Positions 1-64,000 of a DNA stretch of 64,000 nt are shown one piece after another. Below the pieces are notes generated by a model, which searched no databases, was not told the DNA's origin, and saw nothing but the letters and a program-made list of their open reading frames with translations. The stretch comes from Bryobacterales bacterium (GTDB lineage: Bacteria; Acidobacteriota; Terriglobia; Bryobacterales; Bryobacteraceae), in assembly GCA_027452065.1 (NCBI GenBank), contig DAIDHC010000069.1, forward strand, positions 1 through 64,000, in the 5' to 3' direction. The first letter of the stretch is position 1; each line of letters starts with the position of its first letter. The position numbers and the translations under genes are program-made.

Positions 1-1
1 C

Positions 2-643
2 CGCGCCAATCTCCTCCGCCTCACCGGCCGCACCGCCGACGCCGGCCGGGAGGCCGCCCACGTCGCCGCCACCTGGCCCGATTACTACAAGTCCCACCAG
101 GGCGCGCCATCGCCTCAGCCCGCCTTCCTTCTCAACTCGCCTGCTCCCGATTTCACCCTTCCCAAGGCCGGCTCCTCTGAATCCGTCCGCCTCAGCCAGT
201 TCCGCCATCGCAAGCCCGTCGTCCTGGTGTTCGGCAGCTACACCTGCCCCAAGTTCCGCTACGGCAGTCCAGCTCTGAACCAACTCTGGACCCGCTACGG
301 CAAGCAAGCGGAATTCCTGCTCGTCTATATCCGCGAAGCCCACGGCGCCGGCGGCGCCGCATGGGAAAGCACCCAGAACCAGCGCGAAGGCGTCGACCTC
401 CCCGACCCTGCCAGCCCTGCGCAAAAGGCTGCCAACGCCACCCTGTGCGTCCGCAAACTCGCGATTCCTTACCCGGCTCTGGTCGACGGCCTCGACAACG
501 CCGCCGACAACGCCTACCAGGCCTGGCCCAGCCGCGTTTACCTCATCGATCGCGACGGCATCGTCCGCTTCGCCAGCTTCCTCGATCAGCAGAGCTTTGA
601 ACCCTCCGCCCTCGCCGCCGCCCTCGACCAGGCCCTCCGCTGA
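2..643 (+). CDS. Iodothyronine deiodinase-like / redoxin (thioredoxin-fold) protein, 5' truncated by window edge
   Basis: Frame open from base 2; APDFTLPK... VVLVFGSYTCPKFR ... YIREAHG ... PSRVYLIDRDG matches the thioredoxin-fold deiodinase family layout with Cys at the active site. Confidence 0.75.
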   Translation, partial: RANLLRLTGRTADAGREAAHVAATWPDYYKSHQGAPSPQPAFLLNSPAPDFTLPKAGSSESVRLSQFRHRKPVVLVFGSYTCPKFRYGSPALNQLWTRYGKQAEFLLVYIREAHGAGGAAWESTQNQREGVDLPDPASPAQKAANATLCVRKLAIPYPALVDGLDNAADNAYQAWPSRVYLIDRDGIVRFASFLDQQSFEPSALAAALDQALR

Positions 644-1276
644 CTACAGCCCCCGCAGAAACGGGTTCATCGCCTTCTCCCGCCCGATCGTCGTCCCCGC
701 GCCGTGCCCCGGTATCACCACTGTCTCCTCCGGCAACACCAGCAGCTTGTCGCGGATCGACCGTAAAATCGCCCGGGAGTCCCCTCCCGGCAGGTCCGTC
801 CGTCCAATACTGTCCCGGAACAGCGTATCGCCCGCCACCAGTTTCTTTTCCGTCGGAATCCAGATACTGATGCTGCCCTGCGTGTGTCCCGGCGTGTCCA
901 GAAACTCAAACCGCGCCGGCCCCAGCCTCAGCGATTCCCCTTCCCGCGCGCCGGCATCAATCCCCGTCACCTCCGGCGTCTCCATCCCCAGCCAGCCCGC
1001 CTGCACGTCGATCATCCCGTAAAGCTCCGCGTCCCGCTCGTTCATCAGCACCGGCGCCCCCGTCAGCCTCTTCAGCTTCGCCGCGCCTCCGATGTGATCG
1101 ATGTGCGCGTGCGTGATCACGATTGCCGCCACCTTCAGCTTGTGCCGCTCCAGAACATCGACGATCTCTTCAATCTCATCGCCCGGATCGACGACAATCG
1201 CCTCCCCACTCTCCTCATCCCCGAAAATCGAGCAATTGCACTGCAGCATTCCAACGGGCAAAATCTCGTGAATCAT
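644..1276 (-). CDS. MBL-fold metallo-hydrolase (glyoxalase II-like)
   Basis: THAHIDHIGG, DTPGHTQGSISI, VIPGHG metallo-beta-lactamase motifs; start set at MIHEILPVG, ORF-track start is longer. Confidence 0.85.
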   Translation of the reverse strand: MIHEILPVGMLQCNCSIFGDEESGEAIVVDPGDEIEEIVDVLERHKLKVAAIVITHAHIDHIGGAAKLKRLTGAPVLMNERDAELYGMIDVQAGWLGMETPEVTGIDAGAREGESLRLGPARFEFLDTPGHTQGSISIWIPTEKKLVAGDTLFRDSIGRTDLPGGDSRAILRSIRDKLLVLPEETVVIPGHGAGTTIGREKAMNPFLRGL

Positions 1277-1361
1277 AGTGTCCCCGGTCCGGGTTCTCCC
1301 ATTGTAGGCCCCGGGCTTTTCTGATTCTCCGCGGCCGTTCCCGGTTCCTATACTGGGGGGC

Positions 1362-2432
1362 ATGAAGCATGCCCGCAACACCGACCCGAATCGCCGGCGC
1401 CTTCTCCCGCTTCTCTCCCCGCTGCTGCTCGTGGCCCTGCTCCACGCCCAGCCCGTCCCGCCTTCTCCGATCACCGTCACGCCCGGCGACCAGGAAGCCT
1501 GGGTCGCCTGGGGCCCCTCGCCCGGCGCCTCCGGCTATAACGTCTACGTCTCCAACACCGGCACCTACACCAAAATCGCCTCCGGCCTCACCACCTTCGC
1601 CTACCTGCAAACCGGCTTGACCAACGGCGTCGATTACTCCTACTACGTCACCGCCTACAACTCCTCCGGCGAAAGCATCCCCAGCACCAACATCGACATC
1701 ACCCCCGGCGTACCCAACACCTACCTGCCCGTCTTCCCCGTCAGCGGCGTCACCAACGGCGCCAGCTTTGTGCAAGGCGCAGTCCCCGGCTCGATCGTCA
1801 CCGTCTTCGGCACCCATCTCAGCACGAATCTCACCGGCATCGTCTCCGCCGCCCAGCTCCCTTTGCCCACGACAATTTCCAAGGTTTCCGTTCTGGTCGG
1901 CGGCGTCCTCGCGCCCCTTTTCGCCGTCGCCAAAGACAACGTCACCGGCCAGGAGCAGATCAATCTCCAGATCCCCTGGCAGTTCGCCGGCCATGCCAGC
2001 GTGCCCGTCGTCGTCAACAACGGCACCACCATCAGCGCCAGCGTCAACGTGCCCCTGCAGACCGCCCAGCCCGGCATCTTCCTCCTCGACGCGGCCAAGG
2101 ACGGCTTCCTTCATGGCGACTATTCCGTCGTCAACTCGAGCCGTCCCGCCCAACCCGGCGAGCAAATCGTCGCTTATCTCACCGGCATGGGTCCGGTCAG
2201 TTCCACTCCCGCCTCCGGCTCTGCCGGCCCGGGCCTCACCACTCTTCAGCCCGTCGTCACCGTCTCTGGCGGCGGCTCCGCCGAAGTCAAATATAGCGGC
2301 CTCTCGTCCCAATACGTCGGACTCTATCAGGTCAACTTCATCGTCCCGCCCGCCACGCCCTCCGGCGCCCATACGGTCACCATCACCGTCAACGGCGTCT
2401 CCAGCAACACCGCCAGCCTGCCCGTTCAATAG
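1362..2432 (+). CDS. Secreted fibronectin type III protein with TIGR03437-like Solibacter C-terminal domain
   Basis: Signal peptide; FN3 (YNVYVSNTGTYTKIASGL); NGASFVQGAVPGSIVTVFGTHLS...GQEQINLQIPW... Confidence 0.8.
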   Translation: MKHARNTDPNRRRLLPLLSPLLLVALLHAQPVPPSPITVTPGDQEAWVAWGPSPGASGYNVYVSNTGTYTKIASGLTTFAYLQTGLTNGVDYSYYVTAYNSSGESIPSTNIDITPGVPNTYLPVFPVSGVTNGASFVQGAVPGSIVTVFGTHLSTNLTGIVSAAQLPLPTTISKVSVLVGGVLAPLFAVAKDNVTGQEQINLQIPWQFAGHASVPVVVNNGTTISASVNVPLQTAQPGIFLLDAAKDGFLHGDYSVVNSSRPAQPGEQIVAYLTGMGPVSSTPASGSAGPGLTTLQPVVTVSGGGSAEVKYSGLSSQYVGLYQVNFIVPPATPSGAHTVTITVNGVSSNTASLPVQ

Positions 2433-2437
2433 CTCGT

Positions 2438-2483
2438 AAAAAAAAAGAGCGGAAGGCAGCGGCCGTGAATCGCCGCCTTCCGC
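2438..2483 (-). terminator. Rho-independent terminator for the minus-strand gene 2495-4480
   Basis: 9-bp perfect arms GCGGAAGGC (2449-2457) / GCCTTCCGC (2475-2483), extended after a mismatch; A9 at 2438-2446 gives a T9 tract after the stem on the minus strand. Confidence 0.75.
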
Positions 2484-2494
2484 CGGAGCGCCGC

Positions 2495-4480
2495 CTATGG
2501 AGTTAACAGCGCGAAGGCCATCGTCGCCGAGGCGTCATACTGCGATTGCCGGCTGTAGCCGTTCGTCGCCCGCGCCCAGCAGTACAGGTTCACCGCGAAG
2601 GCCGCCTGTGTGCATCCCGTGGCGCAGTTGGCGTTCGGCCCCAGCAGCACGGAGGCATTGTTTGTGAAATGCGCCGGGTCGGGCGAGCTCGCGTTCCCGC
2701 CCGTCGACGCCACTCCTCCGCACATGCCCCGGGTCACACCCAGCGACCAGTCGATGAAATTGTTTGGCTGCGTCGCCGCGTAGTCGATCGTCACCGGATC
2801 GCCGCCGCCCGAGTAATGCCTCATGCCGCAGGCATCGCCCGAGCCGTGCGAGCCCGTCCGCGCGTCATACAGCGCCGCGCGGGTCGGGTTGTTGTCCACC
2901 CGTATCCGGAAGATCAGGTTTCCGCTCGCGTCGATATTCGGCCCCGGCGCGTCCGTGTAAGTGTCGGGCGCGCCGCCCAGATCCGGCAGCAGGTATTTGA
3001 ACGGCCCGGCGTGCCCCGCGTTGCCGCAGGAAACCGCGTTGCCCGCCCCGTCGAACATCTCCAGCCGCAGCGTGCACATCCCGCTCCGCCCCGGCGTCTG
3101 CCCCGCCGTACTGTCGAAATATGCCAGCGGCCGGTCCAGCGGGTCGTTGATGTCCACCCACGGAAGACTCGGATCCGGAATCTCGAACAGGTTCGCCTGC
3201 GCGCCCACCAGTCTCGGCCCGAACGTATAGCCGTGCAGATGAATCACAATCACTCCGCCCGGCCCGATCGTGATCTCCTGCCACCGATGCGTCACGCTCG
3301 CATTGATCGCCGTGTAGTCCGCGTCGCCGTCGAATTTGTACGACCACCGGTAGTACACGATATTGTTCGCCTGGAGGTCCGGATGGAACTGCATCTGCAT
3401 CGGCAGCGTCCCTCCCCACGGCGTCTGCCCCGGCAGCAAACCCGTGCCGGCCAGCGTCTCCAGCCCATCGATGTTCCTCAGGTCCACGTTCCCGATCGCC
3501 GTCGGCCAGACATACAGGTACCCGGGGCCCGGATTCGGATCCGGCTGGCAGGCAACCGCCGTCGGGTCGTCCACCGTGAGCGTCACCGCCTGCGAGCCGT
3601 CGTAGTTGACTTGAAGAGTGCACAGAATGTCCGGGTCGGCCACTTCCTTGGTCACCCCGTCCACCGTCTGTACAACTTCGAAATACAGGTCCGGCGTTTC
3701 CCAGAACCAGAAGCACACCTCAGTCGAAAACGTCCCGTCCGATTGAATCGGCGTGTCCGGATACTGTTCCCAGCACACCAGGTACTCGGGAATGATATTG
3801 CACATGAACTGCGCCAACGCGGCCCGGTTCGTGAAGATGTAGTTCTTCAGCGCCGTGCCGCTCAGCGGAAACAGACCCGCCGCCAGCGGCGATACGTTGT
3901 TGAAGTCTCCCCAATTGCCGGTCAGAATGTCGTTGATCTCGCGCCCGATCATACGGCTAAGCATCGTAGCCTTCAGATTGTCGAGCTCGGTCGAGCTGAG
4001 ATTGTTCAACGTGCATGCCAGGTCGATGCGGAACGTCTGCACCACGCCCGTGCAGATCGGCGCGTATTGCGCCGGTGAACCGCCCGGATTGAGCAGCTTG
4101 CGCACCGTGCCGTGGACATTCACGCAGTGATAGATCCAGTTCACGATCACAATCGGGCTCAGCTTCAGCGCGAGCGACGGCTGCTTCAACTGCGGCACGT
4201 AATCCGCACTCACCGCCGATGCCTGCACCAGCTTCTGCGCCAGGTCCGCGGGCGCCGTCTTGCTGTCCCGCAGGAAATCCGGCCCCGCCGTCACCCGGTA
4301 TCTCTGGGACGGATCGATGCTGAATTCCACCTGCTCCTTTGCCGGCACTGTCTGTACCAGGCGGCCGGCGGCGTCAAAAAGATAAACATTCACCCGCGGA
4401 GCCGGTTGTCCGGGCGGCGGTATCGGAATCGAAACGTTTACCACCAGCTTTCCGGTTCTGGTGTCTTGCGTGTTAGCCAT
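2495..4480 (-). CDS. Hypothetical protein (~660 aa)
   Basis: Long ORF with GGAGG SD before ATG at 4480 (MANTQDTRTGKLVV); no family recognised. Confidence 0.75.
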   Translation of the reverse strand: MANTQDTRTGKLVVNVSIPIPPPGQPAPRVNVYLFDAAGRLVQTVPAKEQVEFSIDPSQRYRVTAGPDFLRDSKTAPADLAQKLVQASAVSADYVPQLKQPSLALKLSPIVIVNWIYHCVNVHGTVRKLLNPGGSPAQYAPICTGVVQTFRIDLACTLNNLSSTELDNLKATMLSRMIGREINDILTGNWGDFNNVSPLAAGLFPLSGTALKNYIFTNRAALAQFMCNIIPEYLVCWEQYPDTPIQSDGTFSTEVCFWFWETPDLYFEVVQTVDGVTKEVADPDILCTLQVNYDGSQAVTLTVDDPTAVACQPDPNPGPGYLYVWPTAIGNVDLRNIDGLETLAGTGLLPGQTPWGGTLPMQMQFHPDLQANNIVYYRWSYKFDGDADYTAINASVTHRWQEITIGPGGVIVIHLHGYTFGPRLVGAQANLFEIPDPSLPWVDINDPLDRPLAYFDSTAGQTPGRSGMCTLRLEMFDGAGNAVSCGNAGHAGPFKYLLPDLGGAPDTYTDAPGPNIDASGNLIFRIRVDNNPTRAALYDARTGSHGSGDACGMRHYSGGGDPVTIDYAATQPNNFIDWSLGVTRGMCGGVASTGGNASSPDPAHFTNNASVLLGPNANCATGCTQAAFAVNLYCWARATNGYSRQSQYDASATMAFALLTP

Positions 4481-4550
4481 GCTTCCCTCCGCGTACATGT
4501 GACACTCGCGGCTGGGACGTTTCCCCCTCGGGCGCGATTAAATCGTCGCT

Positions 4551-5303
4551 TCAGGTTTTCGCAGTAGTGCTCGCGCCCTCCAGCGCCGGAGGCGCCGCGG
4601 CGCGCTCTTCGAGCTCTTCCTCCGGCTTGCGCAGCCACAGGTAGCAGTGGTTCCCCATCACCCCCGCGCCCTTCCGCCGCATCAACGGCACATCCAGATA
4701 TCGCAGCGGAAACAGCAGCCAGCCGAGCACTCCATGCGCCGCGATGCGCCACGCCCGCCACGGCAGCAGCAGCTTCACGTACTCGATGGTGAACACCAAT
4801 AGCGTCGCCGTCGGCCCCGTTCGCCAGCCCTCGGCCACGACATCGAGTCTGTCCCCGGCCAGCTCTTTCAGCCCGTCCGGCGTGAATCGCCGGTAGTCCC
4901 GCGGATATTCGTGGAACGGATGGCAGAACGGCGTCACCAGGTGCGCGTACCCACCCGGCGCCAGCACCCTCTCAATCTCTCCCATCACCGCCTCCGGCCG
5001 CCGCACATGCTCCAGCACCGCGTCGCATTCGACTCGCTGAAATGCGTCCGCGCGAAACGGCAGCCTCTCCGCATCCGCCACCACGTCCACGCCGGCCATG
5101 GGAAAAAGATCGACGTTCACATACCCTTCCACCCGCGCCCCCGCCCCGCCCAGATAAAGATTCCACCGCCCCAGCGGATAGTCCTTCTTCTCGCCCGGGT
5201 TCATCACCAGCGGCGGCGGCGGCTCGATCATCCGCCGCAACCGGTCCTTCCACCGCCCCGAGCTGCGGCGCTCATAAACTGTCTTAAGCGAAGTCGTCTC
5301 CAT
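4551..5303 (-). CDS. SAM-dependent methyltransferase (class I, type 11-like)
   Basis: NLYLGGAGARVEGYVNVDLFP...ADAERLPFRADAFQRVECDAVLEHV...EIERVLAPGGYAHLVTPF; start set at METTSLK. Confidence 0.8.
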   Translation of the reverse strand: METTSLKTVYERRSSGRWKDRLRRMIEPPPPLVMNPGEKKDYPLGRWNLYLGGAGARVEGYVNVDLFPMAGVDVVADAERLPFRADAFQRVECDAVLEHVRRPEAVMGEIERVLAPGGYAHLVTPFCHPFHEYPRDYRRFTPDGLKELAGDRLDVVAEGWRTGPTATLLVFTIEYVKLLLPWRAWRIAAHGVLGWLLFPLRYLDVPLMRRKGAGVMGNHCYLWLRKPEEELEERAAAPPALEGASTTAKT

Positions 5304-5349
5304 GTCCCGATCGTCCCCGTTACCGTTCCCAGAGTAAGCCGAACCGCCC

Positions 5350-5620
5350 CAGCTCCGCCCCTCCCTCATGCCAACCCGACACCCGCGGCATCTCGCGCCG
5401 CCCAAGCCTGCCTGCTCTTCCAGCTTCCCGCGCGCAAACTCCGACACCCGCCGCACATCGCTCCGGCAAGCCATCGGCGCCCCGCCCCACGCGCCCGCGC
5501 CCCAGCTTCCCGTCCGCCGACAACACACCCGCCGCACATCGCTCAGACCGAACCATCTGCGCCCCGCCCCTACCGCCCGCCACCCGACATGCGCCACACC
5601 TCGCGACGCCCGAGCCGTCT
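5350..5620. repeat. Imperfect ~82-bp tandem repeat unit, about 3-4 degenerate copies
   Basis: CAGCTTCCCG...ACACCCGCCGCACATCGCTC...CATC(G/T)GCGCCCCGCCCC at 5421-5494 and 5503-5577; diverged copies start about 5350 and 5580. Confidence 0.6.
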
Positions 5621-5644
5621 CATAGCCGCCGCTATACTCGAACT

Positions 5645-6097
5645 ATGGACCCCTCGCTCCGCATGGCGCTTGGCATCACCATGCGCTGGATACATGTCGT
5701 ATCGGTGGTGACGATTCTCGGCGGCTTCATTTTCGCCCGCTTCGCGCTCTACCCCGCCCTTGCTGGCCTCCCCGCCGCGGAAAGTGGCGACCTCAGCACC
5801 AAAATCGCCTCCCGCTTCCGCACCCTCCTCTACACCGTCGTCGCCACCGCTCTCGTCTCCGGCATTTACAACTACCTCACCAAACCGTCCTTCCCGCGCG
5901 GCTACCACATGTGGATCGGCATCAAGATTCTCTTCGCGCTGCACGTCTTCGCCGTCTCCATCCTCTATGCCTCGCCCGGCGCCGACGACTCCAAACGCCG
6001 CCGCTGGATCTCCGGCGTCGTCGTCTCCGGCCTCATCATCGTTCTCATTTCCGGCTATCTCCGGTGGCTGACCCTGAATCCGCCACCGGTCCAGTGA
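5645..6097 (+). CDS. Small integral membrane protein (CopD-like)
   Basis: Four predicted TM segments; MRWIHVVSVVTILGGFIFARFALYP. Confidence 0.65.
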   Translation: MDPSLRMALGITMRWIHVVSVVTILGGFIFARFALYPALAGLPAAESGDLSTKIASRFRTLLYTVVATALVSGIYNYLTKPSFPRGYHMWIGIKILFALHVFAVSILYASPGADDSKRRRWISGVVVSGLIIVLISGYLRWLTLNPPPVQ

Positions 6098-6107
6098 GGA
6101 CCTTGCG

Positions 6108-7052
6108 ATGACCGGCGGCTATCAGGCTCTCCACGAAGGTGCGGCGTGGCTCGACGTCTCCTCGCGCGGCAAAATCGTGGTCACCGGTGAGGATCGCGCC
6201 CGCCTGCTCCACGCTCTGTCCACCAACCACGTCCAGCGTCTCCAGCCCGGCCAGGGATGCTATGCTTTCTTTCTCTCGGCCCAGGGACGCATCCTCGCCG
6301 ACGCCGCCCTCTTCGCTCGGCCCGGCCAATTTCTGCTCGATACCGAACCCGAAATCGCCGCCCGGCTCACCCAGCATATCGATAGCTTCATCATCGCCGA
6401 CGATGCCCAGGTCGCCGATGCCAGCGCGTCCCAGTCGCTTCTCGCCATCGCCGGCCCCGGATCCGAGTCAATCCTGGCTTCCCTCGGAGCCCCGATTCCC
6501 GCCGAGCCGTTCGACACCGCCAATTGGGATGAAAAGCTGATCGCCCGCGCCAGCCTAACCGGTGGCCCCGGATTTCTCCTCTATCTGCCGCTCGGATCGC
6601 TCGATGCGGTGGCAGCCCGTCTTTCCGAGGCCGGCGCCATCGCCGCTACCCCCGAGGACGTGCGGACGGTTCGCATCGAGAGCGGCAAGCCCCGCTATGG
6701 CGAGGACATCTCGGAGCGTTTCCTGGCCCAGGAGACCGCGCTCGAACACGCCGTCAGCTTCCAGAAAGGCTGCTACCTCGGCCAGGAGATTGTCGAGCGC
6801 GTGCGCTCACGCGGCCAGATCCACCGCGTTCTCGGCGTTCTCGAAATCGACTCGCAAACTCTCCCCCCACCTGGAACCAAGCTCCAGGCCGCCGGGCGTG
6901 ACGCCGCCGAGATCACCTCCGCCGCCCTGTCTCCCCGCCTGGGCAAGACCGTCGCCCTAGCCTACGTCCGCACCGAATTTGCCCGCCCAGGCGCCGTCCT
7001 GACCTGGAACGGCGTCGAGGCCGTCTATCGCTCGGCTCCGGCGCGCTCCTGA
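6108..7052 (+). CDS. ygfZ: Folate-binding protein YgfZ/GcvT-like
   Basis: KGCYLGQEIVERVRSRGQIHRVLGVL is the YgfZ signature K-G-C-Y-x-G-Q-E. Confidence 0.85.
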   Translation: MTGGYQALHEGAAWLDVSSRGKIVVTGEDRARLLHALSTNHVQRLQPGQGCYAFFLSAQGRILADAALFARPGQFLLDTEPEIAARLTQHIDSFIIADDAQVADASASQSLLAIAGPGSESILASLGAPIPAEPFDTANWDEKLIARASLTGGPGFLLYLPLGSLDAVAARLSEAGAIAATPEDVRTVRIESGKPRYGEDISERFLAQETALEHAVSFQKGCYLGQEIVERVRSRGQIHRVLGVLEIDSQTLPPPGTKLQAAGRDAAEITSAALSPRLGKTVALAYVRTEFARPGAVLTWNGVEAVYRSAPARS

Positions 7053-7068
7053 TCCCGGCGCCGCCGGC

Positions 7069-10000
7069 TCAAGACCCGTGCCCGATACCCGGTGCCGAAG
7101 TCAGAGCCGCCCGGCAAGCCTCAATTTCCTGGGATACGCCGTCAAACACGCCTTCGGCCGACTTCACGTCCGCGGAAGCCAATAAATCCTCCACCTTCCG
7201 CACCCGCTCCGCCAGCCGCATCATGCCCAGATGAGCCAGCGATTCGTGCATCGAGCCCGCCGCCTCGATCGCCGGTTCCACTTCCCCGCTCCGCCACGCC
7301 CCGGCGATCCGCGCCAGCAGGTCCGGCGTCGATGCCAGAAACTCCTCGGCCGCATTCCGAAGCTCGCCGCTTTCGCCTTCCCGCCCCATCACGCCTCCCA
7401 GGCGGGCCAGCAGGGCTCCCACACTCGGGCTCTGCCGAGCCCCGTGTTCCGAGCGGCCCTTTGCCGGCAGCCACCGCCCCAGCGTCGCTTCCAGAGTCTC
7501 GGGGCGCACCGGCTTGGCCAGATAGTCGTCCATCCCCGCCGCCAGGCACCGCTGGCGCTCACCGTCCAAAGCATTGGCAGTCAGGGCCACGATCGGCGTG
7601 CTCTCCCGGCCGCCGTGAGAGGCGCGAATCGCCTGCGTGGCTGCGAAACCATCCATCTCCGGCATCTGGCAGTCCATCAAGATCAAATCATACCCGCCCC
7701 GCTCCACCGCCTGCACCGCCTCGGCGCCGTTGGCCGCAATATCCACCGCGCAGCCGAACCGCTCCAGCAGCAGCCGCCCCACTTTCTGGTTCGTCGGGTT
7801 ATCCTCAGCCAGAAGCACGCGCCCCCGCCGGCCGCGCTCTCCGTTCGTTTTGGCCTCGCCCGTCCCGGCCGCCGTCTCCGCGCCGCCGCCGGAGCCGAGC
7901 GAAAGCGCCACCGCGTCCAGCAGGTTCTGCCGCCGCACCGGCTTTACCAGATAATGCGTCACACCCAACCGCTTGGCTTCCGCCAGTTGATCGGCGTCCC
8001 GATAGGACGATACCAACATGATCGGCACCGTCTCGCCCGCCGCCTGCGACCGCATAGCACGCGCCAGCATCAGCCCGTCCATCACGGGCATATGAAGGTC
8101 CAGAATCACCAGCGCGAACGGGTCCCGTCCCTGCGCCGCAGAAATCAGGTGGATCAGAGCCTCCGGTCCCGCCGCCGCCTCGGTCACCCGCAGTCCCGCC
8201 ACTCCCAGATACCGGCTCAGCACCTGCCGGTTCGCCGCCCCGTCATCCACCACCAGAACCCGCTTGCCCGCCAGCGCCGCGGCCATCGGCCGTGCCGGCG
8301 CCACCCGTCTGCTTACCGGCAAGTCCACCGTGAACCAGAACGTGCTCCCTTCCCCCGGTTCGCTCTCCACGCCGATGGTTCCGCCCATCATCTCCACCAG
8401 GCGCCTGGCAATCGCCAATCCCAGCCCCGTTCCCCCGTATTTCCGCGTGGTCGAGCTGTCGGCTTGCGTGAAGCTCTGAAACAGCCGCTCCCGGTCCGTC
8501 CGCGTGATCCCGATTCCGGTGTCCACAACTGAAAACCGGATCACCGCGCTCTCCGAATTCACATTCTCCGCCGCCACTTGTACCGTCACGCTCCCCCGTT
8601 CGGTGAACTTCACGGCGTTGGAGAGCAGGTTGAGCAGAATCTGCCGCAGCCGCATGGGATCGCCCACCAACCCCTCCGGGATCCCTTCCCCCAGCAGCGT
8701 CTGCAGCTCCAGCCGCTTCCTCTGCGCTTGCGCCGAAACGATCTCCACCGACTCTTCCACCAGCTTCGCCAGATCGAAATCGGCAGCCTCCAACTCCAGC
8801 CTTCCTGCCTCTATTTTGGAAAAGTCCAGAATGTCGTTGATGACGCTCATCAGCGCGTCTCCCGAGCTCCGGATCACCTCGACATACTCACCTTGCTGCG
8901 CCGTCAGACCGGTCTCCAGCAACAGCGACGTCATCCCGATCACCCCGTTCATCGGCGTCCGGATTTCGTGGCTCATCATCGCCAGAAACTCGCTCTTGGC
9001 CCGATTGGCCCGTTCGGCCGCCTGTTTCAGCGTCTCCTCCTGCTCCAGCTTCCGCCGGATCACGTCGGTCTGCTCCGTCACCCGCCGCCGCAGCACAAAC
9101 ACCCAGGCGAAGGCCAGCAGCGCCGTCCCGGCCAGCGTCACTGCCAGATCCAGGCTTCGCTCGAGCGTCCACCACGGTGCCTCTCGCACCACTTTCACGT
9201 CTGCCGGCGATCTCAACTGGAGCGTCAACTCACGCGGAGACGTAACCGTTCCCGACGTCTCGGCTTCGATCGACGTCACGCCGGTCAACTCGAGCACATC
9301 CCCGTTCCGCAGGTCCGCCCGCAGCCCCGCCTCTTCCAGCGTCGCGTTGAATAACGTCTCCCGTCCCGCCAGCATCAATGTCTGCCCAAGCTGCGTCGCC
9401 GTGCTTCCCAGCAGCGTCGCCCGCAGCCGCACCAGTCGCGCGTCGTAGCCTTCCTCCATCACCTCTTCCGCGGTCGTCGCCAGCGGTTCTACCCCAACCC
9501 GCTTCCCGGTCAATGTCATCGTCGCGTCGTGAAGCACCGGACTGAAACTGCCGGCCCGCGGAAATCCGGTCACGTCCACCACATCCCCCGGCGCCAGCCG
9601 GATCGGATTGTGGTCCTCCACTTTCACCCCGCCCGAGCCGTCCTGCACGTAGGTCGGCCCGTCCGGGTGCGATGACACCACCGTCACTCTCAGCTTCACC
9701 CGCCCGCCCGGAAGTCCATCCGGGGAGTATTGAAGCAGCGAGGCAATCCGGGTGAAAGGCAGCGCCGCAGTTTCCACCGCCGGCCGCAGTACCTCGAGAT
9801 ACCGTACGTCCGGCGTCATCAGGCGGATACCCAGCAATTGGCGCCGCGCATTGAACCGCGTCGCGCACACGCCTTCCGCCCGGATCTCCGCATTCAGCAT
9901 CCCCTCCACCGGCAGCACATCGCCCACCAACAGAACTTCGAAATCGTGCGTTCCGTCGTCCAGATGCAGCGTCGTATGGCCATCCAGGCGATCGATCGAC

Positions 10001-11328
10001 TCCACTACTCCCCGCACGGACACCCAGTCGCTGTCCATGCTTCCGGAAAAAATCGCCTGGTCCCGCGCCACCGGAGGCCGCGGCATCGTCCCCCGGCCCA
10101 TCACCCGAATCTCCGGTTCCATGACGCTCGGCGCGAACTCACCCGGCCCGCTCGTGCCCGTCACCTCCACCAGGTCGCCGGCCTTCAAATGCTTCCGGGC
10201 TAACGCGTGCCCGTCCACATACACTCCGCCCGTCGCGTCCTGAACGAACGCCGTCCCATAAAGAGCGTCGGCAAAGGTTACCACCGCCCTCAGGCGGATC
10301 GGAATCGCCATCTGCGCCTGGTCCGCCGACAGCCCGTGAACCTCGGCCACACTCGTCAGCACCCGGCTCTTGTGCCCGGGCTCCGCTGTTCCCCTCTCCA
10401 GCCGCGTCACCTCCACGTCGGCCAGCGTCACTCCTTCCGGACCGCGCACCGCATACCCCAGCGCATCCAGATCATTGCCCGACATCATCGCGCCCGATGC
10501 CGACGGGTGAAGCACAACCGTTCCCGTCCCGTCATTCAGCGTCATCCCCGAGCCGTTCTTCAACATGCTGACCGAGCCTCGCACCCGGACCCGGTGCTGC
10601 GGCCCATCCGGATTCTGAGCCGCCAGCCCCGCCACCTTCACCACCGGCAACGAAGCCGGCGCCACCGGAAGCTTGTCCACCCGGATGTCCCCCCCGCTCG
10701 CCACCCACAGCCGCGGCCGCTGCGCCCGTCCGTCCGGGGAAAACGCCATCTCGGCCACTCCCGTAATGCTGACCTCCGCGTCCAGCAGGCTCGGCAGATT
10801 CAGATCCGCGTCGTCCGACACATGGGCCATCACCAGCCCGCCGCGCGTCCACAGGCTGGTCGTCAGCGCCCCGTTGCGCTCAATCAGGTTGGATCGGATC
10901 ACTCCGCGCAGCCGCACCCTCCGGTACTGCCAGCGCGCCTCGTCCAGACGGTTTACATCGGCCGGCGGCGGCTCCCGATACGGCCCACCAGGCAGCGCCC
11001 GGATCGACGGCCTCAGGATCAGCGGCGACCGCCCTCCTACGCCCACAATGCCGTCCACCTCCACCCGCGCCCCCGGCTCCGGAAACGACACCGGCCGGTC
11101 CAGCTTGATGCCCCCCGTCTCGTCCTGCACGATCACGACGTTCCAGCCGCCCTGCGACGCCGTCACGTAGCCTTGGATCCGCACCGGCACCTGCGTCCCC
11201 AACTCCCGGTCGTTCAGCTTCCGCGCCTGACCGACGCTGGTCACTTCGCGCCGCGGCGCAACCCCGCCGCAGCCAGCCAGCATCGCCGCCAGCGCCGCAA
11301 CGCTCGATTTGGTCCAGGTTCCGGCCAA
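7069..11328 (-). CDS. Hybrid sensor histidine kinase: lipobox, multiple OB-fold-like repeats, TM, HisKA, HATPase, two REC, Hpt-like
   Basis: LAGC lipobox; repeated VRLRGVV...VQD.TGGV..D units; [69 protein letters not shown] at C-terminus. Confidence 0.9.
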
Positions 11329-11421
11329 TGTTCAACCCGACGCGCGGCACACCGCGCCGTCATGCTGAATATCGGCGAAGATACCGGGAAAGTGTAGCCC
11401 CCCTCGCGCTTCCCGGCGCCT

Positions 11422-12165
11422 CTATGCCGCCACGGAGCTCAGCAGGTCCCCGATCAGTACGTCCAGCTTCCGCTCCAGCTTCCCATTGGCCGAAAAGTGA
11501 ATCCCGCATTCCTTCTCGGCGCCCTGCTCCCACCACCACCGCCCGGCTCGCTCGGATTCCTCCGTCTCCACCGGCCTCGTGCACGGCCCGCAGCCGATGC
11601 TCCGATACCCCTCGGCATACAGAGGATGCCGCGGAACCCCCCGCCGCCGCGTGTATTCGGCCACTTCCTCCCCCGTCCAGTCCGCCAGCGGGCTCAGTTT
11701 CAGCCGCCCTTCGGCCACGCTCACCCGGCTCAGGCCCTCCCGAGCCTCCGTCTGATCCCGCCGCAGCCCCGTCGCCCATCCCCGGAACTGCTCCAGCTTC
11801 CTCTCCAGCGGCCGCACTTTCCTCACCTGGCAGCACAGCATCCGCAGCGAAACGTCCCGATAGAAAAGGTTCGGCCCGTGCCGCTCCACCATCGCCTCCA
11901 CTTCCCCCGGCTCCGGCGCCGCCACTTCCACCCGGATTCCGTACCGCTCGCGCACCGCCTCCATCATTTCAAACGTCGCCTCCGGCAGCCGCCCCGTGTC
12001 CACCGTTACCACTCGCACCCCCGGACACGCCTCCGCCGCCATGTCCAACAACACCATCCCCTCGGCTTGGAAGCTGGTTACGATCGCCAGCGAGCCCGAC
12101 GTCTCCCGCCATGCCCAGCGAAGCAATTCCTCCGGCGCAATCGTATCAATGTCCATCGGGAACAT
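11422..12165 (-). CDS. cysH: Phosphoadenylyl-/adenylyl-sulfate reductase (4Fe-4S type)
   Basis: SFQAEGMVLLDMA, VDTGRLPEAT, CCQVRKVRPLERKL, CGPCTR, ECGIHF; start MFPMDIDT. Confidence 0.9.
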   Translation of the reverse strand: MFPMDIDTIAPEELLRWAWRETSGSLAIVTSFQAEGMVLLDMAAEACPGVRVVTVDTGRLPEATFEMMEAVRERYGIRVEVAAPEPGEVEAMVERHGPNLFYRDVSLRMLCCQVRKVRPLERKLEQFRGWATGLRRDQTEAREGLSRVSVAEGRLKLSPLADWTGEEVAEYTRRRGVPRHPLYAEGYRSIGCGPCTRPVETEESERAGRWWWEQGAEKECGIHFSANGKLERKLDVLIGDLLSSVAA

Positions 12166-12205
12166 CCAGAAGAAGTATAACTCATTTCCCCGGATATTCC
12201 AAGCG

Positions 12206-12853
12206 TCATCGTTTCTCCGAAGCGGCGCTTCCCGGCGCCTCCGTCTCGAAATCAAAATCGGCCCCCGCCGCGTGAATATGGAGTTTCCCCGCTCCCAGAG
12301 GCTTCCCGGCGTTCTCGAAAAACACCGCCCCATCGGTTGATTCGCCCGGGTTCAGCTTCGTCCGAACAAAGGCGATAGCCGATGCCGCGGCGGCAGCCTT
12401 GATCTTCGTCGACGAAACCTCGGCCAGCGCGTTCTGCCGCCGCACCTCGAATCCATTTGTCGTCGATTTGAAGTTCGGGCTTCCGTACAGTACGCCCTCG
12501 TACGTCGTCACCAGCTTGATCACGTCGCCGCGCCCGGCCTTCTCCACCAGCGAATCCACCACCGTGTCGGCGTCGAGCGCCCGCATCTCCTGGCCATCGG
12601 GGCGGATGAAAAGGAAGTCCTCCGGCTTCACCGTCCAGGACACCGGCGCCCCGTTGGCCACCGCCACCTGGATGATGGCGTAGCTGCGCACGTGCGCCGG
12701 CAGGTTGGCGAACATGATGGTCAACCCATTCTTTGTCAACGTCTTATAATGCAGTCCGTTGGACTCGAAATCGATCACCTGCGGGCGCGCCAGGGGCATC
12801 GCGGACAGGCAAAACAGACCCACCCAAAGGCTCCGGCGACAGCTTAGACCCAT
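12206..12853 (-). CDS. Secreted hypothetical protein
   Basis: ORF with signal peptide (LWVGLFCLSAMPLARPQ), no recognised domain. Confidence 0.6.
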   Translation of the reverse strand: MGLSCRRSLWVGLFCLSAMPLARPQVIDFESNGLHYKTLTKNGLTIMFANLPAHVRSYAIIQVAVANGAPVSWTVKPEDFLFIRPDGQEMRALDADTVVDSLVEKAGRGDVIKLVTTYEGVLYGSPNFKSTTNGFEVRRQNALAEVSSTKIKAAAAASAIAFVRTKLNPGESTDGAVFFENAGKPLGAGKLHIHAAGADFDFETEAPGSAASEKR

Positions 12854-12897
12854 AAGTCCATGATAAACTGAGACCGTTTCGATGAACGGGCATAACT

Positions 12898-14496
12898 ATG
12901 AAAAACGCAGACAATCGTCTTACCCGACACGTTCTGCGGGATCACGGGATTACCGATTGCCGTGAAGCCCACTGGAATGTAACCACCGCCGCCCTGATCG
13001 AGCAGGCCCTTGCCCGCGGTGAAGGATCGCTTGCCGCCAACGGAGCCCTCCTGGTGCGCACCGGCCAGTTCACCGGGCGCTCTCCCAAGGACAAATACCT
13101 CGTCCGCGAACCGCTCACCGAGCACGCCGTCGATTGGGGAGCGGTCAACCAGCCCATGAGCGAGGCCGCCTTCGAGCGCTTGCGCGCCCGCCTGCTCGAC
13201 TTTTGGAACGACCGCGACGTTTTCGTTCAGGACTGCCTCGGCGGCGCCGACCCCGCCCACCGCATCTCCATCCGTGTCATCGCCCAGCGCGCCTGGCACG
13301 CCTTGTTTGCCCGCCAACTGTTCGTCCGCCCCACCCCGGGCTCCAATCCCGCCGCCGGACCCGACTTCACCGTCTACTTCGCTCCCGGCTTTCAGGCCGA
13401 CCCGGCCCTCGATGGAACGCGCGGGGAGACTTGCATCGCCCTCAGCTTCAAGCACCGCGCCATCATCATCGCCGGCACCGAGTACGCCGGCGAGATGAAG
13501 AAGTCCATTTTCACCGTCCTCAACTTCCTGCTGCCCGAGCGCGGCGTCCTGCCCATGCACTGCTCGGCCAACATCGGCGCCGACGGCCGCGTGGCGTTGT
13601 TTTTTGGCCTTTCCGGCACCGGCAAAACCACTCTCTCCGCCGACCCCTCCCGCCGCCTCATCGGCGACGACGAACATGGCTGGAGCTCGGACGGTGTCTT
13701 CAATTTCGAGGGCGGCTGCTATGCCAAGTGCATTCGCCTCTCCCGCGAAGGCGAACCCCAGATCTGGAACGCCATCCGCTTTGGCGCCGTTCTCGAAAAC
13801 GTGGTCATGGACCCGGAAACCCGTGAGCTCGATTTCGACTCCGAGGATCTCACGGAAAACACCCGCGCCGCCTACCCCATCGAGTTCATCGAAAACTCCG
13901 CCGAGCCCAGCCTCGGCGGCCATCCCTCCCACATTCTCTTTCTCAGCGCCGACGCCTTCGGAGTTCTTCCGCCCATCTCCCGCCTCACTCCCGAGCAGGC
14001 CATGTACTACTTCCTCAGCGGCTACACCGCCAAGGTCGCCGGCACCGAGCGCGGCCTCGGCAAGGAGCCTTCGGCCACCTTCAGCGCCTGTTTCGGCGCC
14101 CCCTTCCTGCCCCGCCATCCCCACGTCTACGCCCAGATGCTGGGCGAAAAGATGCTCCGCCACCACGCCGCCTGCTATCTGGTTAACACGGGCTGGACCG
14201 GCGGCCCTTACGGCACCGGCCGCCGCATGAGCCTCACCCACACCCGCGCCATGGTGCGCGCCGCCGTCGAAGGCCGCCTGGACAATGTCGAAACCCGTCC
14301 CGATCCCGTCTTCCGCCTCGCCGTGCCGGTGAGTTGCCCCGACGTCCCCGCCTCGGTGCTCGATCCCCGCGGCCAGTGGGCCGATCCGGCCGCCTACGAC
14401 CAGGCCGCCGCCTCGCTCCTGGCCCGCTTCCGCGAAAACTTCCAGGCCTACAGCCGCGTCTGGGAAAGCCTTCGCCTGGAAACCCCGGCCCTGTAA
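12898..14496 (+). CDS. pckA: Phosphoenolpyruvate carboxykinase (ATP)
   Basis: [55 protein letters not shown]. Confidence 0.97.
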
Positions 14497-14500
14497 GCCG

Positions 14501-14836
14501 CTAGTACAACGGAACGCCCGGATCGATCTCCCGGCTCCAGCGGTCGATCCCTCCGGCCAGGCTCAAACACTCCTCCAGCCCCTGCCTCCGCAGCCAGTTC
14601 ACCACATGCAGGCTCCGCACTCCGTGGTGGCAGAACACCACCAGCATCTTCCCGCTCGCCCACTCCTCCAGCTTCCCCAACGCCATCGGCACGCTGCCCA
14701 TCGGCACCAGCTCGGCTCCCGCAATCCGCGCCAGGGCGTGCTCGCCCGGCTCCCGCACGTCCACCAGCGCCACCTCGGTCCCGCTCTGCATCATCCGCCG
14801 CAGCTCGGCCGGCTCGATCTCCCAGCCTGCGATCAT
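14501..14836 (-). CDS. Rhodanese-like domain protein
   Basis: VALVDVREPGEHALARIAGAELVPMG, VVFCHHGVRSLHVVNWLRRQG. Confidence 0.9.
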   Translation of the reverse strand: MIAGWEIEPAELRRMMQSGTEVALVDVREPGEHALARIAGAELVPMGSVPMALGKLEEWASGKMLVVFCHHGVRSLHVVNWLRRQGLEECLSLAGGIDRWSREIDPGVPLY

Positions 14837-17022
14837 CGTCCCGCCTTCAGCGCCAGAAACCGCGCCTGGCAGTCAAACCCGCGCCGCTCCGGCTTCACCG
14901 TGTAGCTCCCGTCGCTGTTCATATGCCGCGCGTTCGCATCGTCTTTTAAATACGCGCTCAGAATTTCGTCCCGCAGCCGCCGCACCAACTGCTGCCCCTC
15001 CACCGGAAACAGCACCTCGACCCTCCGGTTCAGGTTCCGCGGCATCAGATCCGCGCTCCCCAGGTACACTTCCTCGCGCCCTCCGTTGCGGAAATAGAAG
15101 ATCCGGCTGTGCTCGAGAAACCGTCCCACAATGCTCTTCACCCGGATGTGCTCGCTTACTCCCGGCACCCCCGGCCTCAGGCAGCAGATTCCCCGCATCA
15201 GCAGATCCACTCTCACCCCGGCCCGCGAGGCCTGGTAAAGCAACTGGATCATCGGGCCGTCCTCGAGCGCATTCGCCTTGAAGATCAGGTGCCCGCCGCC
15301 CTCGCGTTCGTGGATCTCGATCTCCCGCCGGATCATCTCCTCCAGCCTCTGCCTGAGGTTAATCGGCGCCACCAGCAGCTTGCGGTAGTGATTCTTTTTT
15401 GAATACCCCGTCAGGTAATTGAACAAGTCCGTCGCGTCGGCCCCGATCTGCTCGTCGCAGGTGAAATACCCCAGGTCGGTGTACAGCCGCGCCGTTGCCG
15501 GATTGTAGTTCCCCGTCGCCAGGTGGCAGTACCGCCGGATCGCGTCCCCCTCCCGCCTCACCACCAGGGCCACTTTCGAATGCACCTTCAGCCCCAGCAG
15601 CCCGTACACCACATGCACGCCCTGGCTTTCCAGCGCCCTCGCCCATTCGATGTTGCTCTCCTCGTCGAAACGCGCCTTCAGCTCCACCAGCACCGCCACC
15701 TGCTTGCCGTTCTCCACCGCCTCCAGCAGCGCTTCCACCACCGGCGAATTCCTCCCCAGCCGGTAAAGCGTCATCTTGATCGCCAGCACGTCCGGATCCC
15801 GCGCCGCCTTCTTCAGAAACTCGATCACCGGCTGGAACGAATCGTAGGGATGGTGCAGAAGCTGATCCTCCTGCCGGATGAGGCCGAACATATCGTCCTC
15901 CTTCGTCCCCAGCCCGGCCGGCATCTGCGGCAGAAACGGTTTGTCCTTCAGGTCCGGCCGGTCGAGCGCCACCAGGTGCCGCAGCCGGCTCAGATCGAGC
16001 GGCCCGTCTACCCGGTATATGCTCGACGGCTCCAGCTCGAGGTTGCTCGCCAGCGTCTCCACCATCGCCGCCGGCATCCCCGCCTCCACCTGCAGCCGCA
16101 CCGCGTCCCGGAACCTCCGCTGCCATACCGCTTCCTCGATCGTCTCCAGCAGGTCGTCGGTCTCCAGCTCCTTGATCGCCACCTCCGCGTCCCTGGTCAC
16201 GTGGAACGCGTGCGCCTGCAGGATCTCCAGACCCGGAAACAAATGGTGCAGATTCGCTACAATCAACTGCTCCACCCACACATACGCCCCCGCCCGCCGC
16301 TCCGCCTCCTCGCCCTCCGGCGCAACAGGAAGAAACTGCGGCAGCGTATCCGGCACCTTCACCCGCGCGAAGTGCTCAACGCCCTTGTTGTCCCTCACCA
16401 CAACCGCCAGGTTCAGGCTCAGGTTCGAGATATGCGGAAACGGCCGCCCCGGGTCAAACGCCAGCGGCGTCAGCACCGGGTAGACCTTCTCCAGGAAGAA
16501 CGCCTCCAGGTGCTCGCGCTGCGCCTCACTCAGCAGCGTGAAGTTCAGCAGCCGGATCCCGGCCGCATCGAGCGCCGGCTTCAGCACGGCGTGATACAGC
16601 CCGTAGGCTTCCCCCATCAGCCGGTTCGCCTCGCCCTGGATCGCCTCCAGCACCTGCGCCGGCGTGCGCCCGTCGATGCTCCGCTCCTGCACCCGGTTCT
16701 CGATCTGCTGCATCAGCCCCGCCACCCGAACCATGAAAAACTCGTCCAGGTTCGAGCCCAGGATCGCCAGAAATTTCACCCGCTCCAGCAGCGGATTGAA
16801 CTCGTCCCGAGCCTCTTCGAGCACCCGGAACTGGAACTGCAGCAGGCTCAGCTCGCGGTTCAGATACAGCCGAGGGTCGTCCAGCTCAGCCGGCGCTTCC
16901 ACCGCCGCCGGGCGCATCCCCGCCCCCGCCGCGGTCGTCGCGGCGCGCCTGCCAGTCTCGGCCGCCGCGCCCGCCTCCGCCGGCGCCGCCGGGACTATCG
17001 CTTTTCGCGGATTGGCCGCCAT
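14833..17022 (-). CDS. ppk1: Polyphosphate kinase 1
   Basis: LYLNRELSLLQFQFRVLEEA, HHPYDSFQPVIEFLKKAARDPDVLAIKMTLYR, HSKVALVVRREG, GNYNPATARLYTD. Confidence 0.95.
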   Translation of the reverse strand: MAANPRKAIVPAAPAEAGAAAETGRRAATTAAGAGMRPAAVEAPAELDDPRLYLNRELSLLQFQFRVLEEARDEFNPLLERVKFLAILGSNLDEFFMVRVAGLMQQIENRVQERSIDGRTPAQVLEAIQGEANRLMGEAYGLYHAVLKPALDAAGIRLLNFTLLSEAQREHLEAFFLEKVYPVLTPLAFDPGRPFPHISNLSLNLAVVVRDNKGVEHFARVKVPDTLPQFLPVAPEGEEAERRAGAYVWVEQLIVANLHHLFPGLEILQAHAFHVTRDAEVAIKELETDDLLETIEEAVWQRRFRDAVRLQVEAGMPAAMVETLASNLELEPSSIYRVDGPLDLSRLRHLVALDRPDLKDKPFLPQMPAGLGTKEDDMFGLIRQEDQLLHHPYDSFQPVIEFLKKAARDPDVLAIKMTLYRLGRNSPVVEALLEAVENGKQVAVLVELKARFDEESNIEWARALESQGVHVVYGLLGLKVHSKVALVVRREGDAIRRYCHLATGNYNPATARLYTDLGYFTCDEQIGADATDLFNYLTGYSKKNHYRKLLVAPINLRQRLEEMIRREIEIHEREGGGHLIFKANALEDGPMIQLLYQASRAGVRVDLLMRGICCLRPGVPGVSEHIRVKSIVGRFLEHSRIFYFRNGGREEVYLGSADLMPRNLNRRVEVLFPVEGQQLVRRLRDEILSAYLKDDANARHMNSDGSYTVKPERRGFDCQARFLALKAGR

Positions 17023-17245
17023 CCCCACCTCCAGTGTAGCCGCCCCGCCGCGCCCCCGCCAGCCTCGGCGGCCACGCATCGCCCGCGGCCAAAGCAGCCC
17101 TGGCGAAAAAATCATGCGCCGCACCCCGGGCGCGATGAAACGTCCGCGGCCGGTTAGCGCACTCAGACGCAAAAGGCTCCTGGCTGCTCGACGGCGCCAT
17201 CGCTTGAGTGGACCTGCCGGCGGTCCTGGGGCGGAGAAGGCACTC

Positions 17246-18760
17246 ATGCGGCTGTCATGGAAACTTGCGCTATCAGCTCTCGTGCTCAGCGCGCCGGTGC
17301 GGCCGGCTTCCGGTGAATGGATCCGGATCTCCACTTCGCATTTTGAGCTCTACACGACGGCGGGCGAGAAGAAAGGGCGCGAGGCGATCCGGTATTTCGA
17401 GCATGTGCGCCGTTTCTTTCTGGAAGCCAGTCCCGCCAGGCGCATCCCGCAAACTCCCGTTCGGATTGTCGCCTTCCACGACGACAAACAATTCAGGCCT
17501 TACACCATCAACGAGGCCGCATTTGCCTATTACACCGGCGCCCGCGGCCGCGACTGGATCGTAATGCAGGATATCGTCGCCGAACACTTCCCGGCAGCGC
17601 TCCACGAATACACGCATCTGATCCTTCGCCATTCCGGCCTCCGAATTCCGCTCTGGCTCGACGAGGGCATGGCGGAACTTTACTCGACGCTGCGGCCTAT
17701 GAGCAATAAATTGATCATCGGCGACCTGATTCCCGGCCGCATGGTGGATCTCCAGCAGCAAAAATGGCTGGATGTTGCGGCGCTTGTGGCCGTTACTCAC
17801 GATTCTCCCTACTATAACGAGCAGAAGAAGGCCGGCATTTTCTATGCCGAGAGCTGGGCACTAACCCACATGCTCGTCCTTTCCCCCGCCTACCGGCTCA
17901 ACTTCGCGAAGTTCCTCGCGGAGCTGTCGAGCGGCACAGATTTCGAAACCGCGAGCCGCAAAGCGCTCGGAGCCGGCGCCGAAAAGCTCGATCACGATCT
18001 GCACTTCTACTTGACCGGCCATCCGTACGGTGTGGCGTTCGATCTTCACCTCAAGAACACCGATGAGGACCTCAGCGTCGACGAGGTTCCGGCGTTCGAC
18101 GCGGACCTGATGCTCGCCGACCTGAGCGTGCTGATCAACAAAAGGGACGAAGCCTCAGCCGTCTACCGGCGGCTTCTCCAGCAAGAGCCCGATCGCCCCG
18201 AAATTGAGGCATCACTCGGCTACCTGGCGTTGCTCGATAAAGAACCGGCTGAAGCGCGGCGGCATTTTGCCAAGGCCTTCGCCGAAGGGTCGAAGGACGC
18301 GCAGATGTGCCTTGACCTGGCTTCGCTCGAGTTGAGTACCGATTCCACGTCGGAGGCGGCTGTGATCGCCCTGAAGCGCGCTCTCCTTTGGATCCCCGAT
18401 AACACGCAGGCCCGCCTGCTGCTGGGCGAAACCCTGAACAACCGGCTCGATTACCGGGGCGCGGTCGAAGCATTGAAGCCTCCACGCCCCGTAAACCTCC
18501 AGGGGGATGAGGCGAACGAGTACCTTTTGAATCTGGCCTACGCATATCTCGCGCAGGGTGATGTCGCGAACGCGAGACAGTACGCCACAGAAGCGAAGAA
18601 ATGGGCCGTGACTCCGGATCAGGTGAGCCTTACCGCATTGATGATGAGTTGCCTGAATCGGGCCTCAAACAAGGGATGTCTCGCTCGCTTCGGCCGCCAG
18701 GAATCGAACGATTCGGGCAAGGCGCATTCGGAGGCACCTCACCAGGCCCCACCGATCTAA
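17246..18760 (+). CDS. Secreted TPR protein with gluzincin-like (peptidase MA / DUF1570-like) domain
   Basis: Signal peptide; HFELYTTAG...; HEYTHLILRHSGLRIPLWLDEGMAELYS (HExxH plus downstream E); C-terminal TPR-like helices. Confidence 0.75.
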   Translation: MRLSWKLALSALVLSAPVRPASGEWIRISTSHFELYTTAGEKKGREAIRYFEHVRRFFLEASPARRIPQTPVRIVAFHDDKQFRPYTINEAAFAYYTGARGRDWIVMQDIVAEHFPAALHEYTHLILRHSGLRIPLWLDEGMAELYSTLRPMSNKLIIGDLIPGRMVDLQQQKWLDVAALVAVTHDSPYYNEQKKAGIFYAESWALTHMLVLSPAYRLNFAKFLAELSSGTDFETASRKALGAGAEKLDHDLHFYLTGHPYGVAFDLHLKNTDEDLSVDEVPAFDADLMLADLSVLINKRDEASAVYRRLLQQEPDRPEIEASLGYLALLDKEPAEARRHFAKAFAEGSKDAQMCLDLASLELSTDSTSEAAVIALKRALLWIPDNTQARLLLGETLNNRLDYRGAVEALKPPRPVNLQGDEANEYLLNLAYAYLAQGDVANARQYATEAKKWAVTPDQVSLTALMMSCLNRASNKGCLARFGRQESNDSGKAHSEAPHQAPPI

Positions 18761-18962
18761 ACGCCCACCGTGCCGCGGCGCCGCGGGCGCGGAGCGGCGG
18801 GAGAGGCCGCGGCCACCACTCAACAAGCCGGCCGTTGCGGGCGAGCCGGCCAGCCGCGCAGATCGCAAATACCGGATCGCCGCCTGCCAGGTTCCATCCG
18901 CGGAGCCCGGAACCGCCGAATCCGCGAGGATGCTCGAACCCTCAGCGATCAAACGGTCGCCC

Positions 18963-19775
18963 CTACCGCCCCAGCGCCCCCCGCCGCGTTCCCTCGAGCG
19001 TCCGCTCCATCGAATCCCGCGGGAACCGCCGGATGAAATCCCGCAGCACCCAACCCAGCCCGAACGGAATGTCCCGCGACAGTGACACCGCCCGGCACTC
19101 CGCGATGACCCCTTTCGGCGTCTCCTGAAATTTCCAGTACGAGTTCAATCGCCACAGAAACCCGTAGCTGTCCCCGTCCATCGCCGGCCCGGAAAATGCC
19201 GGCGCCCCGCGCTTCACTTCCTGGATGCGCACCGAGCGCGAGCTCATCCGCATCTGCCCCGGGGCCGGATTCTCGGAATGCACCGCGTACTCGGTGTCCA
19301 GCACCACCGTCACCACCTGCTTCCGGTACAGGCGCAGATACACCCGCCGGTCCCCGCCCTTCTCCCACAACAGCTTCGCCTGCAACACGTCCGGCTTGTA
19401 GTATTCCGGATACTTTCCGTACTCGGCGAGCGAACGCTCCACCTGCCCCAGCGTCACTCCCGGTAGGAACACGTCCCCCTGCCAGTCCTCGATCGTCGCC
19501 TTCGGTGCCTCCACCGGCTCGCCGTGCTCCAGCACCTCCCGCGGCACAATCACGATCGCCCCGCCCAGCACCTGCCGCTTGTCCTCCGGGTCCTTCTCCA
19601 GCCGCAGAAACGGCTGGTCCCGCGCCAGCTCCGCCTCCACCATCGCCGCGTAATGATCGAAGGCCACCGAGGCGTCCGGCGTCATCTCCGCACGCGCCTC
19701 CTCGCCGCCCATCAGCACACACAGCATCAGCATGACCGCCCCGGCCCGCCGGAGCTCTTCTCGAAACCCCCGCAT
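18963..19775 (-). CDS. Secreted hypothetical protein
   Basis: Signal peptide and long ORF with protein-like composition. Confidence 0.65.
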   Translation of the reverse strand: MRGFREELRRAGAVMLMLCVLMGGEEARAEMTPDASVAFDHYAAMVEAELARDQPFLRLEKDPEDKRQVLGGAIVIVPREVLEHGEPVEAPKATIEDWQGDVFLPGVTLGQVERSLAEYGKYPEYYKPDVLQAKLLWEKGGDRRVYLRLYRKQVVTVVLDTEYAVHSENPAPGQMRMSSRSVRIQEVKRGAPAFSGPAMDGDSYGFLWRLNSYWKFQETPKGVIAECRAVSLSRDIPFGLGWVLRDFIRRFPRDSMERTLEGTRRGALGR

Positions 19776-19776
19776 G

Positions 19777-20184
19777 TTACTTGGGCCACTCCCGCCGGAA
19801 CGCCTCGTCTACCTCCACCTGGTAGCCGTTCACCATCCGGTTCGTTGCATTCGCCATTCCTACCACCGCCATTAGTTCGTGAAACATCCCGGCCGTCATT
19901 CCCGCCTTCCGCGCCGCCGCCGTGTGCGAGGCGATGCAATAGTTACACTGATTGCTCGCGCTCACCGCCAGGTAGATCATTTCTTTCGTCAACGGATCCA
20001 GCGCGCCCGGCGCCATGATCTGCTTCAGGCTCTCCCAGGTCCGCTTCAGCGCCGCCGGATCGTGAGCGATCGCCTTCCAGAAATTGTTGATCGTGTCGAC
20101 CTTCCTGGTAGCCATGATGTCGTCGTAAACCGCCCGCACCTCCGGCGGCGCATCCTCGTACTCTACCAGTCCGAACAAAGCCAT
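19777..20184 (-). CDS. Carboxymuconolactone decarboxylase / AhpD-like protein
   Basis: KEMIYLAVSASNQCNYCIASHTAAARKAGMT (CxxC...H motif). Confidence 0.85.
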   Translation of the reverse strand: MALFGLVEYEDAPPEVRAVYDDIMATRKVDTINNFWKAIAHDPAALKRTWESLKQIMAPGALDPLTKEMIYLAVSASNQCNYCIASHTAAARKAGMTAGMFHELMAVVGMANATNRMVNGYQVEVDEAFRREWPK

Positions 20185-20312
20185 AAATTCTATTATCCCC
20201 CGGCCCTCCGGCCCGGCCGCCTGTTTTTCTCCGCCGTCCACCCGTCATGCGCCGCCAAGTCACAAACAGTAGTGGTTGAGATCGGAAGGATGGGTTGACG
20301 GTGGGACCGGGG

Positions 20313-20537
20313 TCACCATCCTGGGTGAACAATAAGCCTGCGAATCGGGCGCTGCCGGAAAACGGAACGGAGTGTCTTCTCCGGTACCACTCGGCGTGCC
20401 ATCAGGCGGAAGGCCGGCCACACCCGCCCCATTCCGCCTTCGCCAAGTTTTGAAAGCAGCCGGCAGGGTCCGATCAGTCGTTCCCGCTCACCAGACGCCG
20501 GCGCGGCCGCAGCCGCTCTCTGCTCGCCGGGCGGCAT
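20313..20537 (-). pseudogene. Relic N-terminus of a Hanks-type Ser/Thr protein kinase
   Basis: LIGPCRLLSKLGEGGMGRVWPAFRLMARRVVPEK resembles the Gly-rich loop to beta3 of PknB-like kinases; remainder of kinase absent. Confidence 0.55.
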
Positions 20538-20718
20538 CGCCTGGGTCTCACCCAGTGGTTCTGGGCTTTCCTGCCCGGCTTTGCCAATCGAGTCCAGCGC
20601 GCACCCTCTACGCCCCGCAAGTCTCCCCTGTGGGGTCGGGCGTCAGCCTCCCCAGCATCGCCGCCGCCTGCATCACAATCGTAACCGGCCGCCCGGGCGC
20701 ACCGGCGTCACCGATGCT

Positions 20719-22404
20719 TTACGCCAACGCCGGCAACTCTCTTCTCGCCGCCCCGTCCGGGTCGTTTTTCGCCTCGCAGGTGTCGCTCAAAACCATCGTC
20801 TCCCCGCGCTCGCTCGTATACTTCGGCCATTTGGGCAGCCCGCCGCCGTTGGGATTGCCGGTCTTCATGAACTGCAATAACGCGCCGGCCATCTTCTTCG
20901 ACAGCGCTCTCGGCCGCGGCCCGCCGCCCGTGTGACTCAGCATCACATCCGTGTTGTAAAACCAGAAGCAGATGTCGAGCGTGTGGAACGCGCGCATCCG
21001 GTTGTCGAACAAAGGAGGCTGCCAGGTGAACCAATCCACGTACACCGGCGCGGGCTGCTTCGATTTCGCATCCGCCAGCGCCACAACGCTCTGCCGGTTG
21101 CTGCTCACCAGCGACCAGATCTCCACCGGCTTCCTTCCCGGAAATGCCTTCGCATAAGCTTCCACCACGTCTCTCGCCTTATCCCCAAGTCCCTGCGCGG
21201 AAAAACCAATCCTTGTCTTTACCTTCTCGATCACCTCATCGAGCGTTATCGATTCGAGCGACGAGTCCGTCCAACTCGGCGACTGCTCGTTCTCCACCGA
21301 ACTGATGATCATCGGCACGTTCGCCGCGCTCGGCGCCGCAACCGGATCGTAGGGATGCTGCGGCAGGTAGTTCCCATCGACCACCGGCACGAACGAGCGC
21401 ATCATTCCGCCGACCAGTCCTTTTTTCTTCCGCAAGCTCTCCGGCGCGCGCATGGCGAGGGCGTAGAACTCTTTCCACGGCATCTCCTGCAGCTTTGAGA
21501 CCTCCGCCGCGCTAAGCCCTGCCTCTTCCACCACCGCCGCGCCCAGGCTTTCCGAGTAATCCTTCTCGCCCGATTTCCGCAGCGCCCCGCTCAACACGAC
21601 AGCCTTGTGGAACAGACCTTTGGCGCTAGGCATGGCCGTCAGGATGGAAACCTTCGCCCCGCCGCCCGATTGCCCGATGATAGTGACGTTGTCCGGATCG
21701 CCGCCGAAATTCGAGATATTGTCGCGCACCCATTCGAGAGCCGCCACCAGGTCCAGCATGCCTGCGTTTCCCGACGCCGCGAACTTCTCTCCGCCAACGC
21801 CGGCCAGATCGCAATACCCGAACGGCCCAAGCCGATGATTCATGGAACAGAACACCACATCGCCGAACCGCGCGAAGTTCTCGCCGTTGTACCCGTCGTG
21901 CTCGATGCCGTTGCCGTTGATAAAGCCGCCGCCGTGAATCCAAAACAGCACCGGCCGCTTCTTGCCGTCGCTAAATCCCGGCGTAAGGACGTTGATCCGC
22001 AGGCAATCCTCGTTGACATCGCCGTAGTTCCAGTGATCCCGGAACGAGCCGAACGGATTGTGATACCGGTTGTCCATGCTCTGCGCCGCCGAGTTCGCCC
22101 ACCACAGCGCCGGGAACACATCCGTCCACGGCTTGGGCTTCTGTGGCGGCATGAAGCGGTTTGCTCCCGACGTGTCCGCGCCGTATGGCATGCCGAGGAA
22201 ATAGTTAATCCCCCGGAGTTGATAGCCTCGCACCTTCCCGTACTCCGTCCGGGTCAGCGCGATGTTGTCGCCGACAAACAGAATCTGCTTGTCCGCCGGA
22301 CTCACAACAGCCAGTTCCGGAGTTGCGGATACTCTCGATCCGGCGGCGATGCCGGCTGAAGTTACTCCGAGTGTCTGCACAAACCTGCGTCGGTTGGATG
22401 TCAT
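20719..22404 (-). CDS. Carboxylesterase type B family, Tat-like signal
   Basis: [52 protein letters not shown]. Confidence 0.9.
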
Positions 22405-22722
22405 GTTTTCACTCCCGCTGCCAGCGACAGTATATCGGAATCCACGGGACACGAATTCACAATCCGGGCGCCCGCAAAGGACGCGGTATCTTCTCCGGGA
22501 GCCTGTGCCCACATCGCGGTCATGACCGAAATCCGGCGCGGTGAAAACGGGAACGAGTTCAAGTTGCCCATGAGCCGCGAGCGCAACCCTCCGCGCTCGA
22601 CGAACCGGATCGCGGCCGTTTTCCCCCTGCCACGCCCGACATGCGTTTCCAGGGGCTCTATCCGCCCCGTGCACCGGCCGGGTCCACTTTACTTCCCGGC
22701 TCACACTCCTCCTCGTGCCACA

Positions 22723-25002
<2,280 letters not shown>

Positions 25003-25035
25003 CCCGCGCCCCGCTCTCGGGCTATCCTGCAGTTT

Positions 25036-25995
25036 ATGTCCCAGTTTGATGTCTGCGGCATCGGCCTCAACGCCACCGATACCCTGATCCTGCTCCCCAA
25101 GTTCCCCGCTTACGCCGGCAAGGTCCCTTTCGAGGCCGAAATCATCAGCCCCGGCGGCCAGGTCGCCAGCGCCATGGTCACCTGCGCCCGCCTCGGCCTC
25201 CGCGTCAAATACATCGGCACCGTCGGCGACGATGAGCGCGGCCGCATCCAGCTCGACAGCCTTTCCGGCACCGGCATCAACCTCGACGACGTCGAAGTCC
25301 GCCCCAACTGCCCCAACCAGACCGCCTACATCCTCATCGATCGCAGCACCGGCGAGCGCACCGTCCTCTGGCAGCGCCACGACTGCCTCCGCCTCTCGCC
25401 CGGCTCCATCACCGAGGAAAAAATCGCCGGCTCCCGCCTCCTCCACATCGACGCCCACGACACTCCCGCCGTCGCCCGCGCCGCCGCCATCGCCCGCCGC
25501 CACGGCATCCCCGTCACCGTCGACGTCGACACCATCTACCACGGCTTCGACGCCGTCCTGCCCAATATCGACTACCTCATCGCCAGCTCCGAATTCCCTT
25601 CCCAGTGGACCACCGAGCGCGATCCCCTCAAAGCCCTCGAGCTCATCCAGGAAGAGTACGGCATGCGCGTCGCCGCCATGACCCTCGGCGCCCACGGCGC
25701 CCTCGCCCGCATGGGCGGCCGCTTCTTCTATTCCCCCGCCTTCGTCGTCGATTGCGTCGACACCACCGGTGCCGGAGACGTCTTCCATGGAGCGTTCTGT
25801 TATTCTGTGTTGCAGAAGATGCCGCTGGCGCAAACACTCGATTTTTCCAACGCCATGGCCGCTCTCAACTGTACCCGCCTCGGCGCCCGCGGCGGCATCG
25901 CCGACCGCTCCGACGCCGAGCTCCTCATGAGCACCGCCGCCCGCCGCTCCCTCAAGGATTTCGAGCAGCGCTTCGGTTCCCGGGCCGGCGCATGA
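25036..25995 (+). CDS. PfkB-family carbohydrate kinase
   Basis: SPGGQVASAMVTCARLGLRVKYIGTVGDDERG; VVDCVDTTGAGDVFHGAF. Confidence 0.9.
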   Translation: MSQFDVCGIGLNATDTLILLPKFPAYAGKVPFEAEIISPGGQVASAMVTCARLGLRVKYIGTVGDDERGRIQLDSLSGTGINLDDVEVRPNCPNQTAYILIDRSTGERTVLWQRHDCLRLSPGSITEEKIAGSRLLHIDAHDTPAVARAAAIARRHGIPVTVDVDTIYHGFDAVLPNIDYLIASSEFPSQWTTERDPLKALELIQEEYGMRVAAMTLGAHGALARMGGRFFYSPAFVVDCVDTTGAGDVFHGAFCYSVLQKMPLAQTLDFSNAMAALNCTRLGARGGIADRSDAELLMSTAARRSLKDFEQRFGSRAGA

Positions 25996-26654
25996 TCCCC
26001 CTCCGCTCCTCCGAGCGCACTTACTCGACGGCCTCAATGACCTTGTCCCTCATCGTCGTCAACGTCGTCGTCTTCCTGCTCGAAATCAGCATGCCCCCCT
26101 GGACCCGCGACGCCTTCATCGCCCACTACGCCATCATCCCCGACCGCTTCCACTACTCCGCCCTCGTCACCTCCATGTTCCTCCACGGCGGCTGGCTCCA
26201 CATCCTCGGCAATATGTGGTTCCTCTGGGTCTTCGGCAAAGGCGTCGAAGACCTCCTCGGCCACGGCCGCTTTCTGCTGTTCTACTTCGCCTCCGGCATC
26301 GCCGCCGGCCTCGTCCACGTCCTCACCAACTTCTACTCCCCCATCCCCACCATCGGCGCCAGCGGCGCCATCGCCGGCATCATGGGCGCCTACCTCATCA
26401 AGTTCCCCCGCGCCCGCATCGTTACCCTCGTCCCCATCTTCATCTTCCTCACCACCGTCGATCTCCCCGCCGCCTTCCTCCTGCTCTACTGGTTCGCCAT
26501 CCAGTTCATCAGCGGCTATATGGGCTCCATCGCCGGCAACGTCTACGGCGGCGGCAGCACCGCCTGGTTTGCCCACGTCGGCGGCTTCCTCGCCGGCATG
26601 GGCCTTATCCTTCTCATGCCCACTCAACGCCGCTGGCGCCGCTGGGGCGAGTAG
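25992..26654 (+). CDS. Rhomboid family intramembrane serine protease
   Basis: FLHGGWLHILGNMWFLWVFG, IGASGAIAGIMGAYL, WFAHVGGFLAG; ATGA overlap with upstream gene. Confidence 0.9.
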   Translation: MIPLRSSERTYSTASMTLSLIVVNVVVFLLEISMPPWTRDAFIAHYAIIPDRFHYSALVTSMFLHGGWLHILGNMWFLWVFGKGVEDLLGHGRFLLFYFASGIAAGLVHVLTNFYSPIPTIGASGAIAGIMGAYLIKFPRARIVTLVPIFIFLTTVDLPAAFLLLYWFAIQFISGYMGSIAGNVYGGGSTAWFAHVGGFLAGMGLILLMPTQRRWRRWGE

Positions 26655-26655
26655 C

Positions 26656-27402
26656 ATGTGGTCCTCCGAGCTCGCCTCAGCCGGCGTAATACAGCCCGTT
26701 GAATTCCTCGCCATCGCCGCCCACCCCGACGACGTCGAGCAGACCTGCGGCGGCGCCCTGCTCCGCATGGCCGCTCTCGGCCACCGCACCGGCGTCCTCG
26801 ATCTCACCGCCGGCGACATGGGCTCCCGCGGCACTCCCGAGCTCCGCCTCCGCGAGGCCGACGCCGCCGCCCGCGCCCTCCGCCTGGCCTGGCGCGGCAA
26901 TCTGCGCTGGCCCGATGCGCGGCTGGAAAACACCATCACCGCCCGCATGACGCTGGCCGCCGAAATCCGCAATCTCCGCCCCCGCGTCGTCATCCTCCCC
27001 TACTGGGAAGGCCGCCACCCCGATCACTACCGCGCCTCCGAAATCGCCTACGAGTCCTGCTTCCTGTCCGGTCTCCGCCGGCTCGACGAGGAGACCCCGC
27101 CCCACCGTCCCTCCCAGGTCCTCTACGCCTCCCTCTACGCCAACGTCAAACCCTCCTTCGTCGTCGATATCTCCGCCCAGTTCGAGCGCCGCATGGAGGC
27201 CCTGTTCTGCTACGAATCCCAGTACGGCGACCAGCCCGATGCCTCATCCCTGTTCCCCGGCCGCGGCGAAATCCGCGAGCGCCTCGCCGCCCTCGCCCGC
27301 TTCTACGGCAACCTGATCGGCGTCCGCTACGGCGAGCCCTACGTCGTCAAAGAAACCCTCCGCATCGACGACATCGGCGCCCTCGGCGTCCGCAGCTTCT
27401 GA
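26656..27402 (+). CDS. bshB1: PIG-L deacetylase, bacillithiol biosynthesis BshB1-like
   Basis: FLAIAAHPDDVEQTCGGALL, LDLTAGDMGSRGTPELRLREADAAA, EGRHPDHYRASEI. Confidence 0.8.
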   Translation: MWSSELASAGVIQPVEFLAIAAHPDDVEQTCGGALLRMAALGHRTGVLDLTAGDMGSRGTPELRLREADAAARALRLAWRGNLRWPDARLENTITARMTLAAEIRNLRPRVVILPYWEGRHPDHYRASEIAYESCFLSGLRRLDEETPPHRPSQVLYASLYANVKPSFVVDISAQFERRMEALFCYESQYGDQPDASSLFPGRGEIRERLAALARFYGNLIGVRYGEPYVVKETLRIDDIGALGVRSF

Positions 27403-27463
27403 ATTCCCCCGCTTTCCGGAACTCCTATCCGCGCCGCGCGTAGTATCTGTCGGAGACTCCCGC

Positions 27464-29911
27464 ATGAACCGCTTCCTTCCGGACCTCCGCCAGGCCCTCC
27501 GCGCCCTCCGCCTCCGGCCCGTTTTCAGCGCCATCGCCGTCGCCACGCTCGCTCTCGGCATCGGCGCAACCACCGCCGTGTTCAGCATCGTCGACGCCGT
27601 TCTCCTTCGCCCCTTCGGCTACCCGGAGGAATCCCGACTCGTCGCCATCCACGAAATCGTCCCCAAGTTCAGCGCCATCGCGCCCGTCATCCCCGTCAAC
27701 GCCCTCCATTTCCGCCAGTGGCGCGACCACGCCCGCTCTTTCTCGCAGTTCGCCCTGCTCAATAGCGGCTCGTTTCATCTCACCGGCTCCGGCGCTCCCA
27801 CCCGCCTCGCCGCCGCTCTCGTGTCGCCTTCGCTCTTCCCCATGCTCGGCATCCAGCCTCTGGCCGGCCGCCTCTTCCGCCCCGAGGAAGACGTCCCCGG
27901 CCGCGACCGCGTCGTCCTCATCAGCGAGGCCCTGTGGCGCGTCCGCTTTCATTCCGACCCCTCCGCCGTCGGCCGCAAAATTCTCCTCGACGGCAATCCC
28001 TACCAGATCGTCGGCGTCGTGCCCTCCCATCCCTGGCTGCCCCGGATCGATCAGTTGATCGGCATGCCCATCGCTCCCGAACAGGACGCCCAGCTCTGGA
28101 AGCCCATCGCCATCCGCGACGACCAGCTCGACGCCCTCGGCGATTTCGACTACGCCTGCATCGCCCGCCTGAAACCCGGCGTCCCGCCCGGCCGCGCGCA
28201 GGCCGAGCTCAACTCGCTGGTGGCCGCCGTCATCCGCCAGGCCCCCGCGGAGGAGAACATCGAGGTCCGCACTTCCGTCGTCCCGCTCGCCGCTCAAATC
28301 GGCGGCAAAGCCCGCGGCGGCCTGCTGATGGTTCTCTCCGCCGTCGCCGCCGTGCTGTTCATCGCCTGCATCAATATCGCCGGCCTCCTGCTGGCACGCT
28401 CCGCCGGCGCCGCCCGCGACCGCGCCGTCCGCTCCGCCCTCGGCGCCTCCGCCGGCCGCCTCATCGGCCAGGCGCTTACCGAAAGTGTTCTGCTCGCCCT
28501 GCTCGGCGGACTCGCCGGCGCCCTCCTCGCCCAGGCTTCGCTCCGCCTCCTCCTCGCCTTCGCTCCCGCCGGCATCCCCCGCATCGATCAGGTCCGGCTC
28601 GACCCCCGCGCGCTCCTGTTCACCCTCGCCGTCAGCGCCGCCGCCGGCCTCCTGTTCGGCCTCCTGCCTGCGTTCCGCTCCTCCCGCGCCGACCCCCGCG
28701 ACGCCCTCCAGTCCGGCTCGCGCGCCTTCACCGATTCCCGTTCTCCCCGCCTTCTGTCCGGCCTCGTCGCCGCCGAAACCGCTCTCAGCTCAGTCTGCTT
28801 GATCGCCGCCGGCCTTCTCCTCCACAGCTTCTTCAATCTCATTCACGTCGACAAAGGCTTTCAAACCACCCGCGTCCTCACCGCCTCCCTCGAGCTACCC
28901 GATCTCCGCTATTCCGCCGGAACGCGCACCGTCGACTTCCAGCGCTCCGCCCTCGCCGCCCTCGCCGCCCTTCCCGGAGTCGCCGCCGCCGGCCTCACCA
29001 ATAAGCTCCCCCTCACCGGCGAAGGCAACAACAATCTCGTCGCCCTCGAAGGCCAGAACATTCCTCTCGCCGAGCGCCCCCTCGCCGACATCCGCTATGT
29101 CAATCCCGATCTGTTCCGCGTGCTCGGCATCCCCCTTCTCGCCGGCCGCCTTTTCTCCGAGGCCGACCGCGCCCGCCCCCTCGCCGTCGTCTCGGCCCGC
29201 GCCGCCGCCCGCCTCTGGCCCGGCCAATCCCCTCTCGGCAAGCGCTTCCACATCGGCGGCGACAACCGTCCTCTGGTCGAAGTCTGCGGCGTCGCCGGCG
29301 ACGTCCGCGGCGCTTCCCTCAACAAAGCCCCCAACCTGACCATCTACTTCCCCTTCTGGTCAGGCAAACAATCTTCCCTGTCCTTCCTAGTCCAGACCAC
29401 CGCCAACCCGCTCCCCGTCGCCTCCGCAATGCGCTCCACCCTCGCCCGCCTCGACCCCGAGCTCCCCGTCCCTCCCATCCGCTCCCTGGACGCCATTCTC
29501 GACGACTCGCTCGGCCAACGCCGCTTCCAGTTGAACCTCGTCCTGTTCTTCGCCGCCGCCGCCCTCCTGCTCGCCGGCCTCGGCATCTACGGCGTCGTCT
29601 CCTACTCCGTCGCCCTCCGCACCCGCGAGGTCGGCATCCGCATGGCGCTCGGCGCGCGGAATTCCCTCATCCGCCGCATGATCCTGCTCCAGGCGCTGCT
29701 GCCTTCCTCGCTCGGCCTCGCCCTCGGCCTGCTTGCCTCCCTCGCCCTCGGCCGCCTTCTTTCAAGCCTTCTGTTCGGCCTCTCCCCGCTCGACCCCCTC
29801 ACCTACGCCGCCGTCATCGCCGCCCTCATCTTCGTCAGCGCCCTCGCCGGCCTCATCCCCGCCCTCCGCGCCGCCCGCATGGACCCCGTCTCCGTCCTCC
29901 GCTATGAGTAA
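27464..29911 (+). CDS. ADOP-family FtsX/MacB-like ABC transporter permease
   Basis: LRQALRALRLRPVFSAIAVATLALGIGATTAVFSIVDAVLLRP; duplicated FtsX domains. Confidence 0.9.
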   Translation: MNRFLPDLRQALRALRLRPVFSAIAVATLALGIGATTAVFSIVDAVLLRPFGYPEESRLVAIHEIVPKFSAIAPVIPVNALHFRQWRDHARSFSQFALLNSGSFHLTGSGAPTRLAAALVSPSLFPMLGIQPLAGRLFRPEEDVPGRDRVVLISEALWRVRFHSDPSAVGRKILLDGNPYQIVGVVPSHPWLPRIDQLIGMPIAPEQDAQLWKPIAIRDDQLDALGDFDYACIARLKPGVPPGRAQAELNSLVAAVIRQAPAEENIEVRTSVVPLAAQIGGKARGGLLMVLSAVAAVLFIACINIAGLLLARSAGAARDRAVRSALGASAGRLIGQALTESVLLALLGGLAGALLAQASLRLLLAFAPAGIPRIDQVRLDPRALLFTLAVSAAAGLLFGLLPAFRSSRADPRDALQSGSRAFTDSRSPRLLSGLVAAETALSSVCLIAAGLLLHSFFNLIHVDKGFQTTRVLTASLELPDLRYSAGTRTVDFQRSALAALAALPGVAAAGLTNKLPLTGEGNNNLVALEGQNIPLAERPLADIRYVNPDLFRVLGIPLLAGRLFSEADRARPLAVVSARAAARLWPGQSPLGKRFHIGGDNRPLVEVCGVAGDVRGASLNKAPNLTIYFPFWSGKQSSLSFLVQTTANPLPVASAMRSTLARLDPELPVPPIRSLDAILDDSLGQRRFQLNLVLFFAAAALLLAGLGIYGVVSYSVALRTREVGIRMALGARNSLIRRMILLQALLPSSLGLALGLLASLALGRLLSSLLFGLSPLDPLTYAAVIAALIFVSALAGLIPALRAARMDPVSVLRYE

Positions 29912-29937
29912 CCGTCCACGCCGTCCGCCCGCCGCTC

Positions 29938-30648
29938 TCAGACCCGCGCCGCCGCCTCCGCCCGCGGCCGCGTCTCGTTAAAGCTGTACCCGAAGCCCCG
30001 CACCGATCGTATGAACTGAGGACGTCCCGCGTCCTCCTCCAGCTTCTGCCTCAGCCGCAGGATGTAAACGTCCACCGTCCGGTCCGTCACCGCCCGGTCG
30101 TTGCCCCACACCGCATCCAGCAACTGCTCCCGGCTGAACACGACGCCGCTCCGCCCCATCAGAAACTCGAGCAGCCGCAGCTCCGTCGCCGTCAACTGGA
30201 TCTCCCGCCCCCGCAGCCACACCTGGCACCGGCTCCGGTCCAGCTCCAGCTCGCCCGACTTCAGCACCGGCGCCGCCTCCCGCGGTCTGCGAAGCTGCAC
30301 CTTGATCCGCGCAATCACTTCCCGGATGAAGAACGGCTTCACGATGTAGTCGTTCGCCCCCAGCTCCAGCCCCACAATCCGGTCGGTCTCCGAGGCCCGC
30401 GCCGTCAGAAAAATCACCGGCGTGTTCTGCAGCTCCGGATGCTTCCGCAGCCGCTTGCAGATGTCCAGGCCGTCCGAATCCGGCAGCATGATGTCCAGAA
30501 CCACAAGATCCGGCCGCTCTCTCAGGCACAGGTCCACCGCCCCCTTGCCCGTGTTGGCCCCGCTCACCCCGAAGCCCTCTTTTTCCAGGTTGTATTTCAG
30601 CAGCGAATACAGATCGACGTCGTCTTCGATCAACACGATTTTTTTCAT
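29938..30648 (-). CDS. phoB: PhoB-like OmpR-family response regulator
   Basis: VLIEDDVDLYSLLKY, DLVVLDIMLPDSDGLDI, winged-helix C-terminus SREQLLDAVWGNDRAVTDRTVDVYILRLRQKL. Confidence 0.85.
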   Translation of the reverse strand: MKKIVLIEDDVDLYSLLKYNLEKEGFGVSGANTGKGAVDLCLRERPDLVVLDIMLPDSDGLDICKRLRKHPELQNTPVIFLTARASETDRIVGLELGANDYIVKPFFIREVIARIKVQLRRPREAAPVLKSGELELDRSRCQVWLRGREIQLTATELRLLEFLMGRSGVVFSREQLLDAVWGNDRAVTDRTVDVYILRLRQKLEEDAGRPQFIRSVRGFGYSFNETRPRAEAAARV

Positions 30649-30665
30649 GGGTCTGTTCCTGATAG

Positions 30666-30709
30666 AACATAGCCCCGAATCCGTGACAGCCCGATTACGA
30701 AGCCGTGAC
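30666..30709 (-). promoter_or_regulatory. PHO-box array and -10 upstream of phoB
   Basis: Minus-strand 7-mers GTCACGG/GTAATCG/GTCACGG start every 11 bp (+ coords 30703, 30692, 30681); 9 bp then TATGTT (30666-30671). Confidence 0.7.
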
Positions 30710-30735
30710 GCGATGAAAAAAACCCGCGCTCCCCC

Positions 30736-31422
30736 TCAGCTCTGCGCCGGCTCCGCCTCTTCCAGGTGCACTTCCCGCCGGTGGCGCACGTCCACGCCGC
30801 TGCGCAGGAAGATGATGTCCTCGGCCACGTTCGTCGCGTGGTCGGCGATCCGCTCCAGGTTTCGTGCAATGAACATCGTCGCCAGGGCCCGCCTCACAAC
30901 CGACGGATCTTTTTCCATCGCCGCCGTCAGCGTGTCGTAGATCTCGTTCCGCGTCTTGTCCACCTCGTCGTCAGCCAGCAGCACGCTCCGCGCCAGCGCC
31001 GCGTCCTCCTTCACGAAGGAGTCCAGACACCGCAGCACCATGTTCTCCACCTGCGCCCCCATCCCCTCGATGTTCACCGTCACCCCGATGTCCGGCTGGT
31101 GGATCAGCGTCAGCGCCCGCGCCACGATGTTCACCGACAGGTCGCCCATCCGCTCCAGGTCCGTGCTGATCTTCAGCGCCGCCACCAGCATCCGCAGGTC
31201 CCGCGCCACCGGCTGGTGCAGCGTCAGCAGCGTTGTCGTCATGTCGTCGATCTGGATCTCCATCTGGTTCACCATCGACTCGTTCCGCAGCACCTGCTGT
31301 CCCAGGTCCTCGTTATGCTGCGTCAGGCACAAAACGCTCTTGTGGATCGACGACGCCACCAGCGCGCCCATGTCCCTCAGCCTCTGGTGCAGGTCCTGAA
31401 GCTCCAGCTCGAAATGAACCAT
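30736..31422 (-). CDS. phoU: Phosphate signalling complex protein PhoU
   Basis: FELELQDLHQRLRDMG...ISTDLERMGDLSVNIV...ARNLERIADHATNVAEDIIFL. Confidence 0.95.
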   Translation of the reverse strand: MVHFELELQDLHQRLRDMGALVASSIHKSVLCLTQHNEDLGQQVLRNESMVNQMEIQIDDMTTTLLTLHQPVARDLRMLVAALKISTDLERMGDLSVNIVARALTLIHQPDIGVTVNIEGMGAQVENMVLRCLDSFVKEDAALARSVLLADDEVDKTRNEIYDTLTAAMEKDPSVVRRALATMFIARNLERIADHATNVAEDIIFLRSGVDVRHRREVHLEEAEPAQS

Positions 31423-31442
31423 CCTCCGGTCTCCTCTTCTTC

Positions 31443-32288
31443 TCAGCCAAACCGGCCCGTGATGTAATCTTCGGTCTCTTTTTTGGCCGGCGTCCGGAAG
31501 ATCACCCCCGTCTTGTTGTACTCGATCAGTTTTCCCAGCAGAAAGAATCCCGTGTAGTCGGCCACCCTCGCCGCCTGCTGCATGTTGTGCGTCACAATCA
31601 CCTGCGTACACTGGTCCTTCAACGTGAACAGCAGGTCTTCGATCTTGCCCGTCGCGATCGGGTCCAGCGCCGAGCACGGCTCGTCCAGCAACAGCACCTC
31701 CGGGTCCACCGCCAGCGCCCGCCCGATGCACAGCCGCTGCTGCTGCCCGCCCGACAGCGCGTACGCCGATTTGTGCAGCTTGTCCTTCACTTCATCCCAC
31801 AACGCCGCCCGCCTCAGGCTCTTCTCCACCAGTTCGTCCAACTGCTTCTTGCCCTTCGCCAGCCCGTTGATCCTCACCCCGTAGGCGATGTTGTCGTAAA
31901 TCGATTTCGGAAACGGGTTCGGCCGCTGGAACACCATCCCCACCCGCCTCCGCAGCGCCGTCACATCCACCCGCCGCGTCTCCTCGCCGTCCAGCAGGAT
32001 CTCTCCCTCGTAGCGCGCCCCGCGAATCGTGTCGTTAATCCGGTTCAGACTCCTCAGAAACGTCGATTTCCCGCACCCCGACGGCCCGATCAGCGCCGTG
32101 ATCTTGTTCTCGTAAAACTCGATCGTTATGTCGTGCAGCGCCTGGTATGCCCCATAGAAAAAATTCAGGTGCGTTGCCTTCAGCTTTACGTCCTTCGCCT
32201 CGGCCATCATCGTTCCCGGCTCGCCGCCGGCTATCGGGGCCGCCGCTCCGTAACGGATTCTCGATTCGGGTGTCGCGCTCATATTCAA
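31443..32288 (-). CDS. pstB: Phosphate ABC transporter ATP-binding protein
   Basis: [61 protein letters not shown]. Confidence 0.97.
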
Positions 32289-32294
32289 TTTTGC

Positions 32295-33146
32295 TTACCC
32301 TCTCTGCGCCGACGCGCCTCGCGAAAGTATCAGGCGCGCCGCTATGTTCGCCACCAGCACCATGGCCAGCAGCACCAGGCCCGCCGCCCATGCCTGGCGG
32401 TGCCAGTCCTCATACGGGCTGATCGCGTGCGTATAAATCATCACCGGCAGCGATGCGATCGGCTCCCTCCAACCCTTGGCCCAGAACTGATTGTTCAACG
32501 CCGTAAACAGCAGCGGCGCCGTCTCCCCCGCAATCCGCGCCACGCCCAGGATCAATCCCGTCAGCACTCCCGCCGCCCCCGCCGGCAATACCACCGTCGC
32601 CACCATCTTCCACTTGCTCGCCCCCAGCGCCAGCGCCGCCTCCCGCATCGAGTTCGGCACTTCCTGCAAAAACTGCTCCGTCGTCCGCACCGCGATCGGA
32701 ATCAGCATCATCGCCAGCGCCAGCCCTCCCGACAGCGCCGAAAAGCTCTTCATCGGAACCACAACTACGCTCCAGGCGAAAATGCCCACCACGATCGACG
32801 GTACACCGTTCAGCAGGTCCGCCATGTACCGCACCAGGAACGGAAACGTCCCCCGCCCGAACTCCGATAGGTAAATCCCCGCCACCACTCCCACCGGCAC
32901 CCCGATCAAAACCGCCAGCAGCAGGATCTGAAAACTCCCCACGATCGCGTTCGCCATCCCCCCGCCCGTCTCGCCCGGGCTCAGCGGCACCTTGGTGAAA
33001 AAGTTCCAGTCAAGCGAGCTCGCCCCGTTCCACACCAGGTAGCCCAGAATCAGAAACAGCACCGAAATCGTCAACAGCGTGCACAGCCCCGTCAGCGTCA
33101 GCATCACGCCGTTCACCGCCTTGCGCCACACCAGACGCGCCGTCAT
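32295..33146 (-). CDS. pstA: Phosphate ABC transporter permease PstA
   Basis: GGMANAIVGSFQILLLAVLIGVPVGVVAGIYLSEFG; ALGASKWKMVATVVLPAGAAGVLTG. Confidence 0.95.
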   Translation of the reverse strand: MTARLVWRKAVNGVMLTLTGLCTLLTISVLFLILGYLVWNGASSLDWNFFTKVPLSPGETGGGMANAIVGSFQILLLAVLIGVPVGVVAGIYLSEFGRGTFPFLVRYMADLLNGVPSIVVGIFAWSVVVVPMKSFSALSGGLALAMMLIPIAVRTTEQFLQEVPNSMREAALALGASKWKMVATVVLPAGAAGVLTGLILGVARIAGETAPLLFTALNNQFWAKGWREPIASLPVMIYTHAISPYEDWHRQAWAAGLVLLAMVLVANIAARLILSRGASAQRG

Positions 33147-34117
33147 TTCGCCGCCCCCGGCCGCGTCGTCGCCACGATCAGCAGCCGCGCCGCCGCGTTC
33201 AAAATCATCGTGATCAGAAACAGCACCAGCCCCAGCAGGATCAGCGCCGACAGATGCAGCTTGCCCGTCGCTTCCGTGAATTCATTGGCGATCACCGAGG
33301 CGATCGTATACCCCGGCGCCAACAGCGACGCGGCAATCTTCGGATCGTTCCCGATCACCATCGTCACCGCCATCGTCTCGCCCAGCGCCCGCGCCAGGCT
33401 CAGAAACACCGATCCCAATATCCCCAGCCGCGCAAACGGCACCACCGCGTCCCAGGTCGACTCCCACTTGGTCGCCCCCACTGCCAGCGCCGCTTCCCTC
33501 TGCTCCCGCGGCACCGACAACAAAGCCTCCCGCGAGATCGAAATGATGTAGGGAAATGTCATCACCGCCAGAATCAACGCCGCCGTCATCACCCCGACCC
33601 CGTAAATCGGTCCCTTGAACCAGGGCAGAAACCCCAGCGTGTCCTCCAGCGCCGGCCCCAGCCAGTCCCGCACCATCGGCACCAGGGTGAAAATCGCCAG
33701 CAGCCCGTAAATCACGCTCGGCACCGCCGCCAGCAACTCCACCAGAAACGTCAACACGCTCGACCACCGCGGCGGCGCCAGCTCCGCCAGAAAGATCGCC
33801 GCCCCAACACCCAGCGGCACCGAAATCAACAGCGCCAGCGCCGAGGTCACCAGCGTCCCGTACACAAACGGCAGCGCCCCGAACTTCCCCGCGTTCGGGT
33901 CCCAATCCATCGACCACAAAAACCCGAACCCGAACGCATGCCGCGCATCGGCCGACTGGATCCACAACTGGTATACCAGCAGCACCGTCAACAGCAGCAC
34001 CGTCCCCGCCACCAGCATCGTCAACAGATGCGCCACCGGGTCTCCGCCCCGGAGCCTCTGCCGGATGGTGCGCGTCTCTCCTTGCGGGGACGCGGCGATG
34101 CTGGCTGGCGCTGCCAT
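33143..34117 (-). CDS. pstC: Phosphate ABC transporter permease PstC
   Basis: FGALPFVYGTLVTSALALLISVPLGVGAAIFLAE; AVGATKWESTWDAVVPFARLGILGSVFLSLARALGETMAV. Confidence 0.95.
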   Translation of the reverse strand: MAAPASIAASPQGETRTIRQRLRGGDPVAHLLTMLVAGTVLLLTVLLVYQLWIQSADARHAFGFGFLWSMDWDPNAGKFGALPFVYGTLVTSALALLISVPLGVGAAIFLAELAPPRWSSVLTFLVELLAAVPSVIYGLLAIFTLVPMVRDWLGPALEDTLGFLPWFKGPIYGVGVMTAALILAVMTFPYIISISREALLSVPREQREAALAVGATKWESTWDAVVPFARLGILGSVFLSLARALGETMAVTMVIGNDPKIAASLLAPGYTIASVIANEFTEATGKLHLSALILLGLVLFLITMILNAAARLLIVATTRPGAAK

Positions 34118-34123
34118 GTGCTT

Positions 34124-35137
34124 TTATTGGATCCGCTCGATCTGCTTCATTTCCTTCGCCACCACCTGATGCGGAAGCGGCGCGTACGACAGCCCGGCGC
34201 AATACCCCTGCCCGTCGCTCAGCATCCACTTCAAAAATGCCTTCAGATCCTCCCGCTTGGCGGCGTCGGAAATCCGGTCCGGAATCAGCAGCCACGTGAA
34301 CGTCGAGATCGGATACGACGTCTTGCCCGGCGCGTCCGTGATCGACACCCGGAAGTCGGCCGGCATGCTCTTGGCAGCACCCGCCGCCGCTGCCGTCACG
34401 CCCGCCAGGTCGGCCTTCACGAAGATCCCTTCCGCGTTCTTCACCAATCCATAACCCATTTTATTCTGAACCGCGTAGATCAGTTCCACATACCCAATCG
34501 AATTCGGCGTCTGCTTCACCAGCCCCGCCACTCCCTCGTTCCCCTTCGCTCCCAATCCAACCGGCCAGTTCAAGGAAGTGTTCGCCCCCACCTTGCTCTT
34601 CCATTCCGGGCTCACCTTCGACAAATAGTCGCTCCACACGAACGTCGTCCCGCTCCCGTCGGACCGATGCGTCACAATAATCCCCGCCCCCGGCAGCTTC
34701 ACCCCAGGGTTCTCCTTCGCAATGCTCCCGTCGTTCCACCGCGTGATCTTTCCCAGATAAATCCCAGCCAGTGTCTCGCCGCTAAACTTCAACTCCTGGC
34801 TCACTCCCGGAATGTTGTACGTCGGCACCACCGCTCCCATCACCGTCGGGAAATGCAGCACCTGGAAACCCTTGATCTCGGCCATTTGGCTATCTGTCAT
34901 CGGAGCATCTGAAGCGCCAAAGTCCACCGTCCCCGCCGTCAACTGCCGGATTCCCCCGCCCGACCCGATCGACTGGTAGTTCACCTGTACGCTGGCGTGC
35001 TGCCGCTTATACTCCTGAAACCACTTCTGATAAATCGGCGCCGGAAACGTCGCCCCCGCGGCATGCAGATCCGCCGCCCATGCCCCCGCGCCGGCCAGCG
35101 TTGCCAGCGCCACAGTCCACACCCCAAGTCTTTTCAA
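34124..35137 (-). CDS. pstS: Phosphate ABC transporter substrate-binding protein
   Basis: AAGATFPAPIYQKWFQEYKRQHASVQVNYQSIGSGGGIRQLTAGTVDFGASDAPM; TTG start with upstream GGAG. Confidence 0.95.
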   Translation of the reverse strand: MKRLGVWTVALATLAGAGAWAADLHAAGATFPAPIYQKWFQEYKRQHASVQVNYQSIGSGGGIRQLTAGTVDFGASDAPMTDSQMAEIKGFQVLHFPTVMGAVVPTYNIPGVSQELKFSGETLAGIYLGKITRWNDGSIAKENPGVKLPGAGIIVTHRSDGSGTTFVWSDYLSKVSPEWKSKVGANTSLNWPVGLGAKGNEGVAGLVKQTPNSIGYVELIYAVQNKMGYGLVKNAEGIFVKADLAGVTAAAAGAAKSMPADFRVSITDAPGKTSYPISTFTWLLIPDRISDAAKREDLKAFLKWMLSDGQGYCAGLSYAPLPHQVVAKEMKQIERIQ

Positions 35138-35227
35138 GTTCGTCTCCTCGTCTTGCCTACGCCGGGAATTGATTTTCCCTCCGTTGGCGGAGCAGTCGCG
35201 CTCTCCGCTGTGGCGGGCCTCCCCCAG

Positions 35228-35293
35228 AGCATAGCCGTGCACGAGTGAGTCTATGATGACGAAAATGTTAACAAACGATGACTTCCGGTTAAC
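35228..35293 (-). promoter_or_regulatory. PHO-box array and -10 upstream of pstS
   Basis: Minus-strand 7-mers GTTAACC/GTCATCG/TTAACAT/GTCATCA/CTCACTC starting every 11 bp (+ coords 35287, 35276, 35265, 35254, 35243), 9 bp then TATGCT (35228-35233). Confidence 0.75.
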
Positions 35294-35311
35294 CTGCTTA
35301 TTATCTTCAGA

Positions 35312-36979
35312 TTAACTCGTACCGTGCTGGTCCCGGCGGTATACCGTCCGCCCTCCCAGCACCGTCATGTCCACCTTCACGTCTTCCACCTTCTCCGGAG
35401 CGATGGCCAGGATATCCTCCGACAGCACCACCATGTCCGCCCACTTCCCCACCGCGATCGTCCCCTTCATCGAGTCCTCAAAACTCGCATACGCCGACCC
35501 GTACGTGTATGCCCGCAGCGCCTCGGCAACTCCAATCTTTTGTTCCGGATACCATCCGCCCGGATTCTTCCCGTCCAGCGTCCTCCTGGTCGCCGCCGCG
35601 TACATCCCCTTGAGCGGTTCCATCGGCGCCACCGGCCAGTCCGACCCGAACGCCAGCACCACCCCCGCATCCAGCAGCGACCGGAATGCATATGTGCCCC
35701 GCAGCACCTCCGGACCGACGCGTTTCGCCGCCCACCTCCCGTCATCGATTGCGTGATATGGCTGCATCGACGCAATTACACCCAGCGCCGCAAACCGCGG
35801 AATGTCCTCCTGCCTCAGATGCTGCGCATGCTCGATCCGGAACCGCCTGTCCCGCGGGCCGTTTTCCTTCTCCGCCGCCTCGAACATGTCCAGAATCAGT
35901 TTGTTAGCCTTGTCCCCGATGGCATGCACCATCACCTGCAGCCCCGCCCGGTCCGCCGCCAGAATGTGCCCCCGCATTTTGCTTTCCGGGATCATCTCCT
36001 CGTTCGCCAGCCCGCTCGTCGTCGGCGCGTCCAGGTACGGATGGAAAAACAACGCCGTCGTTGAGCCCAGCGACCCGTCCGCAAACCCCTTCAATCCCCC
36101 GATATGCAGCATCGGCCCCCCAAAATCCGCCGTAATCCCCACATCCGCCAGCCGCTTCCACGTCGCCAGCGGCTGCTGCGCCGCGATCCGCACCGTCAGC
36201 TCCCCGGCCCGCAGCAGCTTCTGGTACACCCTCAGTACCTCCGGCGCCGCCGACATGTCCTGAACGCTCGTCACCCCGTGTTCATTGGCATACCGCATCG
36301 CCGCCTTCACCCCCTCGGCGATCTCGTCCCCGTCCGGCGCCGGCATCGCCTTCTCCACCAGCCCCTGCGCCGCGTCCTTCAGCACCCCCGTCGGCTCCCC
36401 GTTCGCGTCCCGGACAATCGTCCCTCCCGGCGGATCGTCCGTGTGCCGGTCCACTCCGGCCAGCTTCAGCGCCAGCGAGTTCGCCAGCCCCATGTGCCCG
36501 TCCAGCCGCTCCACGAACATCGGATGGTCCCCCGTCACCGGGTCCACCAGTTGCCGGGTCGGCAGCCGCGCCGGGCTCCAGTTCTCGTGATCCCATTCCC
36601 CCCGCGTGATCCACCGCCCCTTCGGCAGCTTCGCCGCGTACGCCCCGATCCGCTCCCGGAACTCCGCCTCGCTCCGCGCATCCCGCAACTGCACGCCCGA
36701 CAATGCCTGCCCGCCCTGCAGGAAATGCACGTGCGAGTCGTTGAAGCCCGGCGTCACCCTCCGCCCCTTCAAATCGATGACTTCCGTCCCCGCCCCCGCC
36801 CGCTTTCCCACTTCCTCGTCCGTCCCCACGGCGATAATCCGCCCGTTCAGACACGCCACAGCCTGCGCCTCCGGCCTCGCCGCATCCCCCGTCCAGATCT
36901 TCCCGTGCAACAAAACAAGCGTCGCCGCCGGCTGCGCCGCCACCATGGTGGCCAGCCCGAACACCACAAGGCTCTTCAT
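35312..36979 (-). CDS. Amidohydrolase family protein (YtcJ-like), secreted
   Basis: [71 protein letters not shown]. Confidence 0.9.
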
Positions 36980-37033
36980 GACTCTCTAGCTTACCGCCCC
37001 GCCGCCAGCCGCTTCCCCGGCCCCGTCCGCCCC

Positions 37034-38299
37034 CTACCGCTTGCCCAGCCGCAGTTCCAGCTCCATGTTCCGCGGATAGCGCACTTCCTTGCCGCGCGCC
37101 AGCCATTGCGTGAACAGGGAGCGGCTGAAATTGTATCCGCCCAGCGCCATCGCCACCGGATTCCCATGCCCCATCGCCGCCACCGTCACCATTCCCAGCA
37201 TCCCGATTCCCCCGGGCGTATCCCCCGGCGCCGCCGACCAGAAGAACGAACTCGCGTCGGAGTCCAGCGCGCTCTGCAGCGCCGTCAGCGTCGACAGTGC
37301 CCGGCTTTTATCCGCCTGCGCCGTCGCCCCGCCCTCGTCGTCCACCTTCAGCCTCTGCGAGGGGTCCGCCGCCACACCCTCCACGATCCCCGCCATGCTT
37401 TCCCGCGTCCCATCCGGCCGCACCACTTCCTTGAACCGGAACCTCAGCTTCCCGCCCCGTCCAAACCGCCGCGCCGGCTCGGCCTGGCTCACTTCGCCCT
37501 CCAGCTTCGTCCCCTCCGGCAGCATCACCCCGCCGTCGGCCGCTATCAGCGGCCGCGTGAACTCCGCTTCCACCTGCTGGCCAAATTTCGACGTTCGCGA
37601 ATCGAGCGGCGTCAACAGCCGCGCATACACCAGCGCCCCGTCCGCCGGCAGCGGTTCGCCCTTGGCCGCATCCACCACCGGCGCCCCCGCCGCTTCCACC
37701 TCCAGCGGCGCCGCCAGATCCGCCTCCAGCCTCGTCCCCGCCGGCATCCACTGCTGATGCAGCGGCAGCCGCACCTGGATGAAATCGGTCACGCTCCGCA
37801 CCTTGCCCGGGCTCTCTTTCCACTGCTTGGCTTGGGTCACCACTTCCCCCACCCGCTCCTTGAACATCCCCTTCAGCCCCTTGTTCGCGCCCTGCCCCGC
37901 AAACCGCACCATCCGCCCGTCTTCCAGCTTCACCCGTGTCCGGATCGCCTCCACCGGGTGCCCGGCCACCTCCAGTTGCGTGAACACGATCTCCGGCTCC
38001 CGCAGCGGCGTAAAGTCGGCCTTCTGCAGTGCCTCCCACCGCCGCTTCCCCGTCACGCTCTCCACCGCCTCCACTCGCCCGATGAGCTCCGCTCCCTCGG
38101 GAATCACTAGCCGGTTCCCCTGGTATACCGGCTCAACCAGCCGGGCCTTCACCGTCCTGCCCGGCTTCCGGTCCACCGGCAGCCGGCCCTCGATCGCCAC
38201 TTTCAGCGGCAACCCCTGGGGCAACGTCACCGTTTCGCCCCATCCCACCCCCAGCCCCAATACCACACCCAATAGCCACAGAGCCCCCGACTTCAACAT
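37034..38299 (-). CDS. Secreted hypothetical protein
   Basis: Signal peptide MLKSGALWLLGVVLGLGVGWGE with GGAGG SD; ORF-track start at 38350; start coordinate +/-1 bp. Confidence 0.65.
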   Translation of the reverse strand: MLKSGALWLLGVVLGLGVGWGETVTLPQGLPLKVAIEGRLPVDRKPGRTVKARLVEPVYQGNRLVIPEGAELIGRVEAVESVTGKRRWEALQKADFTPLREPEIVFTQLEVAGHPVEAIRTRVKLEDGRMVRFAGQGANKGLKGMFKERVGEVVTQAKQWKESPGKVRSVTDFIQVRLPLHQQWMPAGTRLEADLAAPLEVEAAGAPVVDAAKGEPLPADGALVYARLLTPLDSRTSKFGQQVEAEFTRPLIAADGGVMLPEGTKLEGEVSQAEPARRFGRGGKLRFRFKEVVRPDGTRESMAGIVEGVAADPSQRLKVDDEGGATAQADKSRALSTLTALQSALDSDASSFFWSAAPGDTPGGIGMLGMVTVAAMGHGNPVAMALGGYNFSRSLFTQWLARGKEVRYPRNMELELRLGKR

Positions 38300-38351
38300 C
38301 AAAATTCCTCCCGCCGCGTTTCCACTGCGGCGTGTCTTATTTTGACGCATT

Positions 38352-38477
38352 TTACGTTCGCTGTGTTACTCCTTTTTTCCGCCGCCGCCTCGCCAGCCAC
38401 TTCTCGATCTCATAAAGTCCCAGCACCAGCGCCGGCGCCGCGAATCCTGCCGCCGCGTAACTCCACGCCTCCGTCAT
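38352..38477 (-). CDS. 41-aa single-TM microprotein, translationally coupled to pspA
   Basis: MTEAWSYAAAGFAAPALVLGLYEIEKWLARRRRKKGVTQRT*, codon-by-codon read; ATGA overlap with pspA stop; SD-like GGAAGGGAG. Confidence 0.6.
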   Translation of the reverse strand: MTEAWSYAAAGFAAPALVLGLYEIEKWLARRRRKKGVTQRT

Positions 38478-39133
38478 ACTCCCTTCCTCGCTTTCAGCTC
38501 CGCCAGCACTTTCTCCACCTCATCCGCTTTTTCAAGCGCCGCCAGCCGCTCCTCTACGTTGTCCTCCAGCAGCGACGCCCTCGCCTGGCTCACCGCCTCG
38601 GCCCGCTGCACCTTCCCCTTCAGCCGCTCAAACGATCCGTCCCTGGCTCCCTCGCCCATCTTCATTCCCGCCTCTCCGGCCCGGTCCAGAGCCTTCGCCC
38701 TCCGGTGTTGCGCCACCAACATGTCGCTCCGCCCCCGCGCCTCCGCCAGCTTCTGCTCCAGCTTCCGCAGCGCGGTCTTCAAATTCTCCGCCTGCACCGC
38801 CTGGTCGGCCACCTGCTGCGCGTAGTTGCTCTCCAGTTGCTTGTAGCTCCGCGCCCGCTCGATCGCCGCCCGCGCCAGCTCGTCGTCTTTCTTGTCCACC
38901 GCCAGTTCCGCTTTCCGCATCCACTCCGCTTCCTTCTCCGCGTTCTCCTTCTGCTTCTTGGCCAGCAGATGCTGATCGGCGATCGCGATCGCCACCTGCG
39001 TCTTCACCTGCATCAGTTGATTCTCCATGTCCAGAATCACCTGCTTGATCATCTTTTCCGGATCCTCCGCCTTGTCGAGCAGATCGTTCAGATTCGCCCG
39101 TACCAGCGTCGCCACCCGTTCCATCAACGCCAT
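38474..39133 (-). CDS. pspA: PspA/IM30 family protein
   Basis: MALMERVATLVRANLNDLLDKAEDPEKMIKQVILDMENQLMQVKTQVAIAIAD. Confidence 0.95.
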   Translation of the reverse strand: MALMERVATLVRANLNDLLDKAEDPEKMIKQVILDMENQLMQVKTQVAIAIADQHLLAKKQKENAEKEAEWMRKAELAVDKKDDELARAAIERARSYKQLESNYAQQVADQAVQAENLKTALRKLEQKLAEARGRSDMLVAQHRRAKALDRAGEAGMKMGEGARDGSFERLKGKVQRAEAVSQARASLLEDNVEERLAALEKADEVEKVLAELKARKGV

Positions 39134-39158
39134 CTTTCTACCTCCTTGCTGAATTCCT

Positions 39159-40595
39159 TCACTCGCCTTCCGTCTCCACCTTGGTCCCCTTGCCGTCCGG
39201 CCTGGCTCCTTTATCGCCGATGTTCCTCACCCTCCCCAGCAGCTCCGACATCTGCATCCCCGACAGCGTCTCAAACAACGCCGGAATCTGTGCCGCCATC
39301 TTCGTCAGGTCCCCGGTCACCTTGTTCAGCCCCGCCGAGTCCCCTCCGGTCGAAACCACCGTGATCCTGTCCACGTTGGCCAGCGGCGCCGCCAGCGCCT
39401 TCACGATCTCCGGCAACCCGGTAATCAGCTTGTCCACCACCGCCGCCTGGTTCCACTCCTGGTAGGCCTCCGCCTTCACCGTCATCGCCTTGGCCTCGGC
39501 CTCGCCCTTCTTCAAAATGATCTCCGCCTCCGCCTCGCCCTGCGCCCGGATCGCCGACGCCCTGCCTTCCGCCTCCGCCGTCACCCTCTGTTTCTCCGCC
39601 GCCGCGATCGTCTCAATCCTCTGCCGCTCGATCTGCGCCTGCTTCAGCACCGTCGCGATCAGCTCTTTCTCGTGCCGCAGAATCTCGGCCTCCTGCACTT
39701 TAATCTGCTGCTCCTTCTCCACCTGCTCCACCTTCACCTGCTCCACCACCACCTGCTGCTGCATCGTGTTCGCCTGGATGTCGTAGGCCTTGTCCGCCTG
39801 CGCCTGCTGCCTCTTCACGCTCTCCTGGTACTGCGCCTTCTTCACCTCCAGGTCCCTCTGCGCCTCGGCCTGCTTGGCCTGCGACAGCGTCTCGGCCAGC
39901 ACCCTCTCCTGGTCCGCCTGCGCCCGCGCCACCGCCGCCGCCCTCTGCGCCTCCGCCCGCTTGATCGCCGTGTCGCGCTCGGCTTCCGCCGCCGCCACGT
40001 CCGCGTCCCTCTTGATCCGCGCCACGTCCGGCCGCCCCATGTTGCTGATGTATTCGTTCTTGTCCCGCACTTCCTTGATCGTGAACGAAATCACCTCCAG
40101 CCCCATCTTGCTCATGTCCTCGGCGCAGGTCGACCGCATCCGGTCCCCCACCATCTCCGGCTCTTTCACAATCTGCTCCACCGAAAGCTGCCCGATGATG
40201 CCGCGCAAATGCCCCTCCATCACCAGCCGGATCAGCCCCTCCCGCTCCTGCGCCGACTTGGTCAGAAACTGCTCCGCCGCCGTCTGGATCGACTCCGGAT
40301 CGCTCTTCACCTTGATCTGCGCCACCGCCTCCACCGTCACCGCTACGCCCTGCTTGGTGTACAAATCCTGCTGCGGCGCCACGTCGAACGACATCAACTG
40401 CAGGCTCAGCTCCCGGTAGGTCTCCAGCATCGGCCAGATCACCGTCCCCCGGCCTTTCACAATCCTCGTCCCCTTCGCCCCGTACACCACCAGCGCCTCG
40501 TGCGGCCCCGCCTTCCGGTACAGCCGCGCCACCGCCGACAGCAGGAAGATCACCGCCAGCAAACTCAGTCCCACAATCACCACGATCGTCGCCAT
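39159..40595 (-). CDS. Flotillin-like SPFH-domain protein
   Basis: N-terminal TM, ALVVYGAKGTRIVKGRG, long EA-rich coiled coil AEAEIILKKGEAEAKAMTVKAEAYQEWNQAAVVDKLI. Confidence 0.93.
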   Translation of the reverse strand: MATIVVIVGLSLLAVIFLLSAVARLYRKAGPHEALVVYGAKGTRIVKGRGTVIWPMLETYRELSLQLMSFDVAPQQDLYTKQGVAVTVEAVAQIKVKSDPESIQTAAEQFLTKSAQEREGLIRLVMEGHLRGIIGQLSVEQIVKEPEMVGDRMRSTCAEDMSKMGLEVISFTIKEVRDKNEYISNMGRPDVARIKRDADVAAAEAERDTAIKRAEAQRAAAVARAQADQERVLAETLSQAKQAEAQRDLEVKKAQYQESVKRQQAQADKAYDIQANTMQQQVVVEQVKVEQVEKEQQIKVQEAEILRHEKELIATVLKQAQIERQRIETIAAAEKQRVTAEAEGRASAIRAQGEAEAEIILKKGEAEAKAMTVKAEAYQEWNQAAVVDKLITGLPEIVKALAAPLANVDRITVVSTGGDSAGLNKVTGDLTKMAAQIPALFETLSGMQMSELLGRVRNIGDKGARPDGKGTKVETEGE

Positions 40596-40616
40596 ACGCT
40601 CCTCAGTTCCTTTCCT

Positions 40617-41204
40617 TTAACTCGTCAACTCGTCCCAGCGCCGCACATACGCCACGCCGCGCTCATATCTCGTCACCACAACCTCGACGCCCCGCCCGAT
40701 CTCCTCGCCGTCCTCGCTCCGTATCGGCGCCGACCGCCGCGCCCCGTCTCTTTGGTAAATCATCTCCCCCGTCCCCCCGCGCCGCACCGTGCTGCTCACC
40801 CTCCCCAGCACGCCCGTCATCTCATAATCGGCCGGGTCCATCCCGTCCTCCCCCTCCGGCGCCAGCCTCGCCAGAAACCAGAACACAACGCCGCCGCCCG
40901 CCACCCCTGCCGCCCCCGCCAGCCCCAGCGCCGCCAGCGCCCAGATGCTCGAAAACCGCGTCAGCAGATACCCCGCCCCGCCAAACCACGCCAGAAACGC
41001 CGCCATCGTCGGCGGATTCAACACCGCCCCCGCGCCCCCGCGTCCCGCCGCTCCCTTCGCGCCCCCGTGCCCGCCATGCCCGGCTCCCGAAGGCGCCCCG
41101 TGCCCATGCGGCAGATGCAGCCTCCCCGAGCCCAGCACAAACGTGAACAGGCTGAACAGGAACCCAACCAGAAAACAAATCAGGTAAAAATTTTCCCAGC
41201 TCAC
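40617..41204 (-). CDS. NfeD-like membrane protein
   Basis: GTG start VSWENFYLICFLVGFLFS, central TMs, C-terminal beta domain (EDGEEIGRGVEVVVTRYERGVAYVRRW); GTGA overlap with upstream XRE stop; tracked ORF over-extended to 41777. Confidence 0.75.
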   Translation of the reverse strand: MSWENFYLICFLVGFLFSLFTFVLGSGRLHLPHGHGAPSGAGHGGHGGAKGAAGRGGAGAVLNPPTMAAFLAWFGGAGYLLTRFSSIWALAALGLAGAAGVAGGGVVFWFLARLAPEGEDGMDPADYEMTGVLGRVSSTVRRGGTGEMIYQRDGARRSAPIRSEDGEEIGRGVEVVVTRYERGVAYVRRWDELTS

Positions 41205-41692
41205 CGCTTCCCCCCTCCCGCGCCGTTCTCCGGCTTCAGCACCCCCATCAGCCGCTCCGCCAGCTCCGGCGTCTCCAGAATCTCGCCCAGCAAAAGCAAA
41301 CATCCCCGCGAGTCTTCGTGCTTGGCCACCCGCAACAGCGCCTTCCCCAACTCCCTGTCCCCGCGGAACCTCTCCGACCCCTCCACCAGCCACAAATCCA
41401 GCGCATCCTCGCTCCCCCGCACGTCCGACATCAACTCCGTGTGATACCCCTCCGGATCGTCCACCAGGTACCCCGGATGGACTTTGAAAAACCGCGACAG
41501 CAACAGCCTCGTCTGGTTCGTCAAATGCGGCCTCGACCCGCCTTCGATCTGTGAAAGATAACTCTGGCTGATCGACTGCCCCAGCTCCTTCTTCACCGCC
41601 CGCACCACCTCCTGCTGCGTCATCTCCCGCCCCATCCCCCGCAGCGTCCCCTCCACCTCCCTCAAGTACCGCAGCTTCTCCCCCAATCTCAT
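41201..41692 (-). CDS. XRE-family helix-turn-helix regulator
   Basis: LGEKLRYLREV...MTQQEVVRAVKKELGQSISQSYLSQIEGGSRPHLTNQTRLLLSRFF; GGGAGG SD before ATG at 41692. Confidence 0.85.
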   Translation of the reverse strand: MRLGEKLRYLREVEGTLRGMGREMTQQEVVRAVKKELGQSISQSYLSQIEGGSRPHLTNQTRLLLSRFFKVHPGYLVDDPEGYHTELMSDVRGSEDALDLWLVEGSERFRGDRELGKALLRVAKHEDSRGCLLLLGEILETPELAERLMGVLKPENGAGGGKR

Positions 41693-41763
41693 GCCGTCCT
41701 CCCGCTCCCCATCCCCAGTCCCTCCGTTCCGCCCCGCCGCTGCGCCATCCGTTTCCATCTCCT

Positions 41764-41808
41764 ATCGCAATATGCAATCATGTTATTGCGATTTGCGATT
41801 CGAGTCAA
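41764..41808 (-). promoter_or_regulatory. Sigma70-like promoter overlapped by palindromic operator upstream of XRE-NfeD-flotillin-PspA operon
   Basis: TTGACT (41803-41808) N17 TAACAT (41780-41785); perfect 9-bp inverted repeat ATCGCAATA (41764-41772)/TATTGCGAT (41784-41792) plus extra TTGCGAT (41793-41799). Confidence 0.65.
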
Positions 41809-42108
41809 GAAAAAAAAGGGGCGCCAGCCCACAACTCGTTGAAAGAAGAGTAACAATGCAGTAACAAGATGCTTCAAAAAGCCACGCCGACGCCGCATAA
41901 AGAGACTCTTGAGGGAGGAGACCGAAACGGAAACCCACCGCCTCCTCGGCCTTGCGCCGCACTCGCGGCGCGTCTGCCCCAAGTGCGAGACGCGCAGCAA
42001 CTCCATCATCGCCCTGCCAAGGCCCATGAAAGCGCCCGCGTGCTTCGGCAGGCTCAGTGCGGCCCTTGCGGCTTAACCATCGCAGGCCGGTTCCCAGATG
42101 GGTGCCGT

Positions 42109-42921
42109 TTATTCCCCCTCGGAGAGTCTCGACGCCAAGGTCCCAAGAAACCGTGAGACGTGCCCCCAGAGCGCGACCGCCTCGGACTCATCCATCCCGG
42201 GACTGGGGCGCACGTGCGCGAGATGCCTCCTCCACCCGTCATTGAAGGTCCTTATTTCGGCAAGGGCCTTATTGTAAAACTCGTGCGCCTGCTCCTTCTC
42301 GGGTGAACTGCGCCAGCCTTGGACCTCCCCAGCCACCTTCTCTAACTGGCCGATGATTCGACCCCAGTTTGAGAACTCAATCCTCCCCTCCCCCGCCAAC
42401 GGGATCTGTCTATCCGCCGCAAGCGCCCAGAGGCCGACCTCCACTGCCCGCATCAAGTGGAATGCCGAAGCGAAATTATTCCCGCAAGCGAGGCAGTTAC
42501 CGGCCTGCGTGATGTCGAAGCGCGCGCTTTTGAACGCCCGATATATCGCCTCGCCCATCGGTCTCTCTTGGTCGTAGAATTTGGCGATGTTCACCGGAAG
42601 CGCAAGTACCTTTCTCTTCTTCAACTCGCTCTCTGCTAGTTCGACCATCGCCTTCAAGTGATGGACAAGGACTCGGGCAGTCACGGGGAAGTCGCTCGCG
42701 CGGGAGAGTGCCTGTGAAAATCGAAACGCCGCATCTGCGGTCTCCCGAAGGTCCAGCGAGCTAGCGAAGGCGCAAAGTCCGTCGGTGATTGCTCCCTTTG
42801 CCACCTTCAACTCGCCTTCGGAGACGAGCTCGTCTGGGTCGCGCCGATCCCACCGCCGAAGCATATGGATCGCGCCGCCCCACGAGCTACAAAATATTTC
42901 AGCCTCGAATACCTGCATCAC
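42109..42921 (-). CDS. Hypothetical protein with HEPN-like C-terminal region
   Basis: AGNCLACGNNFASAFHLMRAVEVGLWAL...EFYNKALAEIRTFNDGWRRHLAHVR; RRHLAH fits the RX4-6H HEPN motif. Confidence 0.55.
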   Translation of the reverse strand: MMQVFEAEIFCSSWGGAIHMLRRWDRRDPDELVSEGELKVAKGAITDGLCAFASSLDLRETADAAFRFSQALSRASDFPVTARVLVHHLKAMVELAESELKKRKVLALPVNIAKFYDQERPMGEAIYRAFKSARFDITQAGNCLACGNNFASAFHLMRAVEVGLWALAADRQIPLAGEGRIEFSNWGRIIGQLEKVAGEVQGWRSSPEKEQAHEFYNKALAEIRTFNDGWRRHLAHVRPSPGMDESEAVALWGHVSRFLGTLASRLSEGE

Positions 42922-43160
42922 TCCTCAGAAGCCAAGTACGCCCCCGTGTAACGTTTCGGGAGCAAACTCAACTCGGTTGAGTCGCGCGCCTAGAGGCAGC
43001 ACGCTAATGCTTCCGAGGACCGAACGCATGACGGCACCAAATGAGGTAGACCACGCTTAGCTGTCCAAGCACTCCGGCGGTTTTTGCTGCCGCCGAAGTC
43101 CGAGTATACCGTCGATTTAACCACATCCGCTGCGTTCCCGCCGGCGGCAATCAGCTCTGG

Positions 43161-43730
43161 CTACTGCTCGATCCAACGCTCCAGCCTGCCATGCTCGTCA
43201 AAGATTCCAGCAAACATGTGGCTGGCCGTGAACCTGAAGGGCCAGACAAGCGGCCGGTAGCTTATGCTCACCAGCAGCTGGGCCTGGCTGAACCCTGCGT
43301 GCAACGCGTACAGGTCACAGCGTATCGTCGCCTTTCGCCTCCCACCCAAAGAACCAATGGTCTGGATGACATGGTCATCGGACACCTTCAAATTTGACGG
43401 GGGCCCTCCAGCGCTGAGGGCGCAATCGGCCCTAACTGAGAACATTGGCAGATAGCCCTCGTTGGTGACCTCAATAGGGACGGAAAACGGCGACGAGGGA
43501 TCGTAAGACGTCGGAGTCTGAATCGACGGGGGAGCGATTAATGCGAGGAGCGCCGAAACCAGAACCAACATAGAAGCCAAAGTCCCTAGCGACGTTCGCA
43601 GGCGCGGGAGTCGTCCTCTTAGGCCCCATAAGGAGGACGGCGGTGTGGTGGCGCTCGGGGACCTAGCAGCTCCTCCGCGCTCCTGCCTACCTCCCCGTCG
43701 CTTGGTACGTCGCCGTTTACCTCCCGACAA
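43161..43730 (-). CDS. Hypothetical membrane-anchored protein
   Basis: ORF with one TM (LGTLASMLVLVSALLALIAPPS) and beta-rich ectodomain. Confidence 0.5.
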   Translation of the reverse strand: MSGGKRRRTKRRGGRQERGGAARSPSATTPPSSLWGLRGRLPRLRTSLGTLASMLVLVSALLALIAPPSIQTPTSYDPSSPFSVPIEVTNEGYLPMFSVRADCALSAGGPPSNLKVSDDHVIQTIGSLGGRRKATIRCDLYALHAGFSQAQLLVSISYRPLVWPFRFTASHMFAGIFDEHGRLERWIEQ

Positions 43731-43815
43731 GCCAATAAGTCTACATCACGACGAACGCTTCATGCGTGTAAGGATTCGTCACGCGTACTCCTACCGAACT
43801 CCCCCCGCCCCGCCC

Positions 43816-45285
43816 CTACTCCGCTACTTCCTGCAGCTCCGGCGCCCCGCTTAGCTTGCTATGGCTCCGGCTATAGCCAAAGTAAATCACAAACCCCGCC
43901 AGCATCCAGCCCAGCGCCGTCATCTGCGTCCTCCGGTCCAGCGAAATAATCATCCCGCTGCAAATCACGATCCCCAGAATCGGCACCAGCGGCACCAGCG
44001 GCGCCCGGAACGGCCGCGGCTGGTGCGGCCGGCTTCGCCGCATCATCCATACCCCGATGCACACCAGCACAAACGCGAACAGCGTCCCGATCGAAGTCAG
44101 ATCCCCGGCCATCGACTCCGGTATGAAGGCCGCAAACGCCCCCACCATCAGGAACAGCACCATGTTGCACTTGTACGGCGTCCGGAACTTCGGATGCAAG
44201 TCGGAGAACAGCTTCGGCAGCAGCCCGTCGTTGGCCATCGAGAAAAACACCCGGCTCTGCCCCAGCAGCATCACCAGAATCACCGACGAGAAGCCCAGCA
44301 GGATCGCCACCGTCACCAGCGTCGCCAGCCACCCGTACCCCGCCATGTGGTGCTGGATCGCATACGACACGGAGGCTTCCTTGCCCGCCGTCAGGAACTC
44401 CTGCCACGGCGCCACGCCCGTCAGCACGTAGCCGAACAATATGTACAGCACCGTGCAAACCGCCAGCGACCCGAGAATCCCGATCGGCATGTCGCGGCTC
44501 GGATTTTTCGCCTCCTGCGCCGCCGTCGACACCGCGTCAAACCCGATAAAGGCGAAAAACACGATGCCCGCCCCGCCCAGCACCCCTCCCCATCCGTGCC
44601 GGAACAGCCCCTCGTGCCCGGGCGTTCCCGCCGGAATCAGGTAAGGAGTGTGATTGGCCGGGCTCACGAACTGCCAGCCGATGGCGATAAACGCGATCAC
44701 GATCGCCACCTTCAGCGCCACAATGATCCCGTTCACCATCGCCGACTCCTGCGTTCCCTTGATCAGCAGCAGCGTCAGCATCAGCAAAATGAACAGCGCC
44801 GGCAGGTTCAAGATCCCGTGCGCCCCCGCCGCCGACACCTCGAACGGCGAATGGCACCACTCGTACGGTATCCGCCCTCCCATCAGGTAATTCAGATACT
44901 CGCTCCAGGAAATCGCCACCGTCGCCGCTCCCAGCGCATACTCCAGCACCAGCGCCCACCCGATCGTCCAGGCCACAAACTCGCCCATCGTCACGTACGA
45001 ATAGGTGTAAGCGCTGCCGGCAATCGGAATCATCGCCGCAAACTCCGCGTAGCACAACCCCGCAAACGCGCACCCGATCGCCGCCACCAGAAACGACGCC
45101 GTCACGCCCGGCCCCGCCGCCTCGCCCGCCGCCGCCGCCGTGCGCACAAACAACCCCGCGCCGATAATCGCTCCCACCCCCAGCGCCACCAGCCCCGGCG
45201 CCCCCAGCGTGCGCTTCAACCCATGCCCGGTGTCGGCCGCCTGCTCCAGCAGTTTCGATAAGGATTTCGTGCGAAAAAGGCTCAT
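43816..45285 (-). CDS. APC-family amino acid permease
   Basis: LGAPGLVALGVGAIIGAGLFVRTAAAAGEAAGPGVTASFLVAAIGCAFAGLCYAEFAAMIPIAGSAYTYSY. Confidence 0.93.
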   Translation of the reverse strand: MSLFRTKSLSKLLEQAADTGHGLKRTLGAPGLVALGVGAIIGAGLFVRTAAAAGEAAGPGVTASFLVAAIGCAFAGLCYAEFAAMIPIAGSAYTYSYVTMGEFVAWTIGWALVLEYALGAATVAISWSEYLNYLMGGRIPYEWCHSPFEVSAAGAHGILNLPALFILLMLTLLLIKGTQESAMVNGIIVALKVAIVIAFIAIGWQFVSPANHTPYLIPAGTPGHEGLFRHGWGGVLGGAGIVFFAFIGFDAVSTAAQEAKNPSRDMPIGILGSLAVCTVLYILFGYVLTGVAPWQEFLTAGKEASVSYAIQHHMAGYGWLATLVTVAILLGFSSVILVMLLGQSRVFFSMANDGLLPKLFSDLHPKFRTPYKCNMVLFLMVGAFAAFIPESMAGDLTSIGTLFAFVLVCIGVWMMRRSRPHQPRPFRAPLVPLVPILGIVICSGMIISLDRRTQMTALGWMLAGFVIYFGYSRSHSKLSGAPELQEVAE

Positions 45286-45536
45286 CGGAGGCTTAAAGTG
45301 TACCAGACAACGCCCCCCGCGCCAATGCCCCATTCGAGCCCCATTCGAGCCCCTCCGCGTGATCCTTCCCCCCGCCTCGGGCGGGCGCGCCTTCCCACGC
45401 CTATCCGGGCCGCGATTTCGAAGGGAGGCCTCCTTCTTACCGCGCCGACCGAACCGAACGTTTTGTAAAATCTAAGGGAAAGAAGCTCGAAGTCCCGCGA
45501 TGCGTTCCCGGGACGCAGCCGGCTTAGAGTAACGAT

Positions 45537-46178
45537 GTGAAAAAAGTTATAGTCTCGGGAGTTTTCGTCGTCTTAGCGGCCCTCATTACCGGTTACCTCG
45601 CGTACCTTGGTCCCCGCAAGGCCGACCCCACGCCCCGTGAAAAGCCCGCGCTGCTCTCCGGCAGGATCGTCGCCAGCGCTACACGTGCTCCAATCCCGGG
45701 CGCTTCCGTCATCCTTGAAACGAGCGCCGTCCCAAAGTCGGCATATACCGACGATCAAGGCGTCTTCTCGATACAGCTTGACGGGCCTCATGAAGGCGAA
45801 TCGGCCAAGCTCGCGATCCAAGCGAAGGGGTATCAGCCGAGGGAGAAGTACATCGATATCTCCTCGAAGAACCCAATCGAGGACATACGGCTCGACACCG
45901 CGCCCCAGCGCGTCCCGTCCGAGGACACTGGGACCGTCATCGCCGGGCTCGTGGTCGACGAGAACACAAATGAGGGAATTCCGCGCGCCGAGGTGTCGAT
46001 CGCGGGCCAGCCAGGGGAGGCGCTGACGGATGACTCCGGCTACTTCACGGTCAAGCTAACCACCAGCGGTTCCCCACCACGGCTCCTCAACCTCCGCGTG
46101 CGGAAGCCGGGATACAAGACCTCCGAGAGGACACTCAGCCCCCAAAGAGGCCTGAAAGTTCTACTAAGCCCGAATTGA
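45537..46178 (+). CDS. Membrane-anchored protein with two CarboxypepD_reg-like domains
   Basis: N-terminal TM; LSGRIVASATRAPIPGASVIL...DDQGVFSIQL; IAGLVVDENTNEGIPRAEVSIAG...DDSGYFTVKL. Confidence 0.7.
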   Translation: MKKVIVSGVFVVLAALITGYLAYLGPRKADPTPREKPALLSGRIVASATRAPIPGASVILETSAVPKSAYTDDQGVFSIQLDGPHEGESAKLAIQAKGYQPREKYIDISSKNPIEDIRLDTAPQRVPSEDTGTVIAGLVVDENTNEGIPRAEVSIAGQPGEALTDDSGYFTVKLTTSGSPPRLLNLRVRKPGYKTSERTLSPQRGLKVLLSPN

Positions 46179-46182
46179 ACAC

Positions 46183-48813
46183 ATGGCAAGATGGTACGCC
46201 CTGCTTCCGCTCATGGCGCTGTGTAGCCCGCGCCTGCTCGCCCCTCAGGCGTCGCAAGCCCTGACAGGGGCCGTCCTCGACACGTCGAACAATAACCTGC
46301 TCGATAATGTGCGCGTCAGCCTGATCGATCCTAGGGTCGAGGCAGTGACCGGATCGGACGGAATCTTCGTCCTGTCCGTCGGAAAAAAACCCGGGGCCCT
46401 TGTCAGGCTTCGGGCCACTAAAGAGGGATACAAGGCCTATGAAATAGACGAGCCGGTATCCACGAAGCCCATAATCATTCACCTCCAGCGCAAGGCACCA
46501 CCGAGTCCGGACGACGGGGCGCGCGACCAGGAAGAAAGATCGAAAGCACGGCCAGATCCGAGGGCCCAACTCGCGATCTCGGAGCTTGTCAATCGCAGCC
46601 GGAGATCCGGACCCGACGATCCTGTCCGGGCCCTCATCTACGCGGTGGAGGCAGCCAGGCAGGCGGAAATCGTTGGCACGGACAACTACGAGGTGGAGGA
46701 CGCGCTTAGGGGTGCGATGCACGGTGTAATTCCGGAACGAGTTATAGAAGAAGCCGCCAATATAGTCAGATTCAGCCCGAACGGCACGAGGATTGTCATG
46801 GTCGGAAACAGCGTGCAGGTGCTGGACCTGCACGCTAATTCCATTATCTTCTCGTCCGGCGCGCACGACGGCCCGGTGACGAACGCCTCCTTCAGCCCGG
46901 ACGGCGACTCGCTGCTGACCTGCGGCGTGGATGGCACAGCCCGACTCCAGTCCCTAGAAGCGCTCCCAACCCCTCCCCGAGTGATGGATTCCCACAGCGG
47001 CGCCATCGACGCCTGCTCGTTTGACCACACCGGAACCCGCGTCCTGACGGCTGGACGAGACAAGACGGCGCGCGTTTGGGACACCAGGACAGGAAAGATG
47101 ATCCACGAGTTACGCGGACACTCGCGAGCCCTTACCCTCGCAGTCTTCAGCAACAACGGCGCGCGCATACTTACCGGCGACCTGAGCGGAAACGTCGGGA
47201 TGTGGGATGCGAGCACGGGCGGCCAGTTGTGGATGAAAGGTGAAGGGTTCACCCCCGGCCGCGGGGGCTTCAGCGACAACGACGAGAAGTTCTATCTCGC
47301 CGACCTGCGCGGCGGCTCTGTAGCTGTCTGCGACACCGGGACGGGCGAACCGCTAACACCCATCCTCAACGTGAAACTTCCGCCCGTCGCGACCTCCTTC
47401 GACTCCTCCGGAGAGCAGTTGTTCGTGGTCCCAGGGGGCGGAAGCGCACAACTTTGGAAGATCGATGCTCAGCCCCGGATACTAGCGGAGCTTCGCCCGG
47501 AGCCGGGCGGGGCCGGATCCGGCGAACTGGCTAAGTCAGCGGGTATCATCGGCACTGGGTACAACGATGGAATCATCACGCTGTTCCGCATGTCAGCACC
47601 GTCGGAAGTTATCCTCTTTCCGGGCCACCGCGGCGCAATTACGCAAACGAGATTCACCCGGGACGGGATGCACTTCATGACCGCGGGGGCAGACGGGACG
47701 GTCAAGGTATGGCCGTCCAGGCCAGCCCGCGGATCCCTCAAGATCCGGTCGATTACGCCCACGTGCGAATATGCCGTCGCCGACATCGAAGAAGGCCTCG
47801 TAGCCGTCGCCGACGGTTCGCACATGATATCGATACTCGACGACATAACCGCGAAGAGAATCCTAGACCTCCCTCCAGCTACGAGTCGAATAGTAGGCCT
47901 AGCCGTGAGCCGTCGTCGCGACATACTCGTGAGCGCCGAATCACAGTATGTCCGAGCCTGGAGTCTGAGCACCCGTCGGGCTCGATGGAGCAAGTACGCG
48001 CCCGGGGGAATAAACACCGGAGTCGTTCTCAGCCCCAACGCCGACAGGATCGCGAGCTACACAGCAGACCGGCTCGCCGTCTGGGGAAGCGAAACCGGCG
48101 CCGAGCTTTTTCGGCTCACGTCCGATCAGATCAGCTCCACCCAAGCGCCAATCCAGGACGTGGCCTTTAGTCCCGATGGCGGGCGAATCGCGATCGCAGT
48201 CGGCAGTGACAGCCTCGTACTAGACGGCAGGACCGGAGCGATCAACCTACGATTACCCGGTCGCGCGGGTTCGATTGTTCAACGCGTGCGCTTCAGCCAC
48301 TCAGGCAAAAAACTTGGGGCCAGCTCGCCCCTGGGCGACACAACCGAAATCTGGGACACCGCCTCTGGCGCACGTGTGCAAGTGCTGCCTCATGGCGGAC
48401 TCGATCTCTCGTTCAGCCCCAACGACAGCTTGGTGATAACCACAAGTGCCGACGGAACTGCCGCCCTCTGGAACGCCGACACGGGGGAACGGGTTTCCCG
48501 CTTCGAGGGGAACCGCGGCCCCATTGTGAGCGGCTCGTTTTCGCCAGATGGCGCACGCGTCATTACCGCTGCCCTTGACGGAACTTCACGCATTTGGCAC
48601 CCGGACACGGGCCAGCAGATCTCGACGCTGGAATTCCGCCGCGACGGGATGCGGCTGGCATACTATACAGCCGACGGACACCGGATTGTGACGGTGGGCG
48701 CCGACCGAATGGCCATTTACCCGGCCCGGCTCAGAGATCTGCGCGAAGCAGCCGAGACGCTTCTTTCCGCAGCCGCGTCAGGCGGACAACACAAGCTCGC
48801 CACAGCGAGGTGA
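46183..48813 (+). CDS. CarboxypepD_reg-like plus WD40 repeat protein
   Basis: TGAVLDTSNNNLLDNVRVSL; multiple WD40 units (NASFSPDGDSLLTCGVDGTARLQS, FDHTGTRVLTAGRDKTARVWDTRTGK, GSFSPDGARVITAALDGTSRIWHPDTG). Confidence 0.85.
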   Translation: MARWYALLPLMALCSPRLLAPQASQALTGAVLDTSNNNLLDNVRVSLIDPRVEAVTGSDGIFVLSVGKKPGALVRLRATKEGYKAYEIDEPVSTKPIIIHLQRKAPPSPDDGARDQEERSKARPDPRAQLAISELVNRSRRSGPDDPVRALIYAVEAARQAEIVGTDNYEVEDALRGAMHGVIPERVIEEAANIVRFSPNGTRIVMVGNSVQVLDLHANSIIFSSGAHDGPVTNASFSPDGDSLLTCGVDGTARLQSLEALPTPPRVMDSHSGAIDACSFDHTGTRVLTAGRDKTARVWDTRTGKMIHELRGHSRALTLAVFSNNGARILTGDLSGNVGMWDASTGGQLWMKGEGFTPGRGGFSDNDEKFYLADLRGGSVAVCDTGTGEPLTPILNVKLPPVATSFDSSGEQLFVVPGGGSAQLWKIDAQPRILAELRPEPGGAGSGELAKSAGIIGTGYNDGIITLFRMSAPSEVILFPGHRGAITQTRFTRDGMHFMTAGADGTVKVWPSRPARGSLKIRSITPTCEYAVADIEEGLVAVADGSHMISILDDITAKRILDLPPATSRIVGLAVSRRRDILVSAESQYVRAWSLSTRRARWSKYAPGGINTGVVLSPNADRIASYTADRLAVWGSETGAELFRLTSDQISSTQAPIQDVAFSPDGGRIAIAVGSDSLVLDGRTGAINLRLPGRAGSIVQRVRFSHSGKKLGASSPLGDTTEIWDTASGARVQVLPHGGLDLSFSPNDSLVITTSADGTAALWNADTGERVSRFEGNRGPIVSGSFSPDGARVITAALDGTSRIWHPDTGQQISTLEFRRDGMRLAYYTADGHRIVTVGADRMAIYPARLRDLREAAETLLSAAASGGQHKLATAR

Positions 48814-49176
48814 GCGTGTTCGAGAGGCTCACCTTCGGCGCACGGGAGCACCGCTCACGCGAGGCCAGCCGGGAGATCCCATAGGCCCTTGGGCAGCGCC
48901 ATCGAAGGCCCGAGGAATACCGAACGCGCGTCGGCGCGAACCACGCAATTCGCGATCGAGAAAGCCCGCCAGGTGATCAAGGCGAGCTTTACCTCCCAGC
49001 ACTGCCCGAACGCCCCCAAACGCCCCCTCACCAACGCCGTTTCCGTGCCTGTTGCCACCCACGCCTCCCTCGCTGCCATCGAGACCCCACCCCCCCGAAC
49101 GTGCTCGATGCGCCACACGTCCTTTGTTGTACAGTCGAACAGATCGCCAAAAAAAACGTTCGGGGAGTGGAACAGA

Positions 49177-51225
49177 GTGTCTCGATTACGCTTGCTTCCA
49201 GGCCTGTTGCTGGTCGTTTCCGCCGCCGCCCAAACCGCTCCCTGGACCGGCGCCGTTCGCGGCTCCTGGGTCCGGACCGGAGCCGCCGCCCCGGGCGACC
49301 TGACGCTCGCCGGCAAAGGCACAGCCGCCCGCATCGTCGTCTCCGATGACGAGAATTCCGCCGTCCATCAGGCCGCGGCTTTTCTTGCCGCCGACATCGA
49401 AAAGATCAACGGCTACAAGCCCGCCGTCGCCAACTCGCCCGCCGAAGGCCAGGTCAACATCCACATCGGCACCGCCGGCCGCCTCGCCGCCCCGGCCAAC
49501 GTCGATGCCGCATCGCTGCAGGGCAAATGGGAAAGCTACCGCATCGTCACCGCCGCGGGCGATCTCTGGCTGGTCGGCTCGAACCCTCGCGGAGCCGCCT
49601 TCGCCGCCTACACGCTCTCCGAGCGCTTGGGCATCGATCCGCTCTACCTCTTTACCGGCTACCGCCCGGCCCACCGCGATCCTTTGATCCTCAAGCGCAC
49701 CGACTTCACCCAGCCCCCGCCCGTCTTCCGCTACCGCGGTTTCTTCCACGACGACGAGGACCTGCTCCCGCGCCCGTTCGACTCGAACGGCTATCCTCTG
49801 CAGACCGGCGACGTGCCCCTCGACTGGTACCGCCGCTTCTTCGAAACCGCCCTCCGCCTGCGCATGAACATGGTCGCCCCTTACACCCGCGTGCACCGCC
49901 GCTTCGAAGTGCAGAAGCTCGCCGGCGACTGGGGGCTTTACTACACCTCCCATCACTACGACATCCTCCTCTCCAATCCCTGGGGCTTCACCCGCTTCAA
50001 CCTCGCCGCCGAGCGCGGCGTCTCCGGCGATTACGACTGGTTCAGCAATCGCGAAGGCATGCTCAAATTCTGGCTGGGCGGCCTGACCGAGAACAAGGAC
50101 CTCGATTGCATCTGGCCCGTCGGCATGCGCGGCACCGCCGACCGCCCCTTCCAGTTCCCCTCCGGAACCACCGGCGACCAGAAGGCCGCCACCTTCCGCG
50201 AAGTCATCGCCGAACAGGTCAACATGGCCCGCCGGCTCGTGCCCGATCCGCTGTTTCATTTCACGATGTATTCCGAAATGCTGCCGGAATACCAGCGCAA
50301 TCCCGCGGCCTTCGATCTGCCTGAGGACGTCATCATCGTCTGGCCCGACGACAACGACGGCCATATGCGCGGCCTTCCCTCCTCGCTCGGCAAATGGAAG
50401 CACGGCGTCTATTACCACCTCGCTTATCTCGGCGGCAATCTGAGCAAGCAGACCGCCAACACCGTGGCGCCCGGCGTCGTAGCCGGCGAGTTCCAGAACA
50501 TCGTCCGCTCCGGCGCCACCGAGTACATGCTGGTGAACGTCAGCGAGCTGCGCGATTACGTCATGGGCGCGCGCATGATCGCCGCCATCTGCTGGGACGC
50601 TCCCGCCATCTACTCCAAGCCCAACGCCGCCGCCCGTTTCACCTCCTGGTGGACCCGAGAATATTTCCCCGCCCCCGCCGCCCGCGCCGCCGAAGCGGTC
50701 TACACCCAATACTTCGCCCTGCTGAATACGCCCGAAACGTTGTGGACGGCCCTGGACGCCATCCAAACCCTGATCGGCAGCCTCTACCAGAAAGCCGCCG
50801 GCAAACCCGCCCCCGCCCTCGATCCGGAACCCTCCGCTCAACTTCGCTCGCGCGCCCGCCTCCTGGATGCCGCGCTGGCCGCCGAACAGCGCGCCGAACA
50901 AGCCATGCCGCTCCCCGAACGCCAGTTCTTTTCCATCAGCGCCGGCATCGGCCTTCAAATCGCCGCGCGCCAGACCAACGCCGCCCTCAAGCTCGAGGAA
51001 GCTTTACGCGCGCCCTCCGCCGCCGCGATGTGGCAGTCCGTTTTCGAAGCCCGCGCGCTGCTCGAGCGCCTGGAAACCGAGCTCGCCCGCGGCGAATATC
51101 CGCCCTTCGACCGCTGGTATCACGAGTCCTGGATCCGTTCCGCCAATAGCCGGAACAATCCGCACCGCGCCTATAACCAGCTTCGCGCCTTCATCGGAAC
51201 CGCCGGAGACGGCCGCGCACCGTAG
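49177..51225 (+). CDS. GH115-like glycoside hydrolase (alpha-glucuronidase)
   Basis: Signal peptide after GTG start; RYRGFFHDDEDLL, LYYTSHHYDILLSNPWGF, IWPVGMRGTADRPF, VIIVWPDDNDGHMRGLP. Confidence 0.8.
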   Translation: MSRLRLLPGLLLVVSAAAQTAPWTGAVRGSWVRTGAAAPGDLTLAGKGTAARIVVSDDENSAVHQAAAFLAADIEKINGYKPAVANSPAEGQVNIHIGTAGRLAAPANVDAASLQGKWESYRIVTAAGDLWLVGSNPRGAAFAAYTLSERLGIDPLYLFTGYRPAHRDPLILKRTDFTQPPPVFRYRGFFHDDEDLLPRPFDSNGYPLQTGDVPLDWYRRFFETALRLRMNMVAPYTRVHRRFEVQKLAGDWGLYYTSHHYDILLSNPWGFTRFNLAAERGVSGDYDWFSNREGMLKFWLGGLTENKDLDCIWPVGMRGTADRPFQFPSGTTGDQKAATFREVIAEQVNMARRLVPDPLFHFTMYSEMLPEYQRNPAAFDLPEDVIIVWPDDNDGHMRGLPSSLGKWKHGVYYHLAYLGGNLSKQTANTVAPGVVAGEFQNIVRSGATEYMLVNVSELRDYVMGARMIAAICWDAPAIYSKPNAAARFTSWWTREYFPAPAARAAEAVYTQYFALLNTPETLWTALDAIQTLIGSLYQKAAGKPAPALDPEPSAQLRSRARLLDAALAAEQRAEQAMPLPERQFFSISAGIGLQIAARQTNAALKLEEALRAPSAAAMWQSVFEARALLERLETELARGEYPPFDRWYHESWIRSANSRNNPHRAYNQLRAFIGTAGDGRAP

Positions 51226-51230
51226 CGCTG

Positions 51231-52157
51231 CTACCCTCCCAGCAGCGTCTTCCACGTCGCCACAACCAGGGCGTGCGTCACCATCGGCGCCCTCACGCTC
51301 CCCGCCCTCCAGTACGCAATCCCGCAGCTCAACCCCAGCAGCGTCGCCAGCACCACCCACTTCCAGTTCGGAAACCCCCGGAACGGCAGGTGCGCCAACC
51401 CGAACAATACCGAGGCCGCAATCAGCGCCCCCACCCGGCTGTTCCACGCCTTCTCCAGCATCTGCTGCAAAAATCCGCGGAAGAAAAACTCCTCCGCCAG
51501 CGCAACCCCCCACAGAAACGCGAAGAAAATCCCCACTGCTACGAGCGGCGCCCTCCACAACGGCTCGGCCACGTGAAACTTCACCGCCCGCATCGCGTAC
51601 GCCGCCGCCCCGCCCGCCGGCAAAAAGAATAAGTAATGTTCCAGCCCGATCCGCCAGTCCCGCCCCGCCGGCCAGAACCCCAGCCCCGCCTCCCATCCCC
51701 GCACCCCGACAACAGCCCCGATCCCCACATGCACCCACATCAGCCGCCCCAGCGCCTCGAGCTGCATGTGCGCCGCCGGGCTCGGAAAGATCTCATGAAA
51801 CACCCGGCTCAGATAAACCGCCGCCGCAACCCCCAGAAACACGCAGTCCGCCAGCGCCCCCTTCTTCGCCGCCACGTACCAGAACGACAGCACGCCCACC
51901 AGGCCCGCCAGCAGCAGAAACTCCGGCATCCGGAAATTCCCCAGACGCGCGCTCAACAGCAGATACGGCGCCAGCCCGCTCCCGGCCAGCAGCAGCGCCC
52001 GCAGCCCCGCCGGCTGTATCTTCTCAAAGCTCCGCCTCACCCCCGCAAACCCCACCGCCAGGTAAAACGCCAGCTCCAGCAGCAACGCCGGCGCCGCCGC
52101 CCACACCATCGCCGGCGCAATCCCCTCCCGCCGCCCTCCTTTTTCATCCGGCTTCAT
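51231..52157 (-). CDS. CPBP family intramembrane metalloprotease
   Basis: ALAEEFFFRGFLQQMLE and ASVLFGLAHLPF motifs, many TMs. Confidence 0.88.
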   Translation of the reverse strand: MKPDEKGGRREGIAPAMVWAAAPALLLELAFYLAVGFAGVRRSFEKIQPAGLRALLLAGSGLAPYLLLSARLGNFRMPEFLLLAGLVGVLSFWYVAAKKGALADCVFLGVAAAVYLSRVFHEIFPSPAAHMQLEALGRLMWVHVGIGAVVGVRGWEAGLGFWPAGRDWRIGLEHYLFFLPAGGAAAYAMRAVKFHVAEPLWRAPLVAVGIFFAFLWGVALAEEFFFRGFLQQMLEKAWNSRVGALIAASVLFGLAHLPFRGFPNWKWVVLATLLGLSCGIAYWRAGSVRAPMVTHALVVATWKTLLGG

Positions 52158-52232
52158 CGTAGCATCCAAGCCCGCCGGAACCAGCCTTCCCATCGCGCCG
52201 TATGCCATAATGAGCCCAACCGCGGGCGCGCC

Positions 52233-52634
52233 ATGCAATCCCATATCAAGCTGCTCGGCATCCTTCACATCGTCTCCAGTCTCCTCGCCCTGTTCGGCGG
52301 CCTCATCGCCCTGCTCGTGCTCGGAGGCATCGGCGGCATCGCAGCGCTCGCCGGCGACTCGGGCGGCGAAGACGGCCTCGCCGCCGCCGGCGTCCTCTCC
52401 ATCATCGGCGTCGGCGTCTTCCTCATCCTCCTCGTCCTCAGCCTCCCCGGCGCCATCGTCGGCTGGGGCATCTACCGCTTCCGCCCCTGGGCCAAATCCA
52501 TGGGCATCGTCATCTCCGCCTTCGACCTCATCGGCTTCCCCTTCGGCACCGCCCTCGGCATCTACGGCATCTGGGTCCTCACCCACTCCCAAACCGAACC
52601 CTTCTTCCGCCGCCTCCCCGCCCCGGCCCGCTGA
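52233..52634 (+). CDS. Small integral membrane protein
   Basis: Three to four TM segments; IHIVSSLLALFGGLIALL, GWGIYRFRPWAKSMGI. Confidence 0.65.
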   Translation: MQSHIKLLGILHIVSSLLALFGGLIALLVLGGIGGIAALAGDSGGEDGLAAAGVLSIIGVGVFLILLVLSLPGAIVGWGIYRFRPWAKSMGIVISAFDLIGFPFGTALGIYGIWVLTHSQTEPFFRRLPAPAR

Positions 52635-52644
52635 CCCTGCCTCA

Positions 52645-52682
52645 ATGCCGTGCCATCGAGCCATGGCATCCCTCATGGCATC
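52645..52682 (+). promoter_or_regulatory. Candidate operator of the MazEF-type pair
   Basis: TGCCAT(52651-52656)...ATGGCA(52663-52668) inverted repeat plus second ATGGCATC at 52675-52682. Confidence 0.45.
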
Positions 52683-52701
52683 ATAGAAGGAGCAGCCCGC
52701 G

Positions 52702-52959
52702 ATGAAAAACTTCCATCTGCCGCTTCCCGAGGAAACTTACTCCCACCTCCGTGCCGAGGCCGAGCGCCTGCGCGTGCCCGCCACCACCCTGGCCCGGGAA
52801 GCCGTCGATCATTGGCTGCGGCAACAGGTCCGAAAATCCCGGCACGACGCCATCTCCGCCTTCGCCGCCGAGATGGCCGGATCGTCTCTTGATCTTGACC
52901 CCGGCCTCGAGTCGGCCGCCATCGAGCACCTTGCGAAGCCCGGCCGGACCAAAAAATGA
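52702..52959 (+). CDS. Antitoxin (RHH/MazE-like) of type II TA
   Basis: Small ORF, LPEETYSHLRAEAERLRVPATTLAREAVDHWLRQ; ATGA overlap with toxin. Confidence 0.75.
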   Translation: MKNFHLPLPEETYSHLRAEAERLRVPATTLAREAVDHWLRQQVRKSRHDAISAFAAEMAGSSLDLDPGLESAAIEHLAKPGRTKK

Positions 52960-53303
52960 GGCGAGGCGATGTCTACTGGGCCGATCTCGTTCCTCGCTCC
53001 GGCTCGGAGCAGGCGGGCCGGCGCCCTGTAATCGTGCTCTCTCACGACGGCTTCAACCAAACTCCCGGGTGGCGATCCGTGATTGTGGTCCCGATTTCCA
53101 CCTCTTCCGCTCAAGGCAAGCGCGGGCCCACCGTGATCGAGCTTCCCGGCGGAACCGCCGGTCTGCCGAAAACCAGCTTCGCCGTGTGCCATCAGGTCAC
53201 GACCCTCGACCGCGCCAAACTCACCAGGAAAACCGGTAGCCTCCCTCTCGCGCCCCTCCGCGAAGTCGAGCAGGGACTGAAGGCCGCTCTCGATCTCGAC
53301 TGA
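52956..53303 (+). CDS. mazF: MazF/PemK-family toxin endoribonuclease
   Basis: RRGDVYWADLVPRSGSEQAGRRPVIVLSHD; VVPISTS; FAVCHQVTTLDRAKL. Confidence 0.9.
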   Translation: MRRGDVYWADLVPRSGSEQAGRRPVIVLSHDGFNQTPGWRSVIVVPISTSSAQGKRGPTVIELPGGTAGLPKTSFAVCHQVTTLDRAKLTRKTGSLPLAPLREVEQGLKAALDLD

Positions 53304-53319
53304 CCCCCGCTCCCACCTC

Positions 53320-55830
53320 TCACTCCTCCGGGCCCACCTCCACGTAATCCACCACCGCCTTCTCCCCTCCCTCCGGCTCGCCTTCCACCACCACCTCGTC
53401 CCCGGGCCGCAGCGCGATCCCCCGCACCGTCTTCCTCGACGCCGTGTTCGCGTCCGGCTCCCGCGACGGCAGCACACGGTCCGCTTTCCACTCCCCCACC
53501 TCCTGCCCGTTCACCAGCAGCCGGAACCGCGACACCCCGTCGTTCTCATCGAAATACTGAACCCCGATCCTCTTCCAACCCCCCTCGCCCCGGTACACAA
53601 ACCCCGCCCGGCACGCCCCCGCCCCGCAGGCCACCGCCTTCCCGCCCGATGCCGCCTCCACCGGATGGATCTCCACCACCTCATACCCGCTCAGCTTCAT
53701 CCCCTCCGCCTCCACTCGTCCCGGCTCGTGCCCGATCCGCCCCCGCTCGTCCGCAATCCCCGACATCCGCAAAAACCACGCGTTCAAATCGTCCCTCCAC
53801 TCCGCCGCGTGCCCGGCCTGGTATTCCAGCCTGTCCAGCACCGCGCGGTATCGTTCCTCATCCACCATCCCCTCGATTGTCCGCCACCGCTCAGGAAACT
53901 CCGCCGCCTCCGCCGCCCCGCGGTAATGCACATCGTAAATATGCTGGATCACCGTCTTGCCCGAATGCAGGCGATAGGTCCACGGCACGTGATGAAAAAA
54001 CAGCAGCAGCTCGTCCGGACACGTCGCGAGCGATTCGTAAACCTTCCCCACGCCCGGCGCATACTGCCTCGTGTACCCCGTCCCCGTCTCAACCGTCCTG
54101 TCCATTCCCATCCCCTCCCGGTCCGCCCTGTGCCACTGCCCCCATCCGTTCCGCTCGCTCGAATCGGCGTCCGGCCCGTAATGCGTGTGCAGAATGTCGG
54201 TCAACGTCCCCGCCCCCAGCGGCCCCGTGTACTCTTCAAACACCCTCCAGGAGTCCATCAGCAGCCCGGCCACCGTCCCCGCCACGCGCTCCCTCGTGCC
54301 GAACGTCATCCCCGCCCACTCCCTCGCCATCCCCTCCGCCGTCAGGTCCGCATCCCAGGCCAGCCGCCCGAATGCGTACAGGTTCGCCATGGCCAGGTCA
54401 TACCCCATCCAGTTGCTGTCCCTGCCCACGTTGGCCACGCCCACATACCCTCCCAGCTTCCGCCCGAACGCCTTGCCCGAAACAATTTCCTTCACCGTTG
54501 TTCCCGGTCCGTTACTCTCTAAATCGAAATCCAGCACGCCCTTCCACATCGGCGCCAGGTAGCACAAATGCCTCTGCTGGCCCGTGTACTCCTGCGTGAT
54601 CTGGAGCTCGATCGCCTCGTTGGTCTTCCTTAGCCCTCCCAGCAGCGGCGATACCGGCTCCCTCGCCTGAAAATCGATCGGCCCGTGCTTGATCTGCAGC
54701 ACCACGTTGTCATCGAAGCTCCCGTCGAGCGGATGAAAATTGTCGTAGGCCGCCCGCGCGCGGTCGTTCTTCAAGTTCCTCCAGTCGGCGTGATGGTCGT
54801 ACACAAACGCCCGGTACACCAGCACTCCTCCATGCGGCGCCAGCGCCCGCGCAATCACGTTCGCTGCATCGGCCTGGGTGCGCCCGTAAGCCGACGGCCC
54901 CGCCCGCCCCTCCGAGTCCGCCTTCACCACCAGCCCCGCCAGGTCCGGAACCGCCCGGTACAATTCATCCACTTTCTGTTTCCACCACTCCGCCACCCGC
55001 GCGTCCTTCGGATCGAACGTCTCCAGCCCGCCCAGCGTTCGCGGGCTCCCGAAATCCACCGACACCGCCATCCGCACCCCCCACGGCCGCATCGCCTCCG
55101 CCACCCGCGCCGCCTCCGGCAGCATCTCAGCCGTGATCAGCTTCGGGTTCGCGTTCACATTATTAATGGCGCACCCATTCACGCCCACCGACGCCAGCAG
55201 ACGCGCGTAGTCCCTCACCCTCCCCAGATCCGCCGCCACGTGCCCGCCCTCGAAGAAAATCGACCGCCCCGCGTAGCCCCGCTCAATCGTCCCGTCCAGG
55301 TTGTCCCACTGGTTCACCCACCGCAGCCCGGCGCGCGGGCTGCTCATCACATCCAGCCCCTCGACGGTCTCTCCGAGCGCCATCCGCCGCAGCAGCGCGA
55401 ACGCTCCGTACAGCACCCCCGCCTCGCTCGCACCCGCCACCAGCAGCACCCTATGCCCGCCCACGCTCGTGCTCTTCAGCCAGTACCCATCCCCGCTCCA
55501 CCCCTCCGGCAGGGCGAGCCACGGCGCCATCCTCCGCGCCTCCTCCCTCGTCGCCAGCACAATCGCCGCCTCCCCGGCGAGCCCCGTCTCCTCGCGCAGC
55601 GTCCGCCCCAGCATCCCCCGCACTCCCCGCACAATTTCCCCCCGCGCCGTCCGCTCGATCTCGCCCCCGCCCATCACCGTCGCCACCGCCGGCAGCCGAG
55701 CATCCCGCGCCCGCGCCTCCTCCCCCAGCCGCGCATACCGCAGCCACCCGCCGTACCCGCTCTCCCCCCGCGCCGCCGCCCCCGCCCACACCATCAACAA
55801 CGCCGCCGCAAGCACTCCTCTGCGATCCAT
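53320..55830 (-). CDS. GH67 alpha-glucuronidase
   Basis: WVNQWDNLDGTIERGYAGRSIFFEGG, DFQAREPVSPLLGGLRKTNEAIELQITQEYTGQQRHLCYLAPMWK. Confidence 0.93.
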   Translation of the reverse strand: MDRRGVLAAALLMVWAGAAARGESGYGGWLRYARLGEEARARDARLPAVATVMGGGEIERTARGEIVRGVRGMLGRTLREETGLAGEAAIVLATREEARRMAPWLALPEGWSGDGYWLKSTSVGGHRVLLVAGASEAGVLYGAFALLRRMALGETVEGLDVMSSPRAGLRWVNQWDNLDGTIERGYAGRSIFFEGGHVAADLGRVRDYARLLASVGVNGCAINNVNANPKLITAEMLPEAARVAEAMRPWGVRMAVSVDFGSPRTLGGLETFDPKDARVAEWWKQKVDELYRAVPDLAGLVVKADSEGRAGPSAYGRTQADAANVIARALAPHGGVLVYRAFVYDHHADWRNLKNDRARAAYDNFHPLDGSFDDNVVLQIKHGPIDFQAREPVSPLLGGLRKTNEAIELQITQEYTGQQRHLCYLAPMWKGVLDFDLESNGPGTTVKEIVSGKAFGRKLGGYVGVANVGRDSNWMGYDLAMANLYAFGRLAWDADLTAEGMAREWAGMTFGTRERVAGTVAGLLMDSWRVFEEYTGPLGAGTLTDILHTHYGPDADSSERNGWGQWHRADREGMGMDRTVETGTGYTRQYAPGVGKVYESLATCPDELLLFFHHVPWTYRLHSGKTVIQHIYDVHYRGAAEAAEFPERWRTIEGMVDEERYRAVLDRLEYQAGHAAEWRDDLNAWFLRMSGIADERGRIGHEPGRVEAEGMKLSGYEVVEIHPVEAASGGKAVACGAGACRAGFVYRGEGGWKRIGVQYFDENDGVSRFRLLVNGQEVGEWKADRVLPSREPDANTASRKTVRGIALRPGDEVVVEGEPEGGEKAVVDYVEVGPEE

Positions 55831-56031
55831 GGGTCACATCATACGCGCCCCCCGCCTCTACCCGCCATCGCCCCTCATCGCGGCCGGATCGAAATCATCA
55901 TCTTCGCGTCCGTCTCCCCCGGCTCGCCTCGGACCGTTTCCAGTTCCGCAGTTCCCGTGCGCCGAACGGTTCCGCTCCGATCACCGCGCCGCGGAGCCGG
56001 TGCCCCAGTCCCGAACCCCCACGAACTTGCC

Positions 56032-58674
56032 TCACCCCTCCTCGCGGAGCGTCTCCACCGGGTCGAGCCTCGCCGCGCGAAGCGCCGGGACAAACCCCGC
56101 CACAAGCCCGATCACCACCATCGACGCGCACGCCGCGGCCAGCACGGACGGGTCAAGCGGCGACACTTCGAACAGCAGGTTCTTCATCACTCTCGTCAGC
56201 GCAAACGCGCCCGCCAATCCCGGCACCAACCCCACCGCCACCATGCTCAGACCGTTCCGCAGCACGCTCAGCAGCACATCGGAGGCCCGCGCGCCTAGCG
56301 CCATCCGGATGCCGATCTCCCGCCGCTCGAGCGTCACCGTGTGCGACAGCACTCCGTAGAGCCCGATCACCGCAAGCAGCACGGCCACGCCGGCGAAGGC
56401 GCCAATCAGCCCGGCCGGCCTCCGCGAGCCGGCCAGCGTCGCGTCCCGCACCTGCTCCATCGTCGCCACGTCTCCCAACGGCAGCGCGGGGTCGACGTCG
56501 CGAATCGCCTCCCGAATCGCCGGCATCACGGAAGCAGCGCCGGCGCCCGTGCGAACCAGAAGTTTCAACTCCGGCGACGGCGCCTGCGCCAGCGGCACGT
56601 AAACCACCGGCGGCTCCGGCTGGCCCGGCGACGCAACCCTCTCGCTGCGGATCAGGCCCACAATCTCCACCTCCGGCAAGAAAACTCTCTTCTCCCGATA
56701 GCCCGGCGTCGACACCCGCACTACTTTCCCCAGCGGATCCTTCATGTGCCCAACATCGGCCAGCCGCGCCGCCAGCGCCTGGTTAATCACCATCACCCGC
56801 CCCGCTCCGTCCCGATCGCGCGGCGTGATTCCGCGCCCGGCAAGCACCGCGATCCCCAGTGTCCCGAAATAGCCCGGATCCACGCGCTTGAACCTCACCA
56901 TAATCTGCTGCCGAATCCCCGGAATCAGGATCCCCTCGCCGTTGGAAATCCACCGCAGCGGCAATTGCGTCGACAAGCCGGCATGCGAAACACCCGGCGC
57001 CGTGCTGAGCCGCCGCGCCACGGCGTCATAAAAAATCGCGGCTCGCTCCGGCGTCGGATACGCGCCCTCGGGCAGGTCCACCGACATCGTCATGACGTTC
57101 TCCACGCGCACTCCGGTCTCGAGCTCCTCGATCTTGAGCAGACTCCGGAGCAACAGCAGGGCCCCGCACACCAGCACCAGCGACACGGCCACTTCGCCCG
57201 TCACGATGGCTCGCCGCAATCCGGCGTGCGCCCCCGACAATCCCCGGCCCGCCCGGTTCAACGTTCCGGCCACATCGCCCAGCGAGGCCCGCAGCGCCGG
57301 AAACACGCCCGCCGCCAGGGCTGTTCCCAACGCGATCGCTCCGGCGAACGACAACACCCGCAGGTCGAGATTCACCTCCGCCGTGAAGGGAAGCGACGTC
57401 GCCAGCATCGGCCTCGCGGCGCCGATCAACAACCGGGCAACCGCGATCCCCGCCGCGCCGCCCAACAGGCACAGGACCATGCTCTCGGTCAGCAACTGCG
57501 CCACCAGCCGCCCGCGGCTTGCTCCCAGCGCCGCCCGGACCGCCAGCTCGCGCCCCCGCGACGCCGCCTTGGCCAGCAGCAGGTTCACCGTGTTCGCGCA
57601 GGCGATCAGCAGTACCAGCGCCACCGCGCCCAATGCCACGGCGATAGACCGCTCCAGGCCCGCGCCCACCAGCAAACGCGCCAGCGGCACAATGGCGATC
57701 TTCCAATTCCGCGTGTCCGCCGGCCGGGTCTCCGCCAGCGCGTCGTAAATCGCCTGCATCCGCTCGCCGGCCTGCGCCACGCTCAACCCGCCCTGGAGCC
57801 TTCCAAACACGGTCAGCCAGTGGATGTCCCGCACCTGTTGATCGGGAGTGAACACCAGCGGCTTCCAGAACTTCGTCTCGCCGCGGTCAAACGCGCCCGG
57901 GGCCAGAACGCCGAGCACCTCGTGCGCCACGCCGTCCAGGATCGGATGGCGATGCAGAATGGAGGGGTCGCCGCCAAACTCGCTTTGCCACGCCGCGTGG
58001 CTCAGCACGATCACCGGCGCCGCTCCGGGCGAGTCGTCCTCCGGCCGGAACGTGCGGCCCAACTGCGTTTTCGCCACGAACACCCGGAAATAATCCGCCG
58101 TCACCGCCTTACCCGCCAGCCGCGTCGCGCCGTCTTTACCGGTGAGTGCCGCCGCAATCGGCTGCTCGGCCGACAGGGCATCGAACACCGTCCCTCCCAG
58201 CCGCCTCCAGTCGAGAAAATCCGGAGTGCTGGTGGCGTTCTCCACCCCGGGCCGGGGCGCTTCCCACACGCGCACAATCCGGTCCGCCCGCTCAAACGGA
58301 ATCGGCTTCAGCAGCACCGCGTCCGCCACACTGAACATCGCCACGTTCGCGCCCGTCCCCAGCGCCAGAACGCCGGCCACAACCGCGGTGAATCCCGGCG
58401 TGCGCAGCATCGACGCGATGCCGTATCTCAAATCGCTCAGCAGCGCCTCGATCCACCGAAAACTGCGCCGGTCGCGATGCGCTTCCTTGATCTGCTCAAT
58501 CCCTCCAAAGCTCAGGCGAGCCGCCCGCCGCGCCTCCTCCGGCGACAGCCCGCGCGCCATCGCGTCGCGCTCGGCCAGCTCCAGGTGCGCCAGGATCTCG
58601 TTCTCCAGTTCCCGGTCCAGCCGCCGCCTCCGCGCCAGCGCCGCAAACCGCTCCAGCGCGCGCCGCACCGTCAT
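56032..58674 (-). CDS. ADOP-family ABC transporter permease (with N-terminal ADOP domain)
   Basis: RRRLDRELENEILAHLELAERDAMARGLSPEEARRAARLSFGGIEQIKE...LRYGIASMLRTPGFTAVVAGVLALGTGANVAMFSVADAVLLKP. Confidence 0.93.
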   Translation of the reverse strand: MTVRRALERFAALARRRRLDRELENEILAHLELAERDAMARGLSPEEARRAARLSFGGIEQIKEAHRDRRSFRWIEALLSDLRYGIASMLRTPGFTAVVAGVLALGTGANVAMFSVADAVLLKPIPFERADRIVRVWEAPRPGVENATSTPDFLDWRRLGGTVFDALSAEQPIAAALTGKDGATRLAGKAVTADYFRVFVAKTQLGRTFRPEDDSPGAAPVIVLSHAAWQSEFGGDPSILHRHPILDGVAHEVLGVLAPGAFDRGETKFWKPLVFTPDQQVRDIHWLTVFGRLQGGLSVAQAGERMQAIYDALAETRPADTRNWKIAIVPLARLLVGAGLERSIAVALGAVALVLLIACANTVNLLLAKAASRGRELAVRAALGASRGRLVAQLLTESMVLCLLGGAAGIAVARLLIGAARPMLATSLPFTAEVNLDLRVLSFAGAIALGTALAAGVFPALRASLGDVAGTLNRAGRGLSGAHAGLRRAIVTGEVAVSLVLVCGALLLLRSLLKIEELETGVRVENVMTMSVDLPEGAYPTPERAAIFYDAVARRLSTAPGVSHAGLSTQLPLRWISNGEGILIPGIRQQIMVRFKRVDPGYFGTLGIAVLAGRGITPRDRDGAGRVMVINQALAARLADVGHMKDPLGKVVRVSTPGYREKRVFLPEVEIVGLIRSERVASPGQPEPPVVYVPLAQAPSPELKLLVRTGAGAASVMPAIREAIRDVDPALPLGDVATMEQVRDATLAGSRRPAGLIGAFAGVAVLLAVIGLYGVLSHTVTLERREIGIRMALGARASDVLLSVLRNGLSMVAVGLVPGLAGAFALTRVMKNLLFEVSPLDPSVLAAACASMVVIGLVAGFVPALRAARLDPVETLREEG

Positions 58675-59009
58675 CGCAGCGCCTCCAGAAACCGTGCCAC
58701 CAGCGCCGTCGCCTTCTCCCAGTTCGCCACTTCCACCGCCAGTTGCTTCTTGCCCGCCTTCGTCAGCGAGTAGAACTTCACTTTGCGGTTGGTCTCGGAA
58801 ACGCCCCAGTCCGTCCGGATCCAGCCCTCCTGCTCCAGCCGGATCAGCGCCGGGTGCACCGAGCCCTGGCTCAACTGCAGCGCGTCACCCGACACCTGTT
58901 CGATCCGCCGCGCTACGGCATAGCCGTGCAGAGGCCCCATAGCCTCCAGCACTCTCAAAATGAGCAGGTCCAGCGTTCCGTAGGGCACTTCTGATTGTTG
59001 TTTCGACAT
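58671..59009 (-). CDS. PadR-family transcriptional regulator
   Basis: VPYGTLDLLILRVLEAMGPLHGYAVARRIEQVSGDALQLSQGSVHPALIRLEQEGWI; alternative GTG start 59024. Confidence 0.93.
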   Translation of the reverse strand: MSKQQSEVPYGTLDLLILRVLEAMGPLHGYAVARRIEQVSGDALQLSQGSVHPALIRLEQEGWIRTDWGVSETNRKVKFYSLTKAGKKQLAVEVANWEKATALVARFLEALR

Positions 59010-59028
59010 GTCGGATCTCGACACGTCA
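59004..59028. promoter_or_regulatory. Candidate PadR operator overlapping padR start
   Basis: CGACATGTCG-GATCT-CGACACGTCA imperfect palindrome; core TGTCG-N5-CGACA. Confidence 0.55.
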
Positions 59029-59074
59029 ATTCTGGACCGGTTTCCCCCGCCTTGTCAACGGTCTTTTTTCGCCC

Positions 59075-59836
59075 TCACGCCTCCGCACTGCTCAGATAAT
59101 CCGCCAGCAAGGTCTGCAGCAGCGGCTCGTGGGGATAGGGATGAACCTTGTACTGCCGGAAGCCTTCGCCGAACTCGACGCCGGCGCGCTCGCCGCGGGC
59201 GCGCGTCCACGCTTCCATCTGCTTGAGGTAGTCGTCCATCCCGTGCTTCTGCCGAAGCCACTCGCGCTGGCTGCGGTGGCAGGCGAGCATGGCGGACTTG
59301 GTCTCAAACGTCGATGCGACGTTGACGGTGAAATCCGGCGCCACCGGGTTGCCGCTCCGGTCCCGCAGATCGATTGGGTCCATGAAATAGAGATGCGGGA
59401 TGGCGGTGAGAGCCGGGCTTCGGGAGGGTGTCGCGTAGTTGGGAACGGCGGCGGCGAAACAGGCGTCGCGCGCAAGCTGGCTGGAGGCTTCGTGATCGGA
59501 GTGATAGTCGCTGGGCGACGCCGTCAGAACGATGCCGGGGCGAATGTCCCGCAGCAGTCCGGCCACCGCGCGCCTGCTGGGGTCGTCGCTGAAGATCGCC
59601 ATGTCGCGAAGGCCGCCCCAGCGGTACGTTGCGCCGATCAGCGCCGCCGACCCGGCCGCCTCTGCCATGCGGATGGCGGCGATCTCCTCGGGTCCGCGAT
59701 CGGTGGAGCCGCAATCGCCCGCGCTCAACGTAACGATGGTGACGTCGTGGCCCAGCGCGGCCAGCAGCGCCAGCGTTCCCGTCGCCAGAATCTCGGCGTC
59801 GTCCGGATGGGCGTGAATGCTGGCGATCCGCATCAC
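59075..59836 (-). CDS. PIG-L family deacetylase
   Basis: IASIHAHPDDAEILATGTLALLAALGHDVTIVTLSAGDCGS; SDYHSDHEASSQL. Confidence 0.88.
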   Translation of the reverse strand: MMRIASIHAHPDDAEILATGTLALLAALGHDVTIVTLSAGDCGSTDRGPEEIAAIRMAEAAGSAALIGATYRWGGLRDMAIFSDDPSRRAVAGLLRDIRPGIVLTASPSDYHSDHEASSQLARDACFAAAVPNYATPSRSPALTAIPHLYFMDPIDLRDRSGNPVAPDFTVNVASTFETKSAMLACHRSQREWLRQKHGMDDYLKQMEAWTRARGERAGVEFGEGFRQYKVHPYPHEPLLQTLLADYLSSAEA

Positions 59837-60618
59837 TCGCTCCGCACCCAGCGCTGGCCGTCAAAGCGGTCGGCCGGCTTGCCCCACGTTCCGAACTTCG
59901 ATGCTAACTGCCCGCCATCCACCACCAGCGTGGTCCCGGTGATGTAGGAGGCGAGATCGGAGGCCAGAAACATCGCCGCCTGCGCCACCTCTTCCGGCTC
60001 GCCGCCTCGTCCCAGTGCGATGTGCTTGAAGTAATCCGAAATCACGCCGGGGTCCGCGAAGCTGGCCTTTGTGAGCCGCGTCCGGATGAGGCCCGGACAA
60101 ATCGCGTTGATGCGAATTCCATAGGGCCCCAGTTCGTTCGCCGCCGTGTGCAGAATGCCCAGCAGGCCCGCTTTACTCGCGTTGTAGGCAATCAGGTCCG
60201 CTTCCCCGTCGAAAGAATTCGTCGATGCCGTCAAGACAATCGCACCGCGGCGCGCGGGCTTCATTCGCTCCGCCGCGATCTGAACGGTGTGAAACGCTCC
60301 GGTCAGGTTCACGGCCAGTGTCCGGCTCCAATGCTCGCTCGTCGTATCCTCGAGCGGCGCCGTGCCGCCGATTCCGGCGTTGACGAAGACGGCGTCGGGA
60401 ACACCGGCCTCGTTGAACGCGCTCTCGAGTGAGGCCCGATCGGTGACGTCGGCGGCGCAGGCCCGCGCCCCGATGGATCGAGCCGCTTCGGCCGGGTTCT
60501 CCGATGCCCGATCAAAAATCCATACCGCGCCGCCGGCGGCGGCAACGCCTTTCGAAATCGCCAGGCCAATCCCGTTGGCGCCGCCCGTGACCACCGCGTT
60601 TTTGCCGTGAAAATTCAT
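59833..60618 (-). CDS. SDR family oxidoreductase
   Basis: KNAVVTGGANGIGLAI; YNASKAG; NAICPGLIRTRL. Confidence 0.93.
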   Translation of the reverse strand: MNFHGKNAVVTGGANGIGLAISKGVAAAGGAVWIFDRASENPAEAARSIGARACAADVTDRASLESAFNEAGVPDAVFVNAGIGGTAPLEDTTSEHWSRTLAVNLTGAFHTVQIAAERMKPARRGAIVLTASTNSFDGEADLIAYNASKAGLLGILHTAANELGPYGIRINAICPGLIRTRLTKASFADPGVISDYFKHIALGRGGEPEEVAQAAMFLASDLASYITGTTLVVDGGQLASKFGTWGKPADRFDGQRWVRSE

Positions 60619-62399
60619 CGTGCCGATTGTATCGGGTGGAGCGAAGCCGCGGCCCTGGCCTTTTGCTGCGAGATCCATCTGTCGGTGCGGGCGTCCAGCA
60701 TGTCGAGCGGCAGCGCGCCGCCGTTGAGCATCTCGTCGTGAAACGCGCGGATGTCGAACCGGGCGCCCAAGGCCTTGCGGGCGCGTTCGCGCAGCTCGCG
60801 GAACTTGAGCTGGCCGAGCTTGTAGCTCAACGCCTGCGCCGGCCAGGCGATATAGCGGTCGGTCTCGGACTGTATGGTCGGCTCATCCACAGCGCCCGAC
60901 TTGCGGAAGAATTCCACCACCTGGTCGCGCGTCCAACCCTGGGAGTGGATACCGGTGTCGACCACCAGGCGCACGGCGCGGAACAACTCCGACGACAGGC
61001 GGCCGTAGTCGGAGACCGGATCCTGGTAGAAACCCACCTCTTTGCCAAGCTGCTCGGCGTACAAACCCCAGCCTTCGACATACGCGTTGAAGCCGAGATT
61101 GTGCAGACGGAAGCGAGGAAGCCCGGTGAGTTGCTGGGCGACGGAGAGCTGCATATGGTGGCCGGGCACGCCTTCGTGATAGGCAATGGCTTCGTCGTTG
61201 ATGAGAGAACGCTCGGCGAAATGGGAGGTCGCCACCACCACGCGGCCCGGCCGCTTCCCGTCGGGAGTGCCGGTGACGTAATGCGTGGCCGCGGCGGCCT
61301 GGAAGGCGGGAATCGCCTCTACGGTGACCGGCGTCTTCGGAAGCAGCGTGAACAGCGTGGGCAGCTTCGGCTCCATTTGCGCGATGTAGCGGCGAAAATC
61401 GTCGAGGATCTGACCGGCCGAAGTGGGGATGTATTTGGGATTGGTTTTGAGCGACGCGCGAAACGATGCGAGGTCGGAGAAGCCCTGTTGTTTCGCGATG
61501 GCCGCCATCTCGCCCTCGATGCGGTCCATTTCGCGGAGACCAAGCTCGTGAATTTCCGCGGGCGTCATGCGAGTGGTGGTGCGGGCGTAGATGTCGTTGC
61601 GGTAGCGCTTCTCGCCATCGGGCAGCGCAGTGACGGCGAGCGTGGTGCGGCCGAAGGGAGCGTAGCCGGTCCGAAGGAATGCGGCAAAGGTCTTGTACGC
61701 CGGAATGACTTCGGTGTTGATGGCCTCGGTGATCTGTTGGGTGAGACGCTGCCGGTCTTCGGCCGAAATGCCAGGCGGGAATTTTCGCGTCGGGATGAGA
61801 AACGGGTCCGCCGCGACGATGCCTTCACACTGCACGGGCAGCTTTTCGAGCAGGAAGCGCACGGGCATCAGATTGTCCCGCTTGCCGGCGCGGAGGACCT
61901 CGGTGGTCTCGCTGAGGACGCGGGGAATCTGGCGCAGGCGGGCGATGTAGTCCTCGTAGTGCTTGACCGAATCGAGCGGCACCGACAACGGCATGTCCGC
62001 CAGGTGCGTGTGGATGCCGTTCTGCTGATTGACCGGCATCTCGAACTCCTTGAGGTCGTAGTCGTCGATGCGCTGCCGCAGCACGCGGACCATGAGGTCG
62101 TGCGAGAGCTGGTCCTGCTCGGCGAAACCGGCGGTGGGGATGGCTTCGAGGCGGGCGAGAAACGAGCGGTCCGTCTTATCGTGCCGGGCGATGGCGTCGA
62201 GTGAATATTCACCGAGCTTGTCGTTGTAACGATAGTCGCCGAAAGCGGTGGCGCGCTCGGGGAAGGCGGCGAGGTCGGACTCGTACTGCTCCTCGAACAG
62301 AGCGTTCTGCGCGGCCAGCCGTTCGGCCACCGGGGACGGGCTTTGAGCGCAGACGGAGCCGGCGGCGGCCAGGAGAAAGATGCCAAGGATCAGGCGCAT
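60615..62399 (-). CDS. DUF885 family protein, secreted
   Basis: Signal peptide MRLILGIFLLAAAGSVCAQ; EAIAYHEGVPGHHMQLSVAQQLTGLPRFR...NAYVEGWGLYAEQLGKE. Confidence 0.9.
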   Translation of the reverse strand: MRLILGIFLLAAAGSVCAQSPSPVAERLAAQNALFEEQYESDLAAFPERATAFGDYRYNDKLGEYSLDAIARHDKTDRSFLARLEAIPTAGFAEQDQLSHDLMVRVLRQRIDDYDLKEFEMPVNQQNGIHTHLADMPLSVPLDSVKHYEDYIARLRQIPRVLSETTEVLRAGKRDNLMPVRFLLEKLPVQCEGIVAADPFLIPTRKFPPGISAEDRQRLTQQITEAINTEVIPAYKTFAAFLRTGYAPFGRTTLAVTALPDGEKRYRNDIYARTTTRMTPAEIHELGLREMDRIEGEMAAIAKQQGFSDLASFRASLKTNPKYIPTSAGQILDDFRRYIAQMEPKLPTLFTLLPKTPVTVEAIPAFQAAAATHYVTGTPDGKRPGRVVVATSHFAERSLINDEAIAYHEGVPGHHMQLSVAQQLTGLPRFRLHNLGFNAYVEGWGLYAEQLGKEVGFYQDPVSDYGRLSSELFRAVRLVVDTGIHSQGWTRDQVVEFFRKSGAVDEPTIQSETDRYIAWPAQALSYKLGQLKFRELRERARKALGARFDIRAFHDEMLNGGALPLDMLDARTDRWISQQKARAAASLHPIQSAR

Positions 62400-62562
62400 C
62401 GTGAGTGCAGGATAACAGACCCATGCCATAGCGAGCGTCCGGCCGCGGGCCAGCGGCGCGGGGCCTTCCGGGTCCGAAGGCATTGGCGGACGCGGGGTGC
62501 ATCGGGGCCGATCCGCGTGAGGTTCGTCGTGAGGAGACGCCGGGCGGGCCGCGCCGGAATTC

Positions 62563-63189
62563 TCAGGGCGGCGGGACGCGGTTGTGGCGGCGGCGGAAAC
62601 GGCGCAACTTTGCCCGGTTGCCGCAGACCCGCATCTCGCACCATTGGCGGGAGTGGTTCCGGCTGGCGTCGAGAAAGAGCCAGCCGCAGTCATCGCCGGG
62701 GCACCGGCGGAGAGCCGCAACGGCGGGCGAGGCGAGAAAGGAGGCAGCCGATTGGGCCAGCGTCCAGAGGATGCGGTCCGGGGCATCCGGCTTGTCCCAG
62801 GTCCAGACGTAGCCGGCGGGCGAGCCGCCCAGAAGCCTGTGCGAGTGCGCCTCGGCCAGGGCGCGGTTCAGCAGCGCAAGGTCGGCCGGAGGCGGAGTCC
62901 AAGCCCGGATGCGGGCAAGGCAGAGGCGGTAAAGCGCTTCGCGCAGGGCGAGGGCCCGCCGCAACAGGGCTTGGGCCGCCGGCGCTCGGCAGCCGGCGGC
63001 GCGCGCGGCTTCGGGGCCCGTGAGGATGCCGGCGGCCACGGACCAGCGCAGCAGATCGGAAAAGGCGCCGAGTTTCTCGTCGATCACCTCGTAGGCGAAG
63101 CGCCGCCGGGGATGCGTCTCCGGACGCCCGCCCGCGGTATTGATGAAGTCGAGGCAAAGGGCGCCGCCGATAAATTGGAAGCCAGGCAC
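62563..63189 (-). CDS. CGNR zinc finger / ABATE domain protein
   Basis: ALCLDFINTAGG; CPGDDCGWLFLDASRNHSRQWCEMRVCGNRAKLRRFRRR. Confidence 0.93.
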   Translation of the reverse strand: MPGFQFIGGALCLDFINTAGGRPETHPRRRFAYEVIDEKLGAFSDLLRWSVAAGILTGPEAARAAGCRAPAAQALLRRALALREALYRLCLARIRAWTPPPADLALLNRALAEAHSHRLLGGSPAGYVWTWDKPDAPDRILWTLAQSAASFLASPAVAALRRCPGDDCGWLFLDASRNHSRQWCEMRVCGNRAKLRRFRRRHNRVPPP

Positions 63190-63247
63190 GGTAACCTCTA
63201 TTCTGCCATTGACAGGTTATCCGGCGGCGACTATGATTGAAACCACT

Positions 63248-63742
63248 ATGAGAAGATTTACCGGTTACCTCATCGTATTCCTCGCCGCGGCACTGGCCCG
63301 GAGCCAGGCGCCCCCGGCGACCGCAGCCGCGGTCCTGCAGGAGAACTTCGACTCGGTGAACCGCAAGGTTCTCGCCATGGCCGAGGACTTTCCGGCCGAC
63401 AAATACGGCTACCAGCTCAAGCCCGAGATGCGATCGTTCGGGGCGGTCATCGTTCACATCGCCTCGGGGAACGTCTTCGCGGGCAAGGCGGGCCGCGGCG
63501 AGAAGGCGAACTGGGACGAGCTCGATCCGGGCCGTTACAAAACCAAGGCGGAGTGCGTTGCCCTGCTGAAGAAATCGATCGCCGAAGCCGGCGCGGCAAT
63601 GCGCGCCAACCCGATGGGACCGGGCAAAAACCTCGATCCTTTCCTGTCCGTGCTCCAGCACAGCTCCGAGCATTACGGACTGCTGGTGGCCTACTACCGC
63701 GCCAACGGACTGGTGCCGCCCGAGTCCCGGCCGAAGAAGTAG
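63248..63742 (+). CDS. DinB family protein, secreted
   Basis: Signal peptide; LQENFDSVNRKVLAMAEDFPADKYGYQLKPEMRSFGAVIVHIASGN...LQHSSEHYGLLVAYYRANG. Confidence 0.85.
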   Translation: MRRFTGYLIVFLAAALARSQAPPATAAAVLQENFDSVNRKVLAMAEDFPADKYGYQLKPEMRSFGAVIVHIASGNVFAGKAGRGEKANWDELDPGRYKTKAECVALLKKSIAEAGAAMRANPMGPGKNLDPFLSVLQHSSEHYGLLVAYYRANGLVPPESRPKK

Positions 63743-63901
63743 CCGCGGCTCGAGGCCGGGAGGCGTTGCGGAGAAGCGGCGTTCCCTCATGCTCCCGGTT
63801 TACCGCGGAGGGGGAAGGCAGCGAGGGAGGGGCGGCGCAAGCGATTGAGGCGAGGCGAGATCGAGGCGGCCGGGCAGTGTGGACCGCTCCGGGGATGCGA
63901 G

Positions 63902-64000
63902 TCAACGCCAGTCGTCGATGACGTAGGTGCCGGGGTGGTTGAAGCCGGCCGCATGGGGGCGATGCATGGCGACGCCCTGCATGGCGGTGCGGTAGCCGCG
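63902..64000 (-). CDS. C-terminal end of an unidentified protein, truncated by window edge
   Basis: ...RGYRTAMQGVAMHRPHAAGFNHPGTYVIDDWR* read on minus strand. Confidence 0.4.
   Translation of the reverse strand, partial: RGYRTAMQGVAMHRPHAAGFNHPGTYVIDDWR

Follow-up and report, generated by a model that had tools for sequence, protein, structure and literature searches.

A genus-restricted microprotein at the end of an acidobacterial flotillin–PspA operon, and its possible role as a membrane partner

Introduction

PspA is a bacterial member of the ESCRT-III family, and we know of no settled account of how it is delivered to damaged membranes outside Proteobacteria and Firmicutes. YdjG and YdjH, two proteins of Bacillus subtilis that invite comparison, are larger than the 32–41 aa of the microprotein described here. 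PspA of B. subtilis relies on membrane partners from its own operon (PMC8581546, PMC9239133): neither it nor the SPFH protein YdjI gets to the membrane without YdjG and YdjH, membrane proteins encoded in the operon, and PspA and YdjH interact (PMC8581546). YdjG has a zinc-ribbon domain, the PspA homologue LiaH of B. subtilis has LiaI as its membrane anchor, and an HTH/NfeD/FloT/PspA arrangement occurs in Acidobacteriota (PMC9239133); band-7/flotillin neighbours of PspA are found more widely (PMC11237479). Our literature search found no paper on a small membrane protein associated with a phage shock protein in Acidobacteria. Here we describe a short gene that overlaps pspA in a 64,000-nt stretch of a Bryobacterales contig (the window), and compare it with these systems.

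Results

Helix-turn-helix (HTH), NfeD-like, Band_7/Flot and PspA genes lie side by side in the window, which is the gene content that defines the acidobacterial NfeD–flotillin–PspA operon (Table 1). Its pspA is the only PF04012 match in the genome; the NfeD-like protein gave no Pfam match above cut-off and is named from its layout and position. Cross-species similarity of the HTH regulator begins only at residue ~20–23, which places its actual start probably near 41692; a promoter-like site lies ahead of this gene at 41808–41780. The same four-gene block occurs in genus relatives (PspA 73–75% identical) and in more distant Acidobacteriota. This architecture is already known for the phylum, and the microprotein is the extra.

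Table 1 Features of the operon in the window
Feature	Coordinates	Strand	Remarks
Microprotein gene	38352..38477	-	41 aa; ATG overlaps pspA stop (ATGA); conserved core, residues 1-18
pspA (PspA/IM30 family, PF04012)	38474..39133	-	124.7 bits, cut-off 33.9
Flotillin (Band_7 + Flot domains)	39159..40595	-	90% identical in genus relatives
NfeD-like membrane protein	40617..41165	-	Approximate start; YuaF/YqiJ-type layout (TM helices, then OB-like C-terminus)
Helix-turn-helix regulator	41201..41758	-	Pfam HTH matches below cut-off

The complete ORF that an earlier note had reported after pspA is present and translates as MTEAWSYAAAGFAAPALVLGLYEIEKWLARRRRKKGVTQRT*, with the TGA of pspA and the ATG of the microprotein sharing four nucleotides, as that note had stated. 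Its Shine–Dalgarno-like sequence fared less well: GCGAGGAAGGGAGTATG stands ahead of the window ORF and is readable as a ribosome-binding site, but the run is not conserved in the genus relatives. An NTG start overlapping the pspA stop (NTGA) is also seen at 14 of the 87 non-genus loci, so the presence of an ORF there is weak evidence by itself. What takes this one beyond chance is that three genus relatives keep a homologous ORF of 32 aa at an identical junction, that change within it is strongly biased towards synonymous sites, and that similarity stops at the stop codon. The 4-nt overlap suggests that translation of the microprotein may be coupled to that of pspA.

The gene that follows the microprotein differs among genomes, being a convergent gene for a large surface protein in two relatives (G001 and G002), a same-strand oxidoreductase gene in the third (G003) and, in the window, a gene of 438 aa on the same strand that matches TrbI weakly. 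The microprotein accordingly belongs with the pspA operon and not with the genes beyond it. For the 438-aa gene, whose listed start is 38350, position 38299 is the likelier start (MLKSG..., signal-peptide-like), with GGAGG a few nucleotides ahead, and a hairpin at 38312–38332 just before this ribosome-binding site could regulate it.

Counting the window, four of four genus genomes carry the gene at this ATGA junction. G001 and G002 share the sequence MTSAWHYAAMGFAAPALVWLLLWASARMGRRR, from which G003 departs by two changes, and 18 of 32 positions are invariant relative to the window protein, mostly within residues 1–18 (MT..W.YAA.GFAAPALV) plus the final RRR. Within this trio the microprotein ORF matches the end of pspA in degree of similarity, and its dN/dS (0.00, 0.05 and 0.03) is as low as that of pspA in the same pairs (0.05–0.09); comparisons of the window with the trio give 0.28–0.33, at nearly saturated synonymous sites. 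Amino-acid changes are fewer than random placement of substitutions predicts, at P ~0.02 for G001/G002 (4 differing sites) and P <=5e-5 for each of the remaining five, mutually dependent pairs. Furthermore, third codon positions hold 10 of 12 and 13 of 15 nucleotide differences in the ORF, and past the stop codon similarity drops in every pair to approximately the level of shuffled sequence. Based on the low dN/dS, the scarcity of amino-acid changes, the third-position bias and the loss of similarity past the stop, we conclude that the ORF is a protein-coding gene under purifying selection, as judged from four genomes that represent in effect two well separated lineages. Lack of conservation and dN/dS near 1, which the earlier note had named as refuting the ORF, were both checked, and the ORF survives within its genus.

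Pfam and NCBIfam scans of the 41- and 32-aa forms returned no families, and a PDB sequence search gave chance matches only (E 0.68 or worse). AlphaFold, run on a three-row alignment, predicted a single helix over residues 4–39 with moderate confidence (mean pLDDT 75). The best 19-residue Kyte–Doolittle score is 1.69 for G001, 1.56 for G003 and 1.28 for the window form, against a usual threshold of 1.6 for a membrane segment; a PspB sequence, taken as a rough yardstick, scores 2.64. By these scores the forms of the relatives are likely to span the membrane, and spanning by the window form is marginal. The proposed hydrophobic helix with a basic tail holds as a layout typical of small membrane proteins with one helix, with a hydrophobic stretch that is borderline in the window itself. 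The RRRRKK tail is likewise present in the window but, like the 41-aa length, specific to it, only RRR being common to the relatives. The conserved part is instead the N-terminal motif, so any contact with a partner might be made in the membrane or at its outer side as much as through the tail. Following the positive-inside rule, the protein would insert as a single helix with the N-terminus out and the basic C-terminus in.

Profile searches for the microprotein recovered the four genus members only among 237 genomes of the family (it was absent from the 233 others), the same four only above noise among 257 genomes of the order, and, among 399 genomes drawn from the class, no more than the two that belong to the genus. 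True members scored E-values of 1e-20 to 1e-22. Two of the weak matches were examined individually (G109/L133, best E 8.7e-5, and G085/L141), and both lie inside unrelated genes and not beside pspA. None of the 87 pspA loci outside the genus carries the microprotein after pspA, and the broader expectation of conservation downstream of acidobacterial pspA did not hold beyond this genus at the family, order or class level. Clustering of the ORFs downstream of pspA across acidobacteria showed that the occupants are clade-specific: a PH-domain family in one clade, a family of 313–319 aa in three loci, and the microprotein in this genus. We consequently rejected a recurrent family of small membrane proteins in this position, as the clusters share no family. 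From this distribution, the microprotein is reasonably regarded as a narrow, lineage-specific addition to a known operon. At two loci (L034 and L038) a different small hydrophobic ORF (...FASGFLLG....LLIG....RR) lies downstream of pspA and may encode a further small membrane protein restricted to a clade; the L034 copy seems to be divided over two frames.

A tree of 89 PspA proteins groups the window with G001–G003 (97/71). The clade in which pspA is mostly followed by a gene for a transmembrane (TM) and bacterial PH-domain protein comprises 28 rows (100/100) and excludes this genus. Such genes (L039, L044, L045, L055 and ~17 more) lie 0–110 nt after pspA in the Bryobacterales/Solibacter clade and encode proteins of 125–132 aa that combine two hydrophobic helices with a weakly matching bacterial PH domain (PF06713, 21.0 bits; cut-off 22.9). 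We found no description of this protein, possibly also a partner of the flotillin–PspA operon. Two loci labelled Syntrophobacter (L048) and Betaproteobacteria (L102) have PspA genes that group inside Acidobacteriota, which suggests mislabelled or mixed assemblies, or gene transfer.

Discussion

We propose, with a probability of roughly 0.4, that this genus-restricted microprotein at the 3′ end of an HTH / NfeD-like / flotillin / PspA membrane-stress operon helps to hold PspA and/or flotillin at the membrane. Its conserved N-terminal and intramembrane half (W.YAA.GFAAPALV) would do the holding, and the job would be that of LiaI for LiaH and of YdjH for PspA/YdjI in B. subtilis. The partnership itself is only a guess, made plausible by LiaI and YdjH. 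Counting against it, the operon already has membrane components in the NfeD-like protein and flotillin, and the window hydrophobic stretch falls below threshold. Furthermore, close relatives that lack the microprotein retain the same four-gene operon, which indicates that the core system works without it. That the gene was born recently, de novo or by divergence beyond recognition, and was recruited in this genus to an ESCRT-III/flotillin membrane-repair operon where it adjusts the recruitment of PspA by means of a specific motif within the membrane, is a more elaborate proposal that we regard as unlikely.

The alternative that survives best, and one to be taken seriously though it too falls short of an even chance, is that the microprotein acts elsewhere, on the flotillin/NfeD pair, a transporter or the lipid bilayer, and shares the operon for co-expression, PspA not being its partner. 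In its favour, the microprotein is a single helix that lacks any domain suited to coiled-coil binding, it is constrained in its N-terminal/intramembrane half and not in the tail by which it would touch PspA in the cytosol, and flotillin and the NfeD-like protein are equally close partners; against this, the direct overlap is with pspA rather than flotillin, and the junction is conserved in four of four genomes. A membrane-active or toxin-like peptide, which size and the type I toxin layout of one helix with a basic end would allow, seems very unlikely for a gene that lies inside a stress operon, overlaps pspA and carries no evident sign of separate regulation. Slighter still is the chance that the microprotein is a leftover of the TM and PH-domain gene trimmed to its first helix: both occupy the same slot after pspA and both proteins start MT with an early W, but profile–profile comparison with that first helix (hhalign) gave a probability of 2.7%, too little similarity for a recognisable remnant, the PH gene is limited to a different and well-supported PspA clade, and purifying selection argues against decay; a search of the genus genomes, run without a positive control, did not find the PH-domain gene. 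Least probable of all is that the ORF arose by chance, or that its translation serves coupling or termination alone while its product is of no importance, as NTGA overlaps in GC-rich DNA might suggest, since the codon-level analysis refutes it unless the four-genome sample misleads.

Being under selection and attached to pspA, the microprotein is a concrete candidate for a PspA partner in Acidobacteriota. It also illustrates the addition of a small, apparently young gene to an old stress operon. Since it is confined to one genus, it can account for PspA delivery only to a limited extent.

Among known systems, PspB of Escherichia coli resembles the microprotein in layout only, with an N-terminal helix, a predicted cytoplasmic C-terminus and a place in a pspA operon. 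The microprotein lacks the alpha-helical cytoplasmic domain of PspB, having at most ~19 residues after the hydrophobic segment and a single helix in the AlphaFold model, and the PspB model (PF06667) matched neither the microprotein nor anything else in the genome, while the E. coli control did match; the earlier judgement that the two are not homologous thus stands. Nor did the ORF match the PspC domain (PF04024) in Pfam, and the only PspC match in the genome is on another contig. The window operon has the architecture of the Acidobacteriota HTH–NfeD–FloT–PspA network, to which a single genus adds the microprotein gene, unmentioned in the available sections of PMC9239133. YdjG and YdjH of pspA-ydjGHI are integral membrane proteins, encoded in the operon, through which PspA and a protein of the SPFH/flotillin type are linked to the membrane (PMC8581546), whereas the microprotein is small and has no recognisable domain. 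LiaI belongs to a LiaRS-regulated operon and is set beside the microprotein by description, the latter matching no family model; like the microprotein, it is a small membrane protein whose gene neighbours one of the PspA family, and it recruits the product of that neighbour, LiaH, to the membrane (PMC9239133).
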